Positions 1-50,722 of a stretch of 50,722 bases of DNA are shown one piece after another. Every line of letters begins with the position of its first letter. The first letter of the stretch is position 1. Under the pieces are notes generated by a model, which saw nothing but the letters and a program-made list of their open reading frames with translations, searched no databases and had not been told where the DNA came from. Source of the DNA: Bacteroidia bacterium (lineage in GTDB: Bacteria; Bacteroidota; Bacteroidia; Cytophagales; Cyclobacteriaceae); contig JAUIAO010000044.1 in the NCBI GenBank assembly GCA_030425425.1, positions 1 through 50,722 of the forward strand, given 5' to 3'. Both the position numbers and the translations under genes were made by a program.

Positions 1-1
1 G

Positions 2-661
2 AAGAATGGAATGCGTTTTATGGTTGATGCGGAGGAGTCGTGGTATCAGGATGTGGTGGATGAAATGGTGTATAATCTGATGAGGAAGTACAACAAAGAT
101 GCTCCAAACGTTTATACAACATATCAACTGTATAGACATCAGGCTCTACCGAATCTGACCAAAGCTTATGAGCAGTTGACATCTGAGGGATTTTATTTCG
201 CAGCGAAGCTTGTGCGTGGAGCATATATGGAAAAGGAAAGAGAAAGAGCTCAGGAGAAAGGCTATCCTGATCCAATCAACCTAGATAAGGAATCAACTGA
301 CCGAGACTACAATGATGCCTGTAAATTCATGGCCGAGCACATTGATAAATGTGCGGTATGCGTTGGGACTCACAACGAAGAGTCTTCTCAGTTGATGGTT
401 AATCTGATGGATACTCATAGGATAGATCACCAAAACCCAAACATATTCTTTGCGCAGTTGCTTGGTATGAGTGATAATATTTCTTTCAAGCTGGCAGATT
501 TGGGTTACAATGTAGCCAAATATGTGCCGTATGGTCCTGTGGAAAAAGTGTTGCCGTATCTGTTTAGAAGAGCGGAAGAAAACACTTCGATCGCAGGTCA
601 GAGTGGGCGGGAGTATCGATTGATTCAGAAAGAGTTGAAAAGAAGGAAACTAAAGTCATAG
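2..661 (+). CDS. Proline dehydrogenase, 3' part (cut by window start)
   Basis: The reading frame is open to the first bases of the window, so this is the C-terminal part of a longer protein; the first ATG inside it (11) is not a convincing start. Proline dehydrogenase oxidises L-proline to pyrroline-5-carboxylate with FAD, the first step of proline catabolism. Family motifs seen are RGAYMEKER (substrate and FAD pocket region), GTHNE, and the C-terminal YGPVEKVLPYLFRRAEEN, which carries the paired arginines that bind the proline carboxylate. It ends soon after these, so it is the monofunctional type rather than a long PutA with a dehydrogenase domain. The toxin-antitoxin pair follows 36 bp downstream on the same strand. 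Confidence 0.93.
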   Translation, partial: KNGMRFMVDAEESWYQDVVDEMVYNLMRKYNKDAPNVYTTYQLYRHQALPNLTKAYEQLTSEGFYFAAKLVRGAYMEKERERAQEKGYPDPINLDKESTDRDYNDACKFMAEHIDKCAVCVGTHNEESSQLMVNLMDTHRIDHQNPNIFFAQLLGMSDNISFKLADLGYNVAKYVPYGPVEKVLPYLFRRAEENTSIAGQSGREYRLIQKELKRRKLKS

Positions 662-697
662 AATCGCTAAATTTGGGGTTTGTAATTTCCACAGATC

Positions 698-931
698 ATG
701 AACGCAGTTAGAGCAGAACTTCACAGATTGATAGATGAATCTCCAGACGAGGAGTTTTTGAATGTGATTCACAGTGTTTTTGAAGAGAAAACCCGTAAGT
801 CAACAGTTTGGGAAAAGCTCTCTGATGATCAGAGGCAGCATGTTTTGGATTCTGAAAAGCAAGTTTTAAACAAAGCTGCTTTGATTTCAAATGAAGAAAT
901 GATTGAAAGAAATTCAAAATGGCTCAAATAA
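698..931 (+). CDS. Putative antitoxin of a ParE-type toxin-antitoxin pair
   Basis: A 77-residue acidic, helical protein whose 3' end overlaps the following toxin gene by 13 bp, the usual antitoxin-then-toxin order. The stretch VWEKLSDDQRQHVLDSEKQ followed by ISNEEMIERNSKWLK resembles small antitoxins found next to RelE/ParE toxins in Bacteroidota, where the C-terminal part wraps the toxin. No ribbon-helix-helix or other DNA-binding motif is obvious, so autoregulation cannot be claimed. The call rests mainly on size, overlap and partner. Confidence 0.7.
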   Translation: MNAVRAELHRLIDESPDEEFLNVIHSVFEEKTRKSTVWEKLSDDQRQHVLDSEKQVLNKAALISNEEMIERNSKWLK

Positions 932-1227
932 TCTGGACACCCATTGCGGTGGAAGATTTTGAATCGATTCAAGAATATCTGCAGGTAAAATTTGGAGATC
1001 AATCTGTTACAAAATTCACAAAAAGAGTTTTTAGTTTCTTAAGGGTTCTGGAAAATCACCCTGATATCGGAGTGACAGAACTCAAAGAGAAAAACATTAA
1101 AAGCTTCGTTTTGACAAAACAGACTACAATTCTCTATAAGGTTGAAATAGACGCCATTTTCCTGATAGCTTTTTTTGATAATCGTCAAAAGCCAGAAAGT
1201 AAGAAGAAATTGATAGATAAATTTTAA
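919..1227 (+). CDS. ParE/RelE-superfamily toxin
   Basis: A 102-residue basic protein with the typical ParE/RelE layout: N-terminal beta strand (IIWTPIAVEDFESIQEYL), helices with aromatic and basic residues, then ENHPDIGV and the strand pattern IKSFVLTKQTTILYKV...IFLIAFFDNRQ, which matches the family signature of a conserved Arg/Lys before an aliphatic strand and a final FFDxRQ segment. ParE members poison gyrase and RelE members cut mRNA; which applies is not decided by the sequence. It overlaps the antitoxin by 13 bp and stops only 7 bp before the lysS ATG, so it is probably co-transcribed with lysS. Confidence 0.82.
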   Translation: MAQIIWTPIAVEDFESIQEYLQVKFGDQSVTKFTKRVFSFLRVLENHPDIGVTELKEKNIKSFVLTKQTTILYKVEIDAIFLIAFFDNRQKPESKKKLIDKF

Positions 1228-1234
1228 GTAATAA

Positions 1235-2956
1235 ATGCATCTGAGCGAACAAGAAATCCAGAGAAGACAAGAGCGTGAAGCTTTAATGAAAATGGGAATC
1301 GACCCATATCCAGCGGCACTTTTTGATGTGAATGTAAGCGCTAAGGATATTCATGAGAATTACGAACGCAGAAAAACTGACTATAAAGACATCAGCATCG
1401 CTGGGCGACTGATGAGCAGAAGAATCATGGGTTCAGCTTCTTTCGCTGAGATTCAGGATAGCACCGGTCGTATCCAGATTTATCTAAGAAGAGATGATAT
1501 CTGTCCTGAGGACGATAAATCACTTTACAATGATGTCTTCAAAAAGCGTCTTGATATTGGCGATATCATTGGAATCAAAGGATATGTGTTCACTACGCAG
1601 GTAGGGGAGATTTCTATCCATGTGACTGAGCTCAAAGTACTGAGCAAATCGCTACGTCCATTGCCGATTGTGAAGGAAACTGAGGACGAAGCAGGGAACA
1701 AAAAAACTTATGATGCATTTACAGATCCGGAGCAGCGCTATCGTCAGCGTTATTTGGATTTGATTGTGAATCCTCATGTAAAGGATACATTCATCAAGCG
1801 CACCAAGCTGGTGAATACCATTAGAAATTTCATGAATGAGCATGGATATTTGGAAGTAGAAACTCCAATCCTTCAGCCAATTCATGGTGGTGCGGCGGCT
1901 AGACCGTTTGAGACGCATCACAATACTCTGGACATGAAGCTTTATTTGCGAATTGCGAATGAACTTTATTTAAAGCGATTGATCGTTGGTGGGTTTGATG
2001 GAGTTTATGAGTTTGCCAAGGATTTCCGAAATGAAGGAATGTCACGATTCCACAACCCAGAATTTACCCAGGTAGAGCTTTATGTAGCTTACAAAGACTA
2101 CAACTGGATGATGGATTTTATGGAAGAGCTCGTTGAGCGAGTGGCGATCGATATCCATGGAGATACCAAAGTGAAAGTGGGTGAGAATGTGATTGATTTC
2201 CAGCGGCCTTGGAAGAGATTCACCATGTTCGAAGCGATTGAGCACTTCACAGGAATTGATATTTCAGAGATGGAAGAGGCTGAGCTTCGTGAAGTAGCTA
2301 AGAAACTAGAAGTACCTGTCGATGAGACGATGGGTAAGGCAAAGCTAATAGATGAAATTTTTGGAGAAAAGTGTGAAGGTCAGCTGATACAACCTACGTT
2401 CATTACGGATTATCCAGAGGAAATGTCTCCATTAACTAAGAAGCACCGATCTAAGCCAGGTTTAGTGGAGCGATTTGAAGCGATTTGTAATGGTAAAGAG
2501 ATCATGAATGCCTACTCAGAGCTTAACGATCCAATTGATCAACGAAAGCGATTTGAGGATCAACTGGAACTGGCAAAAAGAGGAGATGATGAAGCAATGG
2601 TGCTTGATGAAGATTTCCTGAGAGCATTAGAATTCGGAATGCCACCAACCGCAGGGGTAGGTTTGGGTATTGATCGATTAAGTATGATTATGACCAATTC
2701 TAATTCAATTCAGGATGTACTTTTCTTCCCTCAGATGAAACCTGAGAAAAAGACGAAAGTTTTAGAACTCACTGAGGATGAAAAAGCGGTTTTGGAACTT
2801 CTGAAACCTGAAGGAAAAATGGATTTGAACGCTTTGAAAGACAAAGCTGGCTTATCAAACAAAAAGTGGGACAAAGCAGTGAAAGGGTTGAGAAATGCTG
2901 GTGCTGTGAACGTTGCTAAAACTGACGAAGGGATGGAAATAGAAGCAATTAGTTAA
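1235..2956 (+). CDS. lysS: Lysyl-tRNA synthetase, class II, with C-terminal extension
   Basis: Charges tRNA-Lys with lysine in the cytoplasm. Domains are an N-terminal OB-fold anticodon-binding region at about residues 55-150 and the class II catalytic core at about 180-500, with motif 1 near 188-213, motif 2 ([18 protein letters not shown]) near 262-280 and motif 3 ([11 protein letters not shown]) near 474-485. At 573 residues it is about 70 longer than the E. coli enzyme. The extra tail after about residue 500 reads like a small winged-helix or SAP-type domain ([20 protein letters not shown], then [10 protein letters not shown]), a pattern I associate with Bacteroidota LysS. It starts 7 bp after the toxin stop and ends at a strong shared terminator. 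Confidence 0.97.
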
Positions 2957-2983
2957 ACTTAATTTCTGTTTTGAAATACCAAC

Positions 2984-3011
2984 AAAAAACCGGCACTGGG
3001 CCGGTTTTTTT
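2984..3011. terminator. Bidirectional intrinsic terminator
   Basis: Perfect 11-bp inverted repeat AAAAAACCGGC / GCCGGTTTTTT with a 5-nt loop, giving a GC stem followed by a T run on both strands. It lies between the converging lysS (plus) and GNAT gene (minus, stop at 3013) and can terminate both. Confidence 0.9.
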
Positions 3012-3012
3012 G

Positions 3013-3471
3013 TTATAAATCTCTTTTCAATACAATCTGATCTTCAGCTTGTTTGCCGTTTTCAATGATAGGCTGATCATAGTATTTGATGAAATGCCCC
3101 TTCACCACGAAATACTCTTCAAATTTTAGTTTCTTATAGAACTTGATTACATCTTCACTAGTGTCAGCTGTTTTCACAATAAGTGAGGAATATCCTTCAA
3201 GCTTTGAGATTCTGATGACATATTTCAAAATTTCCTTACCAACTCCTTTTCCTTGAAATTCATCAGAAATTGAAATGTTTTTCAATTCTATTTCGTCCAC
3301 ACTATTAGCATGTAATACAAATGTGCCGGCAGTCTGACCTTCTACTTCTGCCAGATAGCAGTCTCCAGAATAGAGGTATTTTTCGATCATTTCAATAGAA
3401 GGATCGGCCTTAAAAAGTAAATCAACTGGAGCTTTTTCCGAATGCCCCAATTTCCTAATCTCAACGTTCAT
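3013..3471 (-). CDS. GNAT-family N-acetyltransferase
   Basis: A 152-residue acetyl-CoA-dependent acyltransferase. The acetyl-CoA pyrophosphate loop QGKGVG sits at residues 73-78 after the beta strand EIELKNISIS, and the C-terminal part has the usual helix plus FYKKLKFEEY segment of GNAT folds. The substrate cannot be told. The start overlaps the upstream TfoX-N gene by 11 bp, implying translational coupling in a minus-strand operon murI, tfoX-N, GNAT. Transcription ends at the terminator shared with lysS. Confidence 0.88.
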   Translation of the reverse strand: MNVEIRKLGHSEKAPVDLLFKADPSIEMIEKYLYSGDCYLAEVEGQTAGTFVLHANSVDEIELKNISISDEFQGKGVGKEILKYVIRISKLEGYSSLIVKTADTSEDVIKFYKKLKFEEYFVVKGHFIKYYDQPIIENGKQAEDQIVLKRDL

Positions 3472-3799
3472 TTAGTTTTCTCTTTGCATGTTCTAGCCCC
3501 AATTCAATCCAATATGCCAATAGAGGTGCTGAATCATAGCCATCAGCCGAAACAAAAATAAATTCTTTCATCGATCTTTTGGTAAAGTCCATCTCTCTCA
3601 CGCCACTCATTTCAAAAACTTTCTCCATTTTTTCACCCACTACTCTGACCATTAGGTCATCATTAGTCACTCCTACAGTCATTTTTCCTTTATAGAGAAA
3701 AGCTACGCCACCAAACATTTTCTTCATTTCAATATGATCAATGTTCAATGAGTCTAGTTGTTCTTTGATCCGGTAAACCAGTTCTTCATTCAGTGCCAT
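3461..3799 (-). CDS. TfoX N-terminal domain protein
   Basis: A 112-residue protein with the TfoX-N fold signature: IEMKKMFGGVAFLYKGKMTVGVTNDDLMVRV, a conserved basic stretch, and the segment YDSAPLLAYWIELGLEHA near the end. TfoX in Gammaproteobacteria activates competence genes, but single-domain TfoX-N proteins such as this one have no settled role and lack the C-terminal helix-hairpin-helix half. I chose the ATG at 3799 (MALNEE) rather than one three codons upstream because it fits family starts. It is 15 bp downstream of the murI stop and overlaps the next gene. Confidence 0.82.
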   Translation of the reverse strand: MALNEELVYRIKEQLDSLNIDHIEMKKMFGGVAFLYKGKMTVGVTNDDLMVRVVGEKMEKVFEMSGVREMDFTKRSMKEFIFVSADGYDSAPLLAYWIELGLEHAKRKLNER

Positions 3800-3814
3800 A
3801 ATTCTCAATATTCT

Positions 3815-4636
3815 CTAAATATGCACAAATTGGCTGAAAATCTTATTTCCGAAAAACACCTCGGCGTGTCGATTGAAAATTTCTGTAGAATCGGTAGTCA
3901 AAAAATCTAGTCTTCCTGTCTTTGAACATTTGTCACTCATTTCAGGATGTCTTTGTAAATAATCCAAAAGGCTTGGTGCTACGATTTCTCCCTGATTCAA
4001 AACCTTCATTTCCTCTGGAATGAATTGTTTGATCTTGTCAATAAGCAGTGGATAGTGCGTGCAAGCAAGAAGAATGGTATCGATATCTTTCGATTTCTCC
4101 ATTAATTCATTCAGATATTTTTCTACAAAATAATCAGCGCCAGGCTGGTCAAACTCACCATTTTCCACCAAAGGAACCCACATTGGGCAACTTTGCTGAT
4201 GCACTGCCAGTTCTGGAAATATTTTTTTGATTTCAATCAAATACGATTCTGAATTGATCGTACCGGTGGTTCCCAGGACTCCTACATTTTTTGAACTGCT
4301 GTATTTCCCAATTACTTCAGCAGTAGGTCTGATAACACCCAATACCCGTTTGTCCGGAGCAATGTTTGGCAAGTCTTTTTGTTGGATATTTCGTAAAGCC
4401 TTTGCAGATGCAGTATTACATGCCAAAATTACCAAGTGACAGCCCTGATCAAACAAGTATTGCACACACTCCAGCGTATATTCGTAGATTGTTTCAAATG
4501 ATCTGTTTCCATAGGGGGTTCTGGCATTGTCTCCCAGATACAAAAAATCATTTTCTGGCAATACCTTGACAATTTCTTTGAGTACTGTCAGGCCGCCATA
4601 CCCAGAATCAAAAACTCCAATTGGACCCTTCCTCAT
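3815..4636 (-). CDS. murI: Glutamate racemase
   Basis: Converts L-glutamate to D-glutamate for peptidoglycan stem peptides. The protein has 273 residues, normal for the family. Signature motifs are GVFDSGYGG at residues 7-15, YLGDN at 33-37, the first catalytic cysteine C73 in LACNTAS, and the second catalytic cysteine C192 in ACTHYP. All catalytic positions are intact. It heads a minus-strand run with TfoX-N and GNAT and starts 2 bp after the stop of the upstream secreted-protein gene, so the four genes are probably one transcript. Confidence 0.96.
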   Translation of the reverse strand: MRKGPIGVFDSGYGGLTVLKEIVKVLPENDFLYLGDNARTPYGNRSFETIYEYTLECVQYLFDQGCHLVILACNTASAKALRNIQQKDLPNIAPDKRVLGVIRPTAEVIGKYSSSKNVGVLGTTGTINSESYLIEIKKIFPELAVHQQSCPMWVPLVENGEFDQPGADYFVEKYLNELMEKSKDIDTILLACTHYPLLIDKIKQFIPEEMKVLNQGEIVAPSLLDYLQRHPEMSDKCSKTGRLDFLTTDSTEIFNRHAEVFFGNKIFSQFVHI

Positions 4637-4638
4637 AA

Positions 4639-5181
4639 TTATTCGAATGGCAATTCGTCAATGATTTTTTGTAGTTTGTTCCTGTTGTAGGCGCCTTTTG
4701 TGGCATAAATAATTTCACCTTCCTCATCTAGTAAATAGAAATACGGATCGTTCTTATCGCTGATTTTTAGTGCCTCTTCGTAGGTTTTGAATGAACCCTT
4801 ATAGAATAGAATATGTGGGTGCAGTTTAGGATCTACATCTTTCTCTACTTTTTTCATCACTTTTCCATAGGCAGCTTTTTTGGCACCAGTCAGCATAGGA
4901 ATAAAATAAACATTCACATCATAGCTGAAACTAAACAACCCACCATCTTCAGGCTCTTTGATGAGCTGATCATAAACTGGATTGTACCAGCTTTTCAGAT
5001 CCGCTTCAGATTTTTTGGAAAAAGCAACCCCAATAAGGGTGTGTTTACCAGTAATGTCTTCAGGGATATTGACATAATCATTTACCAGGTTTTCTGCTTC
5101 CATGTCAGGAAAAACAGTGCCTTTTTGCGCGATTGTAACGAGGGGTAAAGTGAGTATGATGAATGTGATAATGTTTTTCAT
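4639..5181 (-). CDS. Secreted protein with thioredoxin-like features
   Basis: A 180-residue protein with an N-terminal signal peptide (residues 1-19, cleavage after TIAQ or nearby). The mature part has an ordered pattern of GKHTLIGVAF (strand after a GKxxL turn), a helix KSWYNPVYDQLIKE, a second strand NVYFIPMLTG, and YFYLLDEEGEIIYATKG near the end, which together resemble a thioredoxin fold of the Atp10/redoxin kind. No CxxC motif is present, so thiol redox activity is unlikely. It sits directly upstream of murI. I do not recognise a specific function. Confidence 0.72.
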   Translation of the reverse strand: MKNIITFIILTLPLVTIAQKGTVFPDMEAENLVNDYVNIPEDITGKHTLIGVAFSKKSEADLKSWYNPVYDQLIKEPEDGGLFSFSYDVNVYFIPMLTGAKKAAYGKVMKKVEKDVDPKLHPHILFYKGSFKTYEEALKISDKNDPYFYLLDEEGEIIYATKGAYNRNKLQKIIDELPFE

Positions 5182-5296
5182 AGGACTGGAGTCAAATTGA
5201 GGTTAATTACCGTTAAACTAATCTTTTTGTTCAGCACATAGGTAACCTTTTTTCATTTGATTAGTAAAATAATATGTCAAAAACTCAATTGCTCTA

Positions 5297-5749
5297 ATGT
5301 TCAACTTATTTAGTAAAAAGAAAAAATTCAAAGCCAATTGTGATCTAAGTGGTGATCCACTGGAAAAAGAAACTGCCTATATGATTTCCACCGCACAGAT
5401 CATTTCTTCGCACAAGTTTTGGGATAACATCATGACAGAGCCAGACACCATGTCTTATACAGAAGCACATTTCAAAAATGGTGATTCTACGGCTACTAAC
5501 ATCCGAAATATGATTTTCAAAAAATATGCTGGCACAGACAAAGCATGGGTGATTTCAGATGCTCAGCTTCATTTGTTTGAGCTAGACGAGTCAGCAGCGA
5601 AAAGTCAGGCGGATAAGTGGTGGGATTCTGAGGGTAAAGAAGTGCCAGTGGAGCTGAACACATCATTGGAAGCCTTAGATTCAAAATCATTTGATGATAT
5701 CAAGAACTATGCGGTGCAAGAAGCTGGCCGAAAAATGATGAGCTTATAA
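5297..5749 (+). CDS. Conserved hypothetical protein
   Basis: A 150-residue soluble protein with no signal peptide or membrane segment. It begins with a short basic stretch (FSKKKKFKANCDLSGDPLEKE) and continues as a mixed alpha/beta sequence rich in acidic and aromatic residues (WWDSEGKEVPVEL). The CDLSG segment resembles a zinc-ribbon-like start with a single cysteine, but a full cysteine set is missing. It stands alone between the divergent minus-strand operon and a terminator. I do not recognise the family. Confidence 0.75.
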   Translation: MFNLFSKKKKFKANCDLSGDPLEKETAYMISTAQIISSHKFWDNIMTEPDTMSYTEAHFKNGDSTATNIRNMIFKKYAGTDKAWVISDAQLHLFELDESAAKSQADKWWDSEGKEVPVELNTSLEALDSKSFDDIKNYAVQEAGRKMMSL

Positions 5750-5767
5750 TCCTCTTCATACAAAAAC

Positions 5768-5803
5768 AAGAAAGCCCAATTCCGTGAGGATTTGGGCTTT
5801 CTT
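5768..5803. terminator. Bidirectional intrinsic terminator
   Basis: Inverted repeat AAGAAAGCCCAA / TTGGGCTTTCTT with additional inner pairing, located between the converging hypothetical gene (plus) and yebC (minus, stop at 5821). The T and A runs on either side suit both directions. Confidence 0.85.
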
Positions 5804-5820
5804 AATTTTAGTGTTTCTCG

Positions 5821-6531
5821 TTAAGCGATGTTAGTAAACACCGCTTGCACATCATCATCATCTTCTATTTTGTCCAGCATTTTTTCAATCTCCTCCATTT
5901 GCTCCTCAGTAAATTCTACAGGTGTAGTCGGGATTCGCTGAAGGTTCGCTTTCTTGACTTCAATTTCTTGGTCTTCTAGTGCCTTGGACAATGTCCCGAA
6001 ATTGGTATAATCGGCGTAGAGATAAATCGTATCTTCGTTTTGATCTATTTCTTCCAGACCTGCATCGATCAGTTCTAGTTCCAGCTCTTCGAGATCTAAG
6101 TCCTCAGGTTTTTCAAATTCGAAAACGGCTTTTCGACTAAACATGAATTCCAGGGAGCCATTAGGAGCAAGTCCTCCGCCAGCTTTGCTAAAGTAAGATT
6201 TTACGTTTGCCACAGTTCTGGTGGTATTGTCCGTAGCGCATTCTACAAAGACTAGTACCCCATGTGGGCCTTTACCTTCATAGTTTACCTCAGTATATTC
6301 TGCAGCATCTTTACCACTGGCTCGTTTGATCGCATTTTCTATATTGTCCTTGGGCATGTTCTGTGCCTTGGCGTTTTGTATAGCCGTGCGCAGTTTGGCA
6401 TTCATGTCTGGTTCTGGCCCACCTTCTTTCACAGCCACAGTGATGGCTTTTGCAAGTTTTGGAAATATCTTGGACATCTTGTCCCATCGCGCCTCTTTGG
6501 CAGCTCTGCGGTATTCAAACGCTCTTCCCAT
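5821..6531 (-). CDS. YebC/PmpR-family protein
   Basis: A 236-residue member of the YebC/PmpR/TACO1 family, recently linked to translation of difficult peptides and also described as transcriptional regulators. It begins [23 protein letters not shown] and shows the conserved segments [16 protein letters not shown] (domain 1), the [18 protein letters not shown] stretch of domain 2, and the [13 protein letters not shown] loop. Length and the acidic C-terminus are typical. It has its own promoter (6556-6585) and ends at the shared terminator. Confidence 0.95.
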
Positions 6532-6555
6532 AATTACGATCTAGTTTTCAGACCG

Positions 6556-6585
6556 CAAAAATACATAGTTGTGAATATTCTCAAA
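6556..6585 (-). promoter_or_regulatory. yebC promoter, Bacteroidota housekeeping type
   Basis: On the minus strand, TTTG (plus CAAA at 6582-6585) is followed after exactly 18 nt by TATTTTTG (plus 6556-6563), an exact match to the -33/-7 consensus TTTG-N18/19-TAnnTTTG. The yebC start lies about 25 nt downstream. Confidence 0.7.
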
Positions 6586-6604
6586 GCAGTCAGGCGATAC
6601 TACT

Positions 6605-6955
6605 TCAAGCTTTTATAGTATCAATAGCTTTTTTGAGGAGTTCTTCGTCGATAGGTTTTTGAATAAAAAACTGATAATTGATGTCATAATTTGTTTTCAG
6701 ATACTCTTCATTATGTGCTGTGATAACAATAATTTTTGGCTGATAGTCAAGCAGCTCCACAAATTCGGGTCCATCTAGTCCAGAAATATTAATATCCAGC
6801 AGAATAAAATCTGGCTTTAATTTTTCGACATTTAGAGCCGCTTGAACGGTATTTCCATAAACTCCTATTACTTTTATACCGCCAATTCTTTCGAGTAAAA
6901 ACTTCAAGTAATGCTGAGAACCAGGGTCATCCTCAACAATGATACATCTTAGCAT
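6605..6955 (-). CDS. Single-domain response regulator (receiver only)
   Basis: A 116-residue CheY-like receiver with no output domain. Residues for phosphorylation are present: acidic pair E8/D9/D10, phospho-acceptor D54 in LLDINISG, T79 in VITAH and K100 in FIQKPID. The N-terminal sequence MLRCIIVEDDPGSQHYLKFLLERI resembles receivers of LytTR-type regulators. No histidine kinase is nearby, so partner and output are unknown; such proteins often act by protein-protein contact. It stands between lptD and yebC, both on the same strand. Confidence 0.92.
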   Translation of the reverse strand: MLRCIIVEDDPGSQHYLKFLLERIGGIKVIGVYGNTVQAALNVEKLKPDFILLDINISGLDGPEFVELLDYQPKIIVITAHNEEYLKTNYDINYQFFIQKPIDEELLKKAIDTIKA

Positions 6956-7013
6956 GGTTAGGTTGGTTTATTCCATACAAATAAAGGAATATTCCCTTGA
7001 TTCTGAAAAATAA

Positions 7014-9803
7014 TTAATTACCGAAAAAATCCTGGAAACTTCTTCGTTTTTGGATTTTCAAGTCTTGAAGAATTGCGGATTTTGGCCGGATCACCAGGCT
7101 GAAAGATTGATAACGCCCAAACGGAACCCAGTTGAAGTTCATGGTCCAGCAATGGAGGTCCCTGGTTACTCCAATCCGAGTCTGGGTAAAGTCCATGTTT
7201 TTGATGTCATATCCTGTGTTGAAGGTGATTTGAGTGTTGCTGGTTAGTCCAAGAGAGCCACTCAGCTGTAGTCCATGACTGGTAATCAATGCATCGGCAA
7301 GTCCACTTTGGTTTCTGTTTACATTATAGCTTACTCTTAGGCTCCATGGCATATTAAAATCCACATATTCCTCAGGATTTTGCATGATGTATGCTTTCTC
7401 ATCGTCTGTACCAAATGGACTTTCTTCTATCAACGAGCCATCATTCGCAAAAGCGCTACGATTTGGGTCTATGGCATTTTCACCTTCGTCATTTTCCTTT
7501 CCTCTTTTGTTTTTTGGTTTTAGGTTGAAGCTCACTGCCGTGTTCAATCTAGAGAGATTACCGAGTCCACCACCATTGTTCCATGCATATCTATCGATTC
7601 TTTGGCCGTTCGTTGTGCCGTCCTCAATGTACACATATGGGTCATATGTCCCCGAAAGTGCCACACTTACCTTTCTGTTAAAAAGACTCGTACGCGCATT
7701 CCAGCTGATGTTATTCAATTTAAATGAGTCTGCAGCTAAGTTGTAGCCTGAGCTAATAGACAGATTGTCAAAAACTTTTACTTTTTTGAATTCATTCACA
7801 GTGTCTTTTCTCGTTCGGACTTTCATCTCAATATTGTTGGTGAGTGAAAAGCCGATGGTTTTGCTTTCTCTTCCAGTAGGACTCCCGTATGCAAAATTTT
7901 GATATTTCGATACTCTTTTGGTTCTGCCAGTAGAGTCGAGTTGGATCGTTTCATATACACCATACTTTTCACTACTGAAATCCGGGTTATAAGAAAACGA
8001 AACACTTGGAGTCATCACGTGCCGTATGGCCTCTATGCCGTTTATTCCTTTTATATAATACATTCCATACATACGTGTATTCATGGAAGCACCTGAGGTC
8101 CAGCTACCAGCTCTGCTAAATCCTTCCAGAGTATCTACTCTAACGCCATTTTGCTCTGGCACGTATGTATAGTCCAGTTCTCTGGTGTACCACACTTCCT
8201 GATAATTGAAACTAGGACTAACCGTAAAATATTTGAGAACGTTAAACGACGTGGAAACAGGTATGCTGTGGCGGCCGCCAATTTTTGCCCGGTCATACAG
8301 TGTCTTCAGGTTATTGAAATTAAGTTTCACTGGCTCTTCATCATCATCCGAAGCAACAAAATTGAGCGGAGTAAAACCTAAACCAGATGCGGAAATTGGT
8401 GCGTTAGAGATAGAGTTTTTTGCTGTGAAATTATGAGAGAAACTGATTTTGGCCAGTGGTGATTTTGAAGACTTCACTATTTTTTTGAATGGATAAATCC
8501 TGTTCATATTCAAAGAGAAATCTGGTAATGAAACATCATAGATTCCGGTATTTACATTTTGCGTAAGTCTGAAGTTTGAAGACATGTTGAAAGGTAGCCT
8601 TTTGAATCGCTGACTATAGCTCACACTTGATTGAAATCTCGAATTTATACTCTGAGTCGGGTTAGTAAGTGCCAGGTTGCTCTGGCGGTTGAAGTTTGAA
8701 GAACCTGCACTAACGTTTGCGCTGAAGCTCGCATTTCCTTTAGTCTCAGGTCTCAGACTCCATCTTACCCATACACTTTCGTTAATATCAGTCCCTATTT
8801 CCTGAGGAATAGCATTGTGTAAATATTGTAAGCTGGCACTTCCGCTAAACTTATACCTTACCTTATAATTTGTCAGTGCGTTGAGTTCGTAGCTTCCTTT
8901 GGAATATACACTACCTGTAAGTCTTAAGTCGAAATACTCACTAAAGCCAAAATAATACCCGGCATCTCGAAGGAAAAAACCTCTTCTTGTTTCTTCACCG
9001 TAGCTTGGGAAAATGATTCCTGATGCCTGTTCTCGTGGCTGAGGAAACATTCCCAGGGGAAACGCAAGAGGAGTAGGAATTTCCCTAAATTTCAAGATGA
9101 ATGGTCCTGAGACAACTTTATTTCCTGGAATAACTTTAATTTTTTCGGATTTGATGAAAAAATGCGGATCAGCCAGCGTACATGTGGTGTATTTTGCATC
9201 TCTGATAAACAGCTCATCGTCTTCATTTTTTTTCACATCTGCTCCATGCATGATTGCGCCATCTTGCTGAGTTACTACACCTTTGATGATTGCTCTTTTA
9301 GTCTTGAAGTTGTATAATATATCCTCTGTTTCATATTGATCACCTCCATCACTGAATATTGGTTTTCCTTTTTTCTTACCGAGACTATCCAGAGTGTATT
9401 GAGATTTGATACTGCGCTTGTTCCAGTCTATACTGATCTGGTCTGATTCCAGTGTAATATTTCCATAATCGATGTGCGATTCTCCAAACAGATAAAGCTT
9501 TCGACCTGTCAAATCGAATACCATCGAATCTTGGGAGTTATAATTGATGGTAGTTTCAATGTCATTTTTTTTCTTCTTTTTGTTGTCTACTAAAGAAGAA
9601 TCCTGTGCGGAATTCAGTGAATCTAAAATTACGGCATTGTTTGTGCTATCTGCTCCGGGAATGAACAGATCGCCTTCAAACTGGTTTTCTGGATTGAAAC
9701 GTACAGAATCTGTAGCAACAGGGCCGGTGGAGACCGAATCAACCTGCGCATAGAGTTGAATAAAAACCAACATTAAACAACTAAAAAGCGCAATTCTCCT
9801 CAA
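7014..9803 (-). CDS. lptD: LptD-like LPS-assembly outer membrane protein
   Basis: A 929-residue protein matching the Bacteroidota LptD type, which inserts lipopolysaccharide into the outer leaflet of the outer membrane. It has a signal peptide (residues 1-20, ending LYAQ), an OstA/LptA-like periplasmic domain at about 85-230 (DLTGRKLYLFGESHIDYGN, then TYLADPHFF-like strand repeats) and a long beta-barrel to the C-terminus. The start is TTG at 9803: an in-frame stop lies a few codons upstream and no ATG gives a signal peptide. It is divergent from the amidase gene with only 79 bp between them. Confidence 0.88.
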   Translation of the reverse strand: MRRIALFSCLMLVFIQLYAQVDSVSTGPVATDSVRFNPENQFEGDLFIPGADSTNNAVILDSLNSAQDSSLVDNKKKKKNDIETTINYNSQDSMVFDLTGRKLYLFGESHIDYGNITLESDQISIDWNKRSIKSQYTLDSLGKKKGKPIFSDGGDQYETEDILYNFKTKRAIIKGVVTQQDGAIMHGADVKKNEDDELFIRDAKYTTCTLADPHFFIKSEKIKVIPGNKVVSGPFILKFREIPTPLAFPLGMFPQPREQASGIIFPSYGEETRRGFFLRDAGYYFGFSEYFDLRLTGSVYSKGSYELNALTNYKVRYKFSGSASLQYLHNAIPQEIGTDINESVWVRWSLRPETKGNASFSANVSAGSSNFNRQSNLALTNPTQSINSRFQSSVSYSQRFKRLPFNMSSNFRLTQNVNTGIYDVSLPDFSLNMNRIYPFKKIVKSSKSPLAKISFSHNFTAKNSISNAPISASGLGFTPLNFVASDDDEEPVKLNFNNLKTLYDRAKIGGRHSIPVSTSFNVLKYFTVSPSFNYQEVWYTRELDYTYVPEQNGVRVDTLEGFSRAGSWTSGASMNTRMYGMYYIKGINGIEAIRHVMTPSVSFSYNPDFSSEKYGVYETIQLDSTGRTKRVSKYQNFAYGSPTGRESKTIGFSLTNNIEMKVRTRKDTVNEFKKVKVFDNLSISSGYNLAADSFKLNNISWNARTSLFNRKVSVALSGTYDPYVYIEDGTTNGQRIDRYAWNNGGGLGNLSRLNTAVSFNLKPKNKRGKENDEGENAIDPNRSAFANDGSLIEESPFGTDDEKAYIMQNPEEYVDFNMPWSLRVSYNVNRNQSGLADALITSHGLQLSGSLGLTSNTQITFNTGYDIKNMDFTQTRIGVTRDLHCWTMNFNWVPFGRYQSFSLVIRPKSAILQDLKIQKRRSFQDFFGN

Positions 9804-9840
9804 GCCTTCTGATTTTAATTAATGGTAAAAAATTTACAAT

Positions 9841-9870
9841 TTTGCGTAAAATTATGGGTTTTTACTATAT
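9841..9870 (+). promoter_or_regulatory. Possible promoter of the amidase-MCE operon
   Basis: TTTG at 9841-9844, then 18 nt, then TACTATAT, which keeps the TA of the -7 element but not the TTTG part. It is the only well-spaced candidate in the 79-bp gap before the GTG start at 9883. Confidence 0.3.
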
Positions 9871-9882
9871 AACCGAGAAGCT

Positions 9883-10665
9883 GTGAGAAATATTGTATTA
9901 CCAATTTGCATTTCCCTACTTCTGGTTTTAGGCTCATTCAATACTACAGGTGTAGTGAGCTATAAAATCCGAAAAGTAGTTATCGATCCTGGTCATGGAG
10001 GCAAAGACCCGGGTACACATGGTAAAATATCGAAAGAAAAAGACGTAGCTCTGTCTGTAAGCCACGAGCTTGCCAGAATCATCAAGGAAAACCTTCCTGA
10101 TGTAGAAGTATTTATGACCCGAGCGGATGATAGTTTTCCTTCACTGGAGTCTCGACCGAAATTGGCAAATAAAATTGATGCAGATCTTTTTATTTCTATT
10201 CATGCGAATTGGGTGTCAAACCCTAACATACATGGTACTGAAACGTATGTAATGGGAGTGCAAAATACTGGTAGGAACTTTGAAGTTGCGAAAAGAGAGA
10301 ATTCGGTAATGCTATTGGAAGAAAACTATGAAGAGAAATACGATGGTTTTGATCCTACATCACCAGAATCTTATATACTTTTCTCGTTAACTCAGTCTGC
10401 CTTTCAAGAGCGCAGTATTCGGTTAGCTTCATTGATAGAAGACCAATTCAAAACTCGAGTCGGTCGAAGAAGCCGAGGTGTGAAACAGTCTAGTTTGTGG
10501 GTACTGTGGAACACAGCAATGCCAAGCGTATTGGTAGAATTAGGCTACTTAAGTAACGAAAAAGAAGAAAAAGACTTAAACGACCCACTAAATCAAGTTT
10601 ATCTTGCTTCTGGAATATTTCGAGCTTTCAGGGATTATAAGCAAGAACTCGAATCCATGAATTAA
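9883..10665 (+). CDS. N-acetylmuramoyl-L-alanine amidase
   Basis: A 260-residue zinc amidase (Amidase_3 family) that cleaves the bond between N-acetylmuramic acid and L-alanine in peptidoglycan, acting in the periplasm, typically at cell separation. It has a GTG start and a signal peptide (residues 1-25). Motifs are VVIDPGHGGKDPG with zinc-binding H38, FISIHANW with the second zinc histidine near residue 107, and VLVELGYLSN with the catalytic glutamate near residue 221. It is followed after 15 bp by the MCE gene, so the two are co-transcribed. Confidence 0.94.
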   Translation: MRNIVLPICISLLLVLGSFNTTGVVSYKIRKVVIDPGHGGKDPGTHGKISKEKDVALSVSHELARIIKENLPDVEVFMTRADDSFPSLESRPKLANKIDADLFISIHANWVSNPNIHGTETYVMGVQNTGRNFEVAKRENSVMLLEENYEEKYDGFDPTSPESYILFSLTQSAFQERSIRLASLIEDQFKTRVGRRSRGVKQSSLWVLWNTAMPSVLVELGYLSNEKEEKDLNDPLNQVYLASGIFRAFRDYKQELESMN

Positions 10666-10680
10666 TCAATTAAAATCAGC

Positions 10681-11622
10681 ATGTCAAAAGAATTTAAGGT
10701 AGGATTAATAGCAGTCGTTTCAGGAGTGTTACTTTATTATGGTTTCAATTTTCTGAAAGGAATTGATTTTTTCTCCCCAACAGATAAATATTATGCGCTT
10801 TATGATAATGTGGATGGACTCAATAAGTCCAATCCTGTAATTATTAACGGTCTGGCTGTAGGAAGGGTGAGTAGGATTAAATTGTTGCAGAATGGTGAGA
10901 ATCAGATATTGGTAGAGCTCGATATTGATGAAACAATCACACTTGGTAAGAATTCTGAGGCTGTTCTGACCAGTACAGATTTTTTAGGTAGTAAGGGAAT
11001 TATTTTGAGTTTGGGAGATATCAATGACCCCATAGAAGCAGGAGATACTTTGATTTCCACTGTGGACAAAGGATTGGATGAGATCATAGAGACGGCTGCA
11101 CCAATAACCGGAGGTCTAGAGACGACTATCAATCGAGTAAATGAAATACTGATAGGCCTCAAAGGGAGTGGAGAAAAAATCAACGAGACGTTAGGTCAGG
11201 TTCAGGAAACCACAATAAAAGTGAATCAGATTATTTCTGATAATCAGGTGGAACTTGCGCAGATCATGAGTAGAACGGCTGTTTTAGTAGCTGGTTTGAA
11301 TAAAAAGTTGGATCAACTGGATCCGATTACTATGAAAACAGAAGCGGTATTGGATTCTGTGAGAAACTTACAAATCAATGAGACTTTGGCTACTGTACAG
11401 GTAGCAGTCAATAAACTCACTGAGACTTTGGATGAAGTAAAAGATGAGAAAGGCACTTTGGGTCGCCTAATGAAAGACGACTCACTTTATACCAATCTTA
11501 ATCAAACAATGGTTGATCTGGACAAGTTGATCATCCATATGGATCAATATCCGAAACACTTTTTTGCACCCCTGGGCAAAAGCCACAAAAAGGTGATGAA
11601 GGATATCAACTCCGAGGATTAA
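10681..11622 (+). CDS. MlaD/MCE-family lipid-transport protein
   Basis: A 313-residue inner-membrane protein with one N-terminal transmembrane helix (about 8-24) and an MCE domain at about 36-113 (YYALYDNVDGLNKSNPVIIN, GLAVGRVSRIKL, TSTDFLGSKGIILSLGD). The remainder is a long alpha-helical stalk. MCE proteins form rings or tubes carrying phospholipids between inner and outer membrane. The ABC partners (MlaE, MlaF) are not in the window and may be upstream elsewhere. It is directly downstream of the amidase, linking two envelope-maintenance functions. Confidence 0.92.
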   Translation: MSKEFKVGLIAVVSGVLLYYGFNFLKGIDFFSPTDKYYALYDNVDGLNKSNPVIINGLAVGRVSRIKLLQNGENQILVELDIDETITLGKNSEAVLTSTDFLGSKGIILSLGDINDPIEAGDTLISTVDKGLDEIIETAAPITGGLETTINRVNEILIGLKGSGEKINETLGQVQETTIKVNQIISDNQVELAQIMSRTAVLVAGLNKKLDQLDPITMKTEAVLDSVRNLQINETLATVQVAVNKLTETLDEVKDEKGTLGRLMKDDSLYTNLNQTMVDLDKLIIHMDQYPKHFFAPLGKSHKKVMKDINSED

Positions 11623-11656
11623 TACTTCAGTTTAACAACACTAACCCCTACACCCC

Positions 11657-13300
11657 ATGGACCTCAAATTCAATAAAAACGAGGATGCCAACAGGCTACT
11701 CGTATCTGAACTCAAAAGGAAACATCAAAAAGTTTCTTTGGGAGGAGGCGTATCTAAAATCGCCAAACACCACGAAAAAGGTAAACTCACAGCTAGGGAG
11801 CGTATCGAATACTTGATAGATGATCAGGAGTCTTTTCTTGAGATCGGTGCATTTACAGCTGATGGTATGTATGAAGAATGGGGAGGTTGCCCTTCGGCTG
11901 GCGTGGTAACAGGAATTGGTAAAATATCCGGTAGACAGTGTGTGATTGTAGCCAATGATGCCACTGTAAAAGCCGGTGCCTGGTTTCCTATGACCGCCAA
12001 AAAAAACCTTCGTGCCCAAGAGGTGGCTTTGGAGAACAAATTACCGATTATATACCTGGTGGATAGTGCGGGCGTTTTTCTGCCCATGCAAGATGAAATT
12101 TTTCCAGATAAGGAACATTTTGGTCGTCAGTTTCGGAACAATGCTCGGATGACTTCAGAAGGAATCATTCAAATAGCTGCCATCATGGGAAGCTGTGTAG
12201 CTGGTGGTGCATATTTGCCTATCATGTCAGATGAAGCCTTGATAGTGGAAGGAACTGGCTCCGTATTTCTCGCTGGCAGTTATTTGGTGAAATCTGCCAT
12301 TGGTGAGGATGTAGATAATGAAACACTAGGTGGTGCATCTACACATTGTGAAATATCAGGTGTGACAGACAATAAATATCCAGATGACAAATCTTGTCTG
12401 GATGCAGTAAAGAAACTGTTGGATAAAGTGGGTGATTATGATCCCGCAGGCTTCAATCGAATAAAGCCAAAGGAACCCAAAAAAGACCCAAAAGAAGTAT
12501 ATGGTTTATTTCCAACGGATAGGAATGTGCCTTATGACATGGTAGAAATCATCGAACGGATCGTAGATGATTCAGTATTCGAACAATACAAGGCTGACTA
12601 TGGCAAGTCTTTACTCTGTGGATATGCACGTATCGACGGATGGAGTGTGGGAATAGTGGCCAATCAGCGAAAAATCGTGAAAGCCAAAAAAGGTTCAGGG
12701 GCGGCTTCTGAGATGCAACTTGGAGGGGTGATTTACAGTGATTCGGCTGATAAGGCAGCCAGATTTATCATGAATTGTAATCAGCGCAAAATTCCTTTGG
12801 TGTTTTTGCATGATGTCAATGGATTTATGGTTGGTAGTCGGTCCGAACATGGTGGAATCATCAAAGACGGAGCTAAGATGGTCAATGCCGTAGCTAATTC
12901 TGTAGTGCCCAAATTCAGTTTTGTGCTGGGCGCATCGTATGGAGCTGGTAATTATGCCATGTGTGGCAAAGCCTACGACCCGAGATTGATCTATGCCTGG
13001 CCAACAGCACAAATAGCCGTAATGAGCGGAAAATCTGCGGCGAATACCCTTTTGCAGATTAAGGTTTCTGCCGAAAAAGCCAAAGGAAAGGAAGTAACCG
13101 AAGAGGCAAAGCAACAGATGCTAGACGAAATCAAAGCGAGCTATGATGCCAAATTGAGTCCATATTATGCCGCTTCACAGCTATGGGTAGATGGTGTGAT
13201 AGATCCCTTGGAAACCAGAAAAGTGATATCCACGGGCATAGAAGCTGCAAATCATGCGAGAATCGAGAGGCCAATGAATGTGGGAGTGATTCAGACCTAG
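11657..13300 (+). CDS. Acyl-CoA carboxylase, carboxyltransferase (beta) subunit
   Basis: A 547-residue carboxyltransferase of the propionyl-/methylcrotonyl-CoA carboxylase class, which moves CO2 from carboxybiotin to an acyl-CoA. The two crotonase-like halves are clear: KLTARERIEYLIDD at the N-terminus, the oxyanion-type glycine pair in GSCVAGGAYLPIMSD, and GASYGAGNYAMCGKAYDPR in the second half. The segment VFLPMQDEIFPDKEHFGRQF is closest to methylcrotonyl-CoA carboxylase subunits (leucine degradation), but substrate is not proven. No biotin carboxylase subunit is nearby. Confidence 0.92.
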   Translation: MDLKFNKNEDANRLLVSELKRKHQKVSLGGGVSKIAKHHEKGKLTARERIEYLIDDQESFLEIGAFTADGMYEEWGGCPSAGVVTGIGKISGRQCVIVANDATVKAGAWFPMTAKKNLRAQEVALENKLPIIYLVDSAGVFLPMQDEIFPDKEHFGRQFRNNARMTSEGIIQIAAIMGSCVAGGAYLPIMSDEALIVEGTGSVFLAGSYLVKSAIGEDVDNETLGGASTHCEISGVTDNKYPDDKSCLDAVKKLLDKVGDYDPAGFNRIKPKEPKKDPKEVYGLFPTDRNVPYDMVEIIERIVDDSVFEQYKADYGKSLLCGYARIDGWSVGIVANQRKIVKAKKGSGAASEMQLGGVIYSDSADKAARFIMNCNQRKIPLVFLHDVNGFMVGSRSEHGGIIKDGAKMVNAVANSVVPKFSFVLGASYGAGNYAMCGKAYDPRLIYAWPTAQIAVMSGKSAANTLLQIKVSAEKAKGKEVTEEAKQQMLDEIKASYDAKLSPYYAASQLWVDGVIDPLETRKVISTGIEAANHARIERPMNVGVIQT

Positions 13301-13353
13301 ATTGGTATTATTGGCGGGAAGCTGAATTTTAGAGTTAAACATGTTATTGATTA

Positions 13354-13385
13354 AATAACTCAATAACTCAATAACTCAATAACTT
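13354..13385. repeat. Four tandem copies of an 8-bp unit (AATAACTC)
   Basis: AATAACTC is repeated three times exactly and a fourth time with a final T, in the 151-bp gap between the carboxylase and the SirB1-like gene. Possibly a slippage-prone spacer; no function is visible. Confidence 0.85.
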
Positions 13386-13451
13386 CTTTTTAAACTCGTA
13401 GAAATCATTAATTTAGACGCTTTAGAAATTCCAAAAAGTACCCGAAAGTTG

Positions 13452-14300
13452 ATGAAAGATACCGAACTAAAAGCCTTGATTACCCTTCTGGAAGATGAAG
13501 ATGAGGAAATTGTGACTCATGTGGAGGGTCGATTGATGGAGATCGGTACAGGTGTGATCCCTATGCTGGAGCAGGAGTGGGAAGAGAATTTCAACCCTTT
13601 AATTCAGCGTAGAATTGAGGATCTTATCCATGTTTTGCAGTTTGAATTACTTCAGGAAAGACTGGAAGATTGGAAAGCCAATAGGCAAGAGGACTTGCTG
13701 GAAGGGCTTTGGTTGGTAGCGACTTATCAATATCCAGATTTAGATTTGGAGGAACTGAGACAGGAAATTCATCAACTATATGTGGAAGTTTGGCGGGAAT
13801 TCAGGTCGGATTTGCTGCCATATGATCAGGTCAGGATCATGAATAGTGTGATCTTCAACAAGATGAAGTTCAGGCCGAATACCCGAAATTTCCACAGTCC
13901 GGCCAATAGCATGATTAATGCTGTTTTGGAGAGTAAAAAGGGAAATCCGATTTCATTGTGTTCTGTTTACATGCTGATCGCTCAGAAAATGGATCTGCCG
14001 ATTTTCGGAGTGAATTTACCTAACCTTTTTATCCTTACTTACCGAAACGATTCTGCAGATTTTTATATCAATGCATTCAACAAAGGGCTGATTTTTACTC
14101 GTGCAGATATTGATAATTATTTGGAGCATCTGGGAGTGCCAGCTCAGGAATTATTCTATAATCCTTGCCAGCACTTGGATATCGTGCTCAGATCACTTAG
14201 AAATCTAATTGTGGCTTTCGAAAAACTAGGCGACTATCAGAAAAGTGATGAGGTAAAAACAATCCTCAGAAGACTGGACGATCAGTTTTCTAATTTTTGA
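13452..14300 (+). CDS. Transglutaminase-like SirB1-type protein
   Basis: A 282-residue protein with the SirB1-N (transglutaminase-like) region at about 120-230: the segment NSMINAVLESKKGNPISLCSVYMLIAQKMDLPIFGVNLPNLFIL matches the family, including the Cys in LCS and the conserved helix after it. The N-terminal 100 residues form acidic helical repeats, perhaps HEAT- or TPR-like. I chose the ATG at 13452 over a TTG one codon earlier. Function is not established for this family; some members are suggested to be peptidase-related. Confidence 0.82.
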   Translation: MKDTELKALITLLEDEDEEIVTHVEGRLMEIGTGVIPMLEQEWEENFNPLIQRRIEDLIHVLQFELLQERLEDWKANRQEDLLEGLWLVATYQYPDLDLEELRQEIHQLYVEVWREFRSDLLPYDQVRIMNSVIFNKMKFRPNTRNFHSPANSMINAVLESKKGNPISLCSVYMLIAQKMDLPIFGVNLPNLFILTYRNDSADFYINAFNKGLIFTRADIDNYLEHLGVPAQELFYNPCQHLDIVLRSLRNLIVAFEKLGDYQKSDEVKTILRRLDDQFSNF

Positions 14301-14390
14301 TTCCACTGGTGTGTTTCATTCTCCAACCCTCTGGGTCGAGAGACATTATGTTTGCAATGTGAAATCCATCAAATACCCTAGATAGTTATT

Positions 14391-14996
14391 TTACAAACTA
14401 TACGCCAAAAAATAATCCTTTACCGGCTCATAATGAATTCGGTAATTCTCGTGTTTAGCTTCTTTATGAATAATTCCATTCATTTTATCTTCAGATAAAA
14501 ACTCAATAGTAGTATGATCTTTCATGCTGAGTTTTCTGCGTCCATAGATTTTATAAAGTACTTCCTTACCACACCATATTGCACAGAGTTTGTCTAGTTG
14601 GTCATGATATTTGATTTCGGAATCATTCACAAACTTATCCTGAATGTTGATCAGTTTTTGACGGGCTCGTTCAAGATCAATGCCGCAAGGTTTGTGAAGG
14701 TGGATCATAGCAGCAGCCATTGGAAATGAATGAGATATTGAAATTTCAGCATTGAGACCTTTTACATAAGGTTTACCGTCTTCATTCGGGACTATTCCCT
14801 GATAATTAAGGTCAAATTGGAGACATAGATTCCTAACCAATATTCTACCAACTATCCATTCCGCAAGCCTGGTAGGGTTGAGACCTGAGGGAAGCGGCTC
14901 ATTGATCATTTCTAAGAGTAGTTCGTTTGTCTCCTGGATATTCCAGACTGCATATGCAGAATAACCACTGATTCGTTTGGATAAAAGTAGAGGCAT
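14391..14996 (-). CDS. 4'-phosphopantetheinyl transferase superfamily protein
   Basis: A 201-residue Sfp/AcpS-type enzyme that moves 4'-phosphopantetheine from CoA to a carrier-protein serine. Motifs include DGKPYV at residues 73-78, SISHS at 86-90, the metal-binding CGIDLER at 104-110 (Asp107 and Glu109), and WCGKEVLYKIYG at 141-152. Size fits the short Bacteroidota members. The carrier substrate cannot be told; no polyketide or peptide synthetase gene is in the window. Confidence 0.9.
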   Translation of the reverse strand: MPLLLSKRISGYSAYAVWNIQETNELLLEMINEPLPSGLNPTRLAEWIVGRILVRNLCLQFDLNYQGIVPNEDGKPYVKGLNAEISISHSFPMAAAMIHLHKPCGIDLERARQKLINIQDKFVNDSEIKYHDQLDKLCAIWCGKEVLYKIYGRRKLSMKDHTTIEFLSEDKMNGIIHKEAKHENYRIHYEPVKDYFLAYSL

Positions 14997-15135
14997 GATT
15001 TTTAGTAATTATCAATTTATTTAAAAAACAAAGCCAGATTCGTAATCAAAACATTGATTTGTGAAGTTCTGTGTCTGGGAATAGCCTAAAAACAAAATCA
15101 AATCTAGTTGATAATTTTACCTCAATTTATTGATT

Positions 15136-16047
15136 ATGAATCCAATTCAAGTAAAAAAGATAAAGACTTTAACGGGTCACAATGATAGCGTTTATAACAT
15201 CACTAAATATAATCATCATCAGTTCTTCTCCGCAGCGGGAGATGGGATGGTTGTCCTTTGGGACCTGAAAGATCCGGAAACAGGGCAGTTGATAGTCAAA
15301 GTGCCGAACAGTGTTTATGCCATTTCCTATCAGCAGGATCGTGACCTACTGGTGGTAGCGCAGAACTACAGCGGTGTTCATCTGATCGATGTGGAATCCA
15401 AAAAAGAAATCAAAAGTCTGGCACTTACTGAAAAACCGATTTACAGCGTTGAAACTACCGAAAATGTAATATTGATTGGAACAGGAGAAGGGAGACTTCA
15501 TGTATTAGATTGGGGTCTGAATGTGCTCAGGTCAATCAATCTTTCTCCACAAAACATTCGTTCTATTGCTGTTAATAGTAAGCAAAATGAAGTAGCCGTA
15601 GGTTCCAGTGATCAAATGATAAGAATATTGGATCTGGAAAATTTTGTCATCAAGCATGAATTTTTGGCCCATGAAAACTCTGTTTTCGCAGTGAAATTTC
15701 ATGATGAACTTCCGGTGCTGTTGAGCACAGGTCGGGATGCTAAAATCAAGGTTTGGGATTTAGACAATAAGTATTCTGAAGTAGAAAAAATTGCCGCTCA
15801 TATGTATGCCGTTCATGATTTGGCCAATGCTCCATCGGGTAATTATTTTGCCTCATCGAGCATGGATAAGACTTTGAAGATATGGGACGCTCAACGCATG
15901 AAACTGCTCAAGGTGATTGATAAAGCTCGCCATGGGGGGCATACTTCCTCAGTGAACAAGCTACTATGGATGGAATATAACAATTGGTTAGTATCTTGTA
16001 GTGATGATCGTACCATTTCCATTTGGGAGATTGATTTTGGAAATTGA
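15136..16047 (+). CDS. WD40-repeat beta-propeller protein
   Basis: A 303-residue protein made almost entirely of WD40 repeats, with blades ending in VVLWDL, IRILDLE, IKVWDLD, LKIWDA and ISIWEI; about seven blades. No signal peptide or extra domain is seen, so it is probably a cytoplasmic scaffold. The start is ATG at 15136 (MNPIQVKK), two codons after an alternative TTG. A DivIVA gene and folB follow on the same strand, 75 bp and further downstream. No specific partner can be named. Confidence 0.9.
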   Translation: MNPIQVKKIKTLTGHNDSVYNITKYNHHQFFSAAGDGMVVLWDLKDPETGQLIVKVPNSVYAISYQQDRDLLVVAQNYSGVHLIDVESKKEIKSLALTEKPIYSVETTENVILIGTGEGRLHVLDWGLNVLRSINLSPQNIRSIAVNSKQNEVAVGSSDQMIRILDLENFVIKHEFLAHENSVFAVKFHDELPVLLSTGRDAKIKVWDLDNKYSEVEKIAAHMYAVHDLANAPSGNYFASSSMDKTLKIWDAQRMKLLKVIDKARHGGHTSSVNKLLWMEYNNWLVSCSDDRTISIWEIDFGN

Positions 16048-16122
16048 TCCACAGTCAATGCGTTTGATATAGTTTTAGGCGCAGGAATCTACTTCCCGAA
16101 ATATGGACTAATTTTACAGCAT

Positions 16123-16893
16123 ATGAAGATTACGCCATTAGAAATCAGGCAAAAAAGTTTTGAGAAGAAACTTCGTGGATATGACAAAGATGAAGTAGAA
16201 GCTTTTTTACTTTCTCTTTCCAACGAATGGGAACGAGTACTCGATGAGAAAAAGGAGTTGACTATCAAATTGGAGCAATCCGAAAAAGAGGTTCAGAAAC
16301 TTCGTGAAGTTGAGAGTTCGCTTTTCAAAACCTTGAAAACTGCTGAAGATACAGGAGCAAACTTGATAGATCAGGCCAATAAAGCCGCTGAATTGCATCT
16401 GAAAGAAACACAGATGAATGCAGATGCCATGATGGGTGAAGCTAAGTCCAAGGCGAAAGCGATCATAGAAAAGTCAGAGGCAGAGTCACGCATGATTATA
16501 GAGGAGCTGCAGCAAGCGGTAAAAGACCTGCAGCAGAATTATCGCACATTGGAAAACCAACGAGATAATTTGATAGCTGAGCTGAAAACTTTGGCGGATG
16601 ATATTCATGAGCGTATCGGAAGAACGAGCAAGCAAAAGCACAAATTTGATTTGGAAGACCATACCAAAAAGGTGAAAGCACTTGTTAGAGAATCGGAGGA
16701 GCGATTGGGGAAAGAGCAGTTTCGTGTGAAGCCGGTGAAAATGAAACCGATCGATGAAAGTAAACTCAATAAGCCAACACAGACTAAGACGGTGGCGTCC
16801 AACACTTCGAAAAAACAAGTAGCTAGAAAACCCTCACCCAAATCAACGCCGAAAAAATCTGGAGGGTCATTTTTTGATGAATTAGAGGAATAA
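16123..16893 (+). CDS. DivIVA-domain coiled-coil protein
   Basis: A 256-residue protein starting with the DivIVA signature MKITPLEIRQKSFEKKLRGYDKDEVEAFL (shown here in part), followed by a long coiled coil at about 30-185 and a basic, proline- and lysine-rich tail (from about 215) ending in FFDELEE. DivIVA proteins bind curved membrane and recruit partners; in Gram-negative Bacteroidota the role is not well known. The stop is 1 bp before the folB start. Confidence 0.9.
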   Translation: MKITPLEIRQKSFEKKLRGYDKDEVEAFLLSLSNEWERVLDEKKELTIKLEQSEKEVQKLREVESSLFKTLKTAEDTGANLIDQANKAAELHLKETQMNADAMMGEAKSKAKAIIEKSEAESRMIIEELQQAVKDLQQNYRTLENQRDNLIAELKTLADDIHERIGRTSKQKHKFDLEDHTKKVKALVRESEERLGKEQFRVKPVKMKPIDESKLNKPTQTKTVASNTSKKQVARKPSPKSTPKKSGGSFFDELEE

Positions 16894-16894
16894 A

Positions 16895-17245
16895 ATGGGA
16901 TTAGTAGCATTAGAGGGCATGGAGTTTTATGCTCGTCACGGTTATTACGAGGAGGAGCGAATCATAGGAAATAAGTATAGTGTGGATGTCACGTTGGAGT
17001 TGGACTTTTCCGAAGCAGCCGTGGAAGACAAGCTGGATGGCACGGTCAACTATGAGAAGGTATATGAGCTGGTAGCCGGAGTGATGAATATCGATGCACT
17101 TCTACTGGAGCACCTTGCAGGAAAAATCATTAAAGAAATCAAAGCAGAATTCCCTCAGGTCATCAAGGTGGAAGTGAGTGTCTCAAAATATAATCCCCCC
17201 ATCAAAGGACTTTGCCATAGGGCTAAAGTCACTATGGAGGGATAA
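16895..17245 (+). CDS. folB: Dihydroneopterin aldolase
   Basis: A 116-residue enzyme of folate synthesis that splits dihydroneopterin into hydroxymethyldihydropterin and glycolaldehyde. Family features: start LVALEGMEFYARHGYYEEER with the conserved His and Glu, GNKYSVDVTLELDF, TVNYEKVYELV with the pocket Tyr, LLEHLAGKI, and the catalytic-lysine strand VSVSKYNPPIKG (Lys98). It begins 1 bp after the DivIVA stop and is surely co-transcribed with it. Confidence 0.94.
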   Translation: MGLVALEGMEFYARHGYYEEERIIGNKYSVDVTLELDFSEAAVEDKLDGTVNYEKVYELVAGVMNIDALLLEHLAGKIIKEIKAEFPQVIKVEVSVSKYNPPIKGLCHRAKVTMEG

Positions 17246-17268
17246 AATGAAGCTGGTTTTAGTCCTTT
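17204..17268 (+). terminator. Possible branched terminator after folB
   Basis: The arms AAAGGACT (17204-17211) and AGTCCTTT (17261-17268) pair perfectly and enclose a second hairpin CCATAG / CTATGG; a T run follows. The left arm lies inside the folB coding end. It would end the folB transcript before the converging small gene. Confidence 0.35.
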
Positions 17269-17269
17269 T

Positions 17270-17470
17270 TTAATGCATTAATTGTGCATACCATTCATCT
17301 ATCGGAATATCCATTCCGGGTACTACATCCACATTGAAATAGATTTTTACTTCTAGCAACATAGCAACCACAAAAACTACCATGAAGACAAAATAAAGGG
17401 TGATTAGAATGTCTTTGATTTGAAGTGCGAAGTTTCCTTTTTCACAAGATGGAGTAGTAATAGCTTTCAT
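17270..17470 (-). CDS. Small single-pass membrane protein
   Basis: A 66-residue protein with one hydrophobic helix at about residues 19-41 (ILITLYFVFMVVFVVAMLLE) between a short N-terminal part with one Cys and a C-terminal segment DVVPGMDIPIDEWYAQLMH. No family is recognised. A well-formed promoter lies just upstream (17493-17522) with a leader of about 17 nt, which supports a real gene and the ATG at 17470. Confidence 0.6.
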   Translation of the reverse strand: MKAITTPSCEKGNFALQIKDILITLYFVFMVVFVVAMLLEVKIYFNVDVVPGMDIPIDEWYAQLMH

Positions 17471-17492
17471 TGTTTTGATCGTTTTGACAATA

Positions 17493-17522
17493 CAATATTA
17501 GTTATGACTATCAACGTGCAAA
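17493..17522 (-). promoter_or_regulatory. Promoter of the small membrane protein gene
   Basis: On the minus strand TTTG (plus CAAA 17519-17522), 18 nt, then TAATATTG (plus 17493-17500): one mismatch from TTTG-N18-TAnnTTTG. Confidence 0.6.
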
Positions 17523-17590
17523 ACAGTGTTTCTGCGATTGTGGTTTTTCCAATTTATCCTGAGGTGGATAAGTGTTTTACCTAGGTGAAA

Positions 17591-17887
17591 TCAAGGAGTG
17601 GAAGGATCAGTAAAAACGAACCCTCTCGCATCTGCACCTTCGTAGAAATCTACCTCTTTCCCAATAAGAAACATTACTTCCTTTTTTTGAATGAAAACTG
17701 GAATTTCGTTGATCAGATAAGCATTGTCTCCTTCTTTCTCTTTATCAAAACCTAAAATAAAAGATACGCCGCAGCCCGCACCTTTTACCCCCACTCTCAG
17801 ACCATACCCTTCCGGGATTTTTTTATTAGTCATGATATCCTGTATTTCTACAGTTGCTTTGTCAGAGATATGTATTGGGTCATTCAT
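17591..17887 (-). CDS. A-type iron-sulfur carrier (HesB/IscA) lacking the C-terminal Cys pair
   Basis: A 98-residue HesB/IscA-like protein. The strand pattern YGLRVGVKGAGCGVSFILGFD and the GKEVDFYEGADARGFVF segment match A-type carriers that hold and deliver Fe-S clusters. Only the first cluster cysteine (C39) is present. The usual tail of about 10 residues with Cys-Gly-Cys is missing because the reading frame stops right after FTDPSTP. No frameshifted CGC codons are seen just downstream. I use ATG 17887 rather than the TTG or GTG candidates at 17896 and 17893. It is divergent from the DUF7935-like gene. Confidence 0.85.
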   Translation of the reverse strand: MNDPIHISDKATVEIQDIMTNKKIPEGYGLRVGVKGAGCGVSFILGFDKEKEGDNAYLINEIPVFIQKKEVMFLIGKEVDFYEGADARGFVFTDPSTP

Positions 17888-17914
17888 TTGCACCAAAGAA
17901 AATACTTATTTTTG
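17887..17914 (+). promoter_or_regulatory. Probable promoter of the DUF7935-like operon
   Basis: TATTTTTG at 17907-17914 matches the -7 element exactly; TTTG at 17887-17890 is 16 nt upstream, 2 nt short of the usual spacing. The gene starts at 17942. The -33 part overlaps the start of the divergent A-type carrier gene. Confidence 0.4.
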
Positions 17915-17941
17915 ATCTTTCACTTAAGATACAATTGATAA

Positions 17942-18460
17942 ATGGAAATGGTTTATGACCTGCTTAAAATCACCATACCCGGGATTTTGATTTTATATAC
18001 TGCTTATTTGATGGTAAGATCTTTCATGCAAAAACAGCTGGACGAGTCACTTCTTAGTATTCGACACAAAAATCAGGAGACCGTATTACCCATCAGGTTG
18101 CAGGCCTATGAGCGGGTTACGCTTCTTTTGGAGCGAATTTCTCCTAATAACCTGATTCCGAGACTCAATGATTCTGAGCTTACGCCACAACAACTACAGG
18201 TCGTATTGGTTAATGAAATTAGAAGTGAATACAACCACAACCTCTCACAGCAGGTTTATATGTCGGATGAAGCATGGATGCATGTCAGTGGGTCGGTAGA
18301 AAGTCTGATAAGCCTGATCAATGAGGTTGGGAATGAGCTTACTAAAGAATCCACCAATATGGATTTGGCAAGAATGATATTTGAAAGAAACCTACAGAAT
18401 GAAGATTCTGTAATGAATGCTTTGAAATTCGTGAAGGCCGAAATCAGAGAACTATTCTAA
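17942..18460 (+). CDS. Membrane-anchored conserved protein, DUF7935-like
   Basis: A 172-residue protein with an N-terminal membrane helix (about 7-27) and a cytoplasmic helical domain. The segment ETVLPIRLQAYERVTLLLERISPNNLIPRL is strongly conserved in Bacteroidota proteins I recall as DUF7935. No enzymatic motif is seen. It lies 4 bp before the YkvA gene and heads a plus-strand run of four genes to dtd. Confidence 0.78.
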   Translation: MEMVYDLLKITIPGILILYTAYLMVRSFMQKQLDESLLSIRHKNQETVLPIRLQAYERVTLLLERISPNNLIPRLNDSELTPQQLQVVLVNEIRSEYNHNLSQQVYMSDEAWMHVSGSVESLISLINEVGNELTKESTNMDLARMIFERNLQNEDSVMNALKFVKAEIRELF

Positions 18461-18464
18461 TACC

Positions 18465-18863
18465 ATGGCTAACAAACTAGACAAAATTTACAGTAAGGCT
18501 AAAGTAACGATCACTGAAAACGATCGGGTAAAGGCCGTATTGCAAGAGGCTCGTGCCAAAATCGAAAAGATAGGTGAAAGTACAGAAGAGAAATCTATTT
18601 TCATCAGACAGCTGCAATTGCTGATAAGAATGGTGAAAGCCCATTTTTCTGGAGAATACCATGCTTTTTCTATGCCTACTATTTTGTCCGTCATATTTGC
18701 GCTGGTTTATTTCATTACGCCCATTGACCTAATTCCCGATTTCATTCCAGCGCTGGGACTATCAGATGATATTTCCATCGTGTATTTTATCTTCAAGAGT
18801 ATTTCAGATGATATTGAGCGCTTTGAGGAGTGGGAATCATCGCTGAATGCTCAAGCGGATTAA
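18465..18863 (+). CDS. YkvA-family (DUF1232) membrane protein
   Basis: A 132-residue protein carrying the DUF1232 signature in its second half: a hydrophobic helix followed by YFITPIDLIPDFIPALGLSDD, in which the IDLIPDFIPxxGxxDD pattern is diagnostic. The N-terminal 60 residues are charged and helical. Function is unknown. It is spaced 4 bp from the gene before and 1 bp from the gene after. Confidence 0.88.
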   Translation: MANKLDKIYSKAKVTITENDRVKAVLQEARAKIEKIGESTEEKSIFIRQLQLLIRMVKAHFSGEYHAFSMPTILSVIFALVYFITPIDLIPDFIPALGLSDDISIVYFIFKSISDDIERFEEWESSLNAQAD

Positions 18864-18864
18864 T

Positions 18865-19530
18865 ATGAGCAAAAAGGCATTGGTCATTGGAGCAACAGGA
18901 CTTGTAGGCCGAGAATTGGTGAAGGTGCTGCTCATGGAGGATCATTATCATGAAGTGAAGGTGGTCGTCAGGAGAACTCTTGGTATTCACCATGAGAAGC
19001 TCAAAGAAATCAAGTTGGAGGATTTTGACAGATTGTATGACATGAAGAGTGAGTTAGATGCTCATGATTATTTCTGTTGTCTGGGAACTACAATCAAAAC
19101 AGCCGGATCAAAAGAAGCTTTCAGAAAAGTAGATTTGGAATACCCTTATAAGTTGGCTCAGATTGCCGGAGAATGTGCCCAATTCCAATCCTACTTGATA
19201 GTAACTGCGGCTGGAAGCAACGTGAATTCAAACATTTTTTATAATCAAGTTAAAGGTGAGATTGAGGGGAAGCTTAAAGCTTTGAATCTGAAAAGTCTCA
19301 AAATATTTCAACCTACATTACTCTTAGGTGACAGATCAGAATTTAGATTCGGAGAGTCGGTGGGTAAATGGGTTTTGAAATTGGTTTCTTTAGTCATTCC
19401 CAATCATTGGTCGGTACATGCCTCTGATGTAGCTAAATCAATGTTTGTCACTGCTAAATCTGAAAAACTGGGAACAGAAACCATTGAGGCAAAACGAATT
19501 GTGCAATTGGCAAAAAGTATCGAAAAATGA
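18865..19530 (+). CDS. NAD(P)-binding oxidoreductase, TIP30/HTATIP2-like
   Basis: A 221-residue atypical short-chain dehydrogenase. The Rossmann motif VIGATGLVGRELV (GxxGxxG at residues 9-15) is followed by DYFCCLGTTIKTAGSKEAFRKVDLEY and SYLIVTAAGSNVNSNIFYNQVKGEIE, with a YxxxK-like element (Tyr and Lys in FYNQVKG). This combination is that of the TIP30/HTATIP2 group. Start is ATG 18865, one base after the previous stop. Its last 4 bp overlap the dtd start. Confidence 0.88.
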   Translation: MSKKALVIGATGLVGRELVKVLLMEDHYHEVKVVVRRTLGIHHEKLKEIKLEDFDRLYDMKSELDAHDYFCCLGTTIKTAGSKEAFRKVDLEYPYKLAQIAGECAQFQSYLIVTAAGSNVNSNIFYNQVKGEIEGKLKALNLKSLKIFQPTLLLGDRSEFRFGESVGKWVLKLVSLVIPNHWSVHASDVAKSMFVTAKSEKLGTETIEAKRIVQLAKSIEK

Positions 19531-19976
19531 TTGTAGTTATACAAAGAGTATCTGAGGCGTCAGTTGTTATTGATCAACAGCTAAAATCTGAAATAGATAA
19601 AGGTTTACTATTACTTGTTGGTATTGAGGAAGCGGATGGAGCGGAGGATATAGAATGGCTCGCCAAGAAAATTGTCAACATGAGAATATTTAGCGATGAG
19701 GGGGACAAAATGAACTTAAGTCTGCAGGATGTTTCGGGAGAATTATTAGTTGTGAGTCAGTTTACCCTGCATGCTGCAACTAAAAAGGGAAATCGTCCTT
19801 CCTATATCAAAGCAGCGAGACCCGAAATTGCCATTCCACTTTATGAATCGTTTATCAATGAATTGGAGAAATTTGGAAGATCCGTGAAAACAGGTGAATT
19901 TGGAGCGGACATGAAAGTAAGTCTGGTTAATGATGGTCCAGTCACAATCATTATTGATTCGAAAAACAAAGTTTAG
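19527..19976 (+). CDS. dtd: D-aminoacyl-tRNA deacylase
   Basis: A 149-residue enzyme that removes D-amino acids wrongly attached to tRNA. It begins MIVVIQRVSEASVVI, has the active-site segment VVSQFTLHAATKKGNRPSY (SQFTL motif) and the cross-subunit GPVT motif in NDGPVTIIID. Both diagnostic motifs are intact. The ATGA overlap with the preceding gene indicates translational coupling. A terminator-like hairpin follows at 19995. Confidence 0.96.
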   Translation: MIVVIQRVSEASVVIDQQLKSEIDKGLLLLVGIEEADGAEDIEWLAKKIVNMRIFSDEGDKMNLSLQDVSGELLVVSQFTLHAATKKGNRPSYIKAARPEIAIPLYESFINELEKFGRSVKTGEFGADMKVSLVNDGPVTIIIDSKNKV

Positions 19977-19994
19977 TCGATTAGCCTCCTGTAA

Positions 19995-20029
19995 AGTCCT
20001 TTCCTTCAATTATATAAGGACTGATTTTT
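19995..20029 (+). terminator. Intrinsic terminator after dtd
   Basis: AGTCCTT (19995-20001) and AAGGACT (20016-20022) form a perfect 7-bp stem with a 14-nt loop, followed by GATTTTT. Confidence 0.65.
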
Positions 20030-20050
20030 CACTACTCACATATTATCCAC

Positions 20051-20058
20051 TACTTTTG
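20051..20058 (+). promoter_or_regulatory. Possible lepA promoter -7 element
   Basis: TACTTTTG matches TAnnTTTG exactly, but the -33 region is weak (TTTTC). It would give a leader of about 95 nt containing the perfect small hairpin GTCAAT-TGCT-ATTGAC. Confidence 0.4.
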
Positions 20059-20159
20059 CAGACTTTTGATAGTCTGTTGGCAGTGCATGTCAATTGCTAT
20101 TGACGAATATACCTTTTATATAAGGTGATAAATTCCAGACTGATTACGATTATTCATAG

Positions 20160-21947
20160 ATGAAAAACATTCGAAATTTCTGCATCATTGCTCATATTGA
20201 TCACGGGAAAAGTACTCTGGCTGATAGGTTGATTCAATCTACTCAGACGGTTTCTGACCGTGAAATGCAGGCTCAGCTTCTTGATGATATGGATCTGGAG
20301 AGGGAGAGAGGTATTACCATCAAGAGCCATGCAATTCAGATGTACTATCATGAAGGTGGTCAGGAATACACGCTCAATTTGATAGACACTCCGGGCCATG
20401 TGGATTTCTCCTATGAAGTGTCCAGATCAATCGCAGCATGTGAGGGAGCATTGTTAGTAGTCGATGCTGCACAAGGGATTGAAGCTCAGACTATTTCCAA
20501 TTTATATTTAGCACTTGAGCATGATTTGGAAGTAATTCCGGTTTTGAATAAGATCGATTTGCCAGGAGCAATGATCGAAGAAGTTTCGGACCAAATCATC
20601 GATTTGATAGGGTGCGATAAAGAAGATATCATTCATGCGAGTGCCAAAGAGGGGATTGGTGTGCCAGAAATATTAGAAGCAATTGTCGCGAAAATCCCAT
20701 CACCGAAAGGAGACGAGGAAGAACCTCTACAGGCCATGATTTTCGATTCTGTTTTCAATCCATACAGGGGAATCGAAGTATTTTTTCGAGTTTTCAATGG
20801 ATCTCTTAAGAAAGGAGATAGCGTGAAATTTGTTAATACGGGTAAAACCTATGATGCTGATGAAATTGGAGTTTTGAGGCTTCAGCATGAACCTAAGAAT
20901 CAAATATCAGCAGGAAATGTAGGATATCTTATTTCTGGGATTAAAGTAGCGAAAGAAGTAAAAGTAGGGGATACGATCACTCATGTGGAGCGACCGACTC
21001 AGCGTCAGGTAAAAGGTTTCGAAGATGTGAAGCCAATGGTGTTCGCCGGAATATATCCAGTGGAGACTAGTGAGTTTGAAGAGTTGAGAGCGTCCATGGA
21101 AAAGCTACAACTCAACGATGCTTCGTTGGTATGGGAACCTGAGACATCTGCCGCTCTCGGGTTTGGATTCAGATGTGGTTTCCTCGGAATGCTGCACATG
21201 GAGATCGTTCAGGAGCGGTTGGAACGAGAGTTTGATATGACCGTGATCACTACGGTTCCATCCGTACAATTTCATGCGGTGAAAGAGGATGGAGAAATTG
21301 TAAAAGTAAGTGCTCCTTCTGAATTGCCAGAGTCTAATCTGATTTCTCATGTTGAAGAGCCTTTTATCAGGGCGCAGATCATTACAAAATCAGATTACAT
21401 AGGTTCGGTGATTGCTCTCTGTATGGATAAGCGAGGTGAAATCAAGAATCAGGTTTATTTGACTGCAGACAGGGTGGAGCTAACATTTGAGTTGCCTTTG
21501 GCTGAGATCGTTTTTGATTTCTTTGACAAACTCAAAACAATTTCCAGAGGGTATGCTTCGCTGGATTATGAGCTGATTGGATATCGCACCTCAAAATTGG
21601 TGAAACTGGATATCCAGCTCAATGGTGAAAAAGTTGATGCGTTATCGGCTATTGTGCATAGAGACAAAGCATATGAGTGGGGAAAGCGACTTTGTGAAAA
21701 GCTGAGAGAATTATTGCCACGCCAGATGTTTGAGATTGCGATCCAGGCATCGATTGGAACAAAGATTATCGCTCGGGAGACGGTGAAAGCCATGAGGAAA
21801 AACGTATTGGCCAAATGTTACGGAGGAGATATATCTCGAAAAAGGAAACTTTTGGAAAAGCAGAAGAAAGGTAAGAAGCGAATGCGCCAGGTTGGAAATG
21901 TAGAAATTCCTCAGGAAGCATTCATGGCAGTTTTGAAATTGGATTAA
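20160..21947 (+). CDS. lepA: Elongation factor 4 (LepA) GTPase
   Basis: A 595-residue translational GTPase that acts on stalled or mispositioned ribosomes. The G1 motif AHIDHGKST is at residues 10-18, followed by RGITIKSHA (G2), DTPGHVDF (G3) and NKIDLP (G4). Domains II, III and V follow, and the LepA-specific C-terminal domain is visible in the basic segment [24 protein letters not shown]. Length is normal. A repeat-flanked four-helix-bundle cassette begins immediately after the stop codon. Confidence 0.98.
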
Positions 21948-21953
21948 AAGCAA

Positions 21954-21981
21954 GAAGCTCGAAGTAGGAAGCATGAAGTAT
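21954..21981 (+). repeat. Four tandem GAAGnnn heptads, left border of cassette
   Basis: GAAGCTC, GAAGTAG, GAAGCAT and GAAGTAT lie head to tail with an exact 7-bp period, from 6 bp after the lepA stop to 3 bp before the ATG of the four-helix-bundle gene. The same kind of array appears inverted at 22349-22376. Confidence 0.85.
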
Positions 21982-21984
21982 TGA

Positions 21985-22347
21985 ATGGAAATAGGGAAAT
22001 TCAAATTTGAGGGTTTAAGAATATGGCAAGATGCCATGCAATTGGCAGAGGACATATTTCAGGATTCTAAGAAATTTCCCAATGATGAAATTTATAATCT
22101 TACTTCACAGATTCGCAGAGCTTCTGATTCAATTGCCTTAAATATATCTAAGGGATCAATTTTACAGTCGAATTCAGAATTTTCTAGATTTTTAGGATAT
22201 TCAATTCGATCATTAGCCGAGGTAATTACATGTTTACACAAGGCACAAAGAAGAAAATATATAGATCAAAGTAAATTTGAGCAGTATTATGCTCGAAGTT
22301 TTAATTTAATGAATATGATGATCGGATTTAGAAATAAGTTGAAATAA
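21985..22347 (+). CDS. Four-helix-bundle protein (23S rRNA intervening-sequence protein family)
   Basis: A 120-residue all-helical protein of the family first found in intervening sequences of 23S rRNA genes and related to the Avd accessory proteins of diversity-generating retroelements. Diagnostic parts are FEGLRIWQDAMQLAEDI near the start, LTSQIRRASDSIALNISKGS in the middle (the conserved Arg-Arg-Ala-x-x-Ser-Ile segment) and a C-terminal helix. No reverse transcriptase is nearby. The gene fits tightly between two inverted heptad arrays and separates lepA from folD, so it looks like an inserted unit. Confidence 0.9.
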   Translation: MEIGKFKFEGLRIWQDAMQLAEDIFQDSKKFPNDEIYNLTSQIRRASDSIALNISKGSILQSNSEFSRFLGYSIRSLAEVITCLHKAQRRKYIDQSKFEQYYARSFNLMNMMIGFRNKLK

Positions 22348-22348
22348 T

Positions 22349-22376
22349 CAACTTCTAGCTCCGTTCTTCCAACTTC
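22349..22376 (-). repeat. Four tandem heptads in inverse orientation, right border of cassette
   Basis: On the plus strand CAACTTC, TAGCTCC, GTTCTTC and CAACTTC; read on the minus strand these are GAAGTTG, GAAGAAC, GGAGCTA and GAAGTTG. Period is exactly 7 bp. It starts 1 bp after the stop of the four-helix-bundle gene. Confidence 0.85.
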
Positions 22377-22389
22377 CAACGAAAAAGAC

Positions 22390-23265
22390 ATGCCTACATT
22401 ACTCGACGGAAAAAAAATCGCTGGGGATATTAAAAGCGAGATTTCAGCAAGAGTCCAGCAACTAAAAGATAAAGGTTTGCGTGCACCTAACCTTGCAATA
22501 ATTATTGTAGGGGATGATGGAGCGAGTCATACATATGTCAATGGAAAGATCGCGGCATGTAAGTCTGTAGGTTTTGATTTTACGCTCATGCATTTTGCGA
22601 GTACGATTTCAGAGGCTAAGCTGATGAAACATGTAGAAAACCTGAATGAAGATGAAGATATTGATGGCTTTATTGTACAGTTGCCTTTGCCTGAGCACAT
22701 TTCTGTAGAGAAAGTCACTGAGGCGATTCGCTCTGAAAAAGATGTAGATGGATTTACAAATCAAAACTTTGGAAGTATTGTATCCAAAAATCAGCTAATC
22801 ATGCCAGCTACACCGTGGGGAGTCATGGAACTTCTAAGAAGGTATGATGTGCCAACTGAAAGTAGACATTGTGTGATTGTGGGTGCTAGTCGGTTAGTAG
22901 GCGCTCCTCTAGCCATGATGATGTCAGAAGAAGGACATGCCACTGTTACGCTTTGTCACAAATACACAGAAAACTTAGCTTACCACACGCAAAATGCAGA
23001 TATACTTGTGTCAGCAGTTGGTAAACCTGATTTGATTACAGAAGATATGGTCAAAGAAGGAGCTGTAGTTGTGGATGTGGGTACTACCAGAGTAGAAGAT
23101 AAAAGTAGAAAAACCGGCTTCAGATTGTCTGGTGATGTGAATTACGATTCGGTAGCTCCGAAATGCAGTTTTATAACACCAGTTCCCGGCGGAGTAGGGC
23201 CGATGACCATCGCATCTTTATTGATGAATACACTAAAAGCATATGAAAGTCAGCACAGCGCATAA
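22390..23265 (+). CDS. folD: Methylenetetrahydrofolate dehydrogenase / cyclohydrolase
   Basis: A 291-residue bifunctional enzyme of one-carbon metabolism that interconverts 5,10-methylene- and 10-formyl-tetrahydrofolate with NADP. Motifs: SHTYVNGKIAAC with catalytic Lys53, the DGFIVQLPLPEHI loop, VDGFTNQNFG, the dinucleotide site GASRLVGAPLAMMM and the C-terminal PVPGGVGPMTIASLL. Length is as usual. Its end overlaps the annotated queE start by 23 bp. Confidence 0.97.
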   Translation: MPTLLDGKKIAGDIKSEISARVQQLKDKGLRAPNLAIIIVGDDGASHTYVNGKIAACKSVGFDFTLMHFASTISEAKLMKHVENLNEDEDIDGFIVQLPLPEHISVEKVTEAIRSEKDVDGFTNQNFGSIVSKNQLIMPATPWGVMELLRRYDVPTESRHCVIVGASRLVGAPLAMMMSEEGHATVTLCHKYTENLAYHTQNADILVSAVGKPDLITEDMVKEGAVVVDVGTTRVEDKSRKTGFRLSGDVNYDSVAPKCSFITPVPGGVGPMTIASLLMNTLKAYESQHSA

Positions 23266-23872
23266 TCAGCCTGTGAAGATATTGCCAGTAATGGAATCCT
23301 TTTACACCATCCAGGGTGAAGGGTGCCATTCAGGTAAAGCAGCCTACTTTGTTCGACTTGGCGGGTGTGATGTGGGCTGTGTGTGGTGCGACGTAAAAGA
23401 ATCCTGGCCGGCAGAGAATCATCCTCAAATTTCCGTGGAACACATCATGGAAGAGGTTTCAAAATCTGAGACTCCATTAGTAGTTGTCACTGGTGGTGAG
23501 CCTCTCATGTATGATTTGGAATATCTGACTAGTGAATTCCATAAGAATAACCTACTGTGCAATATTGAAACATCTGGTGCGCATCCGCTATCAGGGAATT
23601 GGGACTGGATTTGTTTCTCACCTAAGAAATTTAAAGAGCCATTGCCTGAGTTTTATTCTGAGGCAGATGAGTTGAAAATTATCATATATAATAAGTCTGA
23701 TTTTCAATGGGCTGAGAGTCATGCTGCAAAGTGCTCAGAAAAAACCATCCTTTATTTACAGCCCGAGTGGTCGAAGCGAAATGAAATGATGCCGATGATC
23801 GTTGAGTATGTGAAGAATAATCCAAAGTGGAGGATATCTTTACAAACTCATAAGTATCTGGACATTCCATGA
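23243..23872 (+). CDS. queE: 7-carboxy-7-deazaguanine synthase
   Basis: A 209-residue radical-SAM enzyme that forms the deazaguanine ring of queuosine precursors. The iron-sulfur motif CDVGCVWCD gives Cys42, Cys46 and Cys49 (CX3CX2C), QGEG is at residues 24-27, and VVTGGEPLM carries the SAM-binding GGE. The ATG at 23243 overlaps folD by 23 bp; a GTG at 23273, just after the folD stop, is an alternative start that keeps all motifs. The last 4 bp overlap the next gene. Confidence 0.94.
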   Translation: MKVSTAHNQPVKILPVMESFYTIQGEGCHSGKAAYFVRLGGCDVGCVWCDVKESWPAENHPQISVEHIMEEVSKSETPLVVVTGGEPLMYDLEYLTSEFHKNNLLCNIETSGAHPLSGNWDWICFSPKKFKEPLPEFYSEADELKIIIYNKSDFQWAESHAAKCSEKTILYLQPEWSKRNEMMPMIVEYVKNNPKWRISLQTHKYLDIP

Positions 23873-25758
23873 ATCCATCAAGGTTCTTTATTACATTTTT
23901 CATTTTAATTATTGTTATTCCGAATTTACTTGCTCAAAACGTCAGTAATAGAGCGATTCGGTTGGTAGAAAAATCTAAACAAGCGAGGAAGGATCGTGAT
24001 TTTGCGAGAGCAATCGAGTTTTTAGAAAAAGCAATAGAAATAGATCAGAGTTATGGTGAGCCGTATCTTGCTCTGGCTGGAATCTATCAGTTATACCAAC
24101 AGCAAGAAAAAGTACTCCTCTATTATAGTAAGTATAGTGAGGTCACTCCGGCAGAAAAGATCAATCCTAAACTGTGGGAAAGAATTGCTGAACTAAATTT
24201 TCAATTCGGGCAATACGAGGAGGCCCTCCAGGCTATTAACCATGTACAATCTCCCGACTCTGTTTTGAAATCATCCATAGATTTCTCGATTTCTGAAACA
24301 GAGAATGAAGAGTTGATTTTTTTAGACAATCTCCCAGAAGCGATAAATGCTTATCAACTACAATATTTCCCTGTAATAACGGTGGATGAAAACACCATTA
24401 TCTATACGAAGCGTAATTCTAATTCGCCATCATCAGATGAAGACATTGTTATCAGTAAGAAGCTAAATGGAGAGTGGATACCCTCACAGTCCATTTCACC
24501 TTTGATCAATTCTGAAAACAACGAAGGTGCTTGTTCCATTTCTGCAGATGGTCGAATGCTCGTTTTTACTTCGTGCGAAGGAAGACCATCTTTTGGAAAC
24601 TGTGATCTGTATGTTTCATATAAGATAGGTCATAATTGGTCCAAGCCTGAAAATATGGGCAAGGAAATCAATTCAAGTTATTGGGACTCTCAGCCGGCTT
24701 TGAGTGCTGATGGAAGAATTATATATTTTTCGTCTAACAGATCTGGAGGATATGGCAAAAGAGATATCTGGATGAGTCGGTTTATTGGTGAAACATGGAC
24801 TGAGCCAGAAAATCTTGGTTCTAAAATCAATACCCCCAGTGATGAAATTACACCTTATATACATGTGAATAGTAAGACTTTATTTTTTGCATCTGATGGA
24901 CATGTTGGACTAGGTGGCTTTGATCTATACTTATCCGAGCGTATTGATTCAGTGTGGGCACTACCCACTAACCTTGGATATCCTATAAATACCAACAATG
25001 ATGAAATTTCTGTCATTATTAACTCTAAGGGCACTCATGGTTACTATGCATTAGAAACCTCTAATAATGGAGTAGTATCTAAAAGTGAAATAGTAAAGTT
25101 TCGGTTTCCAGGAGATAGTTTGATGTCACACCATTCTGGCTATGTCACGGGTAGAGTTATTGATCAGAATACAGGGGAGTATCTGAAAGCAGATATTGAA
25201 ATGGTCAATCTGACTGATTCATCGGACGTATATAAGGTGCAATCTGATTCTGTTTCTGGAGGTTATTTCTTAGTGCTGACTGTGGATAATGAATATGGTG
25301 TCTTTGTTGAAAAGTCAGGTTACTTATTTGAAGACTTTACATTTATGGTGAAGGAGTCATCTATTTTGTCTCCGGATACCGTAGATATTCTGTTAACAGA
25401 GATCAAACCGGGAGCCAGACTAATTTTGGAAAACATATATTTTGATTTTGATGACTATCATCTTCACTCAAAATCCATTTCAGAATTGAAACAGATTGTA
25501 TCATATCTAAAATCTAATCCCAATCTGGTATTTGTTATAGAAGGTCATACTGATGGTGTTGGAAGTGAAGAATATAATTTGGTTTTGAGCGAAAATAGGG
25601 CGAAGGCTGTTTATGATTACCTGACTCGTCAAGGAGTCTCAAAATCCCGAATGAAGTATGTTGGATTTGGCAGCTCACAACCTCTCATCAATAGTGAATC
25701 TGCCAAGGATCAGGAAAAGAACCGCAGAATCCAGTTTAAAGTGCTTTCAAACGATTGA
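23869..25758 (+). CDS. PorE-like TPR / PD40 propeller / OmpA-domain protein
   Basis: A 629-residue envelope protein with a signal peptide (residues 1-22, ending LLAQ). In order: TPR repeats at about 25-130, a beta-propeller with PD40-type blades at about 165-400 (SADGRMLVFTS, SADGRIIYFSSNR, YIHVNSKTLFFAS), a carboxypeptidase-regulatory-like domain at about 423-510, and an OmpA C-terminal peptidoglycan-binding domain at about 520-629 (YFDFDDYHL, VIEGHTDGVGSEEYN, LSENRAKAVYDYL). This order equals that of the T9SS accessory protein PorE, although no lipoprotein Cys is present, and Bacteroidota have many paralogues. ATGA overlap with queE. Confidence 0.88.
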   Translation: MNPSRFFITFFILIIVIPNLLAQNVSNRAIRLVEKSKQARKDRDFARAIEFLEKAIEIDQSYGEPYLALAGIYQLYQQQEKVLLYYSKYSEVTPAEKINPKLWERIAELNFQFGQYEEALQAINHVQSPDSVLKSSIDFSISETENEELIFLDNLPEAINAYQLQYFPVITVDENTIIYTKRNSNSPSSDEDIVISKKLNGEWIPSQSISPLINSENNEGACSISADGRMLVFTSCEGRPSFGNCDLYVSYKIGHNWSKPENMGKEINSSYWDSQPALSADGRIIYFSSNRSGGYGKRDIWMSRFIGETWTEPENLGSKINTPSDEITPYIHVNSKTLFFASDGHVGLGGFDLYLSERIDSVWALPTNLGYPINTNNDEISVIINSKGTHGYYALETSNNGVVSKSEIVKFRFPGDSLMSHHSGYVTGRVIDQNTGEYLKADIEMVNLTDSSDVYKVQSDSVSGGYFLVLTVDNEYGVFVEKSGYLFEDFTFMVKESSILSPDTVDILLTEIKPGARLILENIYFDFDDYHLHSKSISELKQIVSYLKSNPNLVFVIEGHTDGVGSEEYNLVLSENRAKAVYDYLTRQGVSKSRMKYVGFGSSQPLINSESAKDQEKNRRIQFKVLSND

Positions 25759-26023
25759 TTTTTCCAGGGTTGCATTTTTTAACATTTTTTTTCAAATTTT
25801 TTGTCAGAATATAAATTATGAAAAAAATCCAATTGTAGATGATTATTCCGCTGCCCTCCTTCAAATAGCAATTTTATAAAGTTTTATAGCGTGAAAAACA
25901 CATTTCACAATAAAATGACAGGAATTGAATGAACAACTTAAATAAATCGGTTTTTGCTCATATCAATCAAATTGTTATAAATTTAGTATTTGAAACATAA
26001 TGTACAATTTAAAACAGTATAAT

Positions 26024-29000
26024 ATGAAGAGGATTCTACTACTCAGTTTCATGTTTACTTTCGTCTTGGCATACGGTGCCTGGGCGCAAAGGTCCGTATC
26101 CGGAACTGTTACCTCAGATGATGATGGTAGCACTGTTCCTGGAGTAAACGTTGTTCTGAAAGGAACGACAACTGGTACTACCACTGATTTGGATGGTAAC
26201 TACCGACTAAGTGTTCCAGAAGAGGGAGGAACATTAGTGTTCTCATTTATTGGTCTTACTGCTCAGGAAGTTGAGATAGGTGCAAGATCAGTTATCGATG
26301 TGGCAATGGCATCTGACGTTCAGCAATTGACAGAAGTAGTTGTTACAGCTGTGGGTATCGAGCGAGACAAAAAAGCTTTGGGTTACTCTATTCAGTCTGT
26401 TGATGACGAAGAAATTGTTCAGTCTAGAGAAACTAACATCGTAAATGCTTTGAATGGTAAGGTTGCTGGTGTACAGATTACTTCAAACTCAGGTGCGGCA
26501 GGTGCTTCTGCTTACATCAAGATTAGAGGTAATGCATCTTTAACAGGAAACAACCAGCCACTATTCGTGGTAGATGGTATTCCGATTAACAACCAATCTT
26601 TCCAAACAGAAGGTGGAACTGCTGGTGTTGCTCAATCTAACAGAGCAATGGATATCAACCCTCAGGATGTTGCTTCGGTAACAGTATTGAAGGGACCTGC
26701 TGCGACTGCATTGTACGGTATTCGTGCATCTAACGGAGCTATTGTAATTACTACTAAAAGAGGAAAAATTGGAGAGAACAAAACAACAGTCTCTTTCAAT
26801 TCTACTTACACAGTAGACGAAGTAAACAAAATGATTCCACTTCAGGATAGATATTCTCAGGGATCAGGAGGAGTTTACAGAGGAGCACCAAACTCAACAG
26901 ACAGACACTCATGGGGTGCGGATATTGCTGACCTTGTATATGACAGTGAGACAAATCCAGACTTCATGTGGGATCCAAGAGGAGAGATCGTGCCAAGAGT
27001 TGATGGTGATACAAGACCAGGAGTTCAGGCTTTTGACAATGTGGATGAATTTTTCCAACAAGGTAAAACCTTCACTAATAACGTGAGTGTTACGAGCAGT
27101 GGTAAGTCAGGTTCAATGTACCTATCAGTAGGTAGAACAGATCAAGAATCTATTATTCCAGAAACATGGTATGACAGAACTTCAATGAAATTCACAGGTT
27201 CTTTGAAATTATCAAAAACCCTTGAAGCTTCAGGTTCAGTAACTTATGTTAAAACAGATAGAAGAGCGGCTCAGCAGGGTTCTAACATCTCAGGTGTAAT
27301 GCTTGGATTGATGAGAACTCCAATTACTTTCAGAAATGCTGATGGATATGAGTTCCCTGATGGTACTCAGAGAAGTTACCGTGGTTTGACTTCAAGTTCA
27401 GCCGGTTATCCTGCTGCTATTTATGACAACCCACTATGGGCAGTTAATAAAAACCCATATACTGAGCAGGTAGATAGATACTTAACTTGGTTGCAGTTAA
27501 ATTACAAACCAACAGATTGGATCAAGATCACTTATCGTGTAGGTAATGACTCTTATACTGATTCTAGAGTTCAGGTATTCGAAAAAGGATCAGGTGAAAA
27601 CCAAGATGGTAGAATAATCAACGATGACTATTTCGTTAGAGAATTAAACCAGGATATTCAAGCTTCAGCTTTCCGTTCATTCGGTGATTTCGATTTCGAA
27701 GTTTTACTTGGACACAACATGTATGACTATGACTACAGAAACCTGTATGTGATAGGTGACCAATTAGGAAGTATTGGATTTACAGATCTATCTAATGCTG
27801 CAAACTTCCCTTTCAGAGACGATATCAGAGGCAGAAAGAAACTTAATGCATTATATGGTGATGTGAGATTGAGCTGGAATGATGCTTTGTTCTTCAACTT
27901 AACAGGAAGAAACGAATGGTCATCAACACTTCCAAAAGATAACAACGCTTTCTTCTACCCATCAGTTAGTTTAGGTTTTGTATTCACTGAATTAATTGGT
28001 GAAAGTAACATACTTCCTTATGGTAAAATCAGAGCTTCATACGCTTCTGTGGGTAACGATGCTCCAAGATACAGTACTGTTACATATTATGGTGCGACAA
28101 GTATTTTCTCTCCATCATCATCTGATGGTATCGCTTTCCCTTTTAACGGCGTTTCTGGTTTTGGTCAGAGTGCTACTCTTGGAAACGGAACTTTGGTACC
28201 AGAGAAAAACAATACGCTTGAATTAGGTGCTGAATTCAGATTGCTTAAAAACAAACTTAGCGTTGACTTCACATACTACTCTCAAGTAAGTGAGGATCAG
28301 ATTATCCCAGGTGTACCTGTTGCTCCTTCTTCAGGATTTACTGGTGTGACTTTGAACGCTGGTGAGATCAAGAATGAAGGTATCGAATTGATGATCACAG
28401 CTACTCCGGTATCTGTTGGTGATTTCAATTGGGATATCACTGCTAACTTCACTCGCAACAGAAACGAAGTTGTAAGATTGGCAGATGGTGTATCTGAAAT
28501 CGGATTGGCAGGTTTCACAGGTATTACATCTAACATTGTTGCAGGATACCCTTATGGTACATTCTTCGGTTCTGATTGGTTAAGAGACGAAAGCGGTAGC
28601 ATTATAGTTGAAGATGATCCTTCTTCTCCATCTTACGGTTACCCAATCGTTGATCCGGAAGAAAAAGTAATAGGTGATCCAAACCCAGATTATTTGATAG
28701 GTTTGAGAAATACATTTACTTGGAAAGGATTGAAGATTACAGGTCTATTGGATATAAGACAAGGTGGTGACATGTGGAACGGTACAAGAGGTGCCCTAAT
28801 CACTATGGGTACTGATGCAGCTACTATGGTAAGAGGTACTACCACTGTATTCGACGGAGTTAAAAAATCTTCAGGTGACGCCAACGATATCGCAGTACCA
28901 TTGGATGAAACATGGTTCAAAGGAAATGGTGGTGGATTTGGTAACCAAGCGGCACAGTTCGTAGAATCTACTAGCTGGGTACGTTTGAGAGATGTTACAG

Positions 29001-29212
29001 TTAGCTACACATTGCCAGAATCTATTTTGAGCAACACTCCAATTGGAAGTGTAGTTGTAGGTGTAACTGGACGTAACCTTTGGTTGAGCACTGAGTATTC
29101 TGGAATTGATCCAGAAACAAACCTAACTGGTAATACAAATGGATTTGGATTGGAATATTTCAATATGCCAAATACTAAAAGTGTAGGAGTAAACCTAAAT
29201 GTTACATTCTAA
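26024..29212 (+). CDS. SusC/RagA-family TonB-dependent outer membrane transporter
   Basis: A 1062-residue TonB-dependent transporter. After a signal peptide ending AWAQ comes a carboxypeptidase-D-regulatory-like domain (about 20-105, VSGTVTSDDDGSTVPGVNVV), then the plug (about 110-225, with the SusC-type TEVVVTAVGIERDKKALGY and IRGNASLTGNNQPLFVVDGIPI) and the barrel to a C-terminal Phe. I use ATG 26024 because the eight upstream codons precede the signal peptide. Coding uses AGA for nearly all Arg and C-ending codons for Asn, Asp and Phe, unlike most neighbours, suggesting high expression. Substrate is unknown; no glycan-degrading enzymes are adjacent. Confidence 0.95.
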   Translation: MKRILLLSFMFTFVLAYGAWAQRSVSGTVTSDDDGSTVPGVNVVLKGTTTGTTTDLDGNYRLSVPEEGGTLVFSFIGLTAQEVEIGARSVIDVAMASDVQQLTEVVVTAVGIERDKKALGYSIQSVDDEEIVQSRETNIVNALNGKVAGVQITSNSGAAGASAYIKIRGNASLTGNNQPLFVVDGIPINNQSFQTEGGTAGVAQSNRAMDINPQDVASVTVLKGPAATALYGIRASNGAIVITTKRGKIGENKTTVSFNSTYTVDEVNKMIPLQDRYSQGSGGVYRGAPNSTDRHSWGADIADLVYDSETNPDFMWDPRGEIVPRVDGDTRPGVQAFDNVDEFFQQGKTFTNNVSVTSSGKSGSMYLSVGRTDQESIIPETWYDRTSMKFTGSLKLSKTLEASGSVTYVKTDRRAAQQGSNISGVMLGLMRTPITFRNADGYEFPDGTQRSYRGLTSSSAGYPAAIYDNPLWAVNKNPYTEQVDRYLTWLQLNYKPTDWIKITYRVGNDSYTDSRVQVFEKGSGENQDGRIINDDYFVRELNQDIQASAFRSFGDFDFEVLLGHNMYDYDYRNLYVIGDQLGSIGFTDLSNAANFPFRDDIRGRKKLNALYGDVRLSWNDALFFNLTGRNEWSSTLPKDNNAFFYPSVSLGFVFTELIGESNILPYGKIRASYASVGNDAPRYSTVTYYGATSIFSPSSSDGIAFPFNGVSGFGQSATLGNGTLVPEKNNTLELGAEFRLLKNKLSVDFTYYSQVSEDQIIPGVPVAPSSGFTGVTLNAGEIKNEGIELMITATPVSVGDFNWDITANFTRNRNEVVRLADGVSEIGLAGFTGITSNIVAGYPYGTFFGSDWLRDESGSIIVEDDPSSPSYGYPIVDPEEKVIGDPNPDYLIGLRNTFTWKGLKITGLLDIRQGGDMWNGTRGALITMGTDAATMVRGTTTVFDGVKKSSGDANDIAVPLDETWFKGNGGGFGNQAAQFVESTSWVRLRDVTVSYTLPESILSNTPIGSVVVGVTGRNLWLSTEYSGIDPETNLTGNTNGFGLEYFNMPNTKSVGVNLNVTF

Positions 29213-29231
29213 CAAAAAAAGCACTGATATT

Positions 29232-30617
29232 ATGAAAAAATATATTTCAATAGTACTAATTGCATTGATTGTAGCGGCTTGTGATTTTGGAGATACTAAC
29301 GTAAGTCCAAACGCTCAGACATCTACAACTAAAGATGCATTATTAGCACAGTCTCTTGCAGCCTTGGGCTGGAATACAGGAGATGATGCGGGTAGAATTG
29401 CCAATATCTTCACTCAGCATTTTGCTGGGGGTGCAAACCAGTCGTTGATTATCAGTAGATATGGTTTGGTAGAGACAGATATCAATACTTCTTGGGCTAA
29501 TTTCTACGAAGAGGTAATGAACGAAACCAAAAACCTTAAGGTTTTGGCACAAGCAGATGGTAGCGATCATTATGTAGGTATGGCTAACGTAATTACGGCG
29601 ATGGCTTTAGGTACTGCTACTGACTTGTGGGGTGATATTCCTTACAGTGAAGCACTTAAAGGATCAGGTAATTTGAAGCCGGCTTATGATTCTCAGGAAG
29701 CTATTTATGATACTATTCAGGCATTGCTGGATAGAGCAATAGTTCAGCTAGGATCTACTGAAAGCGCTGCGACTCCATCAGCAGCAGATTTCATCTATGG
29801 TGGTGATACTGATCTATGGATCAAGGCAGCAAGAGTATTGAAGGCTCGTTACTACAATAACTTGAGTGAGATTGATGCATCTGGATCAGCACAAGATGCT
29901 TTGGATGCGCTGAACGCAGGAATCTTTGCTGATGAGTCTGAGAACTTTGAGTTCCCATTCACAACAGTTGCTACAGAGCAAAATCCAATCCATCAGTTCT
30001 TCAATGATAGAGCGGGTGATATTGTAATGGGAGAGTTCTTTGTAGACTTAATGTCTGGAAAAAGTGATCCTAGATTAGCACTGTTTGTTGCACAGGATGG
30101 AGCTGGAGGATATTCAGGTAGCCCGGCTGGATCAGGTGAAGCTGAGGTATCTAGTATTGGACCTGCACTAGGAAGTGGAGACTCACCAATGCCTTTGGTA
30201 ACATTTGCAGAAGCAAAATTCATTGAAGCTGAGGCTCAATTGAGATTAGGTGACAATGCAGCAGCACTCACAGCTTACCAAGATGGTATTCGATCTTCAA
30301 TGACCAAGCATGGTGTGGCTTCTGTTGATGTAGATGCTTACATAACAGCAAATGCATCTGCTTTTGGAGCTAACCCACTTTCTGACGTGATGGAAGAGAA
30401 GTATGTAGCGATGTTCACTCATCCGCAGCCTTACACGGACTTCAGAAGAACAGGATTTCCTGCTCTGAGCCCAGCAGCAAACAATACAAATAATAATAGA
30501 ATCCCTTCTAAGTTCCCTTATCCTCAGGATGAGCGTAACTACAACGAAGTGAACGTTGATGCTGTTTCTAATGGTGATCCAACTGATATCAATATTGCAG
30601 TTTATTGGGACAAATAA
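29232..30617 (+). CDS. SusD/RagB-like surface lipoprotein
   Basis: A 461-residue lipoprotein, partner lid of the upstream SusC-type transporter. The lipobox LIVAAC gives a lipidated Cys17. The sequence shows the SusD helical pattern: ANVITAMALGTATDLWGDIPYSEAL near residues 115-140, VLKARYYNNLSE, a FAEAKFIEAEAQLRLGD segment and the C-terminal YTDFRRTGFP. It fits the SusD_2-like subgroup. Start is ATG 29232 (MKKYIS); the gene begins 20 bp after the SusC stop. Confidence 0.93.
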   Translation: MKKYISIVLIALIVAACDFGDTNVSPNAQTSTTKDALLAQSLAALGWNTGDDAGRIANIFTQHFAGGANQSLIISRYGLVETDINTSWANFYEEVMNETKNLKVLAQADGSDHYVGMANVITAMALGTATDLWGDIPYSEALKGSGNLKPAYDSQEAIYDTIQALLDRAIVQLGSTESAATPSAADFIYGGDTDLWIKAARVLKARYYNNLSEIDASGSAQDALDALNAGIFADESENFEFPFTTVATEQNPIHQFFNDRAGDIVMGEFFVDLMSGKSDPRLALFVAQDGAGGYSGSPAGSGEAEVSSIGPALGSGDSPMPLVTFAEAKFIEAEAQLRLGDNAAALTAYQDGIRSSMTKHGVASVDVDAYITANASAFGANPLSDVMEEKYVAMFTHPQPYTDFRRTGFPALSPAANNTNNNRIPSKFPYPQDERNYNEVNVDAVSNGDPTDINIAVYWDK

Positions 30618-30629
30618 TTAGATAATACA

Positions 30630-31418
30630 ATGAGAAAATTACTATATATAACTTTAGCGGTTCTCATAGCTTTTGCTTGTGAAGAACCAGGAGACGCAGA
30701 TATTTTGAATGCGCACAGTGTTGTGCCAGTTGAAGGTACTGTAGAGTTGAACGTACCCACTACGAGTGCATTATGGATTGATATCAACGCTGAGTCAGCA
30801 ACTCTTGATGTGACAGGAGAAGGATTAGACCAAATTGATGCAATCTCTGTTGACGTTAGATTAGTTGGTACTGATGGTATCTCAGGCGAGGCTGCTGTTC
30901 TCGAAGAGATTACTGATGTAGCATCTCTGAGTGATACGATTTCTCTTACTTACACAGGAACAGAAATATTATCAGCTTTAGGCTTATCTGCAGATGCAGT
31001 GGCTGCTGGTAGTAAATTTGTACTGTCTTTTACAAAAACAATTGACGGTGTAAAGTATTCAGATAGAGGGTCTTATACTATCCTTGTTAGTTGTCCAACT
31101 AATATTGCGTTAGGGGATTACCAATTGAAGGGTGGTACTGACATTGTTACTTTAACATATGATGGAGCAGGTATCTATACCTTGAGTAATTTGAATTTCA
31201 ATTACTATAGTCCTTCTTATGGAGACATCAATGCTAAGTTCTTGGATGTATGTAACGACCTTACTCTTCAAGGATTTAGTGGAAACACACCATACGGTAT
31301 TGCTTGGGTAGGTGAAGGTTCTTATAACCCTGACACAGGAGAGATATCTTTCAACTATGCTGACGCTACTTACAACCCATCTTATTTTGCAGCTGCAACA
31401 TTTGTACCTGTACCTTAA
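30630..31418 (+). CDS. Surface lipoprotein of the SusCD operon, function unknown
   Basis: A 262-residue lipoprotein with lipobox LIAFAC (Cys17), 12 bp after the SusD stop and before a strong terminator. The mature protein is rich in beta strands, Thr, Ser, Gly and Tyr, with two apparent halves: an Ig-like part to about residue 150 and a C-terminal part with GDYQLKGGTDIVTL and many Tyr/Asn residues. It may be the accessory substrate-binding lipoprotein of the system, in the position of SusE/SusF, but has no recognisable similarity to those. Confidence 0.8.
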   Translation: MRKLLYITLAVLIAFACEEPGDADILNAHSVVPVEGTVELNVPTTSALWIDINAESATLDVTGEGLDQIDAISVDVRLVGTDGISGEAAVLEEITDVASLSDTISLTYTGTEILSALGLSADAVAAGSKFVLSFTKTIDGVKYSDRGSYTILVSCPTNIALGDYQLKGGTDIVTLTYDGAGIYTLSNLNFNYYSPSYGDINAKFLDVCNDLTLQGFSGNTPYGIAWVGEGSYNPDTGEISFNYADATYNPSYFAAATFVPVP

Positions 31419-31453
31419 TTTGGGAGTTACGAAGAATAATTTTATTTAATAGG

Positions 31454-31482
31454 AAAAGCATCACTTTGGTGATGCTTTTTTT
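31454..31482 (+). terminator. Intrinsic terminator of the SusCD operon
   Basis: GCATCAC (31458-31464), loop TTTG, GTGATGC (31469-31475), followed by a run of seven T; outer A/T pairs lengthen the stem. A clear rho-independent terminator. Confidence 0.92.
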
Positions 31483-31550
31483 ATATCCACTCTTACTGAA
31501 AATCCGGTAATCATTAGGAATTCATTCTGTTAAGATTCCAATAACTGCAA

Positions 31551-31703
31551 TTAAAGATTAGAAGGTTTTCTTATTTTCTTGCGTGATTTTTCCCTGAATT
31601 TCTGATCTAAATGTAGTGTTGAGGATGGTCTTAGATAACTGTATTTTTCACCCTCTGTTTTCACTATCTCGTCAATTATTAAAGGGCAATTTGAGAATGT
31701 ATT
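31551..31703 (-). pseudogene. Possible degenerate coding remnant
   Basis: In the 600-bp gap without intact genes (31483-32086), a 50-codon open stretch on the minus strand reads like real protein (for example IIDEIVKTEGEKYSYLRPSS and LDQKFREKSRKKIRK) but lacks a plausible start. Just upstream, another frame gives ELSEILHKLGFI, a stop, then NYYPLKEKKLFYWDRSSK before a further stop. This pattern suggests a decayed gene broken by stops and frameshifts. No family is recognised. The rest of the gap, 31740-32086, shows nothing I can name. Confidence 0.25.
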
Positions 31704-32086
31704 TTACATTCGAGTCATTTACTAGACCTGTCCCAATAGAAAAGTTTCTTCTCTTTTAAAGGATAGTAATTTCAGATGAAGCCTAGCTTGTGGAGTATCT
31801 CTGATAGTTCAATTATTACTCATATATTCATATCTCGACTTGTAGAATTCCTAGTCTGCGTTGTTCTCATATATTAAGGAAGTGTTGTAAATCACCCGAG
31901 ATATTTAAACGTAAACTCTGTGTGGAAAGTAGTTATAATCAAAACTACTCCTACGTTGCAATATGTGTTTAAACTGAACTTATGAGTATCAGATTATAAT
32001 TGATCTAACCAATAGTTGTCAAATACATTCGGTCAAGGCTTTGAGTAGGTAAAATTGGTAAAATTACGTTCTAGTTATCATGGCTC

Positions 32087-32821
32087 TTATAAACTTAAAT
32101 CCAGATTTATATAAAAAGGACCTGAATTGAGTGGATAATTCAAAGCACTTGTTAAGTAGTTCTTAATGGCTATTTTACTCTCTTCGGAAACTTTCTGGTC
32201 AATTTGAATTGACTCGACTTTTCCCATGGAATTCACATTAACACCTATCTTTAGGGAGAGTTTATTAATTACAGGAAAATCCATTAGCAAATCACTATCT
32301 ATACTCGTAATTCGGTGGTCCAATAGCGTAATTTGTTCATTTGCTTTCAATTGGGGATAATCTGATTTCAATTCTGGGAATTTTATCATATCTGCTCTTG
32401 AAATGATGATCATAATACCATCAAGATTTAGAGTTTTAATTTTGTGAACATCTGTGAGACCAGAGATATCGATTTTTTCTAAATTAGGAAACGGGTTCGA
32501 ATTAATGATATCAAGATCAAACCCAGAGTATGAGGCCACTACTTCTAGTACTTCTTCATGCTGAGTCTTTTTCAAACTAGAAAAGTCAGTAATGTATGGA
32601 CTAAGAATGATTCGTTGAGGCTTTGGTTTCAAGAATTTTAAAACGTCAGTTGATTTTATTTTTTTGTAATAATTAAAATCAAATGTCCTTAGTTGATACT
32701 TGTCCAGATTCGATTGATAATGCTCTATTGCTTGCTTTTCAAATTTGCCTTGACTAAAGGCAATCGAATGGATTAAGAATAATGTAAGACTTAATACTAG
32801 TGTGATATTTTTAGAACGCAT
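32087..32821 (-). CDS. Secreted protein with TonB-C-like tail, unknown function
   Basis: A 244-residue protein with a signal peptide (residues 1-24, ending AFSQ). The middle contains leucine- and isoleucine-rich strands (LEKIDISGLTDVHKIKTLNLDGI) that resemble irregular leucine-rich repeats. The end, INKLSLKIGVNVNSMGKVESIQI followed by a helix and INLDLSL, resembles the TonB C-terminal fold. Overlaps the upstream barrel gene by 11 bp, so both are one operon. Not recognised. Confidence 0.72.
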   Translation of the reverse strand: MRSKNITLVLSLTLFLIHSIAFSQGKFEKQAIEHYQSNLDKYQLRTFDFNYYKKIKSTDVLKFLKPKPQRIILSPYITDFSSLKKTQHEEVLEVVASYSGFDLDIINSNPFPNLEKIDISGLTDVHKIKTLNLDGIMIIISRADMIKFPELKSDYPQLKANEQITLLDHRITSIDSDLLMDFPVINKLSLKIGVNVNSMGKVESIQIDQKVSEESKIAIKNYLTSALNYPLNSGPFYINLDLSL

Positions 32822-34052
32822 AGCTAACTCCGAAATTGACGATAATATTGTATTGATTTGATTTTATGAAAGTTGCGCTTTGGTTGGTGTCATGAAAGAA
32901 ATCTGCTCCACTTTTAGTTAAGTCGTATTGATAAAAAGTGGCACCAACTCCAATATAGGGACTAATCCTTGGAGATAAAGTAAGGTCGAATTTTACCCTC
33001 GGTGAATAACCAGAGCTATTGCTAATGTAGTTATCGAACGTGCTTCTAGGATACCAAACCCTTAAATATTCGACACTAGGTTCTATCGAAAGCGTGTGGT
33101 TTACCTTAATTCGATACCCAATGCCCAAACCGCCCGAAGATATGTACCATGGCAATGCTCTACTTGTGCGGTTGTTTTCTACTGTATTGCTAAATTCAGT
33201 TTTTAGCGTAACAGTGTATTCTGCTGGCTCAACTCTTGCAGTTGAGTACCTTGTGAAAAGAAGGATTTGCTTTTTGATCAACATTCCAAGGTTCACACCT
33301 ATACCTCCGCCATTAAACTTCCAATCAATGTTCTGTTCAAGAAAATCAGAAAATGTAGTAAAAGAACTTTTCCCCAAGTACATTACAGTATAATCCACTC
33401 CAACAAACCCAGTTATCAATCTGTTATTTCTAACAAAAGCATCTAGTTCTCTTGATTTTTCATAGTTGTTAAGTTTCTCTTTGTCCAGAACAAAATGATA
33501 ATTAAGGGTCTTATTCGATGAGTAGACGGAAGGCACCTCAATGCTGAGATCAATATTCAAATTTCTGTATTTGAGTTTAACCACTTCGCCCGGAGTTGTT
33601 ATAATATCCTTATTCGGGTCCAAATGTTGGTCAAAGTTTGCATCAACAATTACTCGCTCAGTTTCAGTCTTATCCAAATAATGGTATTGCAAAACGTAGA
33701 AGACATATATGGATGTTTCACCTTTAGCTTCATAGGCATTTAGCATATAGCAAGAAGAAACACTTTCAAGATCTGGCCGATTCAAAATGATGAATCCTTC
33801 ACTTTTTTGACTCTTAATATGCTTTTTACTGTATTCTGCAAGATTAATAATCTCAGTATTACCGAGATAAGTCTCTTTAGGTAACTCAGTGAGCGTATAA
33901 TAGGACTTGGAATTGATTCTTTGCGCTCTATTTATGTCCTGTAAATAGTCCGTAACCGGACCAGATCCCCCCAAAGGTTGTGCAATAAGACTGAGGCCTT
34001 TGCCAAGAAGAAATAGCGCAATTAATAGAGTTGTTTTGAGTGTTGTTGTCAT
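32811..34052 (-). CDS. Predicted outer membrane beta-barrel protein
   Basis: A 413-residue protein with a signal peptide (about 1-24, LSLIAQ). Residues 25-215 form a soluble alpha/beta part. From about 215 to the end the sequence alternates hydrophobic and polar residues with aromatic girdles (GFVGVDYTVMYLG, GGIGVNLGMLI, YISSGGLGIGYRI, ISPYIGVGATFYQYDL) and ends in Phe (VSYAF), typical of a small outer membrane barrel. Divergent from the arylsulfotransferase gene with 49 bp between. No family name can be given. Confidence 0.75.
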   Translation of the reverse strand: MTTTLKTTLLIALFLLGKGLSLIAQPLGGSGPVTDYLQDINRAQRINSKSYYTLTELPKETYLGNTEIINLAEYSKKHIKSQKSEGFIILNRPDLESVSSCYMLNAYEAKGETSIYVFYVLQYHYLDKTETERVIVDANFDQHLDPNKDIITTPGEVVKLKYRNLNIDLSIEVPSVYSSNKTLNYHFVLDKEKLNNYEKSRELDAFVRNNRLITGFVGVDYTVMYLGKSSFTTFSDFLEQNIDWKFNGGGIGVNLGMLIKKQILLFTRYSTARVEPAEYTVTLKTEFSNTVENNRTSRALPWYISSGGLGIGYRIKVNHTLSIEPSVEYLRVWYPRSTFDNYISNSSGYSPRVKFDLTLSPRISPYIGVGATFYQYDLTKSGADFFHDTNQSATFIKSNQYNIIVNFGVSYAF

Positions 34053-34071
34053 ATATAGAAAATTACTTTTG
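34042..34071 (+). promoter_or_regulatory. Promoter of the arylsulfotransferase operon
   Basis: GTTG (34042-34045), 18 nt, TACTTTTG (34064-34071): exact -7 match with good spacing. The -7 lies inside a perfect palindrome AAAATTAC-TTTT-GTAATTTT (34059-34078) between the two divergent genes, a possible operator. Confidence 0.6.
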
Positions 34072-34101
34072 TAATTTTAGCGTGAAAATAAACGTTAATT
34101 T

Positions 34102-35751
34102 ATGATTAAGATTTACCCAAAAGTTGTTTTATTATTTCTTTTTATATCGATGGTAAATGTCGGTTATGGTCAGAGGAGGACCGTCGGACTGATTACAAAT
34201 CTACATCAAAGAGATGTAGGCTATACTCTTTTGTACTCCTTATTTAATGGGGATGCATATCTCATAGATGATTGTGGATATGCAGTACATAAGTGGGAGT
34301 TTGATAGCCGGCCTGGCGCCACTACATATTTACAGGCAGATGGCTCTGTTTTGAGAAGTGAATATGATCCTGAATCCACTTTCTACATTGGTGGCGTAGG
34401 TGGTATAGTCAGAAAAACTGATTGGAACGGTAACGATTTATGGACTTATAAGATTTCTAATGATACGGTATCTAGTCATCATGATGTATATGAGATGAGC
34501 AATGGTAACGTGCTTGTGCTTGTTTGGCATAAGAGACAAGAAGACGAGGTGCTTGCAGCTGGGCGTAATGATAGTCTATACCATTCTATGCTTGTTTCTG
34601 AGGAAGTGTGGGAATTGAAGCCAATAGGTACAGATAGTGCTGAGGTTGTCTGGAAATGGAATTCTTGGGACCACATAGTACAAGACCATGATGAAACTAA
34701 GCCCCATTATGGAGATGCTACTGATGTCCATAAAATAGATTTGAACTATGCGGAAGATTTGGCGGCCGCTCGGGAATGGCAACACATGAACTCTCTGGAG
34801 TATGATGAAGTAAATGATTTGGTTATATTAAGTGTCAGGCATTTTCACGAAGTATGGATCATAGATCATTCTACTACCAAAGAGGAGTCAGCTACATCCC
34901 AAGGCGGTAGGTTTGGGAAAGGGGGAGATTTGTTATTCAGATATGGGAATCCAATAGCTCACCATGGTGCTGGAGATCAGAAGCTATATGGCCAGCATGA
35001 TGTGAGGGTCATGAATAGCAGCACTTCTAAATTAGATTTGAAACTTTTTAATAATGGTGTCCTGAGAGAACCACAAAAATCCACAGTAGATATTTTGGAA
35101 ATACCATTATCAGGAGATGCTTTTGAAACTAATTCAACAGGGGAATATGTTGTTGACCATCATATATTGTTGAATCCAGATGACGATACTTTTTATTCAA
35201 GTATTACATCTGGGTCAGAATTTACAGGAGATAGTACATTAATGGTAACACTAGGTATGGTCGGTAGAATAGAAGAATATGATCTTCGTACAAAGAAGAT
35301 TATATGGAAGTATATCTCGCCTATCACAGGAAGCGGGTCAGTAGCTCAGGGAGATGATCCTGTTTCTCCAGATCCCACTACAAGTAACACCCTTTTTAAA
35401 GCGAATTGGTTTCCTGAGGATTTTTCCGCATTTACGGGTAACCAATTTAACATTGAGGTGCCGTACTTGCTTGAAAAGAATCCATATCCTGATAACTGTG
35501 AAGTTGTTTTGTCTGAAAACTCTTTGGCTGGAGATGAGCAGTTCTATAGTTTTAGAATGAACATGGAGCACATCTTCTTTACTAGTCCGGGAAACAATGA
35601 ATTAGTACTGTATGATCTGGAAGGTAGAATAATTTCTAACCAAAAATTTAAGGACGAGATCAGGATTGATCGGAGTAAACTTCAATCAGGAATAGTAATA
35701 GGAATTATCAATAATTACAAACAAGTTTCAAAATTCAAAATAATCAATTAA
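34102..35751 (+). CDS. Arylsulfotransferase-family secreted protein with T9SS-type sorting domain
   Basis: A 549-residue protein with a signal peptide (1-23, NVGYGQ). Residues about 35-440 match arylsulfotransferases (ASST), beta-propeller enzymes that move sulfate between phenols: GYTLLYSLFNGDAYLIDDCGY, SHHDVYEMSNGNVLVLVW and EWQHMNSLEYDEVNDLVILS carry the family's His and Asn positions. The last 75 residues (NNELVLYDLEGRIISNQKF ... SKFKIIN) form a type A sorting domain, pointing to type IX secretion. The catalytic His of proteobacterial ASST cannot be assigned with certainty, so activity is unproven. Confidence 0.85.
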   Translation: MIKIYPKVVLLFLFISMVNVGYGQRRTVGLITNLHQRDVGYTLLYSLFNGDAYLIDDCGYAVHKWEFDSRPGATTYLQADGSVLRSEYDPESTFYIGGVGGIVRKTDWNGNDLWTYKISNDTVSSHHDVYEMSNGNVLVLVWHKRQEDEVLAAGRNDSLYHSMLVSEEVWELKPIGTDSAEVVWKWNSWDHIVQDHDETKPHYGDATDVHKIDLNYAEDLAAAREWQHMNSLEYDEVNDLVILSVRHFHEVWIIDHSTTKEESATSQGGRFGKGGDLLFRYGNPIAHHGAGDQKLYGQHDVRVMNSSTSKLDLKLFNNGVLREPQKSTVDILEIPLSGDAFETNSTGEYVVDHHILLNPDDDTFYSSITSGSEFTGDSTLMVTLGMVGRIEEYDLRTKKIIWKYISPITGSGSVAQGDDPVSPDPTTSNTLFKANWFPEDFSAFTGNQFNIEVPYLLEKNPYPDNCEVVLSENSLAGDEQFYSFRMNMEHIFFTSPGNNELVLYDLEGRIISNQKFKDEIRIDRSKLQSGIVIGIINNYKQVSKFKIIN

Positions 35752-35783
35752 TCTTTACAGTTATTCGTATTAAATATTAAGAA

Positions 35784-38700
35784 ATGAGTTCAAATAAACT
35801 AAAACTAATAGCCCCATTAATAGCCCTGATAGTAGTATTCGGGGGAATCTGGATGTCTAATACGCCATCTGGGAGTACTGATGTCTTTGTTGGGAAGTCT
35901 ATGACTGCAGCTGAGTTGGTAGCGAAAACTCAGCACAAAGAAGAACCTAAGAGGTTAGATAATCCAGGTGAATTTGCAAAGTATCATCAATTAATTAGAA
36001 CAAGATATGGTGACGATGAACCTAAGTACAAAGCTTTTCATACCCATACTGAGCTGAAGAAGATTAAAAACAAAGGTAGATCGGCTTTTAGAGTAGCGGA
36101 TGAAAATATAGAATGGAAGTCTAGAGGACCGTCAAATGTACCTGGAAGAACGAGGGGATTGATAGCCATGCCGGATGATCAAGAAAATCACTGGTTTGCA
36201 GGAGCTGTAGCAGGCGGTGTTTGGGAAACTACAGATGCAGGCCAATCTTGGAGCTTGTCGACACCTGATGAGCTATCTTACTCTGTTTCTTGGTTGGATT
36301 ATTGCAATGCAGACCCCAATGTGATTTACGCATCTACAGGTGAACAGTCTGGTTCAACTAATACCACTTATTCTGGAGGAGTTCTAAAAAGTACAGATGG
36401 TGGACAGACATGGGAGCAATTAGCGAGTACCATCGAATATGATGAACCTGCGATTTGGAGAATTGTTGTAGACCCAACAAACCCGGATATTTTCGTGTAT
36501 TGTGCTTCTCAGGGTAGTTACAAGGATAATTTTAGTTCTTCGATATATAAATCTACAGATGGTGGAGCTACTGTGACCAAAGTTTATGAAGGTAATTCCT
36601 GGATTACTCAGATTATTTCTGACCCAAATGACTTTAACAATTTATATGCAGCTACCTACGCCAGTAGTATTTTAAAGTCCACTGACATGGGGGAAAGCTG
36701 GGTTCAATACAGTGATGGATTGCAAACCGTAACAGGTCGTATTGAATTGGCTATTTCACCTTCTGATCCTTCAAGATTATACGCATCTGCAGAAAGTTCA
36801 GCATCAGGAGAGGGTTCAGATATTTATGCTTCATTCGATGCGGGTATATCCTGGTCTGTAATATTGGATGAAGAAAATGGAAATGTTGATTTTCTGGGCG
36901 GTCAGGGAGGTTATGACAATACCGTAATGGTAGATCCATTCAATCCTGATTTGGTATATTCTGCAGGAGTCAATGTTTGGAGAACCTATGTAGATCAGAG
37001 TATCGAGCCTGATACAGCTGAATTTGTGGATTACGTATTAAACACTTCCGAAGCAGCTACTGCATGGGACTTTACGAATTTCAGTGCTTCTTACTCTGCC
37101 GGAAGAGTGGACATTGGTAACCTTGATGCAGATGAATTTGTAAATATTGAATTGAGAGTTGGTGATGGAAATTCTCAGATGGCTCATCGATTTACAGTAG
37201 GAAAGCAAGGTGCTGGTGTTCCTGATGATGAATACATCTACCAGGATTATGTTGCAGTTCCATTTGAGGTATGGGATGTAGATAATAATCAACAATTAAT
37301 GGTTTCTTTCAGAGACCAGCAGGAAGACGGCTCTTTTACACTTCTTAATTCGAAAACGGATGGAGATGGAGCCAATCACTCTAGAGAATATATTTATATC
37401 CACAAGGTAAACTATAGTGATACCCCAGACGCTTCTATTGCCCAAAATGGCTCTGCGACTAATGGTCACAACTATGAGAATATGTATTTCTTTTGGCCAG
37501 TACTAAGCGATGATTATGACAATTGGGATAATACAAACCCTCCAATCGATATTGTGAGTATTACAGTTCGGAATATTGAGGGGATTACCAGGTATGGCCA
37601 AATTGCGAACGTTTCAGATGCGTATCTCGAATATTCAGAGAAAAATGCCATGTTTGGTGAGGATCAGCCAGGTGCATTCCACCCCGACCATCATAATTTA
37701 ATGGCGATTTCAATAGACGAAAGTAAGCGAACTTACCGTATTCTTAACGCAAATGACGGAGGTGTATTCATCTCAAAAAGGGCCATCAGTCCAGGTTTGA
37801 ATAACGGTGATTGGACTTTTAGTGGTTGGGGATATATATCAGGCCAGTTTTATGGTGCAGACAAAGCCCCTGGTGAAGATTTATTTGTCGGTGGATTGCA
37901 AGATAATGGTACATGGTTGACCATTACTCCAGATGAAGGAGAAGAAGTCAACGAGGCTTCTGAATATCGATTGGTTATCGGAGGAGATGGTTTTGAGGCT
38001 ATTTGGAACTATGCAGATGGTAATAAGTTCATTGGAAGTAATCAGTTCAATGGAATTTATAAAACTGAAGGAAAAGGTATCGGATGGACTGATGCGACAT
38101 CAGGTCTTGAAGGAGATGGTCCATTCATTAGTAGGCTAGCAAATTCCAACTCCAGTCCTGACGTGATTTTTGCTGTGACTACCGTTGGAGTAGGGAGATC
38201 GGTCAATTTTGGAACAAGCTGGGAAATGACACCAATTGAGGAGAAGTGGGGCTTTACCAATAGTACTGATATTGAGGTTTCATTAGCTAATGCTCGTATC
38301 GTTTGGGCCGGCGCAGGTATGGATCCTGACAGGTCGTTGCACGTCTCTACAGATCAGGGAGAGACTTTTACGCCAGTAAATGGCTACAAAGAACCTATGG
38401 GTGCCGTTACAGGAATCAATACACATCCTACGGAACCAAATACTGCATATGCACTTTTCTCTTTTGCAGGAGCACCTAAAATTTTGAAAACTGAAGATCT
38501 GGGACAAACCTGGGTAGATATTTCAGGGTATTCTGATGGAGATTCTAGTAGCACCGGATTTCCAGATGTGGCTGTTTATTCATTGTTAGTGCGACCGGAT
38601 GATGAGAATAAAATATGGGTTGGAACTGAAATTGGTATAGTTGAATCTAATGACGCTGGAGCTACATGGCATCATTTGCCTAGTTTTCCTCCGGTACCAG

Positions 38701-39845
38701 TGTGGCAAATGAAAGCAGTGGACGATCAAATAGTTATCGCCACTCACGGAAGAGGTATTTATACTACAACAGTAGAAGCTTTGCCAGAGGTGGTCATTTC
38801 TCCAAGTATTTATGATGCTGGGTTGTCACCGTCTGGAGCAATAACTATGTCAGCTGCGCTAAATCATGAGTATGATTCTGTTTCTGTATTTTTCAATGAA
38901 GAGTTAAGTTATACATTCGAGCAAATTTCGTCAGGCGATACTTTGTTGACATTGAGTTATGATGAAGGTCTAAATGGATCAAATGCTAGTATTCAGCTAG
39001 TAGGTTACAAAGCTGGATTAGAGTATTATTCTGTAAAAAGCAATTTGGATTTAGCAGCAATCCCGGATGCTGTAGATGAGTATTATAGTAATTTCAACGA
39101 TGGTCAAAGTGATTTTGAAGGATTTGGATTCAGAATAACCCAGGTTTCTGGCTTTGATGATAAGGCTATACATACCGATCACCCATATCTAGAAGGCGGC
39201 GACTATGGTGGGGAATTAAATTATATTTATCAACTAAAGAATCCTGTTCGTATTTCCGCTACCAATCCAATCATGAAGTACAAAGATGTTGCGATTGTAG
39301 AAACAGGAGTCGCTGGTAGTTCTTATGGCGATAACGATTTTTGGGATTATGTTATCGTAGAAGGATCACTTGATGGAGTCACATGGAAACCATTTATGGA
39401 TGGTTATGATGCTGATTTCAATTCTGGGTGGTTGTCAAATTATGAAAGTGAGGCGAAAGTAACGAGTTCACTTTTTGTAAGCCACGAGGTAGATTTATCA
39501 GAAGTTTTTGAGGCTGGAGATGAGATTTTCATTCGGTTCAGAATGTTTTCTGACCAGGCAACGGCTGCATGGGGTTGGACAATCGATGATTTGAGCATTC
39601 AAAGAGAAATTGTTTTGTCAAATCAGCCATTTGATTTGCAAGTTGGACCCAACCCAACAACTGGAGTGATTAATATTATTGGTAACTATGATGAAGTTGA
39701 AGTTATGTCTTTGGATGGTAAAAAATTAAAGACATACACAATAGGTCAAGGAACTGTAGATATTTCTTCATTACGTAAGGGGCTTTACCTGTTGAAGGTT
39801 AAAGTGGATAATGAGCAGAATATTTATAAGGTTATAAAGGAATAG
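35784..39845 (+). CDS. Large secreted BNR/sortilin-like propeller protein with T9SS-type sorting domain
   Basis: A 1353-residue protein. It has an N-terminal hydrophobic segment (8-25) and a linker, then Asp-box (BNR) blades of a VPS10/sortilin-type propeller such as TTDAGQSWSLS, STDGGQTWEQL, STDMGESWVQY and, later, STDQGETFTPV and TEDLGQTWVDI. Between the two groups is an inserted domain at about 405-620 with no Asp boxes. After the propeller (to about 1010) comes a jelly-roll-like domain at about 1100-1275, then the sorting domain (GPNPTTGVINI ... GLYLLKVKVD). No catalytic site is identified. Confidence 0.85.
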   Translation: MSSNKLKLIAPLIALIVVFGGIWMSNTPSGSTDVFVGKSMTAAELVAKTQHKEEPKRLDNPGEFAKYHQLIRTRYGDDEPKYKAFHTHTELKKIKNKGRSAFRVADENIEWKSRGPSNVPGRTRGLIAMPDDQENHWFAGAVAGGVWETTDAGQSWSLSTPDELSYSVSWLDYCNADPNVIYASTGEQSGSTNTTYSGGVLKSTDGGQTWEQLASTIEYDEPAIWRIVVDPTNPDIFVYCASQGSYKDNFSSSIYKSTDGGATVTKVYEGNSWITQIISDPNDFNNLYAATYASSILKSTDMGESWVQYSDGLQTVTGRIELAISPSDPSRLYASAESSASGEGSDIYASFDAGISWSVILDEENGNVDFLGGQGGYDNTVMVDPFNPDLVYSAGVNVWRTYVDQSIEPDTAEFVDYVLNTSEAATAWDFTNFSASYSAGRVDIGNLDADEFVNIELRVGDGNSQMAHRFTVGKQGAGVPDDEYIYQDYVAVPFEVWDVDNNQQLMVSFRDQQEDGSFTLLNSKTDGDGANHSREYIYIHKVNYSDTPDASIAQNGSATNGHNYENMYFFWPVLSDDYDNWDNTNPPIDIVSITVRNIEGITRYGQIANVSDAYLEYSEKNAMFGEDQPGAFHPDHHNLMAISIDESKRTYRILNANDGGVFISKRAISPGLNNGDWTFSGWGYISGQFYGADKAPGEDLFVGGLQDNGTWLTITPDEGEEVNEASEYRLVIGGDGFEAIWNYADGNKFIGSNQFNGIYKTEGKGIGWTDATSGLEGDGPFISRLANSNSSPDVIFAVTTVGVGRSVNFGTSWEMTPIEEKWGFTNSTDIEVSLANARIVWAGAGMDPDRSLHVSTDQGETFTPVNGYKEPMGAVTGINTHPTEPNTAYALFSFAGAPKILKTEDLGQTWVDISGYSDGDSSSTGFPDVAVYSLLVRPDDENKIWVGTEIGIVESNDAGATWHHLPSFPPVPVWQMKAVDDQIVIATHGRGIYTTTVEALPEVVISPSIYDAGLSPSGAITMSAALNHEYDSVSVFFNEELSYTFEQISSGDTLLTLSYDEGLNGSNASIQLVGYKAGLEYYSVKSNLDLAAIPDAVDEYYSNFNDGQSDFEGFGFRITQVSGFDDKAIHTDHPYLEGGDYGGELNYIYQLKNPVRISATNPIMKYKDVAIVETGVAGSSYGDNDFWDYVIVEGSLDGVTWKPFMDGYDADFNSGWLSNYESEAKVTSSLFVSHEVDLSEVFEAGDEIFIRFRMFSDQATAAWGWTIDDLSIQREIVLSNQPFDLQVGPNPTTGVINIIGNYDEVEVMSLDGKKLKTYTIGQGTVDISSLRKGLYLLKVKVDNEQNIYKVIKE

Positions 39846-39847
39846 CA

Positions 39848-40288
39848 ATGCTTTTTGGAAGAAATATATTTTTACTCATTTTACTAGGAACAATGAGTAT
39901 TATGGGGTGTACCAGAAATGGTATGACCCAAAAATCAGACACAGTTTCCAAAGGTGTTCAGATCCCTGATTATGTTCAAAACAGCTTTGAAGCTCTTGGT
40001 TTGTCTAATATCAATTATACACCCAACAGTGATTCAACACTGATGTTGGCAACTGTTTTTGGAGGTAATCTTGAACCACAGAGAATTGATTACGCAGTGC
40101 TTCAAATAAGAGATGGTAAAACCAGATGTAAGGGAACACTAAAAGCAAAATCGATTACTTGGGATAGTGTGGATAAATTGAAAGTAGTTTTGGTTAGTGG
40201 TATGATTGATAACACAACCACAGCACCTTCTAAGGATACTTATTTGTTTGATGTTAATTCTTGCAAAAGGCAGGGAGAGGCTAAGTAG
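39848..40288 (+). CDS. Small lipoprotein, function unknown
   Basis: A 146-residue protein with a lipoprotein signal (IFLLILLGTMSIMGC, Cys21). The mature part contains four beta-rich stretches and two further cysteines (TRCKGTL and VNSCKRQ) that could form a disulfide. It starts 2 bp after the BNR protein stop and must be co-transcribed with it. Its stop lies 6 bp from the end of the convergent hldD gene. No family is recognised. Confidence 0.72.
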   Translation: MLFGRNIFLLILLGTMSIMGCTRNGMTQKSDTVSKGVQIPDYVQNSFEALGLSNINYTPNSDSTLMLATVFGGNLEPQRIDYAVLQIRDGKTRCKGTLKAKSITWDSVDKLKVVLVSGMIDNTTTAPSKDTYLFDVNSCKRQGEAK

Positions 40289-40294
40289 AGTCCA

Positions 40295-41158
40295 TTATTC
40301 CGCCTCGGTGAAGTATTGATATTTATCCTTAATTGAATCAGGCATATTGATGTACTCAATTTGAGGTTTTAGATTATGCTTTTCGAAAAGCTCATAAGCC
40401 ATATCATTAAATGATGTGGCTTTTTTTGTGCCTACATTGAAAATTCCAGAATACTTGCGTCTCAGCATTTTCCCATACATCAAGTCACAAACTTCGGATA
40501 CATGTATAAAATCTCTTTTCTGTTCGCCATGACCGTATTCTGGGCGATAAGATTTAAAAAGCTGAACCTTTCCATAGTTTAGAATCTGTTGTTCCATCTG
40601 ATAAACCATGGAAGCCATTTTACCTTTATGTTCTTCATCCTGCCCGTATACATTAAAGAACTTTAATCCAGCCCAATAGAATGGTTGACGATCCTGTGAT
40701 ATAGCCCAAAGGTCAAACTCATGTTTCGACCACCCGTAAGCATTCAAAGGTTTCAATTGATCTAGCGTCTTTAAGTTCACTGAAAAGCCTAAGGAGCCAT
40801 CACCATAAGTAGCCGCAGAGCTGGCATAAATGAGCGGAATTTGCTCCTCTACACACAGTTTCCAAATTGATTGGGAGTAATTAATATTCAATTCTTTGAA
40901 AATTGATTCGTCTGTTTCTAACGTATCTGTTCTTGCTCCTAAATGAAATACGAATTCAATAGCCTCAGCATTTTTATATGCCCATTGAAAAAAAACCTCC
41001 CTGTCAATTGTAGCTTGAAGGGTACAGTCTTGAATATTTTGGTTTTTTAATGGGTTATCAAATTTATCCACCGCAACAATGTTGTTGAAGTTTTCGGCGT
41101 TCAGTTTCTTAATGAGATTACTGCCAATAAAACCAGCGGCTCCAGTTACTACAATCAT
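40295..41158 (-). CDS. hldD: ADP-glycero-manno-heptose 6-epimerase, short at the C-terminus
   Basis: Makes ADP-L-glycero-D-manno-heptose for the LPS core. The 287-residue protein has the Rossmann motif TGAAGFIGSN (5-14), the catalytic SSAATYGDG and YGWSK (Tyr141, Lys145), KFFNVYGQDEEHKGKM and the RDFIHV segment. It stops at KYQYFTEAE, where relatives usually continue for 25-30 residues with a helix and a final EGV-type segment. No such codons are seen in other frames beyond the stop. The active site is complete, so it may still work. It converges on the small lipoprotein gene. Confidence 0.88.
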   Translation of the reverse strand: MIVVTGAAGFIGSNLIKKLNAENFNNIVAVDKFDNPLKNQNIQDCTLQATIDREVFFQWAYKNAEAIEFVFHLGARTDTLETDESIFKELNINYSQSIWKLCVEEQIPLIYASSAATYGDGSLGFSVNLKTLDQLKPLNAYGWSKHEFDLWAISQDRQPFYWAGLKFFNVYGQDEEHKGKMASMVYQMEQQILNYGKVQLFKSYRPEYGHGEQKRDFIHVSEVCDLMYGKMLRRKYSGIFNVGTKKATSFNDMAYELFEKHNLKPQIEYINMPDSIKDKYQYFTEAE

Positions 41159-41174
41159 GAGAGGAGATTTTTGT

Positions 41175-41182
41175 CAAAAATA
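41175..41182 (-). promoter_or_regulatory. Possible hldD promoter -7 element
   Basis: TATTTTTG on the minus strand matches TAnnTTTG exactly, 17 nt upstream of the hldD ATG; no clear TTTG lies 18-19 nt further upstream. Confidence 0.35.
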
Positions 41183-41293
41183 AGGATCATTTACGTTCAG
41201 TTGATCCCTTCGATTATCTTTATTACATCAGTTTACACCTAAGCTGATAGTGAAAAACTTTAGTTAGATTCTGGGCGGAAGAACAAATAGAAA

Positions 41294-42382
41294 TTGAAGT
41301 ATTTTTTTGTAGTAGGAGAGAGGTCTGGTGATTTACATGCCAGTCGTGTAATTGATCAATTGTTCCGTATTGATCAGGAGTGTAAGGTTTATGCATGGGG
41401 CGGAAATCTAATGAAGAGAGCTGGTGCCAAGATCCTGAGAAATTATAAAGAGTATTCTATAGTTGGTTTTTGGGAGGTGATAAGGAGTTTAGGTAGCTTG
41501 AATTCATTGCTAAATCGATGCAAAAAAGACATATCCAATGTTCAACCTGATGTATTGATATTGGTTGATTTTGCAGGTTTCAACCTTAGATTAGGAAATT
41601 ATGCGAAGGAGAATGGAGTGAAGATCGCTTATTATATTCCTCCGAAAGTCTGGGCTTGGGGCACTCATAGAATAAATAAAATCAAGAATTGTGTTGATGA
41701 AACCCTTGTGATTTTTCCTTTCGAAGAGTCGTTTTTCAAAGAAAGAGGTGTTCGGGCAAAATATGTAGGTAATCCTTCTTTAGAGTCTTTTCACCATACC
41801 AGAGACTCAAGCAAAATTGAGGAAAAAGCAATTGCGATTTTGCCTGGTAGCAGAAGATCTGAGGTTATTTCATCTATTGCTATAGTAGACGAACTTGCGC
41901 GTAGTAATCCTGATTTGAAATTTCTCGTTTCAAAAGTGGATAGTTTGCCAAAAGACCTCTATCGAATCCTGGAGAGTCGACAAAATACATCGCTCTTTGA
42001 AGGCAACTCAAAAGAGATCTTGTCAAGAGCGGAAATTGCCGTAGTAACATCAGGCACCGCCACATTAGAAGCTGCACTCCTCGGCGTTCCTCAAATCGTA
42101 GTTTATAAAACTTCCAGAGTGACCTATTTAATCGCAAAGTATTTAGTTAGCATTCCATATATATCCTTGGTGAATATATTGCTGAACAGAAAACTTGTGG
42201 TAGAATTAATCCAGAAGGAGTTTAGTTCAGAGAATATTGAAATGGAAGTGAAGAAGCTGATGAAAGACACAGGGAGACAAAAAAAAATCTCCGAAGGATA
42301 TTCGGAGATTCGAAATATTTTGGGAGACAAAGTTGCCTCATCTACGGCCTCTAAGGCTATATATGATTTAGGCCGCTCTTAG
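41294..42382 (+). CDS. lpxB: Lipid-A-disaccharide synthase
   Basis: A 362-residue GT-B glycosyltransferase that joins UDP-diacylglucosamine and lipid X to form lipid A disaccharide at the inner membrane. Motifs: [13 protein letters not shown] at the start, [36 protein letters not shown] and [22 protein letters not shown]. The start is TTG at 41294: an in-frame TAG lies 4 bp before it and the family normally begins at this residue. The 3' end overlaps the convergent clpX end by 15 bp. Confidence 0.95.
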
Positions 42383-43597
42383 CTTGTTGAACTTTGATTT
42401 CTCAAACTTCTCTTCAGCATAATCTCGTGTAATAACAATTTCTTCTATATTGTCAGAAGATGGAATTTCAAACATAGCATCTGTGATAATTGCCTCACAT
42501 ATAGATCTCAGACCTCTTGCTCCAAGTTTAAATTCCATTGCCTTATCAACAATGTAAATTAAAGCTTCATCATCCATGCTTAATTTCACGCCTTCCATCT
42601 CGAACAGCTTCACATACTGTTTGATCAGCGCATTTTTTGGTTCTGTTAGAATTCGAGTCAATGCCTCTGTATTCAGTGGATCCAAATGAGTCAGCACTGG
42701 TAATCTTCCTATTAATTCCGGAATCAAACCAAAACTCTTCAAATCTTGAGCAGTGATATATTGCAATAGATTTTCTTTGTCAATTGATTCGATACTAAAA
42801 TCATCATTGCTGGCAAAACCTATCGGACGAGTATTCAGTCTGGTAGCGATATGTCTTTCAATACCATCAAATGCTCCACCACAGATAAATAAGATGTTTT
42901 CTGTGTTTACAGTGATCATCTTCTGGTCCGGGTGCTTACGTCCACCTTGTGGTGGTACATTGACTGAAGTGCCTTCAAGTAATTTTAGCAATGCCTGCTG
43001 CACGCCTTCACCACTTACATCTCGAGTAATAGAAGGATTGTCAGATTTCCTGGCAATTTTATCAAGCTCATCTATGTATACGATCCCTCTTTCTGCTGCT
43101 TCTACTTCATAGTTGGCAGCTTGCAATAATCGTGTGAGTATACTTTCTACATCTTCACCCACATATCCTGCCTCAGTTAATACTGTAGCATCAGCAATAC
43201 AAAATGGCACCTGAAGTATTTTGGCAAGCGTTCGCGCCAGATATGTCTTTCCCGTACCAGTCTGACCAGCCATAATGATATTGGATTTTTCGATTACCAC
43301 ATCATCTTTAGTCTGAGTCTGCATCAACCGCTTATAGTGATTGTAAACAGCCACTGAGATATATTTCTTAGCTTCATCCTGGCCAATTACAAACTCATCG
43401 AGATGAGATTTCATCTCTGTTGGCTTTATTAGATTGAACTTAGGACTTTCAGAGTTGCTCTTTGTTTTAAGTTCTTCATTGAGGATTTGCTGAGCCTGAG
43501 TAATACACTTATCACATATGTGAGCGTGTATACCCGAGATCATAAGATCTACATCTTTTTTATTCCTGCCACAAAAACTACAAGTTACCTGTGCCAT
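42368..43597 (-). CDS. clpX: ClpX, ATPase subunit of Clp protease
   Basis: A 409-residue AAA+ unfoldase that feeds substrates to ClpP. The N-terminal zinc-binding domain has Cys6, Cys9, Cys28 and Cys31. Walker A GQTGTGKT is at 111-118, Walker [10 protein letters not shown] at about 172-180, and the pore loop GYVGEDV is at 144-150. The IGF-type loop that docks to ClpP is less clear (RPIGFASND). Its start codon overlaps the clpP stop by 1 bp, so translation is coupled. Confidence 0.97.
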
Positions 43598-44274
43598 TAA
43601 TTTTTTGGGTTTCTTTCTAATACTTCGTCTATTAGGCCATATTCTTTGGCTTCAGACGCTCTCATCCAGTAATCCCTGTCTGAGTCTCTTTCTATTTCTT
43701 CATACGTTTTGCCAGTATGGTTGGCGAGAATAGAGTAAAGATCTTTTCGGAGTTCCTGCATTTGTTTTAAGGTAATTTCCATGTCTCTAGACTGACCTTG
43801 CATACCTCCACTTGGCTGGTGGATCATAATTCTTGCATGAGGCAGAGCAGATCTTTTCCCTTTTACACCTCCGGCCATTAGCACTGCACCCATTGATGCT
43901 GCCATACCTGTACAAATCGTTGCTACATCCGGGCTTACATATTGCATGGTGTCATACATTCCTAAACCTGCGTATACAGATCCTCCTGGGCTATTGATAT
44001 ACAACAAAATGTCTTTCTTTGAATCTACAGATTCCAGAAACAATAGTTGTGCAGTAATAATATTCGCGATATTTTCCTCCACTTGCATGCCTAGAAAGAT
44101 AATCCTATCCATGATTAGTCTGGAAAAAACATCTATTTCTGCAAATCTCGTTGGCCTTTCTTCTATCACCGAGCGAGTCATATTCTCTACTCTGTTTGCG
44201 TACGAATCAAATGTTAATCCATTGATTCCCTGGCCTTTTACTGCAAATTTTCTAAACTCTTCTTTGTTGATCAT
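43597..44274 (-). CDS. clpP: ClpP, proteolytic subunit
   Basis: A 225-residue serine protease that assembles with ClpX. The catalytic triad is visible as Ser127 (GMAASMGA), His152 (MIHQPSGG) and Asp201 (ERDSDRDYW), with the usual spacing of 25 and 49 residues. The N-terminal about 30 residues may be a processed propeptide. It forms an operon with clpX, and a terminator separates it from tig upstream. Confidence 0.97.
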
Positions 44275-44296
44275 GATCCAATATAACTTAACTAAG

Positions 44297-44304
44297 CAAA
44301 AATA
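44297..44304 (-). promoter_or_regulatory. Possible clpPX promoter -7 element
   Basis: TATTTTTG on the minus strand matches TAnnTTTG, 22 nt upstream of the clpP ATG, but the -33 position falls in the tig terminator and has no TTTG. Confidence 0.35.
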
Positions 44305-44333
44305 AAAAAAGTCCTTATTAGTTAAGGACTTTT
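44304..44333 (-). terminator. Intrinsic terminator between tig and clpP
   Basis: GTCCTTA (44311-44317) and TAAGGAC (44323-44329) with A/T pairs outside; on the minus strand a long T run follows the stem. It lets tig and clpPX be transcribed separately. Confidence 0.85.
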
Positions 44334-44363
44334 ACTTAACCCCAATTCGGGACAGTTAGTTTC

Positions 44364-45686
44364 TTAAAGTTTGCGGAAATCGTCTATAGATACCTTTTTC
44401 TCCTTTACAGATACATTTTCCTTTACATAGTCAAGTACTTTTTTGTTTTGTACCTGATTATATACTTTCATATAGTTGTCACCATTCTCTGCTTGCAAGT
44501 AATTCTGTGCAAACATATCCATCTGATCTTCCAATTGTCCCATCATTCCTGCCTGGCCAAATTGCTGACGGATCAACGCTTTTGCTTCTTCTACCACTTC
44601 ATCATTTTCAACCTTAAATTCCTGTTCTTTGATGATTTTATTTCTGATCAGCGACCATTTAAGCTCTTTTGAATAAGCTTCGTATTCTTTGGTAAGAATG
44701 TCCGGTGTGATTTCTTTGTTTGTAGCCATCAACCACTCTTTCAAGAATTCATCCGGTAATGTGATGTCCGCTTTTTCGATTAAAAGTTCTTTCAGTTTGA
44801 ATTCGAAGAATTGCTCTTCTTCATTCTCAAAATTCTTGCTTACAGATTCTTTAACCTTTTCATCAAACTCCTCTCTTGACTTGACAGTTTCCGGACCAAA
44901 GGTTTTATCAAATAATTCTTGATTAATTTCGGCAGGAACAGTTCTGTTTATTCCCTTTACTACAAAAGTCATTTTCCCCTTATATGACTCGAAATCATCA
45001 TGAGACATATCAATCTGGTGATGTAGTTTATGAGAATCTTCATACAGTTTTTTAGGATCAAACTCTACTTCATCATCCACTTTCACACCAGTAAATTTCT
45101 TTACAGCAGCTTTTTGTAGCTCAGTCATATCAATGCTGATTTCTTTCTCTTCAAAACCTTCAGTTTGGGTCTTGATGTTACCGTAAAGCGTATCTTTTAC
45201 TTCAGAAACTTCCGGAGTGGTCATTTCACCAAATTGACGTTGAATGTTCTCGATGGTTTCATTCATTACCTTCTCGTCAATTTTGATTTGATTTTTGTCG
45301 ATTTTCAATTTTTTGTCAATCGCCAAATCAAATTCTTCTGCAAAACCAACCTTATAACTAAACTCAAAGTCTTTCTGAGTGTCGAGATTCAGGCTATCGA
45401 ACCCATCCTGTGGCATAGGTTCGCCCAGAAACAAGAGGTCGCTTTCTCTTAGATAACCATTCAATTTGTCAGAAAGCAACTTATTCAGTTCTTCCAAAAG
45501 AATAGAATCTCCGTACAATTTCTTGATCATCCCAACAGGCACTTTACCAGGTCGGAAGCCCTTGATGTTGGCCTTCTTACTGTAGTCTTTGATCTTTTCT
45601 GTTACGCCTGGTTGGTAATCATCTTCCTTTAAATTAATTTTAATTAAGGCTTCTGTACTGTTGATTTTGTCAAGTGTGATTTCCAA
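44364..45686 (-). CDS. tig: Trigger factor
   Basis: A 440-residue ribosome-bound chaperone. The N-terminal domain has the ribosome-docking motif GFRPGKVP (43-50). The middle domain, normally a FKBP-type prolyl isomerase, is poorly conserved here (about 150-240) and lacks recognisable FKBP active-site residues, as is common in Bacteroidota. The helical C-terminal domain follows. The start is TTG at 45686; codons just upstream contain no ATG and the family begins here. Order tig, clpP, clpX is widely conserved. Confidence 0.95.
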   Translation of the reverse strand: MEITLDKINSTEALIKINLKEDDYQPGVTEKIKDYSKKANIKGFRPGKVPVGMIKKLYGDSILLEELNKLLSDKLNGYLRESDLLFLGEPMPQDGFDSLNLDTQKDFEFSYKVGFAEEFDLAIDKKLKIDKNQIKIDEKVMNETIENIQRQFGEMTTPEVSEVKDTLYGNIKTQTEGFEEKEISIDMTELQKAAVKKFTGVKVDDEVEFDPKKLYEDSHKLHHQIDMSHDDFESYKGKMTFVVKGINRTVPAEINQELFDKTFGPETVKSREEFDEKVKESVSKNFENEEEQFFEFKLKELLIEKADITLPDEFLKEWLMATNKEITPDILTKEYEAYSKELKWSLIRNKIIKEQEFKVENDEVVEEAKALIRQQFGQAGMMGQLEDQMDMFAQNYLQAENGDNYMKVYNQVQNKKVLDYVKENVSVKEKKVSIDDFRKL

Positions 45687-45713
45687 TTTGGTAAGTATTA
45701 TAGTGCTAAAATT

Positions 45714-45775
45714 AAAAACCCTCTTTCTAATTCCTGGTCCAGATAACTATCAGGATCGGGATCGGAAAGAGGGTT
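45714..45775 (-). terminator. Terminator of the tRNA-Leu transcript
   Basis: AACCCTCTTTC (45717-45727) and GAAAGAGGGTT (45765-45775) pair over 11 bp; the loop can form an inner TCCTG / CAGGA hairpin. On the minus strand it ends in a T run, just downstream of the tRNA and upstream of tig. Confidence 0.8.
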
Positions 45776-45781
45776 GCTACT

Positions 45782-45866
45782 TGGTGCGGATGGAGGGACT
45801 CGAACCCCCATGCCTCGCGGCGCTAGATCCTAAGTCTAGTGCGTCTACCAATTTCGCCACATCCGC
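45782..45866 (-). tRNA. tRNA-Leu (anticodon UAG)
   Basis: The minus strand folds as a class II tRNA: acceptor GCGGATG / CATCCGC, D arm with GGTAGACGC, anticodon stem CTAGA / TCTAG with loop CTTAGGA (anticodon TAG), long variable arm around CGCCGCGAGGC, and T arm GGGGGTTCGAGTCCCTC. The discriminator A and CCA are encoded (CCA at 45782-45784). It reads CUA and other CUN leucine codons. It has its own promoter and terminator. Confidence 0.97.
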
Positions 45867-45881
45867 TAAAATTTCGGAGTG

Positions 45882-45911
45882 CAAAGATATGTAAAAGTTT
45901 ATATTCGCAAA
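45882..45911 (-). promoter_or_regulatory. tRNA-Leu promoter
   Basis: On the minus strand TTTG (plus CAAA 45908-45911), 18 nt, TATCTTTG (plus 45882-45889): a perfect match to the Bacteroidota consensus, ending 16 bp before the mature tRNA. Confidence 0.8.
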
Positions 45912-45936
45912 GCTCAACTATAAAAATATTTGATTA

Positions 45937-48144
45937 ATGATTGAAGTTGATATTGAGGAAGAGAAAAAAGAGATAATCAGACGCTATAGACGATTATTAA
46001 GATATGCAAAACCAATCTTAAAAGATGGGGATGCGAAAATTATCAAACGGGCTTTTAACCTTTCGATGGATGCGCATAAAGATATGCGGAGAAAATCCGG
46101 TGAACCGTACATTTTTCATCCAATTGAAGTGGCCCAGATCTGTGTAACAGAAATTGGGCTTGGTACCACGTCTATAGTTTCGGCTTTGCTGCATGACGTA
46201 GTTGAGGATACTGAGATCAGTCTGGATGAAATTGAAAGAAGATTCGGAACTAAAGTGGCTCGAATTATAGACGGGCTTACAAAAATCTCAGGAGTATTTG
46301 AGCAAGGGAGCTCACAGCAGGCGGAGAACTTCAGGAAAATGCTGCTCACGTTATCTGATGATGTTCGGGTGATTCTGATTAAGCTAGCGGATAGATTGCA
46401 TAATATGAGAACACTTGGGAGTATGCCCAGGGATAAGCAATTGAAGATTGCCAATGAGACCATATACCTATACGCTCCGCTGGCACATAGGCTCGGACTT
46501 TATGCTATTAAGTCTGAGTTGGAAGATCTTTATTTAAAATATACGGATCGTGATGCTTACAATCACATTGCACTAAATATCAATTCTACCAAGGACGCGC
46601 GGAATAAATTCATTCGTAATTTCATTAAGCCAATTAGAGATGTTTTGAATGAGCAACCGTTTCGTTACGAGATTAAAGGTCGGCCAAAATCTATACATAG
46701 CATACATAACAAGATGAGAAAGCAGAATGTACCCTTCGAAGAGGTGTACGATTTGTTTGCTATCAGAATTATTGTCGACACTGATCTTGCGAATGAAAAA
46801 GCGGCATGCTGGCAGGTTTATTCTATTGTAACTGACTATTATCAACCAAACCCAGACCGACTCAGAGATTGGATTAGTATCCCGAAAGCAAATGGCTATG
46901 AGTCTCTACATACTACGGTGATGAGTGGCAGAGGACAGTGGGTGGAAGTGCAGATCAGAACCAGGCGTATGGATGAAATAGCGGAGAAGGGTTATGCAGC
47001 TCATTGGAAGTATAAGGAAAGCAAAAACTCGGACGCTGATAAAGGCCTCGAAATGTGGATAGGGAAGGTTCGAGAAATTCTGGAACAAAATGATTCTACG
47101 GCCATCGAGTTTGTAGATGATTTTAGATCCAGCCTTTTTCAGGATGAAGTTTTCACCTTCACGCCTAAAGGAGACTTGCGAACTCTCCCTCACGGAGCTA
47201 CTGCTCTGGACTTTGCGTTTGACATTCATTCAGAAGTTGGAGCGCACTGTCTGGGCGCCAAGGTAAATCAGAAGCTGGTTCCTTTAAACTACGTATTGAA
47301 AAATGGAGATCAGGTAGAAATTCTCACTTCTAAGAAGCAGAAACCAAACGAAGACTGGTTGAATTTTGTGGTTTCTTCCAAAGCGAAATCCAGAATCAAG
47401 GATTCTTTAAAAGAGGAAAAGAAACAATTCATTGCAGAAGGGAGAGAAATAGTTAGGAGAAAACTAAAGCAGCTGAAAATTGATTTTTCACAAGAAGCAT
47501 TGGAGCAGCTGGTAGACTTTTTTAATATGAAGACCCCTTCCGAGCTTATGTATCAAATCGGGAAAGGGAAGATTGATCATAATCAGATCAAAAAATTCAA
47601 TGATAAAAAGGAAAAGGAAGTAGAACACAAATACAAAAGGGTGAGAGACCCGAAGGCCATGCAGACACAGATCAAGAAAGTCCGGGAGGAGAACCTGGAT
47701 TTGCTGTTGATCGGTGAAGATATGGATGTGATAGATTATAAATTTGCAAAATGCTGCAATCCCATTCCGGGAGATGATGTGTTCGGCTTTGTAACAATAA
47801 ACGATGGAATCAAAATCCACAGGACTACCTGCCCTAATGCAGCGGAGCTGTTGTCCAACTACGGGTATCGTGTTGTGAAGGCTAAATGGACGTCAAGTCA
47901 GGATAAAGCATTTGTTGCCATTCTAAAAATCATAGGCACAGACAGAATTGGCCTGATCAATGATGTTACAAATGTGATTTCTAGTGAAAATCAGGTGAAT
48001 ATGAGATCCATAACAGTCAATACCGAAGGGGGTATTTTTGAAGGTGAAATACAACTATATGTAACCGACACAAACCATGTAGACTACCTGATTTCTAATT
48101 TGGAGAATGTAACAGGGGTCGTTTCTGTTTCTCGTGACAGTTAA
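45937..48144 (+). CDS. RelA/SpoT-type (p)ppGpp synthetase/hydrolase
   Basis: A 735-residue bifunctional stringent-response enzyme. The HD hydrolase domain is intact with H61, H86-D87 and D152 ([31 protein letters not shown]). The synthetase domain has [24 protein letters not shown] and the substrate-binding [22 protein letters not shown] at about 404-464 ([18 protein letters not shown]), a zinc-finger or CC region near 600 (CCNPIPGDD) and a C-terminal ACT domain follow. Because the HD residues are intact it can probably both make and degrade (p)ppGpp. Confidence 0.96.
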
Positions 48145-48162
48145 TAAAGCTAAGAGAAGCAC

Positions 48163-48170
48163 TATATTTG
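48163..48170 (+). promoter_or_regulatory. Probable fur promoter -7 element
   Basis: TATATTTG matches TAnnTTTG exactly; the -33 is weak. A transcript start about 6 nt downstream would leave only the GTG at 48192 as start codon, not the TTG at 48168, which lies within the promoter. Confidence 0.45.
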
Positions 48171-48191
48171 CTTCCATTTAAAGTTACAGTA

Positions 48192-48650
48192 GTGATTGTA
48201 TTTGAGGAGGTAAAGAACATTTTCACCAGGTATTTAGAGCAAAAAGCTTTGCGGAAAACTCCAGAGCGTTATGCGATTTTGGAAGAAATCTATTCTCGTG
48301 ATGGTCATTTTGACGTGGAGTCCCTTTACGTTAGTATGAAGGATAAGAACTATAGGGTCAGTAGAGCTACTGTTTACAATACATTGGATCTTTTAGTTGA
48401 ATGCGATTTAGTCACTAAACATCAGTTTGGTCAAAACCTCGCTCAGTATGAAAAGGCTCATGGCTACAGACAGCATGATCATCTGATCTGCACAGATTGT
48501 AATAAAGTGGTCGAGTTTTGTGACCCCAGAATTCAAAACATTCAGAATACTGTCGGAGAGCTGTTAAAGTTTAATATCATCAGTCATTCCCTCATATTAC
48601 ATGGTAAATGTCTCAAAGAGAATTGCGAGAATAAATTGAAAACGAAATGA
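48192..48650 (+). CDS. Fur-family transcriptional regulator
   Basis: A 152-residue metal-dependent regulator. The winged helix contains [14 protein letters not shown] and [19 protein letters not shown] (recognition helix). The metal-sensing HDHLIC is at 95-100, and the structural zinc ligands are C100, C103 and, near the end, C140 and C145. It is closest to Fur rather than PerR or Zur, but the metal is not certain. I place the start at GTG 48192. The last 4 bp overlap the STAS gene. Confidence 0.92.
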
Positions 48651-48988
48651 AGTATAAGCATCATATAGAAGGAGCTAGATTAACATTAGAATTTGATGGA
48701 GATCTGATAGGGGAAAATAACGGACCCGAATTGATAGAGTTAATAAGTGAAGCAATCATGAAAGATGTGAAATATTGCTTCATAGATATCTCAGGTGTAA
48801 GATATATTAATAGTAGTGGGATAGGAGTGCTAATTACAATACTTACCAAATTCAGAAACAAGAACGGCGAATTATTTTTGATCAAACCTTCAGAACATGT
48901 CAAGAAGTTGTTGATCATTACCAAATTACACGCAATATTCAATATTGTAGAATCAAAAGAAGAAGCAATCAAAAAAATCGACAAATAA
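48647..48988 (+). CDS. STAS-domain protein, anti-sigma-factor antagonist type
   Basis: A 113-residue single STAS domain. The phosphorylation-site motif [10 protein letters not shown] places the candidate serine at Ser57 and resembles SpoIIAA/RsbV antagonists of serine kinase anti-sigma factors. No RsbW-type kinase or PP2C phosphatase is nearby, so its partner is unknown. It overlaps fur by 4 bp and ends 3 bp before purA, indicating tight coupling. Confidence 0.9.
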
Positions 48989-48991
48989 TTA

Positions 48992-50263
48992 ATGGCATCA
49001 GTAGATATACTTTTAGGTCTTCAGTGGGGAGATGAAGGAAAAGGAAAAGTGGTGGATTTTTTAGCACCTAAATACAATGTGGTAGCAAGATTTCAGGGTG
49101 GCCCCAATGCGGGACATACTTTGGAGTTTGATGGACATAAGCACGTGTTGCATCAGATTCCATCGGGTATTTTTCATGAAGGAATTCTCAATGTAATTGG
49201 TAATGGAGTCGTATTAGACCCGATTACTTTCAAGAGAGAAATTGATGGATTAGCTCCTTTTGATTTGGATCTCAAAAGACATTTGGTGATTTCTAACAAA
49301 ACCCAAATGATCATTCCAACTCATAGAATGTTGGATAAAGCCTATGAGTTAGCTAAAGGGGATAAGAAAATTGGATCTACACTCAGAGGTATTGGTCCTA
49401 CTTATCAGGATAAGGCTGCTAGAAAGGGATTGAGAATAGGAGATATTAATGAACCTGACTTTGATGAAAGGTATAATCAACTTCGAGACTTTCACCTCCA
49501 AATTTTAGAACGCTATAATTTTGAAGCAGAGCTGGATGAGGAGGAAAAGTTGTTTTTCGAAGCAATTGATATTGTGCGTGAGTTCGATATTCTGAGTACA
49601 GAGTATTTGATTAATGAAGCACTGATAGAAGGCCAGAGCGTCTTGGCAGAAGGAGCACAAGGGTCGTTGTTGGATATCGATTTTGGTAGCTATCCATTTG
49701 TGACAAGTAGCAATACCATTGCTGCAGGTGCTTGTACAGGTCTTGGAGTTGCTCCAAGAAGAATTGGTGAAGTTTACGGGATTTTCAAAGCGTATTGTAC
49801 CAGGGTTGGAAGCGGACCTTTCCCCACAGAGCTTTTTGGAGACAAAGGAGAGGAGCTTCGTAAGCTTGGAAATGAATTTGGAGCCACAACTGGTCGGCCA
49901 AGGAGATGTGGTTGGTTAGATCTTCCTGCATTAAATTATGCTGCGATGCTCAATGGTGTCACCCAGCTTTTCATGATGAAAGCTGATGTGCTCGCTGATA
50001 TGGATGAAATAAACATCTGTAACGGATACAAAATTGGTGAGAAAGAGACCAATGAGCTACCTCTATATTTGGATACAGACAATCTCGGGTTAATGTTCGA
50101 TACTTTCAGTGGTTGGGAGAATGATAAGGTTAAGAGTTTTGAAAACCTTCCTGAATCACTGGATAAGTATGTGAAATACATAGAAGAGCACACCAAAACT
50201 CCGATTTCTTTGATTTCAGTAGGTCCGGATAGAACCCAAACCTTGCTGAAAGAAAATTTTTAA
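48992..50263 (+). CDS. purA: Adenylosuccinate synthetase
   Basis: A 423-residue GTP-dependent enzyme joining IMP and aspartate, first step of AMP synthesis. Motifs: QWGDEGKGKVVD (P-loop-like, residues 11-22), PNAGHTL with catalytic His, IGPTYQDKAARKGLRIGD, and the signature ATTGRPRRCGWLDLPALNYA. Length is normal. (p)ppGpp is known to inhibit PurA, which makes its place behind the stringent-response gene notable. Confidence 0.98.
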   Translation: MASVDILLGLQWGDEGKGKVVDFLAPKYNVVARFQGGPNAGHTLEFDGHKHVLHQIPSGIFHEGILNVIGNGVVLDPITFKREIDGLAPFDLDLKRHLVISNKTQMIIPTHRMLDKAYELAKGDKKIGSTLRGIGPTYQDKAARKGLRIGDINEPDFDERYNQLRDFHLQILERYNFEAELDEEEKLFFEAIDIVREFDILSTEYLINEALIEGQSVLAEGAQGSLLDIDFGSYPFVTSSNTIAAGACTGLGVAPRRIGEVYGIFKAYCTRVGSGPFPTELFGDKGEELRKLGNEFGATTGRPRRCGWLDLPALNYAAMLNGVTQLFMMKADVLADMDEINICNGYKIGEKETNELPLYLDTDNLGLMFDTFSGWENDKVKSFENLPESLDKYVKYIEEHTKTPISLISVGPDRTQTLLKENF

Positions 50264-50270
50264 GATTAAT

Positions 50271-50295
50271 TTCTCCCGGGCTTGTTTCGGGAGAA
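50271..50295 (+). terminator. Terminator-like hairpin after purA
   Basis: TTCTCCCG (50271-50278) and CGGGAGAA (50288-50295), 8-bp perfect stem with a 9-nt loop. The downstream T run is short (TCTATTTTA), so efficiency is uncertain. Confidence 0.65.
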
Positions 50296-50305
50296 TCTAT
50301 TTTAC

Positions 50306-50313
50306 TATCTTTG
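50306..50313 (+). promoter_or_regulatory. Promoter-like element P1
   Basis: TATCTTTG matches TAnnTTTG exactly. TTG occurs at 50282-50284 inside the purA terminator, spacing 21, which is slightly long. The sequence after it contains a GAGGATTTT / AAAATTCTC hairpin (50379-50398) but no ORF. Confidence 0.45.
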
Positions 50314-50473
50314 CCGTCCCATTCGCGGGAAGCGTGTGATGGGATAGGTTGAAATGCTGAGATAATGTGAGTGATGGTGAGGATTTTTCAAAATTCTCAT
50401 CGGGCTTTGAGGTTTGATTGGGGTATTGGTTTTAGACCAAATATTTTGTTAAATCTTGAGGTTATCTGAAGAG

Positions 50474-50497
50474 GAAAAAGACATCAAAATCTTTTTC
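50474..50497 (+). other. Perfect 8-bp hairpin between two promoter-like elements
   Basis: GAAAAAGA (50474-50481) and TCTTTTTC (50490-50497) form a stem with an 8-nt loop. No T run follows. It might end or process a transcript from P1. Confidence 0.35.
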
Positions 50498-50517
50498 AAA
50501 TAAATTTCCAGATTCAC

Positions 50518-50547
50518 TTGTTAATTAAAAAACATTATCTAATTTTG
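50518..50547 (+). promoter_or_regulatory. Promoter-like element P2, perhaps of an rRNA operon
   Basis: TTG at 50518-50520, 19 nt, TAATTTTG at 50540-50547: near-ideal consensus. It is followed by GCATCCGCTTTCAGGGATAG, by small hairpins including AGTCATT / AATGACT (50624-50645), and by no ORF to the window end. This looks like the leader of a stable RNA; in Bacteroidota such leaders precede 16S rRNA genes, but that gene is outside the window. Confidence 0.5.
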
Positions 50548-50722
50548 CATCCGCTTTCAGGGATAGAGCAGCAGAGAAAAAGAAAAAGAGGTTAAAACTC
50601 TTGGGAAATTGAAAGCGATAAAAAGTCATTTAAACGAGAATGACTAACAAATTACTGAGGAAATCAAGAGGGTATATCAGGAGTCACAACGACGACAAAG
50701 CCAAATGTTGACACTGATCCGA

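Follow-up and report, generated by a model that had tools for sequence, protein, structure and literature searches.

Between two genes that we take to be lepA and folD (these names, like sdhA-sdhB and fadB-fadA below, are our reading of the translations and not the annotation of a tool), a short gene is framed by two inverted arrays of 7-bp repeats, which raises the question of whether gene and arrays form one mobile unit. The window, i.e. the whole stretch of 50,722 nt analysed here, contains the presumed lepA at 20160–21947 (+ strand), and six bases after its stop codon begins the left array (21954–21981, + strand), with four GAAGNNN units starting at 21954, 21961, 21968 and 21975. The ORF (21985–22347, + strand) runs from the ATG at 21985 to the TAA at 22347 and codes for 120 aa. 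It is followed by the right array (22350–22377, − strand) and by the presumed folD (22390–23265, + strand), and the unit totals ca. 430 bp, arrays included. A preliminary description of this DNA placed the gene between these two neighbours, with four heptads on the left in exact 7-bp register and four inverse heptads on the right; the ORFs and the left array are as described, and the right array does keep register 7 throughout, but only three of its units are exact (CTTC at 22352, 22366 and 22373), the unit at 22359 being CTCC by a substitution.

The product scored 104.1 bits against PF05635 (cut-off 33.8) and 101 bits against TIGR02436 (cut-off 24), which confirms its proposed membership in the four-helix-bundle (IVP, S23-type) family. 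Its matches in the PDB were 2gsc (E 7.6e-15) and, weakly, 2rld (E 0.035), each with five chains per entry. The protein had no match in PHROGs or PADLOC, and an Rfam search of the window at the gathering threshold found only a tRNA.

A single array of this kind is unusual in the genome that carries the window, yet not unique. The exact pattern GAAGNNNGAAGNNNGAAG occurs there at three places, two of them runs of four, and in 397 kb of its sequence that contain no PF05635 gene we found six places where an exact 4-mer core is repeated four times with period 7, as against 0–1 places for each of the control periods 5, 6, 8, 9, 10 and 11. This genome contains 11 PF05635 genes, many of which show, by eye, short inverted arrays with differing units. 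No recent copy of the unit was found: the sole other match in its own genome was 122 bases long, at 70 %, and among the 150 genes described below the closest protein encoded at a different site is 66 % identical. Elsewhere in the window (13342–13392), an octad array repeats AATAACTC about four times; it occupies a spacer flanked by two ORFs, has a short inverse copy on its left and no PF05635 gene nearby, and is a gene-less relative of these arrays. At another locus of this genome (L200, 12958–12993), GAAG-type heptads lie, by eye, seemingly inside an ABC-F-like coding sequence.

The flanks of the whole family were then considered in two sets of genes. The first comprised 150 distinct PF05635 genes with 150 bp on each side, from 155 hits in relatives and across the phylum (five were dropped as duplicates or for lacking the 150-bp flank), and arrays were called against a 99 % null calculated for each period. 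Of the periods from 4 to 15, 7 and 14 stood out clearly in the flanks, and 8 to a lesser degree. A period-7 array was present to the left of 94/150 genes (63 %), to the right of 80/150 (53 %) and on either side of 113/150; the corresponding either-side counts were 30/150 for period 8, 12/150 for period 9 and 2/150 for period 6. Counting periods 7 and 8 together, arrays were present on at least one side of 138/150 genes and absent from 12/150, and where both sides carried one (75/150) the period was equal in 73 of the 75. The two flanks also had opposite base skews, with G exceeding C in 129 left flanks (the reverse in 17) and C exceeding G in 121 right flanks (the reverse in 24).

Inverted array pairs flank PF05635 genes far beyond chance. 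In the first set, the similarity of the left flank to the reverse complement of the right flank averaged 25.6 within a copy and 15.4 against other copies, and none of 20,000 permutations reached the observed sum. Direct similarity between the two flanks was also raised, less strongly (18.9 vs 14.8). Own inverted pairs exceeded the 95th percentile of cross-pairs in 79/150 cases and the 99th in 53/150, so that many single pairs are weak. The second set consisted of 87 further genes from 91 named-record loci (80 genome contigs and 11 plasmids), including cyanobacteria, one Gemmatimonadota plasmid and one Desulfobacteraceae contig. Here, period 7 appeared on some side of 68/87 genes, period 8 of 9/87 and periods 5, 6 and 9–12 of 0–3 each; in 10,000 permutations, the inverted sum was 2541 against a maximum of 1664, and the direct sum 1787 against a maximum of 1608, with 18/87 inverted and 12/87 direct pairs above the cross-pair 99th percentile. 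The Calothrix plasmid copy (L382) has no evident array, the direct orientation scores higher than the inverted one in the Pseudanabaena and Gemmatirosa copies, and three of the 38 loci first read (40, less two that were too short) had direct arrays instead of inverted ones.

Arrays could be measured to the left of 160/237 genes and to the right of 146/237, with a median length of 29 nt and mostly 3–5 units. The GAAGnnn heptad, which the preliminary description had treated as the border to search for, does not extend to the family, since the 7- or 8-bp units vary from copy to copy; the shared feature is inverted pairing and not a sequence. A layout of four conserved and three variable positions was likewise discarded as a general rule, being only weakly general (contiguity 3.77 vs 3.71 when permuted).

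Period-7 arrays occupied 2–10 % of the flanks of ordinary spacers, compared with the 63 % and 53 % seen at PF05635 genes. These controls were real spacers of 60–600 bp upstream or downstream of ordinary ORFs, and the counts were 5/124 upstream and 6/114 downstream in the window's own genome, 5/154 and 3/126 in genomes without a PF05635 gene, and 13/158 and 13/136 in carrier genomes. A looser control, based on mechanically called ORFs (120 aa or longer, with overlaps allowed), gave 45/600 on either side. By distance from the gene at 149 loci, 87 period-7 arrays lay within 100 bp, 11 at 100–300 bp, 21 at 300–1000 bp and 32 beyond; they concentrate at the gene and exist elsewhere too. Strong period-7 arrays numbered two in 360 kb from nine genomes without a PF05635 match (both in one genome), 11 in 400 kb from eleven carrier genomes, counting those beside PF05635 genes, seven in 397 kb of the window's own genome and four in 340 kb of genome G123, all of them small numbers.

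Alignment of the lepA-folD region of close relatives, suggested in the preliminary description, yielded empty sites in genomes of the same genus. Among 30 lepA loci, the folD start motif was found nearby in eight: two are occupied (the window and G004) and six are empty (G001, G002, G003, G005, G032 and G036), with 22–76 bases up to the motif. Remeasured to the folD start codon, the spacer is 59 bases in G001 and 16 bases in G005, both empty, and two further loci missed by the motif (L021 and L035) appear empty by eye. The occupant in G004 has GAAG-type units and one in-frame stop. At fadB-fadA, 14 of 30 loci could be parsed (nine of the other 16 gave no start and seven no upstream end); ten were occupied and four were empty, with 29–38 bases and no array, and the occupant in the window's genome differs from that of G001–G004. 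Within one genus, the number of PF05635 copies ranges from 1 to 11, and copy numbers of 13, 7 and 9 were counted in three close genomes that belong to the same class and a different family. No target duplication was found at the chromosomal sites because their spacers are too diverged.

Cyanobacterial plasmids provided closer comparisons, occupied and empty ones being 91–98 % identical and the empty ones having no arrays. Site A is occupied in Trichormus and Scytonema and empty in Nostoc linckia, Aulosira and Nostoc carneum (97–98 % identity), and comparison of Trichormus with N. linckia revealed an exact 5-bp target duplication, GTAAT; a sixth plasmid contains there, by eye, a left array and a piece of broken gene. 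At site C, TTCTA flanks the element on either side with a mismatch of one base, and sites B and D exist in occupied and empty states without a clear duplication, which makes one exact 5-bp duplication, one off by one base and two sites with none that is clear. The elements at sites A and D share 83 % nucleotide identity over an alignment that spans about the element alone. The empty sites at lepA-folD in the same genus, together with those in similar plasmids, indicate that the gene and its arrays behave as an inserted unit. At a cas6-cas4 plasmid site of Anabaena (L374, 531–1380) the inverted arrays are seemingly nested, with outer units of the GTGACAG and inner units of the GGGAAGA type; there is no clean junction there because the relative has another insert.

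The insertion spots appear to be used repeatedly, as supported by differing occupants on near-identical flanks: at one site, with flanks 95–97 % identical, two different proteins (43 % identity) are bordered by different arrays. Occupancy can also be stable: at one site, of another genus, the 30 nearest genomes (counting that of the query) were all occupied, so that some copies are long-term residents. Among 20 more distant genomes, the family model matched in four at this site, once weakly, and the remaining 16 lack the gene, nine of them having, by eye, a gene-less heptad hairpin. The sdhA-sdhB spacer occurs in three states, with gene and arrays, with nothing or with the hairpin alone. At yet another site, in two spacers (L521 and L523, site of L489), heptad arrays surround REP-like palindromic cargo and no gene. 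We considered whether the gene-less hairpins might be high-copy MITEs and rejected this, since an exact AAGANNN hairpin pattern occurred at only 0–2 places per genome in 22 genomes, a count that covers this unit and not others.

The hairpin-only states open the strongest of the rival explanations, in which the inverted heptad arrays would be common hairpins of the spacers in these genomes, prone to slippage, and PF05635 genes insert into their loops, as 23S intervening sequences (IVSs) do in rRNA helices. It would account for the hairpins without gene in the other genus and in sdhA-sdhB, for the REP-like cargo and for the gene-less inverted pairs in the window's own genome (e.g., L188, 18862–18947). 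The preliminary description had held that heptads occurring widely without the gene would speak against a cassette, and this is partly the case, because arrays, even as inverted pairs, do occur alone. Nevertheless, the empty plasmid sites carry no arrays at 91–98 % identity, arrays are few in the nine genomes without the gene, and the repeat units tend to track the protein lineage across sites, for which reasons we regard a pre-existing hairpin as unlikely.

This association was examined in pairs of copies at different sites, without homologous neighbours. Unit similarity increased with protein identity (r 0.122, 1/2000 permutations), its mean being 0.106 below 25 % identity, flat at 0.118–0.125 between 25 and 50 %, 0.189 between 50 and 60 % and 0.286 above (42 pairs). 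Additionally, the nearest protein elsewhere had an equal period in 120/138 cases, with 92 expected. The array unit thus follows the protein lineage across sites weakly but significantly. For kin of the window protein at other sites, one copy (L182, 64 % identity) has GGAAGYT-type units and another (L142, 66 %) has a different unit.

Judging from sequence divergence, strong purifying selection acts on the protein in all seven pairs examined, with dN/dS values of 0.049–0.120, one pair having dS near saturation. These values (0.05–0.12) would also suit a domesticated operon regulator, in which the protein and its arrays would be a host attenuator of the neighbouring genes, inherited mostly vertically; its placement in sense ahead of another gene and the site occupied in 30/30 nearest genomes are in line with such a role. 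However, the functions of the neighbours are unrelated (cas, nrd, fadB-fadA, sdhA-sdhB and lepA-folD), and both the empty sites and the range of 1 to 11 copies inside one genus argue against it, making a host regulator improbable. Of the two options in the preliminary description, a minimal mobile or a domesticated unit, insertion is borne out by the empty sites, and the strong purifying selection leaves some room for domestication.

The gene is mostly oriented with its neighbours: both were co-directional in 125 of 150 cases, both opposed in 7 and mixed in 11, the direction of one neighbour or of the two being unknown in the other 7; control pairs of adjacent ORFs were on the same strand in 228 cases and not in 46. 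An RNA step or selection for expression could lie behind the placement in sense. When the RNA of the window unit is folded by prediction, parts of both arrays pair in the MFE and centroid structures (z −3.35), and the median number of predicted pairs between flanks was 26 for own flanks (237 pairs) and 14 for mismatched ones. Copying of the RNA by a reverse transcriptase acting in trans, much as the Avd relative operates next to such an enzyme in diversity-generating retroelements, would fit the sense bias, this predicted pairing and the resemblance of PF05635 to Avd noted in the accessible part of PMC10053308, but is weakened to the point of being very improbable by the 11 of 21 carrier genomes without a match to RVT_1 (the one model used), four of which have 12–15 PF05635 copies among the matches listed. 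The window's own genome has three RVT_1 matches, all on other contigs. On one contig of another genome (G160:C1), RVT_1 matched 19 times; many of these matches score identically and probably represent a retroelement family with multiple copies.

The explanation that best joins the architecture, the matching of left and right flanks, the unit-lineage link, presence and absence in relatives, the reuse of spots and purifying selection is that the window unit is a copy of a minimal mobile element with a wide distribution, of the 23S-IVS type but outside rRNA, inserted mostly in sense between the genes of operons; we give it a probability of roughly 0.6. The element would consist of an array of 7- or 8-nt repeats, a PF05635 four-helix-bundle ORF and an inverted array, over about 430 bp. 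In the polycistronic RNA, the arrays would pair into a stem and leave the ORF in the loop, and the protein may bind its own array at each repeated unit, which would tie unit and period to the protein lineage. The unit would spread whole, arrays included, by means of an enzyme encoded outside it, and gene-less arrays could be decayed copies or short relatives. TRAP binds RNA one unit per subunit along a ring. By analogy, we tentatively propose that each four-helix-bundle lineage might read and maintain its own array, with a ring whose subunits each take up a 7- or 8-nt unit along the RNA, joining the inverted arrays and both protecting the unit and helping it to move; extrapolating from the five-chain relatives, the reader could have five subunits for five 7-nt units.

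If this is true, we would be dealing with a new class of mobile elements of minimal size, whose ends are set by the geometry of the repeats instead of a fixed sequence, and many of the heptameric repeats in the spacers of bacteria would stem from them. Of 296 genomes sampled across this phylum, 220 have PF05635 genes scoring over the cut-off of the family. Were these genes the cargo of hairpin-ended mobile units, the origin of the 23S IVSs would be linked with the heptameric repeats of spacers and with what the Avd-like fold does, and the rule follows that each protein is expected to bind at the array next to its gene.

MITEs and IS elements are defined by inverted ends of fixed sequence and by target-site duplication. 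The window unit resembles them in its inverted ends, and a target duplication is exact (5 bp) at one site of a relative, off by a base at a second and not clear at two more; unlike them, it has no transposase, its ends differ between copies and its ORF is under apparent purifying selection. With diversity-generating retroelements it shares the likeness of PF05635 to their accessory protein Avd (PMC10053308, in part), but it has no adjacent reverse transcriptase, and no RVT_1 match was found on the window's contig. The accessible portions of the open-licence literature (including PMC5524665 and PMC8700078) contain no description of heptad arrays around stand-alone PF05635 genes. The heptameric repeats of cyanobacteria, Beggiatoaceae and Xanthomonas are, like the window arrays, tandem 7-bp units in spacer DNA, mostly intergenic, with 70 convergent pairs in one Xanthomonas genome; unlike these arrays, they are linked to no four-helix-bundle gene in the accessible parts of the two sources, whose authors generally found no association of GGGAATC repeats with mobile elements (PMC4679880, PMC4692102). 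The window unit differs from 23S IVSs in lying between protein genes, outside the 23S rRNA gene, and PF05635 units differ from them in occurring in several copies per genome with differing repeat units. Still, the closest precedent, as far as the available text of PMC4990558 goes, is the 23S IVS of Coxiella, called selfish, which has tandem heptads just upstream of an S23p ORF and a 28-bp terminal stem, i.e. an S23-type ORF between complementary termini, as in the window unit with its predicted stem.
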